From positions 1 to 42,997 of IMG/VR virus record IMGVR_UViG_3300037189_026311: DNA of 42,997 bases; one strand, 5' to 3'. The position numbers were made by a program, and so were the translations under genes. Source of the stretch: a virus. The notes under the pieces were generated by a model, which worked only from the letters and a program-made list of their open reading frames with translations, did not search any database and had not been told where the DNA came from. Shown here in pieces: positions 1 to 42,997 of this stretch (positions are counted from its first letter, which is position 1; every line of letters starts with the position of its first letter).

Positions 1-552
1 GCTTAAATCTCCACCAGCAGAAAACCCAACTGGAGCTGCTTGAGGTTCCCAAGCATTATTCATATCAGACCAAGTCAAAATATAGCCGTCATTAGGAAGA
101 GTTCCGGAAACAGAGCGATTCTGAAGCCCAATGACCGTCTGAGTGATATTGCTTCCTGATAGGTCTCCATCCGCCTGAAACGCCCCTAAAGCGATGTCGG
201 GAGGGATAGGGGTCCAGGCAGAGCCATTATAAGCAAGGACCTGCCCTGAGGTCGGAGCGGTCGAAGAAATGGGGATCCCTCGGAGCCCAATAACCTGCGG
301 AGAAGTGTGAGACCCTCCGAGATCTCCGGCAAGATCAATAATTTGAATATTTCCAAAGGCATCTTCCAAAACCTCAAACCGATGTTTAACGGTCGTATCA
401 ATTCCGGAGGGTTTGACGCCTAGTTCCGTTTCAATCGCAATAATGGCATTTCGAAGCCGATTATAAACATCAGCGCTAAAAATAGAAGCAGTATCAACTA
501 CCTGCGGAAGCGAGGCATTATCATCTATTTTTGACGGGTATTGTGTTGCCAT
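1..552 (-). CDS. Probable phage tail fibre/virion protein, 3' end cut by window edge
   Basis: An open frame of 184 codons runs from an ATG at 550-552 off the left edge without a stop. It starts MATQYPSKIDDNASLPQ and contains phrases typical of phage tail-fibre and neck-appendage proteins, such as TSGQVLAYNGSAWTPIPP, ending near APVGFSAGGDLS. The repeated 'G..L.Y.GSAW.P' pattern is usual in fibre or collar proteins that repeat a short beta motif. The start is preceded by AGGA six bases upstream, inside a small inverted repeat (ATAGG-AAAA-CCTAT) that includes the first bases of the start codon. A hand count of bases 1-540 gives about 48% G+C, far above the very AT-rich genes just upstream. The family is inferred from composition and phrasing; receptor-binding function is not shown. 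Confidence 0.75.
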   Translation of the reverse strand, partial: MATQYPSKIDDNASLPQVVDTASIFSADVYNRLRNAIIAIETELGVKPSGIDTTVKHRFEVLEDAFGNIQIIDLAGDLGGSHTSPQVIGLRGIPISSTAPTSGQVLAYNGSAWTPIPPDIALGAFQADGDLSGSNITQTVIGLQNRSVSGTLPNDGYILTWSDMNNAWEPQAAPVGFSAGGDLS

Positions 553-605
553 AGGTTTTCCTATAGCAATGCCAAACTACTGATAGATCAGCATTTTATG
601 AAATA

Positions 606-839
606 CTATAGAAATTGTCTTAGCTTAAGAAAGCTTTCAAAATCTTCTTTAAGACCATTTAATTCAGAAAAACAAAACCATACATAATCATTGTCGTAAT
701 CTATTTCTATAAAAAAATAATAATTATGCTTAGAAATCTTAACATCCGTCACATGTTTAAATTTATAATTATATTTATTTAAGACATAAATGGCAAATAA
801 TGTCAAAGAACTTTCCTCGATTAAATCGAAGATAGTCAT
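606..839 (-). CDS. Small unknown protein, member of a three-gene paralogous set
   Basis: This 77-residue protein begins MTIFDLIEESSLTLFAIYVL and is rich in Tyr, Phe, Asp and Lys. I do not recognise it. Its last residues (FESFLKLRQFL) match the ends of the next two upstream genes (KFLTLQAFL and SFILLKEFI), suggesting one family with a conserved C-terminal F-[LI]-x-L-x-x-F-[LI] signature. It overlaps the upstream gene by four bases (ATGA), so translation is probably coupled. G+C is very low, near 20% in the stretches I counted. No membrane segment or signal peptide is evident. Confidence 0.65.
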   Translation of the reverse strand: MTIFDLIEESSLTLFAIYVLNKYNYKFKHVTDVKISKHNYYFFIEIDYDNDYVWFCFSELNGLKEDFESFLKLRQFL

Positions 840-1099
840 AAAAAAGCCTGTAATGTCAAAAATTTAGGAAGTTCTTTTGAGATATATTCGAAATGAAAAC
901 GATCAATAGTAAAAAAATAGTCATCAAGAGTTCTAAAAGAAAATTTTATATCGTATAAATAAATATATCTACGCGGGAATTCATCACAATAATACCTGAC
1001 ACCCAAATCTTGGGAAGCTAGATCGAAAAAAGTATTTAATACCTCATAATTATGACCGGCTATTAAGACCTCTACTGAACTATAAAGATTATCCATCAT
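836..1099 (-). CDS. Small unknown protein, member of the same paralogous set
   Basis: This 87-residue protein begins MMDNLYSSVEVLIAGHNYEVL. It ends KELPKFLTLQAFL, in register with the C-termini of its two neighbours. The three proteins also share a middle section rich in aromatic and acidic residues (RYIYLYDIKFSFRTLDDYFF here), consistent with a beta-sheet core. It overlaps both neighbours by four bases (ATGA). The first or second Met could be the start; the first gives the exact ATGA coupling. Function unknown. Confidence 0.65.
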   Translation of the reverse strand: MMDNLYSSVEVLIAGHNYEVLNTFFDLASQDLGVRYYCDEFPRRYIYLYDIKFSFRTLDDYFFTIDRFHFEYISKELPKFLTLQAFL

Positions 1100-1422
1100 A
1101 TGAATTCTTTCAATAAAATAAAAGATTTTAATTCTTTTGTAACTAAATCTATATTAGAATTATAAAAACAGAATAAATACTCTACCTCTCTATTGTATTT
1201 AGAATCAAATGTCTTAGGAATATTAATAAAATAATCTGGATTATCTCCTGTGCGTTTGGGAGAAATAGTAACTATCTTTACAGAATCTGAATCAAAATAA
1301 ATTCCCCGATAAAATCCCTTATAATTATTTTTATAATAACATTCGAATAAAGGAACTCCAGCTTCAATAATCAAAGCTCTTAACGAATCTTCTTTAGAAT
1401 AAGATTCTTCTTCTAGAGTCAT
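1096..1422 (-). CDS. Small unknown protein, member of the same paralogous set
   Basis: At 108 residues this is the longest of the three related small genes. It begins MTLEEESYSKEDSLRALI and ends TKELKSFILLKEFI, matching the C-terminal signature of the other two. The middle holds an aromatic/acidic stretch (YRGIYFDSDSVKIVTISPK). It starts four bases inside the end of the upstream 55-residue gene (ATGA) and overlaps the next gene the same way. The acidic N-terminal tail (residues 1-11) is absent from the other two. Function unknown; small accessory or anti-host genes of phages often look like this, but that is only a guess. Confidence 0.65.
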   Translation of the reverse strand: MTLEEESYSKEDSLRALIIEAGVPLFECYYKNNYKGFYRGIYFDSDSVKIVTISPKRTGDNPDYFINIPKTFDSKYNREVEYLFCFYNSNIDLVTKELKSFILLKEFI

Positions 1423-1586
1423 AAATCGCCAATTAATCTTTTAAATTCTTCAGGACTCAATTCAACCGCATTGCTAATTTTCTTCAATGAATTTTCATGA
1501 TCCTTAGCCTGAATCATAATAACAATATTACCCATTGAATTTTTAGTTATTTGAACAAATGATTTATCTTCAAATTCTATTTTCAT
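1419..1586 (-). CDS. Small unknown protein (55 aa)
   Basis: This short gene encodes 55 residues beginning MKIEFEDKSFVQITKNSMG and ending SPEEFKRLIGDL. The pattern is two or three beta strands followed by a charged helix (AKDHENSLKKISNAVELSPEEF). The frame is supported by exact ATGA overlaps at both ends, with the 59-residue gene upstream and the 108-residue gene downstream. The helix-plus-EEF ending is typical of small phage regulatory or accessory proteins, but I cannot name the family. Confidence 0.6.
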   Translation of the reverse strand: MKIEFEDKSFVQITKNSMGNIVIMIQAKDHENSLKKISNAVELSPEEFKRLIGDL

Positions 1587-1762
1587 CTTACCACTCTCAA
1601 TGAAACAACTACTTTGTTACTTTCTAAATCATAAATTTGAGCAAGAGTATAATTTGAATTAATCTCCACTAAACGATTTAGAAAACTAAGGCTTTCAGTA
1701 AAAGTCTCGGATTTTTTAGAAATAGAACCTAATTTCGGACATTGTATTTCTGAAATAAACAT
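1583..1762 (-). CDS. Small unknown protein (59 aa)
   Basis: This gene encodes 59 residues beginning MFISEIQCPKLGSISKKSE and ending ESNKVVVSLRVVR. Its start overlaps the upstream stop as TAATG and its stop overlaps the next start as ATGA, so it fits exactly into the chain of coupled small genes. The predicted shape is a helix followed by two beta strands. No cysteine pairs, signal peptide or membrane segment are seen. Function unknown. Confidence 0.6.
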   Translation of the reverse strand: MFISEIQCPKLGSISKKSETFTESLSFLNRLVEINSNYTLAQIYDLESNKVVVSLRVVR

Positions 1763-2079
1763 TATTTTCCTCGCACATTATATAATACAAACTCAATGAC
1801 ATTGCCGCTATTACTATCGCTGATAACACAAACTCGATATTTGTCTGAGCCTGGCAATATGCCATTCAAAATTCCAACTATCCCAGCTTCTCTTGAAGCG
1901 GCATCCGCAACAAAAGAAGAATTGTCTATAAAATTATCATTTACCTTATGATAAGTCTTAAACATTTTTTGAGCAAAATCATTGTCAACTTTTAATAAGT
2001 CATTAAGTTTCTTAATAACATAATTAAAGTAATATTGCTCATATTGAGCAATTGCTTTATCTTTTAAAAATTTAAACAT
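1762..2079 (-). CDS. Unknown protein (105 aa)
   Basis: This 105-residue protein has a helical N-terminal half (MFKFLKDKAIAQYEQYYFNY and onward) and a beta-rich C-terminal half (YRVCVISDSNSGNVIEFVLY) ending NVRGK. I do not recognise a family. It starts eight bases inside the end of the methionine aminopeptidase gene and its stop shares bases with the next start (TAATG). It is therefore probably co-translated with the peptidase. Nothing shows a functional link to it. Confidence 0.7.
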   Translation of the reverse strand: MFKFLKDKAIAQYEQYYFNYVIKKLNDLLKVDNDFAQKMFKTYHKVNDNFIDNSSFVADAASREAGIVGILNGILPGSDKYRVCVISDSNSGNVIEFVLYNVRGK

Positions 2080-2875
2080 TATCCCTCAATGTCATAATTT
2101 CAACACTGCCATCAGCATGAACATAAAGGGTATGTTCCCAATGACAACCAATCTCTTTGGTTAAAACACTCCAGCCATCTTTTGAAACAACACTAGAGGT
2201 ATCAGCAGACGGAAGAACCATCGGCTCAATTGCAATCGTCAATCCTGGTTGAATCCTAACTCCCTCATCTTGAGATGACCGATTAGGAACAAACATTCCA
2301 GCATGAGGCTTATCCCATGAAATAGAATGTCCTCCATAATTGGTAACAACATTAAACCCGCTATTTTTTACTGACTTATAAATAGCTTGACCAATAGCCC
2401 CAATTCTATTGCCAATTTTAACAGCTTCAATGCCTTTCATTAAGGATTCTTGCCCTGCGGATAGAAGCTTAACGTCTCGCTCTGATTTAGGGGTCCCATA
2501 AATACAAGTAATCGCGGAATCAGCAATAGCTCGTTCATAAGTTGCTCCAAGATCGAATTTAACAATATCGCCATCTTGTAACCGATAATCATTTGGAATT
2601 CCATGAACCAGAGTTTTATTGACTGAAATGCAAACTGCGGCTGGAAAGCCTTTGTAGTTTTTAAAGGTTGGAGTACATTTATGATCTAAAATGTATTCTT
2701 CTGCCAGAGCAGAGAGTTCAATCATAGATTGCTGAGTTAAATTTTTAGCCTCGCGCTCAAGAAGAGATAAGGCTCCAGCAGTAACTTTGCCAGCGACTCT
2801 TTGCTTATGAAGCCAATCTTCTCCTTTTAAATCAAGGAGAAGGCTTGGCAAGAGAGAGCGAGTTGATAATTTCAT
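2072..2875 (-). CDS. map: Type I methionine aminopeptidase
   Basis: This 267-residue protein matches methionine aminopeptidase (M24 family), which removes the initiator Met from new proteins in the cytoplasm using two metal ions. The hallmark NYKGFPAAVCISVN and VHGIP (His91) are present. All five metal ligands are recognisable: Asp108 (FDLG), Asp119 (ADSA), His183 (GGHS), Glu217 (IEPM) and Glu247 (HWEH). Length is normal for a bacterial type I enzyme. One oddity: after His183 the usual GxxFHExP segment reads SISWDKPHAG, so the second active-site His (E. coli His178) appears missing or shifted to His191. The gene overlaps its neighbours by one base upstream and eight downstream. A phage copy could process phage proteins during shut-off of host synthesis; that is inference. 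Confidence 0.93.
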   Translation of the reverse strand: MKLSTRSLLPSLLLDLKGEDWLHKQRVAGKVTAGALSLLEREAKNLTQQSMIELSALAEEYILDHKCTPTFKNYKGFPAAVCISVNKTLVHGIPNDYRLQDGDIVKFDLGATYERAIADSAITCIYGTPKSERDVKLLSAGQESLMKGIEAVKIGNRIGAIGQAIYKSVKNSGFNVVTNYGGHSISWDKPHAGMFVPNRSSQDEGVRIQPGLTIAIEPMVLPSADTSSVVSKDGWSVLTKEIGCHWEHTLYVHADGSVEIMTLRDNV

Positions 2876-3255
2876 TAGAGTCCAGATTTAATGTTATTCA
2901 TTTTACGAACATCTGCCGTTGCCGCTTTAGCCTGATCAAACTTCAAAACTTCTTTAAAAGGCGCAGAAAGGATTTGATTAGCGATGTACCGATCCATTAA
3001 GATAAGCATTCCTTGCAGCTCGCCAATTTCTTTTTTAGCGATATTATAATTATTCTGGGATTCTTGGAGGAATTGTCGAATTTGAATTAAACTAGCGATT
3101 TTCCCGAATAACTCTCGCTCAAAAACTTCTTGGTTGCGAGGAGTGTCTTCTTCTTTTAATTCAGAAAAGATACTGGTTGGCTCTAGCGGATCTTTAACTA
3201 CAGCTGGCATAGAAACTTTGTCTTGCTGTAATTCTACGGATGATTTTTTCTTCAT
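2875..3255 (-). CDS. Unknown protein, probably coiled coil (126 aa)
   Basis: This 126-residue protein has a charged, probably unstructured N-terminus (MKKKSSVELQQDKVSMPAVV) and a long helical region from about residue 45 to 105 with heptad-like hydrophobic spacing. It ends KMNNIKSGL. No known motif is visible. It is preceded by AAAGGAAAT, a good ribosome site, and shares one base with the peptidase gene downstream. The neighbouring 116-residue product has a similar layout (acidic start, long helix), so the two may form a pair. Function unknown. Confidence 0.7.
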   Translation of the reverse strand: MKKKSSVELQQDKVSMPAVVKDPLEPTSIFSELKEEDTPRNQEVFERELFGKIASLIQIRQFLQESQNNYNIAKKEIGELQGMLILMDRYIANQILSAPFKEVLKFDQAKAATADVRKMNNIKSGL

Positions 3256-3270
3256 TATTTCCTTTATTCT

Positions 3271-3621
3271 TTATTCTTTATTTGCTGGTTTAACATTTTT
3301 GTGAATTTGACCGTCATCATCAATAGCGTCAGCTTCCGTCAAGCCATATTTCATATAAAGCTGAAGTATAGAGTATTTGAAATTTGCTTCGGCGGCAGTG
3401 TGCTCAGCTAAAGCTTTTTCAGCTTGAAGCAAAGAGATCCTGCGATTTAGCTTAGCAACATCTAAAAGATATTTGTCTTTTAAAGACAAATGATTTGAAG
3501 TCTCTTTAGATTCTAAAAGGCGTTTTGATTCATTGTTTGAATGAGGTAATTCAAATATTTTTTGATTCTCTTCGGGAACTTCTTCGTACATTTCGTCAAC
3601 ATTATCTGCTCGGTCGCTCAT
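3271..3621 (-). CDS. Unknown helical protein (116 aa)
   Basis: I place the start at the ATG of 3619-3621 (MSDRADNVDEMYEEV), not at a further ATG at 3657, because a strong ribosome site (AAAGGAGA at 3631-3638) lies about nine bases before the inner ATG. The product is acidic at its N-terminus and then helical (LKDKYLLDVAKLNRRISLLQ onward, about residues 47-100), likely a coiled coil. It ends KNVKPANKE. No family recognised. The ribosome site is inside a short hairpin, annotated separately. Confidence 0.7.
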   Translation of the reverse strand: MSDRADNVDEMYEEVPEENQKIFELPHSNNESKRLLESKETSNHLSLKDKYLLDVAKLNRRISLLQAEKALAEHTAAEANFKYSILQLYMKYGLTEADAIDDDGQIHKNVKPANKE

Positions 3622-3630
3622 TATATGAGA

Positions 3631-3645
3631 TCTCCTTTGAGGAGA
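3631..3645 (-). promoter_or_regulatory. Ribosome site held in a small hairpin
   Basis: In the transcript the sequence TCTCC-TCAAA-GGAGA forms a perfect five-base-pair stem whose 3' arm is the Shine-Dalgarno sequence of the 116-residue gene starting at 3621. The stem would partly hide the ribosome site. It may tune translation, but it is short and could be chance. Confidence 0.4.
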
Positions 3646-3678
3646 GATATACCCCAAGATTTATTTTAATAAATAATT

Positions 3679-3999
3679 TTAACCAAAAATAATTGATATC
3701 TTAAATTCTTCTTGAGAAGAACACTTTATATATTTATTATGAAAATAATAATGTTTATCTCCATTAACACGTTCAATGGCGGGACCGTCAAGTCGATGAA
3801 GTTCACTATTTTGATACCAAAGTTTATCTCCATTGCTGGATTCAACGGCAGGACCATCTAGTCTGTGAAGTAAACCATGTTGATACCACCCTTTATATCC
3901 ATCCTTATATATGATGGCAGGACCGTCTAATCTATGAAGGCGGCTATTTAAATAATATCTTTTAGTGCCAAATGAATCTATCTGCGGCTTATTCTTCAT
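3679..3999 (-). CDS. HRxDGPA-repeat protein, three repeats (106 aa)
   Basis: I start this gene at the ATG of 3997-3999 (MKNKPQIDSFGTKRYYLN); a TTG four codons earlier is possible. It contains three copies of a repeat whose core is LHRLDGPA[IV], spaced about 21 residues apart, each followed by a Gly-Lys/Tyr-Trp-Tyr section. The C-terminal module (HYYFHNKYIKCSSQEEF) is shared with the three genes upstream. Such 'HRxDGPA' proteins occur in phages and giant viruses as repeat families resembling MORN or YwqK-type beta-hairpin repeats; their function is unknown to me. This is the last gene of a four-gene tandem array and lacks the KLxMFW ending of its siblings. Confidence 0.75.
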   Translation of the reverse strand: MKNKPQIDSFGTKRYYLNSRLHRLDGPAIIYKDGYKGWYQHGLLHRLDGPAVESSNGDKLWYQNSELHRLDGPAIERVNGDKHYYFHNKYIKCSSQEEFKISIIFG

Positions 4000-4004
4000 A
4001 TCAA

Positions 4005-4265
4005 TTACCAAAACATAGCTAACTTAATATATTCTTCAAATTCTTTTTGAGATTTACAATTTATTTCTTTGCCATGAAAATACCACTCTTTAACTCCATC
4101 ATTCCATTCAATGGCAGGACCATCTTCTCGATGATATTTACCATTTTGGCACCAACATTTAGACCCATCAGCATATTCAACAGCCGGACCATCATCTCTA
4201 TGGAATTTATCATTTAAATAATGACATTTAGTTCCACGTTTAGTAATAATAAAACCATTTTTCAT
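4005..4265 (-). CDS. HRxDGPA-repeat protein, two repeats (86 aa)
   Basis: The product starts MKNGFIITKRGTKCHYLN at the ATG of 4263-4265. It carries two repeats (FHRDDGPAVEY and YHREDGPAIEW) and the common end module EWYFHGKEINCKSQKEFEEY, finishing KLAMFW. The same end is found in the two genes upstream, and the DNA around each junction (complement of CCAAAACATAG) is repeated, as expected from unequal crossing-over or tandem duplication. A TTG start four codons earlier would overlap the previous stop. Function unknown. Confidence 0.72.
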   Translation of the reverse strand: MKNGFIITKRGTKCHYLNDKFHRDDGPAVEYADGSKCWCQNGKYHREDGPAIEWNDGVKEWYFHGKEINCKSQKEFEEYIKLAMFW

Positions 4266-4270
4266 ATCAA

Positions 4271-4477
4271 CTACCAAAACATAGCGAGTTTAGGATTAAT
4301 TATAGCTAGAAACTCTTCTTGAGAATTACAGTCTATATATTTTCCATGAAAATACCAATATTTAGATCCACCAGTAAATTCTATAGCTGGACCATCTTCT
4401 CTATGGAGAAGATCATTTAAATAATATCTTTTAACCTCAAAAGTCCCAATAAAACCTTCAACCAATCGATTTCTCAT
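4271..4477 (-). CDS. HRxDGPA-repeat protein, one repeat (68 aa)
   Basis: The product starts MRNRLVEGFIGTFEVKRYYL at the ATG of 4475-4477. It holds a single LHREDGPAIEF repeat followed by the common module KYWYFHGKYIDCNSQEEF and ends KLAMFW. It is clearly a shortened sibling of its neighbours. Its first 16 residues differ from theirs, while the rest aligns without gaps. Function unknown. Confidence 0.7.
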   Translation of the reverse strand: MRNRLVEGFIGTFEVKRYYLNDLLHREDGPAIEFTGGSKYWYFHGKYIDCNSQEEFLAIINPKLAMFW

Positions 4478-4482
4478 AACAA

Positions 4483-4674
4483 TCACCAAAACATAGTTAG
4501 CTTAATAGTCTCTTCGAATTCTTCTTGAGAATCACAATCTATACGTTTACCATGAAAATACCAATATTTTTCTCCATTAGAATATTCAATAGCGGGTCCA
4601 TCTAATCTATGATAGTGACCTTTTAGATAATACAATCTAGCCCCATTAATATCAATGAATAATTGAGGGGTCAT
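4483..4674 (-). CDS. HRxDGPA-repeat protein, one repeat (63 aa)
   Basis: This is the first gene of the tandem array in transcription order. It starts MTPQLFIDINGARLYYLKG, has one repeat (YHRLDGPAIEY) and the end module KYWYFHGKRIDCDSQEEF, and ends KLTMFW. It lies 19 bases after the PhoH-like gene and is probably transcribed with it. The conserved Trp-Tyr-Phe-His-Gly-Lys and Cys-x-Ser-Gln-Glu-Glu-Phe motifs are the strongest family markers. Function unknown. Confidence 0.7.
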   Translation of the reverse strand: MTPQLFIDINGARLYYLKGHYHRLDGPAIEYSNGEKYWYFHGKRIDCDSQEEFEETIKLTMFW

Positions 4675-4693
4675 AATAAAATTATTTTCTATT

Positions 4694-7207
4694 TTAAAGA
4701 ATACGCGCAGCTTCAGTTGCCAAAGCGCTTCTCTCGCCTTGAGTCAAAGTGACATGCCCAGCTAACTCAGAGTCCTTAAACTTATCAATGATATAAGTTA
4801 AACCATTGTTCATGGCATCTAAATGCTTGTTGTCAATTTGCTCAATATCACCAGTGCAAATGATTTTGGTTCCTTCACCAGCACGAGTTAAGATCGTTTT
4901 GACTTCTTCTCGCGTTAAGTTTTGAATTTCATCTATTAGAATAATTGAATCTGGAATGTTTCTTCCGCGAATAAAAGTAATAGCGTTCATTTGAATCCGA
5001 TCTTTTCTCTGAACCGCTTCGAAATTATTTCTCCACTTATCACCATTAGACATCGTGAATAAAAATTCAAAACTATCCATAATAGATTGAAACCATGGAG
5101 ACAGCTTTTCAGATTCTGTATTATGAGTTACTATAAAATTATCAGTTAAATATAAATGTTCGGGATTATCAACTCTAATACACTGAACTTCTTTTTCCCC
5201 AACATATTCAATATTTTTAATTGCAACACGATGCATAAAAGCACAACTATGTCTAGAGGCTTTTCTGCTAATGAAAAATGGATTTATATGAGCCGGCAAA
5301 CTAACAGTAAACTCATAAGATATTTTTCGTTTAATGATAGGTCTGCCATTAATAATGCTCTCTTCTCCAATACGATTTCTTTCGCTAATCGTTGCTCGTC
5401 CCCCAAGAGAACGAACCAATTCTATAATGTCTTCAGCTAACCGTTTAGATGTTGTACAATACGTAGCTTCGCCTCTTTTTTTAATGGTACCATCAGTATC
5501 CATTAAACCTTGAAGTAAGGCAATTCTATTTTCAATAGAATTGTATTTATAATCATCAGGAATAAATTTTGTCCAAGCTTTGGTCCCACTTAATCCAAGT
5601 TTATAAAGCTCTTCTTTAATCGGATTTTGCCATCTATTTTTTAGAGGCATAAATTCAAATTTTAAATTATTTATGCTTGGACCTTCATTGCAATAAAAAT
5701 TCAAACTTTTTCTATTTATTGAAGGAAAAGCTTTACTAGCTAAGCCAATAGAGTTATAAATAACGCTTGAATTATCTATCAAATTAGTCACTTTAACAGG
5801 TCTTGCCGTTTTATTATTGTAAAGTTTTGATCTAAAAGAGTAAGCTATATTTTTTCCACTATTTGTAAGCGAGCAATTTAATTGTTCAACTTCTTTTGAA
5901 ACTCTACCAATAAGTTCTAAATCGGTATTAGATATATTAATATAATCAGATATTGACCCATCGCCTAATATAGCTCCTAAAACATAAGGTGGAATTGCAA
6001 CATCTTTTTTAGAATAATGAACAGCTTCATTTCTTGGTAAGTAATGATTTATTTTACCATCTTTATTTTTTAAAGATTCCATTATTTCTTTTGTCGATTT
6101 GACTGAACCAGGCTTATTTCTTTTTTTATTTTCAAAAGTCTGAGTATACCACAAATGATCTTCGCAGCATTCTGTAGAAGTTCCGTCTGTAGTTGTTACC
6201 TTATATACGGATTTTGTTCCCTTTGGAAAAATTCCAGTTACCTGAGTAGGCTTACCATCCCTAGAAATAACTAGATCGCCCGTCTTTAGAGACCCCATTG
6301 TGGTCCATCCATCAGGAGTAACTATCTTAGCATCTAGCGGCTGTGGTCCAGGCAAAAATCCTATTTCCTGACCAACCGACTCCATTGGCTTATATATAAC
6401 TAACTTCTCATACTGTTCACGATCAATAACCAACTCAATCGCGCTCGCCAAGGCAATCAATGATTTCCCGGTTCCAGCTGACCCGACCAATGTAACCAGC
6501 GCTACTGACGGATCCAATATTAAATCAATCGCAGCACGCTGTTCTTTGTTTCGAGCAGACAAGCCCCATGGAAAATTCTTTCCAACTACTTTAACAACTC
6601 CATCCTCATTCAATCTTCCCATTGAAACTATATTTTCATCTTCATCCGTAAAAACAACGAACTCATTAGGGTGCAATTCTAAATTGTAAGAACGAGGATC
6701 AATTGTTTTTTGATTTAATAAATCAATTCCAGCCTCCGGATCAACAACCGTCTTCATTCCCGAATATAGCTCGTCTGATGTTCCCGAAGTCTTTTCATGA
6801 CCAACAGCAACCATTCCAACCGCTTTAGCGCGGACTCTAAGATTAATATCATTGCTAACGAAAATAACTTCTGCATCGCCTGCTAAGAAAATAGCATTGG
6901 CGCAAGATAAAATCCGAGTGTCTCCATATAATTTATCCCCAAAAGTATTTGGGTAGCTATTAGAATCTATTTTAACAGTTAAACCATTAACTTCAATTCC
7001 AGAAGTAATATCGCCTTGGTTAGATAATTCATCGAGGAGTCTAATGCAGACTCGTGCATTTTTTCCGACTTCTCCTTGAGCTTTTTTTAATTTATCCAAC
7101 TCTTCTAAGACAGCAATTGGAAGAATGACTTCGGAATCTTTATCTAAACTCTTAAAGATGGCAGGATCGGTGATCAATGCAGAAGTATCTAATATGTATT
7201 TTTTCAT
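4694..7207 (-). CDS. phoH: PIN-PhoH ATPase/nuclease with an intein
   Basis: The 837-residue product is a PIN-PhoH fusion (PhoH2/YlaK type) interrupted by an intein; without it the protein is 428 residues. PhoH proteins are ATPases tied to RNA unwinding and phosphate stress, and the PIN partner is a ribonuclease fold. The PIN domain (about 1-130) shows acidic residues Asp7 (LDTSAL), Glu36, Asp96 (GDTRIL) and Asp120 (SNDINLR). The PhoH domain has Walker A GSAGTGKS (242-249) and Walker B ILIDE (Asp759, Glu760). The intein splits the conserved FLPG-TxxEK motif between Gly287 and Thr697. phoH is common in phages of aquatic bacteria, and a role in RNA turnover is known only in part. Confidence 0.93.
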   Translation of the reverse strand: MKKYILDTSALITDPAIFKSLDKDSEVILPIAVLEELDKLKKAQGEVGKNARVCIRLLDELSNQGDITSGIEVNGLTVKIDSNSYPNTFGDKLYGDTRILSCANAIFLAGDAEVIFVSNDINLRVRAKAVGMVAVGHEKTSGTSDELYSGMKTVVDPEAGIDLLNQKTIDPRSYNLELHPNEFVVFTDEDENIVSMGRLNEDGVVKVVGKNFPWGLSARNKEQRAAIDLILDPSVALVTLVGSAGTGKSLIALASAIELVIDREQYEKLVIYKPMESVGQEIGFLPGPQPLDAKIVTPDGWTTMGSLKTGDLVISRDGKPTQVTGIFPKGTKSVYKVTTTDGTSTECCEDHLWYTQTFENKKRNKPGSVKSTKEIMESLKNKDGKINHYLPRNEAVHYSKKDVAIPPYVLGAILGDGSISDYINISNTDLELIGRVSKEVEQLNCSLTNSGKNIAYSFRSKLYNNKTARPVKVTNLIDNSSVIYNSIGLASKAFPSINRKSLNFYCNEGPSINNLKFEFMPLKNRWQNPIKEELYKLGLSGTKAWTKFIPDDYKYNSIENRIALLQGLMDTDGTIKKRGEATYCTTSKRLAEDIIELVRSLGGRATISERNRIGEESIINGRPIIKRKISYEFTVSLPAHINPFFISRKASRHSCAFMHRVAIKNIEYVGEKEVQCIRVDNPEHLYLTDNFIVTHNTESEKLSPWFQSIMDSFEFLFTMSNGDKWRNNFEAVQRKDRIQMNAITFIRGRNIPDSIILIDEIQNLTREEVKTILTRAGEGTKIICTGDIEQIDNKHLDAMNNGLTYIIDKFKDSELAGHVTLTQGERSALATEAARIL
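5120..6346 (-). mobile_element. Class 3-type intein with LAGLIDADG endonuclease, inside PhoH
   Basis: This 409-residue in-frame insert (protein residues 288-696) starts PQPLDAKIVTPDGW and ends IVTHN before Thr697. It has no Cys, Ser or Ala at position 1, so the usual first acyl shift is impossible. It does have the class 3 triplet: Trp353 two residues after block-B His351 (EDHLW), Cys676 in block F (EVQCIRVD) and Thr694 just before the terminal His-Asn. In that class the block-F Cys makes the branched intermediate. Two LAGLIDADG-type motifs are present: YVLGAILGDG (408-417) and LLQGLMDTDG (564-573), the second followed by a usual core, so the homing endonuclease looks intact. Boundaries rest on the uninterrupted FLPG-TESEKL motif. 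Confidence 0.9.
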
Positions 7208-7244
7208 TTATTATTTTTCCAAATAAGGAGGCAATATTACAGTC

Positions 7245-7274
7245 TTAATAATCCTTTCATTAAGGATGTATTAA
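7245..7274 (-). other. Intergenic hairpin upstream of phoH
   Basis: In the 96-base gap before the PhoH gene, TTAATA-ATCCTT-TCATT-AAGGAT-G-TATTAA forms a 12-base-pair stem with one bulged G and a five-base loop. No T-run follows it on the minus strand, so it is not a normal terminator. It could be an mRNA processing or stability element between the 121-residue gene and phoH. Confidence 0.45.
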
Positions 7275-7303
7275 TGTTTAATAATGAGAGAAATATTATT
7301 TTC

Positions 7304-7669
7304 TCAATCATTCGATTCAAATATGCTCCAGCAATTTGTATGCATTTCTAAGAATAATTTCTTTTTTGGATCTAATTCTGCAAGATCCTTTTTCAAAATA
7401 TATTCGGATTTCTTCCATTCTCCGATTAAATCACTATTCATGTAGATTTGAATCTCACCATCATAATGATCTATAACCTGAACGCCATAAGTTGACAGAA
7501 CTTCTCTCAATTTTGATTTATTCTCAATTGAGAGGCTTCCGTCTTCTTCCCATAATTCTTCGATTGGGAGACCAATAGAGCTTAAAACATCCCGAACAAA
7601 TCGGGTCTTTTCTTCCTCTTCGACTCTCGCCGTATTTTCATTGGAATTCAAAAGAATTATGCTACGCAT
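7304..7669 (-). CDS. Unknown acidic protein (121 aa)
   Basis: This 121-residue protein begins MRSIILLNSNENTARVEEE and ends HTNCWSIFESND. The middle reads like an alpha/beta domain (LREVLSTYGVQVIDHYDGEI, followed by IQIYMNSDLIGEWKK). I do not recognise a family. It sits 24 bases after the ribonucleotide reductase large-subunit gene and 96 bases before phoH, so it probably belongs to the nucleotide-metabolism transcript. No cysteine motif or membrane segment supports a specific role. Confidence 0.7.
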   Translation of the reverse strand: MRSIILLNSNENTARVEEEEKTRFVRDVLSSIGLPIEELWEEDGSLSIENKSKLREVLSTYGVQVIDHYDGEIQIYMNSDLIGEWKKSEYILKKDLAELDPKKKLFLEMHTNCWSIFESND

Positions 7670-7693
7670 ATACCAAATATCTGATTATTGATA

Positions 7694-10417
7694 TTATCCT
7701 TCACAAGCCTTACACTCGTTTTCTCCACGAGATGCCATATCGCCCTTGAGAACGCCTTCAGATCGTAAGTAATATAGTGTTTTCAAGCCGCTCTTCCAAG
7801 CCGCAATGTGAACGTCATGAATGTACTTTGCGCTAGAATTGGATGCAAAGAAGAGGTTTAGAGATTGAGCTTGATCAATCCATTTTTGCCGTTGGGCGCC
7901 GAGTTTAATTAATACATGTTGATTAATTTCCCGAGCCGTTAAGAAAACTTCTTTTTCTAAATCAGATAAGAATTTCAAGTGTTGGACTCCACCACTCTGT
8001 TCATTAATAGATTGCCAAACTTCAATCGTATTGAATCCTTTGGACTCCAAAAGTCTTTCAAGCGTTGGATTTTTTCTAATAAAAGTTCCCTTAGCAGATT
8101 TAATGGCGACAATATTAGCCGCAATAGGTTCAATTCCGGCAGAATAACCACCAGAGATGGTAGAGTTAGAGACCGTTGGAGCGCAAGCGATTCGATGAGT
8201 ATTTCGAATTCCGAAACCTTTACACCATTCTGGCTCCCCTAGTTCCTGAGCTAGGACTTTGCTTTCCTCAAGAGATTTTTTATCAATACTTTTAAAGATT
8301 TCAGCATTCAACTGCATTACTTCAAAAGAATCCATTGGAAGCATTTGTTCCTGAAGAAGAGTGTGCCAGCCAAGAACTCCAATTCCAATAGCTCGCCCTT
8401 TAATAGCAGAACGGCGTGCCGCCTCCATCCCCGTCATATTTTCTGTCTTTTGAATATATTCGGACAGAACTGCATCTAAAAATCTAACTGCCAAATTAAC
8501 AGTATCAGTATCTTTCCATTCATCCCAACGAACAAGATTTAATGAAGATAAACAACAAACAAAAGTATGATCTGGATCTGTATATAAGGTTATCTCGCTA
8601 TTGCCAGTCATCAACCCATTAGCTAAAGCAAATTTTCCAGTAGAAGGAACTGTTGGACAATAAACCGGATGAACTCCCTCTAATTTTTCTATTTTAACTA
8701 TTTTTCTAAAAGTAGTTAGAAATCTATTAGGCTTTTTACAATTTTCAAAATTAAGCCTCTTGCATGAGAGTTCATCTTTTAATTTTACAGTATCATTAGC
8801 TGAAATAGTTATTCTATATTTTAGATTAGATTTATCCATGCTATAAGTGATAGCACATGTTTTTAACATGCTTCCTAAATCTAAAATAAATTGTTCATAT
8901 ATACTTGTAATTTGAATTGTATTTTTACATACAGTCCCATCTGCGTCTAATAGACCTGACAGGAATTTTATTTTTGATTTCCTGTTCCAATTACGAACTT
9001 CATCTGGCAAAGATTTTTTATATTCTCTTGACCATGGATGAAGTGATTTTCGAAGAGACAAACCTTTTAATCGTTTAAAAATTTGTTTCCCATAAGATCC
9101 TTTTGAGCCTGTGTTATCTATAATGTCACTAAATGCAACTTTGATGTTGGCATTTGTATTAGCTTTGCTTGGATTAATTTCTAAAACGGAAGAAATGATT
9201 TCTTCTTCGCACATAAATTTTGTAAAATGTAAATTTAATAATGTATTCGTTTCGCTGCTTGTTCCATCACCAATCAAGAACCCTTTGGCATAGGCAGCTT
9301 CAGCAGCTATATTCCCATGCGATTCTTGTTTATGAAATTCAACATAATTTCCTATTTCAAGATCTTTTGTAAGAGTTTCGTGAAATTTATTATTCCTGAT
9401 ATCAGTGTAATTTTTTGAAATGAACCATCTATGTTTATCATTAGAATCAACAAAAGATCCATCTGCCAAATGAATTCTCGTTAAAGAATCATAGCCACGG
9501 AGTTTAAAACTAGAATTTTCAACCCATTTTTTACCATCATAAATTTCAACAGTCTGATCTATTAAAGAACTGATTTTTTTAGGACCATTTTTAGTAGCAA
9601 TTAGTGTGTCTCCAGAAAGACAACAAATATTACTTGTGGATACTTTTAAATTATTTTGTTTATAACATTCAGGATTATTTTTATTAACGTTATCAGAAAA
9701 GAATATATAAGGCTCTCCGGTCTCAACTCTTTCAGTTAAAATTGATTCCCAAATTTTACGTTTATTTTTATCGCCTGCCAGCATAGATTCCATCCATGCA
9801 TCTGTAATAGTAACTCCAATATTAATATTTAAACATCGACGATTCATATCGCCAGTTTGCCTTCGAATATTAAGAAACTCTTCTATGTCTCCATGCTCTA
9901 CTGGAAGGTAGATCGCTGCGGCGCCTTTACGTTGACTTCCTTGTGAAACTGCCACAATAGAACTATCCATTACCTTAGCCCACGGTACTACGCCTTCAGC
10001 CTTACCATTACCTTTAATATCTTTACCTCTTGATCTTAAATCTCCAAAGAATATTCCAACACCAGCTCCATTTTTAGAAAGAATGGCTAATTCATGATTT
10101 TTCATAAAAATAGAGTCAATAGAATCCTGTAAATGTAGACTATTACACGACACTGGGAGCGCTCTGTCTGAACCTAAATTTGCCGCAATAGGAGATGCTA
10201 AGCAAAGCCAATTATTCCATAATATATGGAAAAATTTTTCCTCATATTTAGCTTCGGGAGAATAATAGCTTGCTGCTGCTTTAGCAACTCTTCTATACAT
10301 ACCCTTGGGAGTTTCATTAGGAAGAAGATATCCGCCACATAATGTAGTATATCCTTCATCTTTCATCCATTCAGGAGCTTCACCATTAATTTTAAGTTCT
10401 TCTAATTTGTCAGTCAT
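7694..10417 (-). CDS. nrdA: Class I ribonucleotide reductase large subunit with an intein
   Basis: The 907-residue product is the alpha subunit of class I ribonucleotide reductase, which makes deoxynucleotides for phage DNA. Without its intein it has 566 residues, short because it lacks the ATP-cone. Key residues are visible: Cys91 (PVSCNSL) and Cys621 or Cys622 (VCCLSSLNL) as the redox pair, Asn263, Cys265 and Glu608 as the radical-site triad (E. coli Asn437/Cys439/Glu441), and the tyrosine pair in LYYLR (882-883) for radical transfer. CKACEG at the C-terminus supplies the shuttle cysteines. The intein lies directly after Cys265, so unspliced enzyme must be dead. The small subunit is encoded just upstream, giving a complete NrdAB pair. 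Confidence 0.95.
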   Translation of the reverse strand: MTDKLEELKINGEAPEWMKDEGYTTLCGGYLLPNETPKGMYRRVAKAAASYYSPEAKYEEKFFHILWNNWLCLASPIAANLGSDRALPVSCNSLHLQDSIDSIFMKNHELAILSKNGAGVGIFFGDLRSRGKDIKGNGKAEGVVPWAKVMDSSIVAVSQGSQRKGAAAIYLPVEHGDIEEFLNIRRQTGDMNRRCLNINIGVTITDAWMESMLAGDKNKRKIWESILTERVETGEPYIFFSDNVNKNNPECYKQNNLKVSTSNICCLSGDTLIATKNGPKKISSLIDQTVEIYDGKKWVENSSFKLRGYDSLTRIHLADGSFVDSNDKHRWFISKNYTDIRNNKFHETLTKDLEIGNYVEFHKQESHGNIAAEAAYAKGFLIGDGTSSETNTLLNLHFTKFMCEEEIISSVLEINPSKANTNANIKVAFSDIIDNTGSKGSYGKQIFKRLKGLSLRKSLHPWSREYKKSLPDEVRNWNRKSKIKFLSGLLDADGTVCKNTIQITSIYEQFILDLGSMLKTCAITYSMDKSNLKYRITISANDTVKLKDELSCKRLNFENCKKPNRFLTTFRKIVKIEKLEGVHPVYCPTVPSTGKFALANGLMTGNSEITLYTDPDHTFVCCLSSLNLVRWDEWKDTDTVNLAVRFLDAVLSEYIQKTENMTGMEAARRSAIKGRAIGIGVLGWHTLLQEQMLPMDSFEVMQLNAEIFKSIDKKSLEESKVLAQELGEPEWCKGFGIRNTHRIACAPTVSNSTISGGYSAGIEPIAANIVAIKSAKGTFIRKNPTLERLLESKGFNTIEVWQSINEQSGGVQHLKFLSDLEKEVFLTAREINQHVLIKLGAQRQKWIDQAQSLNLFFASNSSAKYIHDVHIAAWKSGLKTLYYLRSEGVLKGDMASRGENECKACEG
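8600..9622 (-). mobile_element. Intein with LAGLIDADG endonuclease, inside NrdA
   Basis: This 341-residue insert (protein residues 266-606) begins CLSGDTLIATKNG and ends ALANGLMTGN before Ser607. Cys266 can serve as the class 1 nucleophile. The penultimate residue is Gly605, not His; this ending occurs in other phage inteins as far as I recall. It also has Trp331 two residues after block-B His329, Cys587 in block F (VYCPTVPS) and Thr604, the same places as the class 3 triplet of the PhoH intein. LAGLIDADG-type motifs are AKGFLIGDG (377-385) and FLSGLLDADG (485-494). Boundaries come from the NIC-SEI active-site motif that splicing would restore. Confidence 0.9.
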
Positions 10418-10436
10418 AAATTCTCTCTATTAAATA

Positions 10437-11411
10437 TTATTTAGTCTCTTCATCATCCCAAATATTGCTAAAATCAGTAACGCCTTTACTGTATTGGGAA
10501 TTTCTACTTGCAAAAAAATCAACGTGGGAAACGCCAGAGCTTAAAACAGAAAACCATTCCATTCTTTCGAGCGCTTTTTTATCTATGTTTTTATAGATCT
10601 TCTTTAATCCAATATCTCCAAGTTTAGTATTAGTTCTAAATCTAATAAAAGCCTTAAGATCTTGAAGATCAATTCCTTCAATTGGACCAAGCTCAAATGC
10701 TTTTGAAATGAAAGCATCTTCTAATTCAACAGTCAAACGAGCTGCATCATATAACTGCTCTTTTAATTCATCAGTCATGATTTCTGGAAACTCTGAAACT
10801 AATGTTCTAAATAGCCAACATCCGGCATCAGAATGTAGCGATTCGTCCTTGATTGAAAAAGCAATAATCTGACCAACACCTTTTAATTTATTGAATCTTG
10901 AAAAGTTAAGAAGAATAGCAAATGAAGAGAATAAATTAACACCTTCATTAAAAGCAGAAAAAATGGCAAGGCTCCTAGCAATCTCTTCTTTAGTCTTGCC
11001 TTTTGTTGAAATTAACCGATCAATTTTTGCTTTAGCCGTAGGTTCGTGCAGAAACGCATCGAAATCTTCTAATCCTAATGATTGATTTAAATAAGCATAA
11101 GCAACAGCATGAATAGATTCCATGCTAGAAAAAGCGGCAGACATCATCTGGATCTCAGGCTTTTTGAACCATTTAGAAACCATCTGACTCCAATATTCTT
11201 GAATAAAAATTTCAGATTGAGTAAATCCTTTTAGGATATGTCCTATAACATGCTTCTCAGTGTCAGAGAGAATCATCTTCCAATCATTAATATCGGAAGC
11301 CATCTGAATTTCATTGTGTAACCAATGGCTTTGCTGTTGCAATTCCCAATATTTATAAGCTTGCTCATATTCAAACGGAGCATACGTCGCGCGCGGGGTC
11401 AGTAATGACAT
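10437..11411 (-). CDS. nrdB: Class I ribonucleotide reductase small subunit
   Basis: This 324-residue protein is the beta subunit that houses the di-metal centre and tyrosyl radical. The likely metal ligands are all present: Glu67 (FTQSE), Glu98 and His101 (MESIHAVAY), Glu155 (FNEGVN), and Glu190 and His193 (KDESLHSD). Tyr105, four residues after His101, fits the radical tyrosine (E. coli Tyr122), so this looks like a tyrosine-type enzyme and not the Phe-bearing class Ic type. The acidic tail (SNIWDDEETK) resembles the peptide that docks on NrdA. The start is preceded by AAGGAT. It lies 19 bases upstream of nrdA and 9 bases after the sigma gene. Confidence 0.95.
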   Translation of the reverse strand: MSLLTPRATYAPFEYEQAYKYWELQQQSHWLHNEIQMASDINDWKMILSDTEKHVIGHILKGFTQSEIFIQEYWSQMVSKWFKKPEIQMMSAAFSSMESIHAVAYAYLNQSLGLEDFDAFLHEPTAKAKIDRLISTKGKTKEEIARSLAIFSAFNEGVNLFSSFAILLNFSRFNKLKGVGQIIAFSIKDESLHSDAGCWLFRTLVSEFPEIMTDELKEQLYDAARLTVELEDAFISKAFELGPIEGIDLQDLKAFIRFRTNTKLGDIGLKKIYKNIDKKALERMEWFSVLSSGVSHVDFFASRNSQYSKGVTDFSNIWDDEETK

Positions 11412-11420
11412 TAATAATCC

Positions 11421-12050
11421 TTATAATTTAACGTGGTCTTTGAGATGAGACAAAGCACTATCAACTAATTTTACACAATTCAATCGGGTCATCCCCAATC
11501 GCTGACAAACTTTATTAATCGAGATAGGCTTTTCCTGGTCCAAACCATATATCATCGTCATGACCTTCTCTTGGTCCTGGGATAACGAAGACAATCCTTT
11601 CTCTACCATTATTCCAATCTCTTTATTTTCAAATTCTAAATCAGGACATCGAACTGTTTCAATCTGCAATGGCATAACGGACTCTTTATGCGGCGTCACT
11701 TCGCGCGCAACACGTAATGGATAACGAATGGTCGTATGAAGATTAGCAGAACGAGAAATTCTGGTATCAATATATTTATGAGCCCACCAAAAGAAAATAC
11801 CCTTCTTAGGATTATAATTCTTCATTGACATAATTAAAGCTTCAAAACCTTCTTGATTTAAATCATCATAATTAGCAAAAGATTTATATCGATTCGTTTT
11901 CATCGTAACGAGATAGCTAAACTTTTTCATACAAATTGCTTCGTGCTTTTTGAGAGCAACAATATCGGATTCGTTTTTAGTTTCTTCAGCGGTAGTACGA
12001 AGGCTGATGAATTTTTCCATTAAATCTTGAGCTTCTTTTTCTTGGATCAT
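11421..12050 (-). CDS. Phage sigma-70 family transcription factor
   Basis: The 209-residue product resembles a small sigma-70 family factor, which directs host RNA polymerase to chosen promoters. Region 2 is seen at about residues 60-110 (YDDLNQEGFEALIMSMKNYN, then PKKGIFFWWAHKYIDTRI), the core-binding and -10 recognition segment. A C-terminal helix-turn-helix like region 4 lies at about residues 153-207 (LSSLSQDQEKVMTMIYGL, then INKVCQRLGMTR). Regions 1 and 3 are minimal. It probably switches transcription to middle or late phage genes. It has its own promoter (12100-12128) just after a strong terminator, so it starts a new transcript that continues through nrdB and nrdA. Confidence 0.85.
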   Translation of the reverse strand: MIQEKEAQDLMEKFISLRTTAEETKNESDIVALKKHEAICMKKFSYLVTMKTNRYKSFANYDDLNQEGFEALIMSMKNYNPKKGIFFWWAHKYIDTRISRSANLHTTIRYPLRVAREVTPHKESVMPLQIETVRCPDLEFENKEIGIMVEKGLSSLSQDQEKVMTMIYGLDQEKPISINKVCQRLGMTRLNCVKLVDSALSHLKDHVKL

Positions 12051-12099
12051 TATAGGTCTTTCTTCTTGGAGGAAGGATAGATTTCCGCCTCATATGACG

Positions 12100-12128
12100 A
12101 ATATAATTCTTCTCGGAGCGTTCGTCAA
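12100..12128 (-). promoter_or_regulatory. Sigma70-type promoter for the sigma factor/nrd transcript
   Basis: On the minus strand TTGACG (12128-12123) is separated by exactly 17 bases from TATATT (12105-12100). Each box matches the sigma70 consensus at five of six positions. It lies between a terminator and the sigma factor start (12050), giving a leader of about 45 bases. That it fits the host consensus suggests early or middle transcription by host polymerase. Confidence 0.65.
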
Positions 12129-12184
12129 TACCTTCGATATTATTTTTCAATTCGATGCTTGAGATGATATACTCAAATATTGAC

Positions 12185-12233
12185 AAAATAAATAAAAATG
12201 AAAATCAAAGCCTGGTTAAAGCCTTGATTTTCA
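12185..12233 (-). terminator. Rho-independent terminator ending the replication transcript
   Basis: On the minus strand TGAAAATCAA and TTGATTTTCA form a perfect ten-base-pair stem (12199-12233) closing a 15-base loop, followed directly by TTTTTATTTATTTT. It begins 15 bases after the stop of the 43-residue gene. The layout marks the end of the helicase-zinc ribbon transcript. Confidence 0.75.
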
Positions 12234-12247
12234 ATCACAAAATATCT

Positions 12248-12379
12248 TTAAATTTCTTTTAACATTTCAATAACGGATTCGATTGAAGATTTTGTAATCT
12301 CTTCATCTTCTAATAATAAAATAAATTCCAATATTTGGATAATGTTATTTATTTTAATCTTAGATTCTTCGTCATTCAT
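12248..12379 (-). CDS. Small acidic helical protein (43 aa)
   Basis: This short gene encodes MNDEESKIKINNIIQILEFI followed by a Leu/Glu-rich helix and ends VIEMLKEI. It starts six bases after the zinc-ribbon gene's stop and ends 15 bases before a good terminator, which supports it as the last gene of the transcript. No clear ribosome site is seen. It could fold as two short helices. Function unknown. Confidence 0.5.
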   Translation of the reverse strand: MNDEESKIKINNIIQILEFILLLEDEEITKSSIESVIEMLKEI

Positions 12380-12385
12380 TGTAAA

Positions 12386-12577
12386 TTATTTGTAGCCTTC
12401 GCTTGCCCAACCTCCACCAACCAAAATAAAAGAAGTTCCAGAAATCAATCTCTTAGGAGGAGGAGATTCTTTTCCATTTGCTTTGCATTTTGGACATTCT
12501 TCGAGGACATGACTCATAGAATGATATTCTTCAAACTCTTGTTTGCATTGCTCACATGAATATAAATAAGTTGGCAT
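12386..12577 (-). CDS. FmdB-type zinc-ribbon protein (63 aa)
   Basis: The 63-residue product starts MPTYLYSCEQCKQEFEEYHS, with CxxC at residues 8-11 and a second pair, CPKC, about 20 residues later (ECPKCKANG). This is the FmdB/CxxC_CXXC small zinc-ribbon pattern, a family named after a presumed regulator but mostly of unknown role. PKRLISGTSF matches the same family's usual KRLIS segment. The next gene upstream encodes a paralogue with the same layout, and the two overlap as TAATG. Confidence 0.8.
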   Translation of the reverse strand: MPTYLYSCEQCKQEFEEYHSMSHVLEECPKCKANGKESPPPKRLISGTSFILVGGGWASEGYK

Positions 12578-12900
12578 TAACGTCTCCCTCTCTCCCTCTT
12601 TGCATTGTCTATTTGAGTTTGAATTTTTTGATATTTGTCATGACCTAAAAGATCAGAGTATACCTTTTCAGATTTAGACATTTCACTCTTGAGTTTATTT
12701 ACTTCTCCAGGAAGAGAGGCTTTAAATTCATCATCTGTTAATGACATAATTCCTTTACCTGAACCACCAGAAATTAAACGTTTAACTTCGACTTCATTTC
12801 CTTTTTCTTTACACATAGGACAATGGTCTAATTTAATCATAATAGAGTGAAATTCTTCAAACTCTCCACAGACCGGACATTCATATTCGTAATGAGGCAT
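12577..12900 (-). CDS. FmdB-type zinc-ribbon protein with C-terminal helical tail (107 aa)
   Basis: The 107-residue product starts MPHYEYECPVCGEFEEFHSI, with CxxC at residues 8-11 and CPMC at 28-31, followed by VKRLISGGSGKG. This is the same FmdB-type ribbon as the next gene but with a further 60 residues of charged helix ending NAKRERGRR, whose basic tail could touch nucleic acid. The two genes look like a duplication. They share one base at the stop/start. The position in a replication transcript suggests a nucleic-acid or transcription role, not shown. Confidence 0.8.
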   Translation of the reverse strand: MPHYEYECPVCGEFEEFHSIMIKLDHCPMCKEKGNEVEVKRLISGGSGKGIMSLTDDEFKASLPGEVNKLKSEMSKSEKVYSDLLGHDKYQKIQTQIDNAKRERGRR

Positions 12901-13109
12901 TATTCTTCCTTTTTATCTTCTTCTGGAGACGCTTCAACAATTAATTTTTTATCAATTATTCTAAATTCTAAATCAGATGAGGTCCAATTTTTCTTTAGCT
13001 CTTCCTTATACTTTGGATCGGTGATTTCGAAGACGATATAAAGCTTCCCGGAATTTGATTCGTATTCCATTCGGCTTGCTTCGGCAATGACTTTTTCATC
13101 AGATTTCAT
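12900..13109 (-). CDS. Unknown small protein (69 aa)
   Basis: This 69-residue protein begins MKSDEKVIAEASRMEYESN and has a beta-rich middle (GKLYIVFEITDP and LEFRIIDKKLIVEASP) with an acidic Lys/Glu tail (EEDKKEE). No family is recognised. It overlaps the following zinc-ribbon gene by one base and lies ten bases after the DnaB-like gene. It is probably part of the replication transcript. Confidence 0.65.
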   Translation of the reverse strand: MKSDEKVIAEASRMEYESNSGKLYIVFEITDPKYKEELKKNWTSSDLEFRIIDKKLIVEASPEEDKKEE

Positions 13110-13119
13110 ATATAAATCC

Positions 13120-14553
13120 CTAAATATCCATATCTTCTATCTTAGCAGAGATATCATCATAATCTGTGAATTCAAAGCCCGTATCTTCATCTCCTGGTCC
13201 TGGATCATCTAAAAGAGAAGCACAACTTAAATTCTTAATAAGCTTTCCTTTAGTCTGCCCACCATCACGACATTTAATAATGAAATATTCCATATCAGGA
13301 TATGATTTTTCATTGGGTCTTGTTCCAATTTGGATACCAATATTGGCATGATGCATAATCAAAGCAGACCGACCAATTCGATGCATGCCAACTCTTTCTT
13401 CAGCATCCTTTGAAGGCTTAACCCGATTCAATTGAACGGCGGATAAACCAATCAAATTATGAGCCCGAACCAATTCATGAAGCTTTCCGGCAATTGTGCC
13501 TAGTTTAAGCCAATCATCCTCTTTACTATCTTCATCATCCATGATTCCAAGATAATCGACAACAATAATTTGAGGATTAAACTTTAGCTTTGCTTCCTCG
13601 AAAAGGATTTCAATTCTTTCAGCCGAGCAGCCTCGTGGAATATCAATGATTTCAAATTCATATGGGAAATTGTGAATAAACTGCATCGTCTTCTTAAGCT
13701 TATTACGATCATCAACAGAAAGTCTTAATTGTCCTTCTTTGCCGACAGGATTACGAATGAGCTTAGAATTAACTCCTGAGAGTCGTGACAAGACACGATT
13801 CCGACAAGGTTTAAATGGCATCTCTAATGAGAAATAAAGAACATTGCATCCTTCTGTAAAGTTACTTACCATATCTAAAGTGTTTTGCTGCATCCACATT
13901 TGAATTGCCATGTTCATTAAAAACATGGACTTACCAGCACCAGATTCTCCACCAATAAGAAGAAGCTCGCCTTCTCTTAAACCATCTGTTACAGAATCAA
14001 GAGCTGAATAACCTGTTAAAATTCCACGATCAAACTTTGGATCTTTTAATTTAGCGTTGAATTCTTCTTTGAATTCTGGGAGTGCGTCTTTAAGAGTTTT
14101 TCGATCATAAGCCTTAGTTTGATTGATAGACTTGACATTGCTAACCGTCTTCTGAATGTTAGAAATAGTCTGATTAATATCCGCCTTTTCAAAATCTATT
14201 TTAGATAGAGAATCGTTGAGTAATGATATTTGTTTTTGCTGATATCTTTTCTTAATCTTATCTAAATCAAATTTGTATTCTTTATCATTATAAGAATGAT
14301 CTTCTAATATTTTAAAGATGTTATTAACATACTCTATGACTTTATCATTTTTGCCTTGAGCAAGCTTTTCGACAATGACTCTTTGAGTTGGAATCTCTTT
14401 GTAGACCTTGGTATAATTGACAACAAGATTGGCGAAGTTCCAGAGATCGGGTTCAAAGATGTTGGTATTGCATTCTGTGGAAAATTCAATTGCATTTCTC
14501 TTATGGGTCAAGAGAACCTTAAGAATATTAAGGTCAAGATTAGAGTAACTCAT
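13120..14553 (-). CDS. dnaB: Replicative DNA helicase, DnaB-like
   Basis: The 477-residue product is a DnaB/gp41-type helicase that unwinds DNA ahead of the phage fork as a hexamer. The N-terminal helical domain covers about residues 1-140, and the RecA-like ATPase domain follows. Walker A is GGESGAGKS (201-209), the catalytic Glu is in YFSLEM (Glu244), Walker B is IIVVDYLGIM (Asp333), and the H3 glutamine is in SAVQLNR (Gln374). RDGGQTKG near 429-436 fits the arginine-finger region. The C-terminus is acidic. It overlaps the DnaC-like loader gene by four bases (ATGA), a classical helicase/loader pairing. Confidence 0.93.
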   Translation of the reverse strand: MSYSNLDLNILKVLLTHKRNAIEFSTECNTNIFEPDLWNFANLVVNYTKVYKEIPTQRVIVEKLAQGKNDKVIEYVNNIFKILEDHSYNDKEYKFDLDKIKKRYQQKQISLLNDSLSKIDFEKADINQTISNIQKTVSNVKSINQTKAYDRKTLKDALPEFKEEFNAKLKDPKFDRGILTGYSALDSVTDGLREGELLLIGGESGAGKSMFLMNMAIQMWMQQNTLDMVSNFTEGCNVLYFSLEMPFKPCRNRVLSRLSGVNSKLIRNPVGKEGQLRLSVDDRNKLKKTMQFIHNFPYEFEIIDIPRGCSAERIEILFEEAKLKFNPQIIVVDYLGIMDDEDSKEDDWLKLGTIAGKLHELVRAHNLIGLSAVQLNRVKPSKDAEERVGMHRIGRSALIMHHANIGIQIGTRPNEKSYPDMEYFIIKCRDGGQTKGKLIKNLSCASLLDDPGPGDEDTGFEFTDYDDISAKIEDMDI

Positions 14554-15299
14554 TCTTTATTTTTCTTTCTAAAATCTTCTCCAAAAACAACAACCTCTTC
14601 TAAATTACCTTCTATGAGAGATTGAATAGAAGACTTCATGGGTCCAGAAAATGATTCAGCTATATTTGGACTATTAGTCGCCATTAAGGTAGGAAGCTTA
14701 TTCTGAGTCCTGGTCCTAAAAATGGACTCCAATGTCCTGGCGTAAAGATCAACTGAACTAGTTGTAGAAGTGAATTTCGGATCAAATTCATCGATGACCA
14801 AGAAATCGACCATGGTTAGCTCCCGCCGTGCCAGGTATTTATTTTCATTGTCAGATTGAACTAGAACATTGACAACGTCAGAGAGAGTTGTGTAAAGACA
14901 TGTATATCCTTTCTGACATGCTTTTTTTAATATACAGCAATTAGAAAAAGTTTTTCCAAGACCATGGGACCCGGCAAAACATATAGAAGTTCCTTTTAAA
15001 TAATGTTTCTTTAAATCAGATGTTAATTCATTATATTTTGTTAAAAGAATTTTATTTCCTTCGAAATCTTTCTCCATCTTTAAATTCCAATAATCAACCG
15101 GAATATTTGCCTCCTTATATCGATTGAAAGCGACATGAGTCACGACGCATTTAGGACATAAGTTATCGAAACTATTATCATTTACGATAAACTTATCTTT
15201 ACAGGTACCACAAGATTGTACGACTTCTAAGAGTTGATTATGAAGTTTCTTTTCCGGAATGGTATTTAAAGCTCTACTTCTTGAAAAGTCCGTGTTCAT
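14550..15299 (-). CDS. dnaC: DnaC-like helicase loader ATPase
   Basis: The 249-residue product is an AAA+ protein of the DnaC/DnaI type, which loads the replicative helicase on DNA. A zinc ribbon lies near the N-terminus (Cys30, Cys33, Cys48, Cys51), as in DnaI-type loaders. The ATPase core has Walker A GSHGLGKT (110-117), Walker B LVIDEFD (Asp170, Glu171) and a sensor-1 asparagine in MATNS (Asn209). The ATG is preceded by AAAGGAAATT, a good ribosome site, which supports the 26-base overlap with the upstream gene. Its partner is the DnaB-like helicase directly downstream. Confidence 0.88.
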   Translation of the reverse strand: MNTDFSRSRALNTIPEKKLHNQLLEVVQSCGTCKDKFIVNDNSFDNLCPKCVVTHVAFNRYKEANIPVDYWNLKMEKDFEGNKILLTKYNELTSDLKKHYLKGTSICFAGSHGLGKTFSNCCILKKACQKGYTCLYTTLSDVVNVLVQSDNENKYLARRELTMVDFLVIDEFDPKFTSTTSSVDLYARTLESIFRTRTQNKLPTLMATNSPNIAESFSGPMKSSIQSLIEGNLEEVVVFGEDFRKKNKE

Positions 15300-15696
15300 A
15301 ATTTCCTTTATTTGGAAGCCCGCAAAAGTTGTGCTCCCTTAATTTTGCTTGCTCTATTTTTTTCTCTTGCTCAATCATTGCTTGTTTAAGCTGAGCCAGA
15401 TTTTTCATTCTGAGATTATCTTCAATATTCTGACTGGGCTTTTTTACCTCTTCATTAAAAGAAGACTTAATCTCTTTCAACTCTTCCTGCAATTGTTTTT
15501 GAGGTTTTAGAATGCTTGGATTTAACAAGATTTTAAATGCCATAACATCTTGGTCTGTATTCTGAATAACGAAATAAGTTAAACTATCAATTGATTTTAA
15601 AACTGATTTTTTATCAGACCAAGATTCAACATATCCTTCCGATTGAAGACCATTTTTAAATATAATGATAACATATTGATTTTTTTCTGGGTTCAT
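15274..15696 (-). CDS. Unknown protein, beta N-terminus and coiled-coil C-terminus (140 aa)
   Basis: This 140-residue protein has a beta-rich N-terminal part (QYVIIIFKNGLQSEGYVESW) and from about residue 65 a long charged helix (KQLQEELKEIKSSFNEEVKK, and later MIEQEKKIEQAKLREHNF) likely to form a coiled coil. It lies between a helicase-loader gene and an unknown gene, overlapping both. No family recognised. Its place suggests a helper of replication, but no motif shows it. Confidence 0.68.
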   Translation of the reverse strand: MNPEKNQYVIIIFKNGLQSEGYVESWSDKKSVLKSIDSLTYFVIQNTDQDVMAFKILLNPSILKPQKQLQEELKEIKSSFNEEVKKPSQNIEDNLRMKNLAQLKQAMIEQEKKIEQAKLREHNFCGLPNKGNYEHGLFKK

Positions 15697-16304
15697 GTAA
15701 TCCTGCTTAAAATGTTAAAATCAAAACCTGAATTCTTAAGATTGCTTAATGCCATAGTTAATTCAGGACTCATATCTTCGGCGTTTTTATCCATTGACTT
15801 ATGAATAAAAGCTAAATCTCCATAAGTATTAATGTAATTAATATTACAAAAATGAGATTTGATATTGGGCGGAAGAGAAGTTCCTCGCTCCAATTTAGTT
15901 AATGTTGTCTCATTAGAAGGAAGAAGAACATTAAACTTATAGTTATTGAGAAGCTCTTCCGAAGTCATAAAGGAAATCGAGGTTAACCTTCTCTTACTTG
16001 TTTCCGCTTTCGTTTTAAATGCCCAGTCTATGTATTGACGAAGGATGGTTGGGTCTGAGGTTAAGCGAAGAGCAAGACGTTTAATTTGAAAGATTTCAAA
16101 GGATTTCGCGGGGCTTGGAGTATTGAACTTGAATTGGTATTTGACTTGATAAAAGTCAAAATACTTTTTCGCAAAGTAAGCGATAAGGTGAACCGGCTTC
16201 CAATCAACCGTTGGAGTAGTTTCAATTTCTTTGAATTTATCAAAGAATTTTTTATACTTATCATTAAGTGGTTCATTAAATGAACCAAACTCATTGTCAA
16301 TCAT
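15693..16304 (-). CDS. Unknown protein in replication cluster (203 aa)
   Basis: This 203-residue, mostly helical protein begins MIDNEFGSFNEPLNDKYKKF. It has a notable basic/aromatic section (DWKPVHLIAYFAKKYFDFYQ) and a central segment FEIFQIKRLALRLTSDPTIL. No known motif. It overlaps the SF2 helicase gene by four bases upstream and the 140-residue gene by four downstream, so the block helicase - this - 140 aa - loader - DnaB is translationally chained. Proteins of this size and place are sometimes recombination mediators or helicase partners; I cannot say which, if any, applies. Confidence 0.68.
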   Translation of the reverse strand: MIDNEFGSFNEPLNDKYKKFFDKFKEIETTPTVDWKPVHLIAYFAKKYFDFYQVKYQFKFNTPSPAKSFEIFQIKRLALRLTSDPTILRQYIDWAFKTKAETSKRRLTSISFMTSEELLNNYKFNVLLPSNETTLTKLERGTSLPPNIKSHFCNINYINTYGDLAFIHKSMDKNAEDMSPELTMALSNLKNSGFDFNILSRIT

Positions 16305-18214
16305 GAAAGTTCTCGTTTCAAATCATTTGGAATTAAAAGTTTAAAGCCGGTTTCAGATGAATATATCCGATGCCGCTTTTTTGAATGTTTTTTTAGAAAC
16401 CTGACATCATCAAAAAAATCAACGATGGCTGCAAATTTCTTGCCTGGAAATTTTCGAATAACTCGCCCTATTCTTTGAAGGGTTCTAATGCTGCTTTTCC
16501 CACCACCAGCTAAAACAAGCGCAGAAAGAGTTGGAATGTCAACGCCAATATCCAAAACAGTGCTAGCCAAAATTAAGTTAGATCTTTTATTAATTAAATT
16601 ATCTTTCGCTTCACTTCTATCTTTTAATGAATCTTTACCAGATAGATATTCAAATGGGATATTTGAATCTTCAAACATCTCTTTCAAGATCTTTCCATGA
16701 GCAAGATTTTTAAAAAGAACTAATGTTTGATAGTTTTTAGACAGAAGAGATTTGACCTCGTTAAATATGATTTTATTTCTAATTTCGTTTTGAACGATGT
16801 ATTCTTTATAAACGGTTGGGTAGGTGTCTCCTCCGCTTCCTATATAGGTCTTCGGAACTCTTGTGAATTTAATCAGCGGCTGCGCCAAGAAACCTTTCTC
16901 AATTAATTCGGATGCGGAAACATTAACAATTTGCTCGCCCAAAATGCCATTAATTAAAAAATCTGCGCCATCATCTCGAAATGGAGTTCCTGAAAAACCA
17001 TATATGTTTTCAGGATCTATTTTCTTTAATATAGCCGCAATTGTATTAGTTGTACAGACATGTGACTCATCGAAAATATTTAATTTAGTTTCTTTTAACA
17101 TCTTAATAATGTTTTGAGATTGTATTTCAGAAGGAGCTATTTCTTTTTGAAGCTCATCATCATCTAAAGTAACAGGAGTTGCTTTCTTGGTGCTCTTGTC
17201 TCGGAGCGCCGCTGCAATGGTCCAGATGCTCGCTATGTTAATTCTGTGAATTTCGCAGCGCCCGTTCCCAATGAAGCCAATCGGCTCATCAAAAAGCTTG
17301 CTATACAAATCGTGAAATTGTTGGAGTAGATCTAGCCCAATGACATAGATAATTGTTGGTTTATTAAAGTGAGCAGCTACCAATGCAGTACAAACCGACT
17401 TGCCTGATCCAGTGCAAGCTCTAATAATTCCTTTCCTAGAATTTATTGCAGCTTGAACAATTCGCTCCTGATAATCTCTTGGAACCATCCCAAGCTCTTC
17501 TAGTCTTTTGCTTAAATCAATTGGTGGATATGAAACAATTTCTTTTCTATTATCAACAATAGAGAATTCAATTTCATTATTATTTAAGAATTCTTTTACT
17601 TTATCTAAAAGACCCAGCAAAAAGTTACCATTCTTATCTAACAAATAAGTAATTCCATTCCAACCATTTCTAAAAGCAGGGGTAAATTCAATCCCCTCAG
17701 TTTTATAAGAGAGAAACGTCCTTAGCTTATTAAATAATTTAGGATCAATAGTAATTTGAGCGTATTTATTATTTAATATACTTATCTTTGTCTTCGGCTT
17801 ATAAGTATCCAAAAATTCTTGTTCGGAAATTAAAGCGATATTATATTGAGATAATGAATCTAATTTTGATTGAGGTATTGATCCATATAAATAAACTGTA
17901 TTTGTTTCTTGATCAAAACCATCAACAAATATTTGATTTAATAATACATTTCTAGCCTTAACTTTTAAATCATCTAACCAAAGAGACTCATTAGAGTTCT
18001 TCTTTAAACAAGAAAGGCATCCGCCAAATTCACTTTTTAAATGAGAAGTAGGAGTAACCTCAAAAGACCCATGTTTATGACAAACTGCTTTAAACTTGGT
18101 TGTCTGATTAACATAAACCGCTTCTGAATAATCGAACTTATCTCCATGATACTCTTGACATTTTTTTATAAATTCTGGAGTGGTTAGCTTTGATTTGGGA
18201 GGCGTAGGAGGCAT
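16301..18214 (-). CDS. SF2 DNA helicase (UvsW-like) with an N-terminal DUF723-like zinc module
   Basis: The 637-residue product is a superfamily 2 helicase. The core holds a Q-like motif (PRDYQER, 245-251), Walker A TGSGKS (268-273), motif II DESH (382-385), motif III SGTP (408-411), and motif VI QRIGRVIRK (580-588), as in UvsW-like phage helicases that remodel forks and recombination intermediates. The first 70 residues are a separate module: FIKKCQEYHGDKFDYS, then CHKHGSFEV and GGCLSC (Cys45, His46, His48, Cys66, Cys69). This pattern is the DUF723-like zinc domain usually found in homing-endonuclease-related phage proteins. The fusion is unusual. A terminator lies upstream, so the gene heads its own transcript. 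Confidence 0.88.
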   Translation of the reverse strand: MPPTPPKSKLTTPEFIKKCQEYHGDKFDYSEAVYVNQTTKFKAVCHKHGSFEVTPTSHLKSEFGGCLSCLKKNSNESLWLDDLKVKARNVLLNQIFVDGFDQETNTVYLYGSIPQSKLDSLSQYNIALISEQEFLDTYKPKTKISILNNKYAQITIDPKLFNKLRTFLSYKTEGIEFTPAFRNGWNGITYLLDKNGNFLLGLLDKVKEFLNNNEIEFSIVDNRKEIVSYPPIDLSKRLEELGMVPRDYQERIVQAAINSRKGIIRACTGSGKSVCTALVAAHFNKPTIIYVIGLDLLQQFHDLYSKLFDEPIGFIGNGRCEIHRINIASIWTIAAALRDKSTKKATPVTLDDDELQKEIAPSEIQSQNIIKMLKETKLNIFDESHVCTTNTIAAILKKIDPENIYGFSGTPFRDDGADFLINGILGEQIVNVSASELIEKGFLAQPLIKFTRVPKTYIGSGGDTYPTVYKEYIVQNEIRNKIIFNEVKSLLSKNYQTLVLFKNLAHGKILKEMFEDSNIPFEYLSGKDSLKDRSEAKDNLINKRSNLILASTVLDIGVDIPTLSALVLAGGGKSSIRTLQRIGRVIRKFPGKKFAAIVDFFDDVRFLKKHSKKRHRIYSSETGFKLLIPNDLKRELS

Positions 18215-18239
18215 ACATCAAATATATCAAATGAATTAA

Positions 18240-18265
18240 GGCAGGAGAAAGTTAATCCTCCTGCC
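18240..18265 (-). terminator. Hairpin terminator after the tubulin-like gene
   Basis: GGCAGGAG and CTCCTGCC form a perfect eight-base-pair, GC-rich stem with a ten-base loop. On the minus strand it lies 23 bases after the tubulin-like stop and is followed by TTAATTCATTTGATATATT, only partly T-rich. It probably ends or weakens the transcript before the helicase gene. Confidence 0.6.
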
Positions 18266-18288
18266 CATTCATTATCTTTATTCTTTAA

Positions 18289-19620
18289 TTACTTACGTCG
18301 ATCAACAACAACATTCTTCGTCAATTTGCCGAATGCTGAGGACTTCGTCGCAATCTTATCCTTAATCTTCTGAACCGCTGAAACCGTTTCATTCGTCCCA
18401 GTATCCAATGACAAGGTCAAATTTCGACCATCATCTTTAACCTTGGACCGTTGCTGAAGATCTTTCGTCTCTTCTTTTAACTGCTCAACCCGAGAAACTG
18501 GAAGTCCCATTCCAGTAAAGAATGAATAAACCTTAACAACGTTCTCTGGACTATCAACCGTATAGACTCCCTTGAAAACTCCCTTGGGATTTCCACATTG
18601 GTCATTAATTATACTCATAGCATAATTGACGCTAGAGCTTGGAATATCTTTCCAAACATTAGCATTTGCAGTAATAATGACTCCAACATACTTGGACTGC
18701 TTGAGATCGAATCCGCTTGCTAAGAGATTTGAATTAAGATTATCAATCACGGCTTCTGCAATCGCCGTATCTTCTTTATAATTAGAAATAGTCATCTCTC
18801 CGTAGACAGATAAACCATCCCCATCAATAAACAACTTAGCGAATTCTGAAGAGTCTAATGGCTTAACACTAGACGGAGCGGCAGACAAGGTATTGAAAAT
18901 ATCAATCGGTCCAACGATTGCTTTATTGGCAATATCATAAAAATCCATCTGACTAACATTATGATAGATAGCTTCAATCTTAGCATTGTCAACGCAAATA
19001 AGATTAGAAACCTTTTTGCTTTTAGTTAAAGATGCTAGCTTTGAAAGCGTTTCTAATGCGTTGCTCTTCGTCTGAGAGTCTTCCGTATCCATTGGAAGAA
19101 CGGTAATAACAACCAAAGGCTTTCCAGTTTCTGCTAGAATATCTACCATTGTCTCGCAAGAACCTGCGCCTGAACCACCGCCTAAAGATAGGCATAGAAC
19201 ATTGACTTGGCTCTCAGAGAGCTTATCATCAACCAATTGCTTAATCTCTTCTCGATGAGATTCTGCGGCATCTCGACCTATTTCTAGTTCTTTAGCAGCG
19301 CCGCCTAATCCATGCTGGAGAAAAAGTTTATTAGAATCTGGAACATTAATGAATTTAAGGTCCTGCATGGCAGTGTTAACGACAACTGCTTCATAGCCTA
19401 ATGAATATAAAGCTTGAGCTAAATTACCACCTGCTTGCCCGGAGCCTAGGACCCCTAGGACAAGACTTCTATCTTTTTTCGCAACGATTTTTGCAGCCAT
19501 TTTTTGTTCCATATTTTGTTTGTTTTGATTTTTTGCTTTAAGGGCGGCTAATTTGCCATCATCTAAATCATCAATGATTTCTTCTGGAACGCCCATTTCT
19601 GTTGTTGATTTTGCCGTCAT
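18289..19620 (-). CDS. Tubulin/FtsZ-family GTPase
   Basis: The 443-residue product has the marks of the tubulin/FtsZ superfamily, GTP-driven filament proteins. The first glycine-rich loop is VLGSGQAGGN (57-66), the tubulin signature is LGGGSGAGS (146-154), and the T7 synergy loop is QMDFYD (224-229), where Asp226 and Asp229 match the FtsZ NLDFAD acids needed for GTP hydrolysis across subunits. An N-terminal tail of about 50 residues is charged and probably disordered, and the C-terminus is basic (VVVDRRK) with no FtsZ-type C-terminal peptide. Length falls between PhuZ (about 320) and TubZ (about 480). It may position or segregate phage DNA; the subfamily cannot be told by eye. Confidence 0.88.
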   Translation of the reverse strand: MTAKSTTEMGVPEEIIDDLDDGKLAALKAKNQNKQNMEQKMAAKIVAKKDRSLVLGVLGSGQAGGNLAQALYSLGYEAVVVNTAMQDLKFINVPDSNKLFLQHGLGGAAKELEIGRDAAESHREEIKQLVDDKLSESQVNVLCLSLGGGSGAGSCETMVDILAETGKPLVVITVLPMDTEDSQTKSNALETLSKLASLTKSKKVSNLICVDNAKIEAIYHNVSQMDFYDIANKAIVGPIDIFNTLSAAPSSVKPLDSSEFAKLFIDGDGLSVYGEMTISNYKEDTAIAEAVIDNLNSNLLASGFDLKQSKYVGVIITANANVWKDIPSSSVNYAMSIINDQCGNPKGVFKGVYTVDSPENVVKVYSFFTGMGLPVSRVEQLKEETKDLQQRSKVKDDGRNLTLSLDTGTNETVSAVQKIKDKIATKSSAFGKLTKNVVVDRRK

Positions 19621-19646
19621 CTTTTATCCTTAATCTTCATATATCA

Positions 19647-21746
19647 TTATTTTAAATAGTATTGATTATTATTATACCAATTGACACACATTTCCAATCC
19701 TTCCGGAAGCTTTATCTCCGGAGCCCAACCAAGCTTCTTTAATTTAGAAGCGTCAATTGAATATCTAAAATCATGCGCATTGCCTCTTGGATCTTTAATA
19801 AAATCGATTAAATCATGACCTCGTCCCATAATATTGCAAATCTTTTGAATTATTTCAATATTAGTACATTCTTGATTTGCCGAAATGTTATATATTTCGT
19901 TTGGCTTTCCATCTGTAATAACCTTCATTAATCCAGCACAGTTATCTGTAACATAGGTCCAATCTCGAATTTGAAGCCCTTGCCCATAAACCGGAATCTT
20001 TTGATTATTCAAAATGCTTTTAATTGTTTTCGGCAAAAGCTTTTCTGCCGTTTGCCTTGGACCATAATTATTAGAAGAACGAGTAATGTTGTAATTCAAT
20101 CCAAAGGAAGTCCCAGCTGCCTGAACAACCAATTCACTTGCCGCTTTACTAGCAGCATATGGGTTTCGTGGATTGATCGGGGATTCCTCGGTCCAGGATG
20201 GCTCAGAATCGCTTTTCAATTGACCGTATGACTCGTCCGTATTTCCTGAAAAAGCGCTAATTCCATTTCTAATAACAAGAAAATTTTTATTATCTTTAAC
20301 TTTTAAACACCATATTTTACCATTATAATTAATTATATTTGCTTTAGGAAATAATGGGCTAAGTTTATTAGAAAAATGAATTTGCCAAGCCTTAAAATTT
20401 TGATGAATAATTCTTCCATTGATAGAAGCGTTTGGATTATGCCCTTGCTCATTAAATCTTGCATGAAATCCTAACATTGTTGCCAAGTAACAATACTGAT
20501 CTCTTAACTTGAGAGAGCATGTTGTCAAAGCGCCTTTACCTCTAATATTATAACCATGCCCATCAGAATCATGGATTCCCATTAATAAATTAAATAAATT
20601 ATCATATCCATAATCAAACATCCATTCTGGAATAAATTTATTTTCAGCATATTTCCCAAAAGTATCAAAGAATTTAAGCCATTTCTCTGAAGAAAAATAA
20701 ATGTGTTCGCCAGATTTATTTTTTTCAGCATGAAAATTAATTTTTAATTTAGTCAAAGCCTTTTCTAATTTAACTCTGCATTTATCATTTTCTGGAACAT
20801 CAAAAAAAATACGATAGTTATGCGTAACTATAAATTTAGGGGCATTTGGATCTGTATTTTTTGATGATATAATTCTTCCAGTTTTAGGATCCCGACATTT
20901 TTTTATAAAATCAGCTCTAGTATATCCACTTTTATTTTCACGTATTTTTTCTTGATAAGCAGTAAAACCATCGCCAATAAAAGCGCCACAAACATAAAAT
21001 AAAGCATTAGAGTCTACTTTCCCTAAACCTGGGATATTTATATATTTTTTATATGCTCTATTAATAGAGCCTTTTGGCAAATAGCTTTTTCCTTTGACAT
21101 CTGACATTTCTTCTGAAGTCGTCCAATGTAATTTATTATTTTGTTCATAAATGTATCTATGATTTGGCGTAGTTAAAAAATCGACTCTATTAGATTTAAA
21201 ATGATACATATCGCCAGAATAATCTTGAACTATTATTTTTTCAATTTCTTTTTCTTCAATTTCTTTCGTTTCAGGATTAATTGAAAGAACTAAGTCCCCT
21301 TCTTTTAATTCTTGATAAGATTTTATTCCGCTTTTAGTTACCGCTTTCGTTTGTTCATCATAACATGAGATATGAACAAACTTCTCCACGCCCCATTTAA
21401 CGGCAGCGTTGACCAAAGTTTGAGTCCCAACAACATTATTTTGAATGAACTTAACAGTATCTTTAAGAGAATCATCAACATGACTCTCGGCTGCCCCATG
21501 AAGAACAATATCAGGGCGCTCATATTCAAATATGACATCTAAAAAATGAGAATCGCAAATGTCACCAATATAAAACTGATGATTCTTATTTTGATAAATA
21601 TTACCTAAAACAGATGTCTTAGCCATCTTGTCAATACTAACGAATTTATAATTGTGAGTTCCAGATTGGATTTGGTCATGAATCGCCTTTCTAACAAAAT
21701 TAGAAAGAATAAATCCCGCTGTCCCTGTTATAAGTATCTTCTTCAT
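19647..21746 (-). CDS. rmlB: NDP-glucose 4,6-dehydratase (RmlB-like) with an intein
   Basis: The 699-residue product is a short-chain dehydrogenase of the RmlB type, 324 residues after splicing. Known RmlB turns dTDP-glucose into dTDP-4-keto-6-deoxyglucose, the first committed step to rhamnose and other deoxysugars. The NAD-binding loop is GTAGFILS (8-15), where the third Gly of GxxGxxG is Leu. The catalytic STDE motif is split between Ser127 and Thr503 (TDESYG), and the catalytic YAASK follows (Tyr530, Lys534). HGAAESHVDDS and SNNYGPRQ fit dTDP-glucose dehydratases. It is the last gene of the sugar block and overlaps a glycosyltransferase gene by four bases. Exact substrate not shown. Confidence 0.9.
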   Translation of the reverse strand: MKKILITGTAGFILSNFVRKAIHDQIQSGTHNYKFVSIDKMAKTSVLGNIYQNKNHQFYIGDICDSHFLDVIFEYERPDIVLHGAAESHVDDSLKDTVKFIQNNVVGTQTLVNAAVKWGVEKFVHISCYDEQTKAVTKSGIKSYQELKEGDLVLSINPETKEIEEKEIEKIIVQDYSGDMYHFKSNRVDFLTTPNHRYIYEQNNKLHWTTSEEMSDVKGKSYLPKGSINRAYKKYINIPGLGKVDSNALFYVCGAFIGDGFTAYQEKIRENKSGYTRADFIKKCRDPKTGRIISSKNTDPNAPKFIVTHNYRIFFDVPENDKCRVKLEKALTKLKINFHAEKNKSGEHIYFSSEKWLKFFDTFGKYAENKFIPEWMFDYGYDNLFNLLMGIHDSDGHGYNIRGKGALTTCSLKLRDQYCYLATMLGFHARFNEQGHNPNASINGRIIHQNFKAWQIHFSNKLSPLFPKANIINYNGKIWCLKVKDNKNFLVIRNGISAFSGNTDESYGQLKSDSEPSWTEESPINPRNPYAASKAASELVVQAAGTSFGLNYNITRSSNNYGPRQTAEKLLPKTIKSILNNQKIPVYGQGLQIRDWTYVTDNCAGLMKVITDGKPNEIYNISANQECTNIEIIQKICNIMGRGHDLIDFIKDPRGNAHDFRYSIDASKLKKLGWAPEIKLPEGLEMCVNWYNNNQYYLK
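20241..21365 (-). mobile_element. Intein with LAGLIDADG endonuclease, inside the RmlB-like enzyme
   Basis: This 375-residue insert (protein residues 128-502) starts CYDEQTKAVTKSG and ends ISAFSGN before Thr503. Cys128 is the expected first nucleophile, Thr503 the acceptor. Block B shows LTTPNHRYIY (His196). Block F is KIWCLKVKD with Cys480, and the end is Gly501-Asn502 in place of His-Asn. LAGLIDADG-type motifs are YVCGAFIGDG (251-260) and LLMGIHDSDG (387-396). Removing it restores VHISTDESYG, the catalytic motif of RmlB. Inteins in sugar-nucleotide dehydratases are rare as far as I know. Confidence 0.9.
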
Positions 21747-22576
21747 TTTACCATCTCATACACATTATGATTTGCATTCTTAGCAAAGACTTCTTCATCG
21801 ACAAGATATTTATCACGCCACAATGTTCTAAAATGATTGATATTATGATTCATAAATAACTTATTTGCCGGGTTCTTTTTCAGAGTCGCGCTTTCTTCAT
21901 GAAATATATCGGTCGTTCCGCAATAAACAACTTTTTTACCAAGAGAATATTTTATAGACAATCCAGCTGAAATATCTTCAAAACACCAAAAGAAACCTTC
22001 ATCCAAGCCATTCTGCCCTGATTTATTAGTTTGACAGATTTGATTGTAAAGACTTGCTGTAGTCATCCAAACAGCCCCTGTTACAGCTTGAAACTCTCGA
22101 TGCTTTTGAGTTGACTTATCATCCTGCTGATGAGCTTTAAAATGCATTGGAAGCCCATTGCTCTTACTAAAAACAACTCCACCATGTTGAATTAGATTTG
22201 TTCCAACAAATTTTAATTTAGCGCCAACGAGACCAACCTCTGGATCTTTAAACATATTCATCATATTATGAATAGATTTTTTATCATTAAAAATGACATC
22301 ATTATTTAATAGAAGAATTAAATCATCATCTTTAGGATCTGATTCTTTGAATAAAAGATTACATCCCTGAGCAAAATTATCTCTATTATGTCCATACTCG
22401 ATTACTTTAACCTTAGGATTATTAAGGCTCTTAATAAATGAAACGGATTCATCAACCGAGCCGTTATCTTTTATTAAATATTGATAATCAATACCATCCA
22501 AAGCATTAATTAATGATGGGTAAAGTTTCTCTAACTTTTCTTTCCCATTCCAATTTAAAGTTAATATTTTAAGCAT
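21743..22576 (-). CDS. GT2-family glycosyltransferase, rhamnosyltransferase-like
   Basis: The 277-residue protein starts MLKILTLNWNGKEKLEKLYP, the usual N-terminus of GT-A fold, family 2 glycosyltransferases (WbbL/rhamnosyltransferase-like). Nucleotide-binding NGSVDES, the DxD-like LLLNNDVIF, and later LVGAKLKF and AVTGAVWM are present. No membrane helix is seen, so it is probably a soluble or peripheral enzyme. It overlaps the RmlB-like gene by four bases, and a deoxysugar made from that enzyme's product is the likely donor. Target unknown: phage virion, phage DNA or host surface. Confidence 0.85.
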   Translation of the reverse strand: MLKILTLNWNGKEKLEKLYPSLINALDGIDYQYLIKDNGSVDESVSFIKSLNNPKVKVIEYGHNRDNFAQGCNLLFKESDPKDDDLILLLNNDVIFNDKKSIHNMMNMFKDPEVGLVGAKLKFVGTNLIQHGGVVFSKSNGLPMHFKAHQQDDKSTQKHREFQAVTGAVWMTTASLYNQICQTNKSGQNGLDEGFFWCFEDISAGLSIKYSLGKKVVYCGTTDIFHEESATLKKNPANKLFMNHNINHFRTLWRDKYLVDEEVFAKNANHNVYEMVK

Positions 22577-23541
22577 TATAACCCCACCTTAGCGCTTCCC
22601 ATAATCCCAACATCTCCCGATGCATTAACTTGAACAGACGGTCCAATATATAAATTATTCATTAAAGGAATATGTTGCCCAACATTATACATAATTGGCG
22701 TTAATGAGCCCGAAACTTGCTTGGCATCAATTCCATAGCCTGCGCCAACTTGAAGAATGGATAAATCGGGATTATTCTTATATTTTCCATAACTCATTAG
22801 TTGAAGGCTAACATTTGGGACGGCTTCGCCCCGAACGCTCCTCAAGTTTATACCAGCATCCATTCCTATGTACAGCCTGGGATTGAAAAAACTAAATTTT
22901 CCTTCCGGGTACTCTTGCTTAAAAGTGCTATTGGCTATTTTAACTTCTTGATCGTTGATCGTAAATTTATTATAAGCATATTGACGCTGTTGTTCATCCA
23001 TTCCTAGAACCGTAACCATCTTATATTCCCGTGGTGGAATATTATAATCCCATGGCTTTTCTTTCCAAGCCGAGAAAGAAACTTCTCCTATTGGAACTTT
23101 AACGTTTCCAAAGCTTTCATTAAGCTTAATGACTTGAGTATCTTGTTGATATTTATAAGGATCTGGGTAAGTTAAAGCTAACGGGGGAACATCAGTCCCA
23201 GGAACCGTATTAGTTGACCCAGCTCCTTTAACAACTTGCCCTTGACTCTTCGAGGTTACAACGTTGATTGCCATAATTGAAGCATTTAACTTATCCAAGT
23301 CATTTTGGATAACTTTCATGTTGACATTATTTTCTTTAGCGAGATTATTAATGTCCTGCTTGGTTGCATATTGAGCAAGAGCCCGAGTAATTCCGTCAGC
23401 CAACTCTTTCTGACCAACCATTTCTTTTTCAATTGCCTCTTGACGTCGAGCAATCTCAAATTGCTTGAAAACAATTAAACCTCCCCCTATTAACAGAAGG
23501 ACTGCAAGAACAAACATAATAATTTTGGTTGATAATGACAT
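22576..23541 (-). CDS. Membrane-anchored protein with a coiled coil and beta-rich C-terminus (321 aa)
   Basis: The 321-residue protein starts MSLSTKIIMFVLAVLLLIGG, a single membrane anchor at about residues 6-25. A charged helix (about 28-95) follows, then a low-complexity linker (SKSQGQVVKGAGS region), then a beta-rich domain from about 130. The last 100 residues alternate like beta strands, with YIGMDAGINLRSV, VQVGAGYGID and YIGPSVQVNASGDVGIMGS-type segments. This suggests an outer-membrane-like or periplasmic beta domain tethered to the inner membrane. It sits between two glycosyltransferase genes. It could be an envelope, lysis or superinfection-exclusion protein, but I recognise no family. 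Confidence 0.72.
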   Translation of the reverse strand: MSLSTKIIMFVLAVLLLIGGGLIVFKQFEIARRQEAIEKEMVGQKELADGITRALAQYATKQDINNLAKENNVNMKVIQNDLDKLNASIMAINVVTSKSQGQVVKGAGSTNTVPGTDVPPLALTYPDPYKYQQDTQVIKLNESFGNVKVPIGEVSFSAWKEKPWDYNIPPREYKMVTVLGMDEQQRQYAYNKFTINDQEVKIANSTFKQEYPEGKFSFFNPRLYIGMDAGINLRSVRGEAVPNVSLQLMSYGKYKNNPDLSILQVGAGYGIDAKQVSGSLTPIMYNVGQHIPLMNNLYIGPSVQVNASGDVGIMGSAKVGL

Positions 23542-23552
23542 TTAATAATCTT

Positions 23553-24245
23553 TCAAAATGGATACTTATTATTCCATTTATTTAAAAATTTAACTTTTGA
23601 TTCAGAATAATGTTTGCTAATATTCAATAACTTAGAAGTCTGCTTTCCAATATGTTTTAAAGGAGTATCAATCAGCATAAAATCAATGTTAAGAGATTTG
23701 GCTCGAAATGATAAATCAGTATCTTCAAAATAAAGAAAGAAAGTCTTACTATCAAAAGGACCATCTCCAGTCTCTAATTTATCCCAGGTCTCTCGATTAG
23801 CAGACAAACACCAACCACTCATATAATTAATTTTATCTTCTTTATTAGAAGTTTCATAAACAAAACTAAATTCATTCTCTGGATCCACATATCCAGCCGT
23901 TGGTCCAATTAACTTATTATTATCTTTGATAATTTGAGGTAATGATAAAAACCAATCCTGAAAGACATTTCCAAATTTAATGTCATTGTTTAAAATCATA
24001 ATCTGATTGGATTGCGCTGCTTGAACGCCCTGACTTACTGCTTTTCCGAAGCCAAAATTAGTTTCATTTCTAATATGTTTAACTCTTTCAAATTTAGAAA
24101 GTTCGGTTTTCGTTAAATCAGAGCTGGCATTATCAACAATAATGATTTCAAATGATTCAGGCAATTTCAATAAATTACTAATGCAATTTTTAGTATAGCT
24201 CCAATTATTGAAGACTGGAATAACGATGCTTAAATCATAAATCAT
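23553..24245 (-). CDS. GT2-family glycosyltransferase
   Basis: I start this gene at the ATG of 24243-24245 (MIYDLSIVIPVFNNWSY), since it overlaps the upstream stop as ATGA; an ATG 13 codons earlier would overlap the upstream gene by 43 bases. The 230-residue enzyme has the GT2 nucleotide-binding motif (IIIVDNASSD), NFGFGKAVSQG, and the DxD-like IMILNNDIKF. The acceptor region includes MSGWCLSANRETW and FLYFEDTDLSFR, whose ED pair is typical of the catalytic base. No membrane segment. It forms a block with the other two glycosyltransferases and the RmlB-like enzyme. Confidence 0.85.
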   Translation of the reverse strand: MIYDLSIVIPVFNNWSYTKNCISNLLKLPESFEIIIVDNASSDLTKTELSKFERVKHIRNETNFGFGKAVSQGVQAAQSNQIMILNNDIKFGNVFQDWFLSLPQIIKDNNKLIGPTAGYVDPENEFSFVYETSNKEDKINYMSGWCLSANRETWDKLETGDGPFDSKTFFLYFEDTDLSFRAKSLNIDFMLIDTPLKHIGKQTSKLLNISKHYSESKVKFLNKWNNKYPF

Positions 24246-25363
24246 TTGGTTAAATTCAACATTTGAGTTGTGATGGATTCCCAACTATATTTTTTTAATA
24301 TAGCTTCTCTTTGGCTTTCGACGCTCTCATTTAAAGAGATAAAATTATCGTAAGCGTACCTTAATTTGCTGGCTGCATCCTCTATATCCGGGACAAACCA
24401 AATTGCATTTTGTTTTGATTCCCAGTACATGCTTGCCGGGTTGGCTCGTGCCTCTTTCCCGGAAACAAGAAGAGCATTGGAATCATTTAAAAAATCAACC
24501 TGACCGCCCCAATTAGGAGCAATGACAATTTTTCCAGAAGCCAATGATTCAAGCCCAGGCATTAAAAATCCTTCGCAGTGAGAAAGCGAGAAGACGGTAT
24601 CCACACTCCTATATAAGGAGGAGATGTCCGGAACAAATTGTTCAAAAATTTTTAACTCAGCATGGTCGGGATATTTCTTCTTGAATGAACTCACAATTTC
24701 TTGAAGAGACACTTCAAACCCATATTTAACAGGTTTGAATTTTGATTTTAATATTAAAATAACATCATCATTTTTATTAAATGCTTTTCCATATGCTTCT
24801 AATAAACCATTTATATTCTTCCTTATATGGTTTTGAGCTATATTAGCTAATATTTTAAATTTCTTATTTGTTTTAAGATCAATTTTAGATTCTCCAGAAA
24901 ATTCAGAGCCAATTCCATGAGGAATGACATGAACTTTATCTCCAGGAATTCCTGAATTGATAAAAATATCTTTAGAGAATTGAGATGGAGCACATAAGTA
25001 ATCGCAATTCTTATAAGCTTTGGCAAAACCAGAAGGAAGAACATTTTTTCCATTCCATTCATAGGTCCAAATACCAAATCTATTTTTATTTCCAAAGCTT
25101 AAATACTTCTGAAAGTTTCGCATAGCAGTATAACTAATCTGACAATCATAAGTTCCCGGTAATCTTCCAAAGATTTTGCCAGGCTTATTCTCTTCGACAT
25201 GCCCAATCACATGCTTTCTTAAATTATTTGGAATATGCTCAATTCCATCCGTTGAAAATAATTCAACTTCATGTCCTTGGTTAATTAAAGCATTAGCCGT
25301 TCCCCACCCTACGGCGCTCCAACTATGATTTTTGCCAAGAAATTGATGTATTAAGATCTTCAT
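24242..25363 (-). CDS. GT4-type (group 1) glycosyltransferase
   Basis: The 373-residue protein starts MKILIHQFLGKNHSWSAVGW and has the two-lobed layout of GT-B fold, family 4 glycosyltransferases. The C-terminal donor-binding lobe contains FSLSHCEGFLMPGLESLASG, matching the usual S..EGFG.P.lEa.a.G motif, with the E-x7-E spacing of retaining enzymes (Glu near 265 and 272). The last section is KYSWESITTQMLNL, typical of the family. Its start codon lies in the loop of a 41-base inverted repeat, annotated separately, which could control its translation. It begins the sugar block and follows the 1252-residue virion gene by 24 bases. Confidence 0.87.
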   Translation of the reverse strand: MKILIHQFLGKNHSWSAVGWGTANALINQGHEVELFSTDGIEHIPNNLRKHVIGHVEENKPGKIFGRLPGTYDCQISYTAMRNFQKYLSFGNKNRFGIWTYEWNGKNVLPSGFAKAYKNCDYLCAPSQFSKDIFINSGIPGDKVHVIPHGIGSEFSGESKIDLKTNKKFKILANIAQNHIRKNINGLLEAYGKAFNKNDDVILILKSKFKPVKYGFEVSLQEIVSSFKKKYPDHAELKIFEQFVPDISSLYRSVDTVFSLSHCEGFLMPGLESLASGKIVIAPNWGGQVDFLNDSNALLVSGKEARANPASMYWESKQNAIWFVPDIEDAASKLRYAYDNFISLNESVESQREAILKKYSWESITTQMLNLTK

Positions 25364-25382
25364 GCGATCTTAATATATCAAT
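25342..25382. repeat. 41-base inverted repeat around a start codon
   Basis: Two 17-base arms (25342-25358 and 25366-25382) pair with a single mismatch around a seven-base loop that contains the start codon of the GT4 gene (ATG at 25363-25361). In the minus-strand transcript the mismatch is A-C. The arm sequence is ATTGAT, A, TATTAAGATC. It could sequester the ribosome site, act as an operator for a dimeric protein, or block readthrough from the virion gene. No T-run follows it. Confidence 0.65.
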
Positions 25383-25387
25383 ATATC

Positions 25388-28300
25388 TTAGTCTATTCCT
25401 TCATTTTGAGTCCGGAAGATTCGCCAATTCAAAATATCAGCGCTTTCAGGAGAAACTCTAATCTCAATCTTATTTCCATTGATATTAAAATCAGCTGTCG
25501 TTCCGTCCAAGGTCGATCCAGTCAAATTATAAGTAATGGTCGGGGCGCCAATTAAAACGGGTCCAGCTCCCTCTCTAATATAATCCGCCTTCATTTCAAT
25601 GGTACCGCCAAATGCAGTCCCGGATTTTTTAACTAATAGCAAGGCGGTGACTCTCGTAATCGCCTCATCTGATAAGCTGAAATCTACATTGCCAAACGTA
25701 TAGCCATCTTCAATAACCTGATTGGCTGTTGAAGTAGTGGTCGTAAACTGACGGCGCCTCTCGCGTTTAGACGCCTTTGGAGCAGAAGCGCTATAATCAG
25801 TAGAACTCGTATCTTTCCATTCTGTCGTCGTTTGCTGAGTAACTTGAGTGTGATTGGTTGAACCTTCTAATGGGCTATTTTCATTGAAAACGCTGATTAA
25901 TTCTAATAAGTTTTGAACCTTGGTCGAATCTACAAACAATGGAGAGTTATTAAACCCACCTTTTTTAAGGTAAACGTTAATTTGAACTTTAGTATTTAAA
26001 GTCTGAAGAACGGAATCTTCATAAAGGTTCGTGAAGTTAAGTCTTAACAATCCAGTTGCGTAATCCATGGAGACGCCGATTTTACCATCAACGATAACCC
26101 CTGAATAACCATCTGAGTCTGTTCCATTAGTATTTGGGCTAAAAGATTGAACTGCAACAGAGAATCTAACTTGATTATTAAGTAAAGCCTCTTGTTCAAC
26201 TAATGAACAGTCAGCAAAACGAAGCGCCGGGAAGCCTAGCCTTGTGATTCCTTTTCCAGTATAATCTGCAACGAAGTCATCAAAAACATTTAAGGTTCGC
26301 TCTTCTCCGAAAATTCCATCTGGAATTTCTAAGACAATCGTTCCAACTTCAAAGTCTACTTTATATGGATTTCCATCTGGTCTTTGTAACTCTCCACCAT
26401 CACCAATAATAAGATTATTAGGAACGAAAGCATTAATCGTCCCTGGATCTAATTCTGGACCCTGAGGATAAATATCACAAACAATACCGTCTATTTCACA
26501 GCTGTTATGAACGTGACCAGATGTAGAACTAAAAATGGTCGGAACAAATCTAGCATTACTTGCAACTGAAATTAATCTTTCTTCCCAAGTTAATTGTTTA
26601 ACAAGATTAAAAGTAATAGGGTTATTTTTAAAGTCATGATTTTCTAATCCAGTATCTTCCAAATACAAATCTTGAATAGGATGTAAAACAGTCCCACGAT
26701 TAGAGATGGTTGGATAGAAATCGTCATTCCGAGTAAAATACCCATCTTGATAGGTGAATGGATCTAACTTTAATTTAAGAACATTAAATGATGTTCCAAT
26801 TTTATTCCCAGGTGAAGTTGTCGCTGGAAATGGAGGAGCTTTTAAAATATAATTCTGTAAATAATAACCGTCATTTGCAGTAATCTCAAAATCACCATCG
26901 ATATCTGCTCTTAAAATCTGAGATATTTTGTCGCTATCTAATAGAACTTTTCTTAAATTAACAATATAATTTGAAGAAGTATTAAGGCTCGTAATCTCAA
27001 TACCGCCATTATTACATTCATTCGTTGATAGTCTAATTACCAATTTTAAATTAATTAGATTGGTAATAGCTGAGAAATTAGTTGAAGCGCTCTGAAAAGT
27101 AGCTAAACTACCATCATTTGGATTAACAACTAAAATGCCGTCAGTTCCAGATGCGACAACTAAATTAGTTGCAGGATCAACAAGCTGGAAAGTAACGGTA
27201 AAGTCATTAACAAAAGGATCTGCATAGAATGGGTACCCATTTGTATAAGTCGTAACATATCCATCTGTTGAGATGGAGCTTATTGCCGGAGGAGAGACAT
27301 TAAGGTCCATTCCTAAGAGTAAATTATAAAGATCTAAATCAGCATCGTCAACAACACCATCACCATTAATATCTCCATAAATCATAGAGCATAATTCGGC
27401 TTTGGCTACACGATAAAAAGTATTTGGCTCAGAAATGTTTGGAATAAGTTTAGCATTGGTAAAATCACCATTTACTAAATTGTTTACCAAAGCATTAACA
27501 TTTAAATCATATCGATATCCATCTGTGCTATCATCAATGATTTTTAATTGTAATTCGTTTTTAACGAAAGTCCAAGAATGAAGTCCGGCTGATAGAACAG
27601 AGCTTGAAGCTTCAAAAGATTTTTTATTCTTATCTGCAACAAGACCAACAACAAAAGGCTCTGTCGTCTTGGAAAGATTTGATAAATCTATTGGGTTTAA
27701 TAGTTTAACTTTGGGAACGAACTGCTGACGAGAATTAACCGGGTTGCCGGTTCTTTGATCCTGAATTGGGACGCTTTGCTCTAATTCGGCGGCAACAACG
27801 CCAGTATATAATTCTGTTCCAGTAAACTGAATTCCATCTAATGAATAATCAATTTGAGCATTCGTTTCTGAATCTAAATTAATTTTAGGAATAATAATTC
27901 CGTGCCCAGTTTCATATGCCTGACCATCTGAAATCTTAGCTGCGTCAGTAAAGACTCGATGCCAAAGATCATCGTCTGGCAAATCAACCCAAACACTTCC
28001 AGTAAACATTGTTGCTCTAGAATCAGAGCTAATATTACTTCCTGCCGTTATTAAAATATCACATTTATTAGCTGACCCAGAGCGTTTTAAAGTTACAGCG
28101 TAATAATTTCCTGGAACAATAGCATTGCCAGTTCCAACTTGAGTATTACTAAAAACAAAGTCTACTGGCTGAGGGTTCCCATCAAGAGTCGTTCCAAGAC
28201 TTTGAAGACTATCATAATCAAAGCTTAATTGAGCCAATGGAATATTAGATGGAGAAAAATCAATAGCTAAATTTGGAACAATATCAGTCGAGCATTGAAT

Positions 28301-29146
28301 GGTCGATTGAAGAGGAAAAATGCTAACAACTAGCTCGCCTTCCCAAGCCAAGTCCGTTTCAAAGCCAGGATTGGTATTTTGAACAGATAATAATAATGAA
28401 ATTTTTTGAATATTATTGGTCGTTGCTAGAAATTTTTGACCAATTTGAGTAGTAACATCATTTTCTTCTAAAACTTTATTTTCTTTATATCCAGTATTGA
28501 TATTTAAATTATCAATATTATAAAGTGGCAGCGAATTAGTTAATAGAGTTGTTAAAGATGAAACAGAGCTAACAAAGAAATCTCGCCAAAAAAGATTGGG
28601 CTCGATATCTTGAGCTGCCATAATTGGGTCTCTAGAAAGACTAAATGGCTTAGCCTCTTTAATAATAACTTGACCACCCAAATTAAAAGATTGGATTGTC
28701 GTTCCAATAAAATCATTAAAGAAAATAGCAAGTATATTCGTATAATGCTTTTTGGTTATTTGAACTTCATTGGCTTTAAAAACCAAAGTATCATATTGAA
28801 GATTATTTTCAAAATCTAAACCAATAATAGCTATTTTAACGGTTCTCTTACCTGCCGCTTTTGAATTTTTTAATTCAATTTCAAGCTGATTCCCCTGATT
28901 AGAATCGGTGGGCTGAGCCTGCGGGGCAATATTAGTTCCATCTAATAAGCCAGAAACCAATAAAGAATCGAATAAGATGTTTTGATTTAAAACTTCTGGT
29001 AAGACACCTATCCCAACATGATTATTAATAATGGCATTTTGAATGCTATTATTATAACTTTGTTCTGCCGTTAAATCAGAATCATCCAACTGCTCCGCAT
29101 CGGAATATAGATTCTGCAAACCAGAAATAGGGCTTCTTTTAGTCAT
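25388..29146 (-). CDS. Large virion protein with dockerin-like calcium loops (1252 aa)
   Basis: The 1252-residue beta-rich protein is the last gene of the tail block. Two dockerin-like EF-hand loops are seen: GDINGDGVVDDADLDLYNLL (591-610) and DIDGDFEITANDGYYLQNYI (748-767). They match the DxNxDGxVxxxDLxxxxxxxL consensus of type I dockerins, which bind calcium. An immunoglobulin-like stretch of about 135 residues lies between them. Near residues 1096-1140 is a Ser/Thr-rich linker with a basic patch (KASKRERRRQ). The C-terminal part is again beta-rich. It is probably a fibre, baseplate or decoration protein. No catalytic motif is visible. Cohesin partners in this window are not evident. Confidence 0.75.
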   Translation of the reverse strand: MTKRSPISGLQNLYSDAEQLDDSDLTAEQSYNNSIQNAIINNHVGIGVLPEVLNQNILFDSLLVSGLLDGTNIAPQAQPTDSNQGNQLEIELKNSKAAGKRTVKIAIIGLDFENNLQYDTLVFKANEVQITKKHYTNILAIFFNDFIGTTIQSFNLGGQVIIKEAKPFSLSRDPIMAAQDIEPNLFWRDFFVSSVSSLTTLLTNSLPLYNIDNLNINTGYKENKVLEENDVTTQIGQKFLATTNNIQKISLLLSVQNTNPGFETDLAWEGELVVSIFPLQSTIQCSTDIVPNLAIDFSPSNIPLAQLSFDYDSLQSLGTTLDGNPQPVDFVFSNTQVGTGNAIVPGNYYAVTLKRSGSANKCDILITAGSNISSDSRATMFTGSVWVDLPDDDLWHRVFTDAAKISDGQAYETGHGIIIPKINLDSETNAQIDYSLDGIQFTGTELYTGVVAAELEQSVPIQDQRTGNPVNSRQQFVPKVKLLNPIDLSNLSKTTEPFVVGLVADKNKKSFEASSSVLSAGLHSWTFVKNELQLKIIDDSTDGYRYDLNVNALVNNLVNGDFTNAKLIPNISEPNTFYRVAKAELCSMIYGDINGDGVVDDADLDLYNLLLGMDLNVSPPAISSISTDGYVTTYTNGYPFYADPFVNDFTVTFQLVDPATNLVVASGTDGILVVNPNDGSLATFQSASTNFSAITNLINLKLVIRLSTNECNNGGIEITSLNTSSNYIVNLRKVLLDSDKISQILRADIDGDFEITANDGYYLQNYILKAPPFPATTSPGNKIGTSFNVLKLKLDPFTYQDGYFTRNDDFYPTISNRGTVLHPIQDLYLEDTGLENHDFKNNPITFNLVKQLTWEERLISVASNARFVPTIFSSTSGHVHNSCEIDGIVCDIYPQGPELDPGTINAFVPNNLIIGDGGELQRPDGNPYKVDFEVGTIVLEIPDGIFGEERTLNVFDDFVADYTGKGITRLGFPALRFADCSLVEQEALLNNQVRFSVAVQSFSPNTNGTDSDGYSGVIVDGKIGVSMDYATGLLRLNFTNLYEDSVLQTLNTKVQINVYLKKGGFNNSPLFVDSTKVQNLLELISVFNENSPLEGSTNHTQVTQQTTTEWKDTSSTDYSASAPKASKRERRRQFTTTTSTANQVIEDGYTFGNVDFSLSDEAITRVTALLLVKKSGTAFGGTIEMKADYIREGAGPVLIGAPTITYNLTGSTLDGTTADFNINGNKIEIRVSPESADILNWRIFRTQNEGID

Positions 29147-29179
29147 GTTCTCTCTTTATCATATATCAAATTATATCTA

Positions 29180-32100
29180 TTATTCATACTTAATAAAAAT
29201 ACGACTATTAGCAGGTTTTAAGGCTTTTAATAAGACCTCTAATATCTCTTTGACTCTATTATTATCTTTGATTAAATCGAATGAATCAAAAACATTAACT
29301 TCAAAATCAAATATTCCTGAATTTTTATTTTTTAGCATAACGAAATCGTCATTTTTAGCCAAAATGGTATTAAAATCAAGCAGATAGGTCGTGTATAAAT
29401 CTTCTGTTACTGGAAAAACAATGTCTAAATTGCTAGAATAATTGACATCTATTGATTCTCCAAATGGAGCGAACAAGGGACGAGCGATATTGCTAATTCT
29501 TAAATTATCAATTAAGGCATTAGCAGCATTTTTACCATTAAATTCAGTTCCTATAAACAATTCCGTTGGAACATCTTTAAACTTAATATCAACCATCATA
29601 GCCGAGGTTCCAGAGTAAGAAGAGCCAACAACATATGGGTCTCCAAATAGGAGTCCGGTTCCAAAAAGAATGTTTTTATACTCATACCCATCAATGAAAA
29701 GATGTAGCTGATCGTTGCTTCTTCCTCCATTTATAGAGTAAGTCGCTTTAATTCTATGCCAGGAATTAGCTGACCAGAAAATGGGGGCTCGGACCTGATA
29801 ATCGAAGTCATTGGCTCTAACGTTGAAATTAACATATCCAGACTCATCTTTATAGATAGACATTCTATCTCCATGAAGACCGCTAGGGATATAAGTTACA
29901 ACAACCTGGCTATTTTGATTTGGTAGTCTTTTCTTTAATCTAATAACTTGACTATTAAAGGTTTTAGATCCTGATTCAGCTGATTTATAAACAACAATTA
30001 GATTCAAACTAGACTGAGGCAAAGTTCTGGCTAGGTAAATAGTTCGACCATCCTGACTAACTCCACCGCCTGCAAAATAATCTGTTCCGGTTGGGTCTCC
30101 AACAATTTTAACTGTCACTACTTGAAGAATCTTCTTAGAAGTGCTAACGGTACTATCCGTTATACTCATTGTTGTTTCAGCAATAGCGCCCTCGGTTGAA
30201 GTTTCAATAGCTCCACCAGCAAAGTAATCAATTCTTTGATCGCCATTTTTTAGTTTAACTGAAACAACTTGAGCCGCTCTTCCTGAAATCTGAAGAGTCG
30301 AATCATCAAGGCTCGTGACCGTCTCTAAATTGATTCCTGCCGCATCAAAATAAAATCGATGAGTTGGATCGTTCGTAGTATCATATAATGAATTAACCCA
30401 AAATTCAATCGTTCCTTCTTTGCGCGTATCTAAGACCCCATCATTATCAATGATAAAAGGCTTGTCAATAATTGCAAGACTCTGAGAGAAATTATCATTA
30501 ACAGAAACATCAGACTGAACAAAATTCTTTCCTTCTGACATTACATAAAAATCAGCTTCATTAACAAAAGGAAATGAATCAAAGTGTGATAAAACTAATG
30601 TATTAGAATCAAAAGATAATTCTTTTAATGAATTGAAGTCTTTAGTAATGTAGTTTTGTTTAACTTGAGCGGTTTCACCAATTCTTAAATCTGTCAATTG
30701 ATTAGAACTAATCTTTAATTCATCAATTACTCCATTAAGATGGTTTTTATTGAAAATATCCGAACCAACATAAGCTAATGAATTTACTGGATTAAATTTA
30801 ATACTGGTCCAGGTATAAAAATCAAATTCATAAGTTCCTGATTTTAATAGGTATGGAACTCCTGGGTCATTAGCTTCTTCTAATAAGAAGAATCCATTTT
30901 GAAATCCGCTTCTAGAAGAAGTTGTATTTAAAATTTGAAAAATGCCATTGCTAAAAGGAGGAATGTACCCATCAATATTAATAGAGTTTCTATCATCGGA
31001 AACGCCAGAAATCAAATAAGTTCCAGCAGCTGGTCCTGGGCTTGCAATAACAAGATAGTTCCCAATATCAGTCGAGCTAAATAAGACATCAAGGTCTGTA
31101 ACTGTTGCTCCACCAAGTCCAGTCAAAGCAATGCCTGCACGAGACTGATAAGAATAACGAATGGCAGGATATAATGAGCTGCCTTCAGAGTAAGTAATAG
31201 AATAAGCCTCTTTAACATTTAAAACCAAATAAGACCTATTAGTATTAATAACTTTACCTGCAACAACAATACCTGTAATAGTTTCAAACTTATTTAACGT
31301 ATTCTTTTTTTCTATTTGAGTAAAAGTTAATACTTCGCTTGTTGGACTTCCGTTAACATCGCCACTAATTGTAACGGTAACTGAAGTGCTAAAATCTAGA
31401 TTGCCACTTGAAATATCAACCGCTAGAGTCCTTCCAGAATCTGAAAGAGATGGCTGTTCTCCAGAGAAAGAAGATGAAGTAAAGTCATTTCCCAAGAGAG
31501 TTGAATTGCTTGAATTCACTAATTTATTTAATAGAATACCATGAATAATACTAACTTCATTTAATGAAATTGGTGGGGGCAATGTTGTTTTAATAACATT
31601 GTTATATCCATCTCCCCATTCATAATATTTTTGTTTAATTCTTTTATGATTTAAACCTAAGGTTTTAATTAAAATTAAATCATTAGCTTGAACATCATTC
31701 TCAAGTGAAAGAACATTATTATAATAACCATCTTTAGATAAAGAATATGATGGTCTCAAGGCTCTTAGTCCTGGAATTTCAACATCTTCATTATGATAAA
31801 CAAAGAAATCTAAGCCAGAATTCGTTGCTGGCATATCATCATTTAGAGTTAAAGTATATCCATCAACATCTAAAATAGTATAATGATTTTCATAGTATCC
31901 ATCATCGATTCGTAATAGATCTCCTGGAATAACATCAAATAATTCAAAGTCAATAGAAGATGAAGTGACGGCGTCATAACCGTCGTTAGTTATTAAGTCA
32001 TAGCCATCTAAGAAAGATGAAATGGTTGAAACTGCAATATTAGGATAAATATCTACCGCAGTTAACAGCGTTAAATCTGTTTTATTAACTGAGAACTTAG

Positions 32101-35100
32101 CGTCTTCTAAAGATAGAGGCATGTTGCTAGACAAGGTCAAAGTTTGACCTGCAACTGTTAAAATTGAATAGCCAGATGGATTAAATCCTACTTCATCAAT
32201 CGTAATAGTGTCGCCAGCTAGTATTCCATAGGCGTCAAAATTAATGAGAGAAGTGACAGTTGGACTTCCAGCAGTAGTTACCAAATCAATAGAGCCAATA
32301 ATAGTCTTAGGAGTAAATCCAGCTATCTCTTCTGGATTAATAGTTCGATATCTTTCATGAAGATAAGGGCTAACTTTAGTTCCATATCTAATAATATTTG
32401 GAACTTCTTGACCATCAATGAATAAATGTAATTCATCTCTCTCAAGCTTGTCGTTTAACTTCCAGGCGGTTGCAACATGGTGCTTTTCATGAGCTTGCCA
32501 AGAAGAAACATCTGCGCCGATAGAATAGCTGACTCCATCTCGGTCAAATATTCTAAAATTTAAATATCCGCTTGGATCCTTGTAAATAGAAAACCGACAT
32601 TTATTTTTCTTTTCACCAAAATCAAAGAGATAATGCTCTCGATCTGAGATGAAAGTAAAGCCTTCATTGAATCGAGCTGTATCCGTAATAGAAACTGAAA
32701 TATTGCTTGTTCCTGACGTAATCTTCATGTTAGAAGGCTTAGGATTATCTATTGCCTTGACATCATAAAACATTCCGTTGGGCGTACTAACTTTAAGAGA
32801 ATAAGTTGTAGAATAGCCATCAACTTGACCAAAAGAATACCCATCAACAACATCTAAATACCAGCGCTTATAATCTTGAGCAGGATCATCATTATAATAA
32901 ATGAAAATACCGTCTTTGTTCTTATTAGGAGCGCCTGCCGCATTACTTAATTTATTTAATGAAAACGTTCCATCTAAATTAAGAATAGGATGGTATTCGG
33001 CTGAACCAATAAAAATGTAATTAGATTCAATCTGATAACCATCTCTAGTTAAAGTGAATGTTATATCCGCATCATTGTCAATTCCATTCCATTCTGGAAT
33101 GACCCAACATTCCAATGACCCTTTTTCTAGTCTTAAATTAGAAGAGACTGGTAATGTAATAGATTGACCTTCGGCATTAATTAATGCTCCATTGCCATAT
33201 TTGGCTGGCAAAAGCTCAAAGCTTCCGGTCGTTTCAAATCCTCTTGGATTTAAAAAGCTTGTTCCTAATGACCAATTTTGAAAGACTGATTCGACAATTT
33301 CAGGATCAATATGAGATATTTTATTAACAATATTTTTAATTGCCGTAATGGTCGGACCTTGTATAAAAGACTCTAGTGCGGCTGACAATGAATCTCGATA
33401 TCTTTCTCGATTAAGATTAATATCAAAATTGCTTAACTCTGGAATATTAACAAGGCTTCCAAAATTCTTTAACAAAGCATCGCGTAAAGCTCCGACCTTA
33501 TAACTTACATAATAGGTGCTACCTGGAGAGACTGACTCTGATTGCCTAAAGTCAATATGGTTTTCCCCATACTCATAGCTAATTAAAATTTCATCTGCAA
33601 GATAAGTATAATCTATATACAAATCTCCTTTATTATAATCAACAATGATTCTAGACAAATCATCAATCGTCAAGCTCCAGCTTGTAATAACTGAATCTCC
33701 AGCATTTGGAGAGTTGACTCCAGATAATTTAAGCTTAACTTGATCTCCAGCGACAACAATTCCAGAGTTGTCCCATAGTTCTTGAGCATCTGAATTTCTA
33801 ATAATAGAAACATTAAATTCAATATTTGAAGATAAATATGGTTGCGCCAAATTAATGGTTATGAAATAACCATCTGAAATATTATATTCAACAATATTAT
33901 ATTCTGTTTTTTCAATCGGAGAAACTGTAATGACTCGTCCATCAAAGGTACAAGCCTCCATAAAATTAATGGGGCTATAACTATTTTGAAGGTCATTTAG
34001 TTCATAAAGACTACGGATAAACTTAATATTTTGAGAAACGCCAGGAACGAATACAGCATCAACAAAAGCTCCAACCTTTGTTGAATTAACCTGATAAGGC
34101 GAAGTCTCAGTTTCATTTAGATAGCCTTCATCGGAAGCATCCAAATCTAATGGCTGAATAAATCCTTCTCCAAATGAAGTGTATTCAAAAGTTTTATCTT
34201 TAGGATTTAAAATAGATGTTTGATAATAAATATCATCTACAGAAATGACATGGCTATTAATAGGATCAATTAGTTTAGTTTTATAAGTAATCGTTCCTAT
34301 TTCAATAGATTGCCCTGGAGAAACTGCAACGTAAACAATTCCATTAGCATAATCAATTTTATATTGACCAACCACATCTAGTTTATCAATGTTTTGACTT
34401 TCCGTTAAAAAGGGGTCAAACCATTTTTGATTAACAAAGACATCATCATTAGATAAATTAATTGAATTATTAATTGATGAAGCCAAGCAATCTTCTGAGC
34501 CAGAAACTAAATTATTATCAGATAAAAGACATTTAAAGATTCGAATAGAACTTCCATTTGTTAGCTCTTGATTAACGAATAATATTTCATTTAATGAATC
34601 TTTAAAAGAAACTTTTTCTCCTGTAAAAGGTAAAACATTAGGAGGGGTATTATAAGAAAAATATATCTTATCATTACTCCAACGAATTGGTGAGTATATT
34701 TCCCCTGATGTCTCATTAAAGATTCTAAAAACATTAGTAATTGGAGAATTAGCCGCTTTAACAACATTTAAGGCTAATAATTTATTTTCAATTCTTTCTG
34801 ATAGATTTTCTTGATGAACCGTTGCTCGATAATCTAAATCAGGAACTAAAACTTCTTCATAATTAAAAGTTATGTCTCCTTCTTGAGAGACTAAATTTCC
34901 ATTAGGTAAAGCAACTAAATCTCCAGAGGAAGCGTCATAAACGTAATCAACCTGAGAGACATAAGTAAATTGATAATCATAGCTAATGAGTGGTGGTTGA
35001 GGTCCCGTTCCATCATTATCAGCATCTTCTCCAAAGACATAAACCGTTCCAGTTTCATAATCAATGCAATATTCGCCAGGACGTCGAGGCAATGCATTAA

Positions 35101-36307
35101 GACGAAATGCAATTTCATATAAAAATGCTGGATGCTTATCCGTTGTTAAATAAGCATTTGGATCAATAAAAGTCGCGCCTCCAGTTGTATAAATATCTCC
35201 ATTTTGATCAACAATTGGCGCATGCTTTAAATTAAATATATTGATGATTGGAGGTAAAGGTTCCCTAGAAACACTTAAAATAGTCGAAGCCGTAACGGAA
35301 TCCTCATCAATAATTCTGCCCAAATTTCTATATTCATAAGTTACTTCTACATATGAAATATTTTGATTTGAAAAATCAGGATCATTTAAAATAGCTTCAC
35401 TCAATCTAAACTGATCTGTTAAAAGCACTAAATAGCTAAAACCATAATCTTTATCATATTTAGAATTGGTTATTTGATAGCCCAATGTTTCAATAGGATA
35501 TTCGTAATCTAAATGACCGTTATTATAATGAAAAATAACACTTAATAACTTAGATACATTTGTCTTAGACACATTTAAAGTAAAAGTGTTTATATTAAAT
35601 GTATTATCATTATCTTCAAAATCTATGTTTAATAGTTCTGAGACTTCTTCTTTTAAAAGAGAAACTGGAAAATCAGGGAACTCTTCAAAATTAAAATCTA
35701 AAGTAGCGGAGAATCCGGTCGGAGTTTTTCCAACTCTTGTTATTTGATAGGCGCCTTCTTCTAAGAGACGATCAAAGGGTCCTTCTTGACGAGTCTTTTC
35801 TTCATCCAAGACATCAAAAGATAAATAATTTTCATTTTTTAATTGCTTGATATCATATAAAGCTTTAGAATAAAGTAATGAATAGCTTTGAAGAACTTTA
35901 TTAACAATAGTCGTATTATCTGTTACATTTAAAGGAGTTTCTCTTAAGTAGTCTATTAAGAGATCTTGAATTATATTACCAGCTTCAATTGGTCCAATAA
36001 TATAATATTGATTGCTAACGTCATCATTTAACATGATGGCTGTTGCATTGACAGATTTAAATGGAATGGCTGGCAATGACAAAAACTTAATAAAATAAGG
36101 CGCTTGCGGAGTCATAGGCTGACAAGTAATCACCAATGTTTCGCTATTGACTTCTGCCTTTAAAACATTAGGTGAAGGAACACTGTCTAATTGCGAAGTG
36201 ATGGTGACATTAGATGCACCGATGCTTGAATCTAGCTTATGGCTAAATTTAGCAACGAGCGTCACGCTATCAATGACTTCGACTCCTATGATTCTTAGAT
36301 TATCCAT
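29180..36307 (-). CDS. Giant tail fibre or baseplate-associated protein with LamG domains (2375 aa)
   Basis: The 2375-residue protein follows the baseplate J-like gene. Residues 1-60 form a beta domain (MDNLRIIGVEVIDSVTLVAK). LamG/concanavalin-like folds are recognisable at about 1030-1340 and 1950-2285 from phrases such as GSLECWVIPEW, GYLNFRIFDRDG, DELHLFIDG and EGTIEFWVNS, SGYVNFNVRAN, DQLHLFIDG; a third partial copy ends at IDELKISS (1861-1868). These domains often bind sugars. Between them are internal repeats, for example INFDAYGILAGDTITID (1355-1371) against IDFELFDVIPGDLLRID (1452-1468). DGY tripeptides recur, mainly in the second half. A receptor-binding or host-recognition role is likely, but unproven. 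Confidence 0.8.
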   Translation of the reverse strand: MDNLRIIGVEVIDSVTLVAKFSHKLDSSIGASNVTITSQLDSVPSPNVLKAEVNSETLVITCQPMTPQAPYFIKFLSLPAIPFKSVNATAIMLNDDVSNQYYIIGPIEAGNIIQDLLIDYLRETPLNVTDNTTIVNKVLQSYSLLYSKALYDIKQLKNENYLSFDVLDEEKTRQEGPFDRLLEEGAYQITRVGKTPTGFSATLDFNFEEFPDFPVSLLKEEVSELLNIDFEDNDNTFNINTFTLNVSKTNVSKLLSVIFHYNNGHLDYEYPIETLGYQITNSKYDKDYGFSYLVLLTDQFRLSEAILNDPDFSNQNISYVEVTYEYRNLGRIIDEDSVTASTILSVSREPLPPIINIFNLKHAPIVDQNGDIYTTGGATFIDPNAYLTTDKHPAFLYEIAFRLNALPRRPGEYCIDYETGTVYVFGEDADNDGTGPQPPLISYDYQFTYVSQVDYVYDASSGDLVALPNGNLVSQEGDITFNYEEVLVPDLDYRATVHQENLSERIENKLLALNVVKAANSPITNVFRIFNETSGEIYSPIRWSNDKIYFSYNTPPNVLPFTGEKVSFKDSLNEILFVNQELTNGSSIRIFKCLLSDNNLVSGSEDCLASSINNSINLSNDDVFVNQKWFDPFLTESQNIDKLDVVGQYKIDYANGIVYVAVSPGQSIEIGTITYKTKLIDPINSHVISVDDIYYQTSILNPKDKTFEYTSFGEGFIQPLDLDASDEGYLNETETSPYQVNSTKVGAFVDAVFVPGVSQNIKFIRSLYELNDLQNSYSPINFMEACTFDGRVITVSPIEKTEYNIVEYNISDGYFITINLAQPYLSSNIEFNVSIIRNSDAQELWDNSGIVVAGDQVKLKLSGVNSPNAGDSVITSWSLTIDDLSRIIVDYNKGDLYIDYTYLADEILISYEYGENHIDFRQSESVSPGSTYYVSYKVGALRDALLKNFGSLVNIPELSNFDINLNRERYRDSLSAALESFIQGPTITAIKNIVNKISHIDPEIVESVFQNWSLGTSFLNPRGFETTGSFELLPAKYGNGALINAEGQSITLPVSSNLRLEKGSLECWVIPEWNGIDNDADITFTLTRDGYQIESNYIFIGSAEYHPILNLDGTFSLNKLSNAAGAPNKNKDGIFIYYNDDPAQDYKRWYLDVVDGYSFGQVDGYSTTYSLKVSTPNGMFYDVKAIDNPKPSNMKITSGTSNISVSITDTARFNEGFTFISDREHYLFDFGEKKNKCRFSIYKDPSGYLNFRIFDRDGVSYSIGADVSSWQAHEKHHVATAWKLNDKLERDELHLFIDGQEVPNIIRYGTKVSPYLHERYRTINPEEIAGFTPKTIIGSIDLVTTAGSPTVTSLINFDAYGILAGDTITIDEVGFNPSGYSILTVAGQTLTLSSNMPLSLEDAKFSVNKTDLTLLTAVDIYPNIAVSTISSFLDGYDLITNDGYDAVTSSSIDFELFDVIPGDLLRIDDGYYENHYTILDVDGYTLTLNDDMPATNSGLDFFVYHNEDVEIPGLRALRPSYSLSKDGYYNNVLSLENDVQANDLILIKTLGLNHKRIKQKYYEWGDGYNNVIKTTLPPPISLNEVSIIHGILLNKLVNSSNSTLLGNDFTSSSFSGEQPSLSDSGRTLAVDISSGNLDFSTSVTVTISGDVNGSPTSEVLTFTQIEKKNTLNKFETITGIVVAGKVINTNRSYLVLNVKEAYSITYSEGSSLYPAIRYSYQSRAGIALTGLGGATVTDLDVLFSSTDIGNYLVIASPGPAAGTYLISGVSDDRNSINIDGYIPPFSNGIFQILNTTSSRSGFQNGFFLLEEANDPGVPYLLKSGTYEFDFYTWTSIKFNPVNSLAYVGSDIFNKNHLNGVIDELKISSNQLTDLRIGETAQVKQNYITKDFNSLKELSFDSNTLVLSHFDSFPFVNEADFYVMSEGKNFVQSDVSVNDNFSQSLAIIDKPFIIDNDGVLDTRKEGTIEFWVNSLYDTTNDPTHRFYFDAAGINLETVTSLDDSTLQISGRAAQVVSVKLKNGDQRIDYFAGGAIETSTEGAIAETTMSITDSTVSTSKKILQVVTVKIVGDPTGTDYFAGGGVSQDGRTIYLARTLPQSSLNLIVVYKSAESGSKTFNSQVIRLKKRLPNQNSQVVVTYIPSGLHGDRMSIYKDESGYVNFNVRANDFDYQVRAPIFWSANSWHRIKATYSINGGRSNDQLHLFIDGYEYKNILFGTGLLFGDPYVVGSSYSGTSAMMVDIKFKDVPTELFIGTEFNGKNAANALIDNLRISNIARPLFAPFGESIDVNYSSNLDIVFPVTEDLYTTYLLDFNTILAKNDDFVMLKNKNSGIFDFEVNVFDSFDLIKDNNRVKEILEVLLKALKPANSRIFIKYE

Positions 36308-39300
36308 TATCTTGTTTCTGCTGCTACCGTCACTAAGTTAGCTGAAAAATATTCATCTTCCTTAGCTGTTAAACTTAGAACCTGACCAAAAGAACCTGTC
36401 TTATTAAAGAAGATAATTCTAGCTCCTGCAACCCCATCGACTGAGAATGCCGCATTAACTAAACTAGATGAATCTAAAACAGTTCCTAATGCATTCGCAT
36501 TAATTGCCGTAACTAGCTTATCTTTCAAATTTTGCAAGACAAGAGCAGATGAACTCTTAAAAGAATCAGAAATAACAACATTCATAGTAACATCTATATC
36601 TACTTGTTTAGCTTGTCTAATTAAAACATCCGCATTTATTGGTCTATTAGTTTCTACATTAAAAGTAACGGTTGAAACCAACCTATTGTTATTTGATTTT
36701 ATAATTATTCTTTCATTCTGCTTAGGAGCCATATAATCATAAAAAACTTTATACCTAGAACCAGTAATAGGCTGATTGAAATTACTTAATATAATTCTAG
36801 TTGATTGAGAAGAATTAAATCCACTAGAAATATAAACTTTATCAATCAAAGCAAATGCTTTATTAGTGTATAAGGTTCCATTTCTAGTAAAAATAACATT
36901 TTCAGTATCATTAGTCGTAGAGTAATAAAAGGTAATTCTAAATTTATCTCCGGCTTTAACCTGAGCGTCTAAATTCAAAACATTGTTTTGAGTTGAAGGA
37001 AGGCTAAACTCTAAATTATTATAATCTGTATTTGAAATAATATTTTCTGAGTAAAAACTATTATCTTGAATTGTTAATCCTAACAAATCATAATTTGCTT
37101 GAGATAATAGAACGACTTCTCCTTCTGTCGAAACTCTTTCTAATTTTGTAATCTTGACTAATTTAATGGTGCTCGGAATAGACGAATTCGAATTCAGCCC
37201 TAATACTTTTCTAATAGCCTCAAATAAATTTTGCTTCAAACTAGTTGAAGTTGCCGAGAATAAAACATCTTTCGCCTTCGTAATTGTCGTTCCATTAACC
37301 GAAATGGTTCCAGTATTTGCCGTCGAGTCAACAACCGTCAAAATAAGCTTGGTTGGAGATTGTTTAATGGTTTCATAGTCATAAGTTAAAACCATAACAT
37401 CATCGCCCGCTAAAGCGGCAGATGTCTTTGTAAACAAAAGAAGGTTGTTATCTACGTCAATTGTTCCAGTATCAGACCATAATTCTTTTCCATCAAGAAC
37501 TCTAATTACACTGATTTGTTTCTTATTAATTTTACTAAAATCATTTGATATAACAAAAATATTGCTATTTTCATTATAGCTTGAAATTTCATAATAATTA
37601 TTGTTATTTATATTAATTGAATTAAAGATTCTAATTCTTTTTGAAGTAATATCAATCGGACTTAAATCAACATCGACCAGCGTATCGAAATTAACAGTTA
37701 AACTGCTGAAGTTAGCTTTAGATAAATTTGAGAATGGAGTCGTGATATAACCATCTGAGCCAGAAGCAATAACATCATCGCTATTTTTTTCTAAGATTTC
37801 AAAGCTTAATCCGGTTTGAGCTATAAAGGTATGCAATGGAACGCTAAACTTATTAGTCGTAATATCATATTGAAGAGTTCCAAAATCTCGGCTAAAAACA
37901 TCATTAGAAAATGTAAATGGTTGAAATCTTTTAACGTCTTCAGCATAATAGATAACTAAAACTTTATCTGCAATAGCTGGAGTGTTAAATCCAGTAAAGA
38001 TTAACTGATAATTTCCACTAGTTCCTATTTCAATAGTTCCAGCATTATCTTGATTCCAAAGCTCTTTAATATCTGAAAGTCTAATAACCGTCAAGATCTT
38101 AAGAGAGGATAAGCTAACATCAACGCTTGCCGCATTTAATTCAATATAGAACTGATTGCTCGTGTTTTTTTGAACGACTTGATTTTCTCGCCTGGCAACG
38201 TTTGCAATATTGACATTATTAAAGCCAATGCTAGAATTAGTCCCAAAGCCATTTCCAACTCGGCTCACTGGCATGCTTGTAATGCCAGTCGATATAATAT
38301 CCTGAACATTAGCAATGTAATTTATTTTAGCCGTCAATGTATCTGGGGTGGTGCTAAAATTAGTTAAAGGAACCGTTACTTGATTGCCATTAAAGTTTCC
38401 AACAGATCCAGTAACATTAAAAGTATCTTTTGAATTTTTAATTACTGTAACTGTATCGCCAATCGACGCCTTCGTATCACTGGGTAAAATAATCGTCGTT
38501 GTATATTGAATATCAATTCCAACAACAATACTAGCATTAGTAAATAACCCATCATTAGCAGAAGTTTTAAATAACTCTACATTCGTATTTCTAAATAAAA
38601 CATGATCTATTGAAGTTGTAGTATTAATTAAATTAGTAATGACAACGCTTAAACGTCCAGTATAAGTTCCAGAAGTAACTTGGCTAACGACGCCGCCAAT
38701 TTCTTCATAAGAGTTTACTGTTAAAATAGCTCCAATTGGTAAGGTCGTATTTCCGACATAATAAGTTCCAGCATCATTTTGAGACAGCATAACTTCTTCA
38801 TCTCTAATTAAATTAGAATAACCCCAATCAATGCTATCTGTTACTTCTCTTAAATTATCAGTAAAGAACCTACCATCATAATCTGTAAACTGGTCGAAAG
38901 TTAGAACCCAAGTATAATCTACTTGAAGAACATCGCTCTGAGATGGAAGGGTATTTCCTGAGATTTTAATAACCCCAGAAGTATTGGTTGTTCCAGAGCC
39001 ATTTGGATTTTGATTTAAAACTGTATACCGTTCACCTGTTGTACTATTGAAAACACGAGTTGCCGTCTTGGCTGGAAAATGAAGTAATTGAATAAGAGAA
39101 CGGTCTGAATTTAAAACCGTGCTATTTTCATTTGTAATCGAAATATTTTGTTGAATAATTGGAATTTCAGAAACATCTGAAAATGTCACGGCATCTTGCC
39201 CGTTAAATTTACCCTTAATTCTATCTTCTTCAAAGAGAGAAATGCGGTCTGAAGTCCAAATAAAGCTATCAAAACCAAATGGACTACCCGCAAAAGAACC

Positions 39301-40419
39301 TGTATCTTTAACTAGCTTGTAGTTTCCAGAAACTCTTCCAAAAGAATCAATTGTTTGTTCTTTAAAGTTGGACCCGCTCCCCGAGCCGCTAACCTGAATA
39401 ATAGAATCAACAGGTTGAGATGGAAGAGTTCCGGCTTTAATATTGTCAATTCTTCTTCTATTAATTGTTTTATTTTCATCGCCTGTAATTTGACCTAAAA
39501 CAACCGTATTCTTTGGATCTGTTGGGTCATTCTTATTGCTCTTATCTCTATAGATAAAGCTATCCGTATTCTCAACCAAATCTGTTCCCAGGATAACGAT
39601 GTCAACCTTGCCACCTGTACCTTCCGATATGACCGTCAAATTGCCTGAAGCATCCTCGGAGACGACCGAGCCATCGCGGGTCATTAGCGGGTTGCCTGGC
39701 TCAACTACAAAGGCATCTGTTACCCCTGTCGTAGACAAAGCTAAATTTCGATATCCTAACGCCGTTCCAATGCTGGAGCCACTAAAGACAGATAAGACTC
39801 TATTTCGAAAAGTCGCATCATCCTCTTGATTGTTTCCACCCAAGAAAGAACTAGTATTGGTTACATTACTCGCTCCAGGAGTAGTCGTTCTGTTCAAGCT
39901 ATATTTGCCAATATTTCCTTGAGTCCCAGGAGTTGTTGATTGAACCGTAACCTCAACTGCAAATTGATCTGTAATTCCAACGAAATCTAAATCATTTCTA
40001 AATTTCGTTGCAGTAGAACGATAAAAATTAATGTTGGTTGGACTTACAGAAATGCCATTAACAACAGAATACGAAATTCCATTAGCCGCAGTTACAATGT
40101 CACCGCGCCCAATCCCAATCGTTGCAGGAATTGAACTAAAAGTAATTAAAGCAACTCCAGAGGAAGCCGTAGCTGATTTGCGAGTAATACCAAAATTTTT
40201 GGCTAATTTATCTAGGTCAGATCCTGTAACTAGCTGTAATGATTGCTGAGTTGAGACTTGAGAGATTTGATCATAAAGAAGAGCGAGCTGATTAGAAGGC
40301 GCATCAATTAAAAGATCCCGAGCTACGGTTGCTGGCTTAGTATCTAAATTTGGCTGAGCAATTCGATAGAAGTCAATTAGACTTAATATAATTTCATTTA
40401 AAGATCTAACTACAACCAT
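36307..40419 (-). CDS. Baseplate J-like protein, much enlarged (1370 aa)
   Basis: The 1370-residue protein begins and ends like the baseplate J/gp6 family that links wedges of a contractile-tail baseplate. The N-terminus shows TVARDLLIDAPSNQLALLYD and LVTGSDLDKLAKNFGITRKS, and residues 193-215 show LGGNNQEDDATFRNRVLSVF, the family's 'GG.d.E.d..fR.R' motif. The C-terminal 100 residues (VDIDVTMNVVISDSF onward) are also typical. The middle, about residues 300-1250, is an insert of beta repeats not seen in standard members (350-450 residues). Two copies of an ELW module (about 779-825 and 972-1015) also occur in the next gene's product. AGAGGA precedes the ATG. Confidence 0.88.
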   Translation of the reverse strand: MVVVRSLNEIILSLIDFYRIAQPNLDTKPATVARDLLIDAPSNQLALLYDQISQVSTQQSLQLVTGSDLDKLAKNFGITRKSATASSGVALITFSSIPATIGIGRGDIVTAANGISYSVVNGISVSPTNINFYRSTATKFRNDLDFVGITDQFAVEVTVQSTTPGTQGNIGKYSLNRTTTPGASNVTNTSSFLGGNNQEDDATFRNRVLSVFSGSSIGTALGYRNLALSTTGVTDAFVVEPGNPLMTRDGSVVSEDASGNLTVISEGTGGKVDIVILGTDLVENTDSFIYRDKSNKNDPTDPKNTVVLGQITGDENKTINRRRIDNIKAGTLPSQPVDSIIQVSGSGSGSNFKEQTIDSFGRVSGNYKLVKDTGSFAGSPFGFDSFIWTSDRISLFEEDRIKGKFNGQDAVTFSDVSEIPIIQQNISITNENSTVLNSDRSLIQLLHFPAKTATRVFNSTTGERYTVLNQNPNGSGTTNTSGVIKISGNTLPSQSDVLQVDYTWVLTFDQFTDYDGRFFTDNLREVTDSIDWGYSNLIRDEEVMLSQNDAGTYYVGNTTLPIGAILTVNSYEEIGGVVSQVTSGTYTGRLSVVITNLINTTTSIDHVLFRNTNVELFKTSANDGLFTNASIVVGIDIQYTTTIILPSDTKASIGDTVTVIKNSKDTFNVTGSVGNFNGNQVTVPLTNFSTTPDTLTAKINYIANVQDIISTGITSMPVSRVGNGFGTNSSIGFNNVNIANVARRENQVVQKNTSNQFYIELNAASVDVSLSSLKILTVIRLSDIKELWNQDNAGTIEIGTSGNYQLIFTGFNTPAIADKVLVIYYAEDVKRFQPFTFSNDVFSRDFGTLQYDITTNKFSVPLHTFIAQTGLSFEILEKNSDDVIASGSDGYITTPFSNLSKANFSSLTVNFDTLVDVDLSPIDITSKRIRIFNSININNNNYYEISSYNENSNIFVISNDFSKINKKQISVIRVLDGKELWSDTGTIDVDNNLLLFTKTSAALAGDDVMVLTYDYETIKQSPTKLILTVVDSTANTGTISVNGTTITKAKDVLFSATSTSLKQNLFEAIRKVLGLNSNSSIPSTIKLVKITKLERVSTEGEVVLLSQANYDLLGLTIQDNSFYSENIISNTDYNNLEFSLPSTQNNVLNLDAQVKAGDKFRITFYYSTTNDTENVIFTRNGTLYTNKAFALIDKVYISSGFNSSQSTRIILSNFNQPITGSRYKVFYDYMAPKQNERIIIKSNNNRLVSTVTFNVETNRPINADVLIRQAKQVDIDVTMNVVISDSFKSSSALVLQNLKDKLVTAINANALGTVLDSSSLVNAAFSVDGVAGARIIFFNKTGSFGQVLSLTAKEDEYFSANLVTVAAETR

Positions 40420-40443
40420 AATTCCTCTTTTAACTATATAACC

Positions 40444-40461
40444 TTAATTTTTAAAAATTAA
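40444..40461. repeat. Perfect AT-only palindrome at the end of the gp25-like gene
   Basis: TTAATTTTTAAAAATTAA is a perfect 18-base palindrome that covers the stop codon of the gp25-like gene. It is made only of A and T, so a hairpin would be weak. It could be chance in such AT-rich DNA. Confidence 0.3.
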
Positions 40462-40889
40462 ATGGTATCATAAGTAAACGCTGCCGTAATTGGTTTAGTT
40501 CCTTTACTCAAAACCTTTATTTTAACGTCAAAAAGAGTTGGATTTTTAACGTTTCTATTAACTGAAATGTCTAAAACAACTCCAATTTGTTCATCTGCCG
40601 TAACGCTTTGACCAGAAAGCGACTGTTCTTCCTGAAGAGCTTTAATATTTTGAATTGCCGTATCTAGCTGAGATTGCGCCATTTGCATCGTAATGCTAGA
40701 ATCAAGGCTTGATCCGATTAAAGTCTTTTGAATATAAGTTCCATACCATGGAAACAATGGATTAGAGCCTGATGCCGTCAAAGCTACCTTCAAAAGATCC
40801 TGAATTAATTTTTCGCTATCTTCAACGACGCGTAAATCACCATTTTCTATAGCTAAATCACCAGATTTTATCTTTAAATCAAAAGACAT
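40458..40889 (-). CDS. Baseplate wedge protein, gp25-like (143 aa)
   Basis: The 143-residue protein starts MSFDLKIKSGDLAIENGDLR and continues VVEDSEKLIQDLLKVALTAS and NPLFPWYGTYI, the pattern of T4 gp25-like/XkdS-type baseplate wedge proteins with a lysozyme-related fold. Length agrees with gp25 (132 residues). It sits directly upstream of the baseplate J-like gene, as in most contractile-tail phages. The ATG is preceded by a strong ribosome site (GAGAAGGAG). It likely joins the J-like protein to the sheath-side wedge; no catalytic residues for lysis are visible. Confidence 0.82.
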   Translation of the reverse strand: MSFDLKIKSGDLAIENGDLRVVEDSEKLIQDLLKVALTASGSNPLFPWYGTYIQKTLIGSSLDSSITMQMAQSQLDTAIQNIKALQEEQSLSGQSVTADEQIGVVLDISVNRNVKNPTLFDVKIKVLSKGTKPITAAFTYDTI

Positions 40890-40914
40890 CGAACTCCTTC
40901 TCCCTTTATACCAT

Positions 40915-40941
40915 ATTATAGGTTAGAGAGGGCTAAGTCTA
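40915..40941 (-). promoter_or_regulatory. Possible promoter before the gp25-like gene
   Basis: In the 65-base gap, TATAAT (40920-40915) matches the -10 box exactly. The best -35-like box, TAGACT (40941-40936), is only 15 bases away, and weak. An imperfect inverted repeat (ATAGGTTAGAGAGGGCTAAG region) overlaps it. It could be a late promoter, or the hairpin could be a weak terminator for the preceding 548-residue gene. Confidence 0.35.
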
Positions 40942-40954
40942 TGAAAAGATTGTA

Positions 40955-42601
40955 TTATCTTTTATTTTTAGAACGAATATCGGTATACATGACATTCATT
41001 AATTCAAAAATCTGTTTAACTTTGGTTTCAAATTCTGAAATAGCTTCTATTGGAAGCATAGTATACCCGTTTTGACGATCCAAAATTTCTTGTCCCTTAA
41101 GACTTGGATCCTTATTCATTCTAGCTAAAGCCGTATCATCTAACATATTGACTAAAACTTTTTTATCAACAACCCAAAAAGCAGCAGAAATAGCTAAAAT
41201 ATCACATAAGCCTAATCCGCTAAATTCTCCCATAATAATTTCAATATGTCTAATAGATTGATTAGCTTTATCCGTCAAGTATTTGCGTTGTTGCTTTAAC
41301 TCATTACAAGCCTTGAGAACGCCATCACCATAAGCATCTGAAGAATTTGAATCTGGAGTAATTTCAACATTATCAAATGCAAAGCCCCCGAGATCGGATT
41401 TATTAATTTCCCTTAATTTATTATTAACGGAAGTTATTTCTTGTCTATATAAAAGGCTAATTAATTCTGAATCCCAAAGAGTATTATTAGGGTCTTGTTG
41501 CTGATTCATAACATCCTGCGTTTGACTCCCAAATTCTGGTCCTCGTTTGTCTGGAATTGGAATCCAATTATATTTGGCTTGGCTGGATGCTTCTGGATCG
41601 CTTGCTAAGACCAAGTGAACTTCATCAACCGCATCTGAAAGCTTTTTAAGCATAGAACGAATAATATTAATATAATTAGCAAATTGTATTTCTTCTGAAG
41701 TTATTAGATCTGTATTGAATACTAATTTAACTAACTCTTGATCTTTAATTGATTCATTGTTTTTAATATTATTAATAATAGATTTAGTGTGGTCTCCAAC
41801 AATTAAAAGATCGGGATCCGTATAGACGCTGAAGCGCTCACGGCAAACCTTTTCAATGTACGGACGTTTTAAATAAGAATTATCTGTAAATTTTAATTCT
41901 GATTTATCAGCAACAAACGGAACTGATAGCCTAAACATATTAGGGTTAACCATTAAATCAATTCTTGGATCGACAATAAATGGTTTTAAAATATGAAGTC
42001 TCTCAGATGATAAATTAGCCGTTTCGCCAAAAGAATAATCTTGGACTGTTTTACTTAAACGCCCGGCGAGTTTATTGGTATAACTTTGACTTTTCTTTTT
42101 AATATCAAAAGCTTCTTCGACTTTTAAAGGAGTATCAAACGGTCTAATCTCTGCTAAAGACATGGCTAAAGCGGAGGCGGTAACGCTTTGAAGTGAAAAG
42201 GTTGAGGCGAAATCTCGGGGTAAATTCTCCCGAGCATCCAGGAGCTTAAACATATCTTTACTAATTTTTTTAGCAATTTGAATTTTAGAATTGATTAATT
42301 CTTGATCGGAATTGTTGGGACTATCATGCCCGGGGCAATATAAAGCTTTTCCATCAGTTGAAATAATTGGTAAGCCAATTAAACGATAGAAAGCATGGCA
42401 TCTACTTTCCTGAGGATTTTTTTCAACTGTCTGATTATACGTAAGGCTATCAATGAATTGAATATCGACCGAGTTGCTCTGTACATTAAAATGACTCCTA
42501 ATTTTATCTATTTCAATAATAAAATTTTGATAAACTTTATTAATGTCAACATCAAAGTTTTGGTCATCTCTAAATTGCTCTTGATCAATATCATTAGCCA
42601 T
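40955..42601 (-). CDS. Unknown virion or tail-assembly protein (548 aa)
   Basis: The 548-residue protein starts MANDIDQEQFRDDQNFDVDI and is mostly helical, with a cysteine-containing section near residues 67-92 (RCHAFYRLIGLPI, then KALYCPGHDS). The C-terminal end (EFETKVKQIFELMNVMYTDI) is a helix with a basic tail (RSKNKR). It sits between the cut-off gene at the right edge and the gp25-like gene, in the tail block. It is probably a structural or assembly protein such as a hub, adaptor or tail chaperone, but no family is recognised. TAATG joins it to the upstream gene. Confidence 0.7.
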   Translation of the reverse strand: MANDIDQEQFRDDQNFDVDINKVYQNFIIEIDKIRSHFNVQSNSVDIQFIDSLTYNQTVEKNPQESRCHAFYRLIGLPIISTDGKALYCPGHDSPNNSDQELINSKIQIAKKISKDMFKLLDARENLPRDFASTFSLQSVTASALAMSLAEIRPFDTPLKVEEAFDIKKKSQSYTNKLAGRLSKTVQDYSFGETANLSSERLHILKPFIVDPRIDLMVNPNMFRLSVPFVADKSELKFTDNSYLKRPYIEKVCRERFSVYTDPDLLIVGDHTKSIINNIKNNESIKDQELVKLVFNTDLITSEEIQFANYINIIRSMLKKLSDAVDEVHLVLASDPEASSQAKYNWIPIPDKRGPEFGSQTQDVMNQQQDPNNTLWDSELISLLYRQEITSVNNKLREINKSDLGGFAFDNVEITPDSNSSDAYGDGVLKACNELKQQRKYLTDKANQSIRHIEIIMGEFSGLGLCDILAISAAFWVVDKKVLVNMLDDTALARMNKDPSLKGQEILDRQNGYTMLPIEAISEFETKVKQIFELMNVMYTDIRSKNKR

Positions 42602-42997
42602 TATTCAGATCCCTCTGCAATGTCTGACTCGTCCCGAGCGGGCTTACCATCAACATCCGCACCAGCAGATGGAGCATAGACAAAGGTATAATTTAAAAAC
42701 TGCTCAGTAATAGCTGGACTTTGATTAATATCAGCAGGAATAGAAACGGCTGTAAACATTTTATTATCAAAAGCCATTTTAATAACTCCATCTCCAGGAG
42801 ATTCCGAGGTTAGATCGGCAACAAAGAACTGCTCTCCGTCATAACTAAAAGGTCCGACTTTTCCTAGTGTAACAGTAGGAGAAAGCTTAGAAGCTATGCT
42901 TGAAGCTAAATCAGATGGAAATTTCCCAACCAGAGTTTGACCATTTCGCTCATTAAGTGAGACTTTAACCTGAATTTTCTGAGAAGTAAACTGAATA
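42601..42997 (-). CDS. Unknown virion protein, 5' end cut by window edge
   Basis: The final 131 codons of a gene run from the right edge to a TAA at 42603-42601 that overlaps the next ATG as TAATG. Visible text includes KVSLNERNGQTLVGKFPSDL, LSPTVTLGKVGPFSYDGEQF and an acidic C-terminus (DESDIAEGSE). The pattern is beta-rich and similar in style to phage virion proteins. The start is outside the window, so length and family are unknown. Confidence 0.7.
   Translation of the reverse strand, partial: IQFTSQKIQVKVSLNERNGQTLVGKFPSDLASSIASKLSPTVTLGKVGPFSYDGEQFFVADLTSESPGDGVIKMAFDNKMFTAVSIPADINQSPAITEQFLNYTFVYAPSAGADVDGKPARDESDIAEGSE

Follow-up and report, generated by a model that had tools for sequence, protein, structure and literature searches.

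A TubZ-like tubulin encoded by a clade of huge phages

The window analyzed here (a stretch of 42,997 nucleotides, corresponding to IMG/VR record IMGVR_UViG_3300037189_026311) carries on its minus strand a gene for a protein of 443 amino acids (18289..19620). The ORF begins with an ATG, which is preceded by an AAGGA-type ribosome site. It is not a chance ORF, because relatives occur in at least 418 viral contigs. The protein matches the Pfam Tubulin domain (59.7 bits, cut-off 33, E 6e-16, aa 57-219) and TubZ-like_C (PF22453; 31.8 bits, cut-off 26, aa 243-382), although some divergent family members score under the PF22453 threshold. The minus strand encodes three motifs: the T1 loop for nucleotide binding, GSGQAG (aa 59-64; 19429..19446), the T4 tubulin signature GGGSGAG (aa 147-153; 19162..19182) and the T7 catalytic loop LDSSEFA (aa 255-261; 18838..18858), which contains the acidic residues D256 and E259. 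In an alignment of 52 diverse relatives, T1 (GxGQxG) and T4 (GGGSGAG) are kept, D256 is invariant (52/52), and position 259 is occupied by E (39) or D (13). Since all three motifs are present and conserved, the hydrolysis loop is intact. With the glycine loops T1 and T4 and an acidic T7 loop, the protein is a member of the tubulin/FtsZ superfamily. A sequence-only reading had described a phage tubulin/FtsZ-like GTPase with this signature and both T7 residues; the Pfam match, the predicted fold (see below) and the motifs agree with it.

The same reading had pointed to a long charged N-terminus and a basic C-terminus, and both are borne out. The N-terminal tail (aa 1-52; 19465..19620, minus strand) consists of an acidic EEIIDD segment followed by a basic KLAALKAK helix, with net charges of -6 (aa 1-21) and +7 (aa 22-52). 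Among huge-phage members, this tail is 49-106 aa long. The C-terminal tail (aa 375-443) has a net charge of +6, and its last part is a basic helix with a conserved tip, ...VVDRRK (aa 415-443; 18292..18378, minus strand). The tip usually reads (V/I)DRRK, and 44 of the 47 huge-phage members follow this strict pattern, the other three having VKDRRK, VTDLRKK and VQDRRKK. Judged by these sequences, the acidic-then-basic N-terminal tail and the basic C-terminal tip are traits of the family. In TubZ, a flexible charged C-terminal tail governs the dynamics of the filaments, and its tip is the binding site for TubR and TubY (PMC5322520). A charged C-terminal tail is, accordingly, typical of TubZ, and the tails are not the misfit to TubZ that they had been taken for. 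Because the TubZ tail binds partners, we infer that the conserved basic tip is the best candidate for contact with a cargo. Three homologues from planctomycete MAGs (L185, L186 and L198) have long lysine/arginine-rich N-terminal tails that resemble histone H1.

The neighbors are a sugar-enzyme gene and a helicase gene, as had been noticed before. The conserved upstream neighbor family is represented by an NDP-sugar 4,6-dehydratase (19647..21746, minus strand), which is interrupted by an intein of ~375 aa (~20241-21365; bounds set by eye, with a PF14890 match below the cut-off). The conserved downstream neighbor is a UvsW-type DNA helicase (16301..18214, minus strand). Beyond it, on the same strand, the conserved replication block includes a DnaC-like helicase loader (14550..15299) and a DnaB-like replicative helicase (13120..14553); the tubulin gene has a conserved position at the head of this block. 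The tubulin and UvsW genes may be transcribed separately, because a terminator-like hairpin lies between them (18239..18266, minus strand); terminator-like sites are overall near shuffled expectation, and a promoter scan gave little above shuffled sequences. The gene order in the clade is sugar dehydratase/glycosyltransferases, tubulin, UvsW, c6, Sm-like, DnaC-like loader, DnaB and sigma-like factor (the labels Sm-like, GH25, MutM and sigma were assigned by eye). The c6 protein has 203 aa and the Sm-like protein 140 aa. This order is largely retained also where the tubulins of two groups share only ~40% identity. A lysozyme-like gene is found beside the tubulin gene in relatives. Another group is more distantly related (26-30% identity); in it, the tubulin gene directly follows TerL-like and portal-like genes (labels by eye). 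Small Sm/Hfq-like families, also recognized by eye, occur around the tubulin gene (15274-15696 in the window; clusters 9, 16, 23, 44, 51 and 53). The large subunit of ribonucleotide reductase encoded in the window (7694-10417, 907 aa) aligns with its family over two stretches that are not contiguous, and may therefore contain another insertion.

Several lines of evidence bear on the type of tubulin. Among solved structures, the best match is RepX/TubZ (4ei7), with E 4e-15 when the single sequence is used. The family profile scores 152 bits against 4ei7, 94 bits against TubZ-Bt and at most 88 bits against CetZ or FtsZ. An AlphaFold2 model computed from 52 sequences reached a pLDDT of 84 and a pTM of 0.77 (an earlier one from 7 close relatives, with a pLDDT of 49, was set aside). 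Its closest fold matches are TubZ-Bc (4ei7; Z 40.4, 343 residues, 2.5 A) and TubZ-Bt (2xka; Z 39.5), followed by CetZ2 (Z 37.3), c-st TubZ (33.3) and FtsZ (at most 32.9); PhuZ is not among the 50 VIA fold entries listed, an absence that carries no weight. Because rows from Paenibacillus and planctomycetes had inflated the scores of these groups, the profile was rebuilt from viral rows only. With this profile, plasmid TubZs and phage G score ~99-158 bits, FtsZ 42-56 bits and PhuZ 24-30 bits. The C-terminal domain of PhuZ is TubZ_C_2 (PF22334), unlike the TubZ-like_C domain found here. Trees set FtsZ, PhuZ and the huge-phage proteins apart from plasmid TubZ; they contain very long branches and open forks and were used for group separation, not for branching order.

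An identity as FtsZ is rejected by the profile scores and by the separate tree branch, which corrects the automatic label "FtsZ". PhuZ is rejected by its different C-terminal domain, its low scores and the lack of clustering with it in the trees. Based on profile, fold, C-terminal domain and tree results, the protein is almost certainly a TubZ-like GTPase, and the huge-phage tubulins are a widespread and conserved branch of their own that is nearest to TubZ. The earlier remark that its termini do not obviously fit PhuZ or TubZ is incomplete, in that the protein does have a closest known kind, TubZ, as shown by the TubZ-like_C domain, the best sequence match and the Z score of 40.4. Placement in a tree, proposed in the same context, separated the protein from FtsZ and PhuZ, but a firm order was prevented by the long branches.

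The phage tubulins known so far are mainly PhuZ and TubZ, the latter serving the partition of plasmid prophages. The TubZs of Bacillus plasmids (4ei7, 2xka) and of c-st share with the family protein the fold over ~340 residues, the TubZ-like_C domain, the acidic pair in T7, and a long C-terminal helix with a charged tail. The identity is, however, only ~20-28%; the family protein has no adjacent tubR, tubC iterons were not found, and it adds the long acidic/basic N-terminal tail and resides in the replication block of a huge phage. Bacillus phage G likewise has a giant-phage tubulin, gp138 ("putative FtsZ-like cell division protein"), which scores 158 bits against the viral profile. The tree groups it with plasmid TubZs, its neighborhood is different, and it is directly preceded by gp137, a TubR-like protein that is similar (30 bits) to one encoded beside TubZ on a Bacillus velezensis plasmid. 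In our set, this gene pair is L206:8686-10113, with gp138 annotated as "xxxxx" or FtsZ-like. Phage G thus probably carries a TubR-TubZ pair on a different branch from the window family. PhuZ (201phi2-1 gp59, phiKZ gp39) is also a phage tubulin in a jumbo genome, and a similar job is proposed below; it differs by its PF22334 domain, by its ~24-30 bits against the family profile and by its chimallin partner, which had no match in 15 tubulin-bearing records of the window family. PhuZ is an accessory of nucleus-forming phages, about two thirds of which have it (PMC10299810). Since tubulins in huge phages have been noted before, as "PhuZ" and together with nucleus proteins (Al-Shayeb 2020, PMC7162821), the family is not a new category.

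The 443-aa protein has no relative among 50,697 deposited phages, and a divergent member used as query found only gp138 of Bacillus phage G there. In four Bacillales plasmids, the 443-aa query had matches of only 21-28% identity. Three successive scans of IMG/VR resulted in 11, 67 and then 418 contigs with relatives, at least 24 of which are 200-481 kb long. The window's own record is a fragment; a longer contig of 239 kb (L208) contains this sequence at 99.998% identity. That contig encodes tail sheath, portal, terminase, a DnaE-type DNA polymerase, topoisomerase I and trigger factor, and is therefore attributed to a huge contractile-tailed phage; a search for the gp23 capsid matched no genome, controls included, and thus says nothing on the capsid. 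Searches of 16 records that carry the tubulin gave exactly one tubulin match in each. When contigs above 200 kb were selected by their terminase, a tubulin was encoded in all eight (446, 349, 452, 448, 433, 435, 216 and 252 kb), which suggests that the tubulin is a core gene of these huge phages. Terminase-selected fragments of 60-152 kb had no tubulin, which is uninformative because the two genes are ~110 kb apart in the 239-kb contig. One deposited protein from an uncultured Caudovirales phage, A0A6J5RW92 ("FtsZ Cell division GTPase"), is 70% identical and belongs to exactly the same family; its name is automatic only, and no study of it was found. A search of the open-access literature retrieved no paper on this tubulin family, an absence that is not proof.

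A nuclear-shell protein had been envisaged as a possible companion. A six-phage profile found no chimallin in 15 tubulin-bearing records, one of which (452 kb) has 127-bp end repeats, and matched both positive controls, 201phi2-1 and Goslar, the latter being outside of the profile. Phage integrase and ParA had no matches in the tubulin-bearing records searched, and their controls matched.

We consider it about an even bet (probability roughly 0.5) that the protein forms TubZ-type GTP filaments which position or move replicating phage DNA or phage particles during lytic growth. Positioning of replicating DNA, as had been suggested from the sequence, appears to be the most plausible function. 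Under this proposal, a clade of huge phages that have contractile tails and are chimallin-negative would share a conserved cytomotive GTPase of the TubZ type. Subunits would polymerize head-to-tail with GTP, the T7 loop of the next subunit would complete the GTPase site, and the filaments would turn over. Through the basic C-terminal tip, and perhaps also the acidic/basic N-terminal tail, the filaments would bind phage DNA or a phage factor involved in replication or in the virion. Genomes under replication, or capsids, would in this way be held in place or moved within the host cell in the course of lytic growth. A TubZ-type tubulin would thus do a PhuZ-like job in the absence of a phage nucleus. 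Lytic growth fits because integrase and ParA were not found and relatives have a lysozyme-like neighbor gene, but the former point is limited, as plasmid-like maintenance needs neither protein. The conserved neighborhood shows conservation, not function, and the sugar-gene side is about equally conserved.

It is tempting, if still tentative, to go further: this huge-phage clade may organize its replication by a core TubZ-type cytoskeleton without a nucleus and without TubR, with the basic C-terminal tip gripping phage DNA or a phage-specific partner, and would then represent an independent further recruitment of a tubulin. In a large group of huge phages without a detectable nucleus, the gene for a TubZ-type tubulin appears to belong to the core set. 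If this holds, phage cytoskeletons can exist independently of a phage nucleus, and it becomes possible to test directly why giant phages need filaments.

The alternative that survives best, although we consider it unlikely, is type III (TubZRC) partition of a plasmid-like carrier state, with a diverged TubR and tubC encoded elsewhere. The closest kin of the protein are TubZs of Bacillales plasmids, gp138 of phage G is TubZ-like and directly follows a protein similar to a plasmid TubR-like one, and TubZ of phage c-st is a known precedent (PMC7950403). A small gene is found directly upstream of tubZ, as expected for tubR, in 3 of the 4 plasmids inspected (from Pontibacillus, Brevibacillus, Paenibacillus and B. 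velezensis, leaving out the toxin-bearing TubZ plasmids and phage c-st). In contrast, no tubR-type small gene directly precedes the tubulin in the window or in its relatives, where a sugar dehydratase gene or unrelated small genes occupy this position. With three plasmid TubRs and gp137 as queries, phmmer did not match any ORF in two large contigs, but this search is weak since TubR is short and evolves fast. A partner centromere, for which a search had been proposed, was likewise not recognized: there are no iterons near the tubulin gene and no obvious array in the 239-kb and 452-kb contigs.

Two further alternatives are improbable. The protein could inhibit host division as a decoy, by co-assembly with FtsZ of the host or by blocking it, FtsZ being of the same superfamily; yet profile score and tree place it far from FtsZ, and a simple decoy would not need the catalytic loop, which is kept in 52/52 relatives. 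It could also be a scaffold for the adjacent sugar enzymes and glycosyltransferases, organizing glycan synthesis for the virion or the host surface. Such genes adjoin the tubulin gene across clades, and in seven distinct sequences the tubulin is fused in frame, with no stop between, behind a group-1 glycosyltransferase domain of ~370 aa (L122:6867-9338, L128:6846-9266, L140:5382-7784, L123, L124, L125 and L144). However, the replication genes that flank the tubulin gene on its other side are equally constant, and the fused genes retain an internal GAGGA/AAGGA site and an ATG ahead of the tubulin part, so that the fusion may have arisen merely from dense gene packing; both a long and a short product may be made from them. 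A PhuZ spindle serving a phage nucleus with an unrecognized shell protein is very improbable: the tubulin resides in a huge genome, as in Chimalliviridae, and PhuZ has been reported with nucleus proteins in huge phages (PMC7162821), but chimallin was found in 0/15 records with both controls matching, the C-terminal domain family differs, PhuZ scores below FtsZ on the family profile and the polymerase is of the DnaE type.

Insertions were also observed in relatives. In L011:8360-11128 and L057:8324-11125, inserts of ~430-480 aa split the tubulin at the T1 GTP-binding loop, and the GTPase would therefore need protein splicing. The insert in L011 is an intein (GSGQAG|C...HN|S) with a LAGLIDADG endonuclease. 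In the 239-kb contig, which represents the same phage as the window, TerL (L208:1001-3313) has a mini-intein-like insert of 150 aa (C...HN|T) that is absent from two relatives.

Follow-up and report, generated by a model that had tools for sequence, protein, structure and literature searches.

A 42,997-nucleotide stretch of viral DNA (here called the window) contains an open reading frame in which an RmlB-like sugar-nucleotide dehydratase is interrupted within its catalytic motif. Is the interruption a genuine intein, and is it peculiar to this phage gene? The features of the precursor are listed below.

19647-21746, minus strand: precursor, RmlB-like sugar-nucleotide 4,6-dehydratase plus intein (699 aa, ATG start)
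21366-21746, minus strand: N-extein, residues 1-127, NAD-binding half, ending ...EKFVHIS
20241-21365, minus strand: intein, residues 128-502 (C128-N502), 375 aa, CYDEQTKAV...AFSGN
21327-21365, minus strand: splicing block A with nucleophile Cys1 (C128)
21144-21179, minus strand: splicing block B, TPNH (T193-H196), invariant in the family alignment
20964-21005, minus strand: first LAGLIDADG motif, YVCGAFIGDGF
20553-20594, minus strand: second LAGLIDADG motif, LLMGIHDSDGHG, including LLMGIHDSDG
20274-20315, minus strand: splicing block F, IWCLKVKDNKNFLV
20241-20270, minus strand: splicing block G, RNGISAFSGN, with terminal Asn502 and a penultimate Gly, not His
19647-20240, minus strand: C-extein, residues 503-699 plus stop, beginning TDESYGQL
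20232-20240, minus strand: Thr503-Asp504-Glu505, the +1 residue and dehydratase catalytic motif
20145-20159, minus strand: Tyr530-xxx-Lys534, catalytic pair of the extended SDR fold

Anatomy of the precursor

The precursor frame runs for 699 codons without an internal stop or frameshift, and the insert lies in frame between Ser127 and Thr503. Excision in silico joined VHIS to TDESYG as the first-pass annotation had proposed, and its coordinates (20241-21365), length (375 residues) and motifs were exact. The Thr-Asp-Glu motif is catalytic in RmlB, such that Thr503 is both the +1 residue of the intein and a member of the catalytic motif, a double role that had also been claimed correctly. The GC content of the insert was 28% and that of the host exons was 36%.

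The Pfam families GDP_Man_Dehyd and Epimerase were matched on both flanks of the insert, and the host catalytic residues T503, D504, E505, Y530 and K534 were all intact. NCBIfam TIGR01181 (dTDP-glucose 4,6-dehydratase) was by far the best family for the joined host, which scored 347.7 bits, below the cut-off of 365.1. Moreover, the NAD-binding GxxGxxG motif reads GTAGFIL, with Leu in place of the third Gly; that Gly was kept in every compared relative readable there, and Leu was found in the window protein only. We call the enzyme "RmlB-like" because it misses the TIGR01181 cut-off and lacks the third Gly. Glycosyltransferase genes come after the RmlB-like gene, and thus the enzyme may plausibly help to make a modified sugar used in glycosylation. 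We also note that a Tubulin/FtsZ-like protein (TubZ-like, PhuZ phrog; 18289-19620, minus strand) adjoins the gene, as in some jumbo phages.

The insert carries the features of a class 1 intein, namely, Cys1, a block B TxxH, terminal Asn502 and Thr503 at position +1. Cys128 and the block F Cys (Cys480 in the window) were invariant across the intein family, and both LAGLIDADG motifs keep their acidic residues. A penultimate His is usual in inteins but not universal, and so not defining; the window intein has Gly501 instead. As 20 of 20 inteins in the tree end in Gly-Asn, in hosts that are several different proteins, the penultimate Gly is a trait of the lineage and not a fault of the window intein alone. 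The hallmarks of class 3 inteins are a block B Trp, a block F Cys, a +1 Thr and no nucleophile at residue 1. Class 3 splicing was ruled out for the window intein because Cys1 is present and block B contains no Trp.

Profile and structure comparisons were consistent with the assignment. Pfam Intein_splicing (PF14890) spanned the insert in the precursor ORF, and the insert alone scored 33.6 bits, just below the gathering score of 35.8, which we take as a detector and not as the definition of an intein. All 10 family members matched Intein_splicing at an E value of 0.01 or less (best, 9e-14). An AlphaFold model of the precursor was based on 11 precursors of the family (mean pLDDT, 75.8; pTM, 0.51), and Foldseek matched the flanks to the RmlB structures 1kep and 1keu and the insert to PI-PkoII (E value, 1e-13), PI-SceI and PI-PfuI. 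The intein profile alone, compared with solved structures, matched PI-PkoII (5e-10) and the MJ0781 intein (3e-6). The insert is thereby predicted to have a Hint fold with a LAGLIDADG endonuclease, a fold common to the solved intein endonucleases PI-PkoII, PI-SceI and PI-PfuI, which differ from the window intein in host and are 11 to 14% identical to it. We conclude that the insert is real, a largely standard intein, and that its insertion site is a recurrent one, as documented below.

Two other inteins were observed in the window. A PhoH-like protein (4694-7207, minus strand) contains a 409-residue LAGLIDADG intein at about 5120-6346, with no Cys or Ser at position 1 and with the junctions GFLPG/PQPLDAK...VTHN/TESEK (slashes mark junctions throughout). 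The PhoH intein resembles class 3 inteins in having a Trp in block B (EDHLW) and a Cys in block F, and its best solved kin are the gp41-1 and mycobacterial DnaB inteins. The ribonucleotide reductase large subunit (7694-10417, minus strand) contains a 341-residue intein of class 1 type at 8600-9622, with the junctions NIC/CLSGDT...MTGN/SEITLY. Campylobacter phage vB_CcoM-IBB_35 likewise has inteins in PhoH and NrdA, but no sugar-enzyme intein was reported for it (PMC3322345).

Inteins at the same RmlB site

The C-terminal junction was scanned as a DNA pattern (Asn-Thr-Asp-Glu-Val-Tyr-Gly) against one genome per species, covering 84,980 species. The pattern matched 115 stretches, and the ORFs were then read individually; many matches were unrelated proteins and were discarded on reading. 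Two sets of RmlB genes were left, and in both the intein falls precisely at the Ser-Thr junction. One set, type B, is of the window's kind and was found in 10 cellular genomes, from several bacterial phyla and two archaeal groups, and in two other phage contigs (L170 and L171). The cellular carriers are as follows.

Patescibacteria: L037, L046, L054
Omnitrophica: L051, L074
Diapherotrites: L059
Actinomycetota: L087
NPL-UPA2: L099
Thermoplasmata: L102
Planctomycetota: L112

The ten cellular type B inteins aligned with the window intein over their full length at 39 to 43% identity (E values, 1e-72 to 1e-100), and the two junctions in their RmlB genes were identical. Because a homologue spanning the whole insert occurs at the same junctions in ten independent RmlB genes, the window insert is not a product of chance, and the splice blocks together with these homologues bear out the earlier reading of the insert as an intein in an RmlB-like enzyme. 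With the two phage examples included, type B inteins are 355 to 376 residues long, are 39 to 46% identical to the window intein and have in common with it the S/TDE site, Cys1, TPNH, two LAGLIDADG motifs and a GN end. The type B hosts are mostly bacteria and archaea, whereas the window is from a phage; most type B inteins end in CGN and sit before TDEV, whereas the window has SGN and TDES. Occurrence was sporadic, at 1 to 5 genomes in per-phylum samples of 87 to 380, a count that takes in the genome at the centre of each search.

Some type B genes depart from the common pattern. The C-terminal part of the Planctomycetota RmlB (L112, 3886-5937, minus strand) reads as unrelated near its end, which suggests a frameshift in the metagenome-assembled genome (MAG) or in the gene. 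The second LAGLIDADG motif is degenerate in L051 (DSDV) and L099 (DSNG), which suggests that the endonucleases of these two inteins have decayed.

The other set, type A, was found at the identical insertion point in nine further genomes, many of them of hyperthermophilic archaea.

Bacteria (Chloroflexota and Pseudomonadota among the carriers): L013, L022, L024, L070
Archaea (Thermococcaceae, Methanothermococcus, Pyrodictiaceae, Desulfurococcales): L033, L058, L069, L071, L088

Type A inteins begin with Ser1 (SVTGDTP), end in HN and are 505 to 518 residues long, whereas the window intein has Cys1, a GN end and 375 residues. Similarity between type A and the window intein was weak and local and was found mainly in the endonuclease part. 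As types A and B share the site, the Ser-Thr bond of RmlB has been chosen by two very different intein families. The placement at the Ser/Thr-Asp-Glu junction stands as first annotated, and the case is not the singular one it had seemed, as at least 21 other RmlB genes from public genomes or phage contigs hold an intein at the window's exact position.

The host had also been put forward as possibly undescribed. Across 5.39 million open-access papers, no intein was found described in RmlB, dTDP-glucose 4,6-dehydratase or GDP-mannose dehydratase, and three papers mention inteins in passing or in their references (PMC5109656, PMC11467894 and PMC12584671). The RmlB insertion site is likely undocumented in the literature, although the sequences themselves are public. 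The site itself agrees with reports that inteins favour conserved sites (PMC2814812) and are located near active sites (PMC3359363).

Phage carriers, the paralogue and the history of the intein

Neighbours read from the sequence indicated that the RmlB intein gene adjoins terminase genes in L170 and has helicase-like and RmlA-like neighbours in L171. The terminase large subunit beside RmlB in L170 (3962-6223, plus strand) is also intein bearing (apparently without Cys/Ser1; block B Trp). An intein-alignment scan of 2.9 million viral contigs returned no phage RmlB inteins beyond those in L170 and L171, and a search of viral contigs for the exact N-TDESYG junction returned the window's own phage only. 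When 50,697 phage records were searched by tblastn, 249 RmlB relatives were found, none of which covered 80% of the intein-bearing query; the 40 listed relatives span about 963 bases and thus contain no insert. Inteins in phage portal, terminase and ribonucleotide reductase genes (L004, L005, L006 and L007) resemble the window intein in general architecture and in the GN end but are 26 to 30% identical to it, reside in other host genes and fall on a separate side of the tree (support, 100/99).

A 239 kb contig also carries the window gene; no difference was seen across the 14,097 bases that were compared, although the contig may not be independent data. The same contig contains a second RmlB-like gene that is free of an intein (L185, 1151-2101, minus strand; G001:C1, about 116650-117600). 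The paralogue reads VQIN/TDEVYG, with Asn preceding Thr-Asp-Glu, and its DNA agrees with that around the window site at 53 of 90 positions; the paralogue site is possibly immune to the intein's endonuclease. The paralogue scored 318.3 bits against TIGR01181, and because it too is under the cut-off, the low score is a trait of the phage clade. Among the proteins compared, the paralogue was the sister of the window host protein (100/99), which suggests a gene duplication with gain or loss of the intein in the phage lineage.

The trees of intein and extein conflicted. The type B RmlB inteins form one clade (96/96), in which the window intein groups with the inteins of other phages, a Planctomycetota MAG and a CPR MAG. 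A clade uniting the window extein with those of the four carriers whose inteins are nearest to its own was rejected (p-AU, 0.0012), as were sister inteins for L099 and L112 (p-AU, 8e-8), the exteins of which are sisters (99/96), and a single clade for the three Patescibacteria inteins (p-AU, 3e-10); several branches are long, and the groups were picked with the trees already in view, so that no single p value should be relied upon. All of the tests nevertheless point in one direction. Because the two trees conflict, the window's intein family has moved independently of the host gene.

Relatives of the intein were also present in other enzymes. Two Omnitrophota genomes carry relatives at the equivalent site of other sugar-nucleotide SDR enzymes, with host proteins assigned by reading the sequence, one in an epimerase-like protein (L180, YCS/C...CGN/TNKIYG) and one in a GDP-mannose dehydratase-like protein (L181, FAG/C...CGN/SSEMFG). 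A more distant relative resides in an NAD synthetase (NadE) gene (L196, VGYF/CYDEH...CGN/TKYGDGG). The notion of an SDR-specific lineage was dropped because NadE carries a relative, and the lineage is thus not confined to the SDR fold; the SDR inteins alone, as a clade excluding the NadE intein, gave a p-AU of 0.43. We give roughly even chances to a history in which one lineage, mainly on the active-site Ser/Thr loop of sugar-nucleotide SDR enzymes, passed between phage, bacterial and archaeal RmlB genes, in part carried by phages, and jumped to the equivalent site of two paralogues, one a GDP-mannose dehydratase-like enzyme and the other an epimerase, while a second lineage, with many hyperthermophilic carriers, converged on the same residue.

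Interpretation of the locus

We consider it highly probable that the window encodes a mobile, bifunctional class 1 intein that excises itself from a phage RmlB-like dehydratase and homes. Splicing, endonuclease activity and dehydratase activity are each what we infer from the sequence of the protein. Excision would be posttranslational, beginning with an acyl shift at Cys128 and continuing with transfer to Thr503 and cyclisation of Asn502. Ligation of Ser127 to Thr503 would restore the Ser-Thr-Asp-Glu motif, and the dehydratase would be inactive before splicing. Homing would depend on the LAGLIDADG domain, which would cleave rmlB alleles that have no intein at the codons of the conserved motif; the intein would be copied in as the break is repaired. 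The phage would have acquired the intein from a pool of RmlB inteins that it has in common with other phages, with archaea and with bacteria, those of the CPR type among them.

The insert could instead be a relic, either splicing poorly or residing in a host that is dispensable given the intein-free paralogue, with the gene kept by homing alone. The penultimate Gly, the Leu in GxxGxxG, the paralogue in the 239 kb contig and the score under the TIGR01181 cut-off would all suit such a relic, but the frame is open throughout, every splice block and each of the two endonuclease motifs is intact and conserved, the host catalytic residues are retained, and the low score extends to the paralogue. We regard decay of this kind as unlikely. 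Conditional splicing, for example, redox control through Cys128 and block F Cys480, could alternatively time the synthesis of the phage's modified sugar. Insertion in the catalytic motif would tie activity wholly to splicing, the block F Cys is invariant in the family, and conditional splicing is documented elsewhere, as in the mycobacterial DnaB intein (PMC6195587); the sporadic occurrence and conflicting trees, however, suit a selfish element, and a regulatory intein seems to us very unlikely.

An assembly chimera or chance fusion of ORFs might be suspected, as the contig is metagenomic and the GC content differs between insert and host. The same junctions were nonetheless met again in no fewer than 12 further genomes or contigs, each independent in origin, as well as in the 239 kb contig with the reservation given above, and because of that recurrence this reading is already refuted and its probability negligible.

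With this locus, phage enzymes of nucleotide-sugar metabolism join the range of intein hosts, and one catalytic motif has been chosen independently by two unrelated intein families. Its interest lies in an active-site position that has been colonised repeatedly, and by two intein families, and in the part played by phages in its spread. If the explanation is true, RmlB would be a natural test case for why inteins settle at active-site residues, for how an intein may cross between paralogous enzymes, and for whether phages carry inteins from one domain of life to another.
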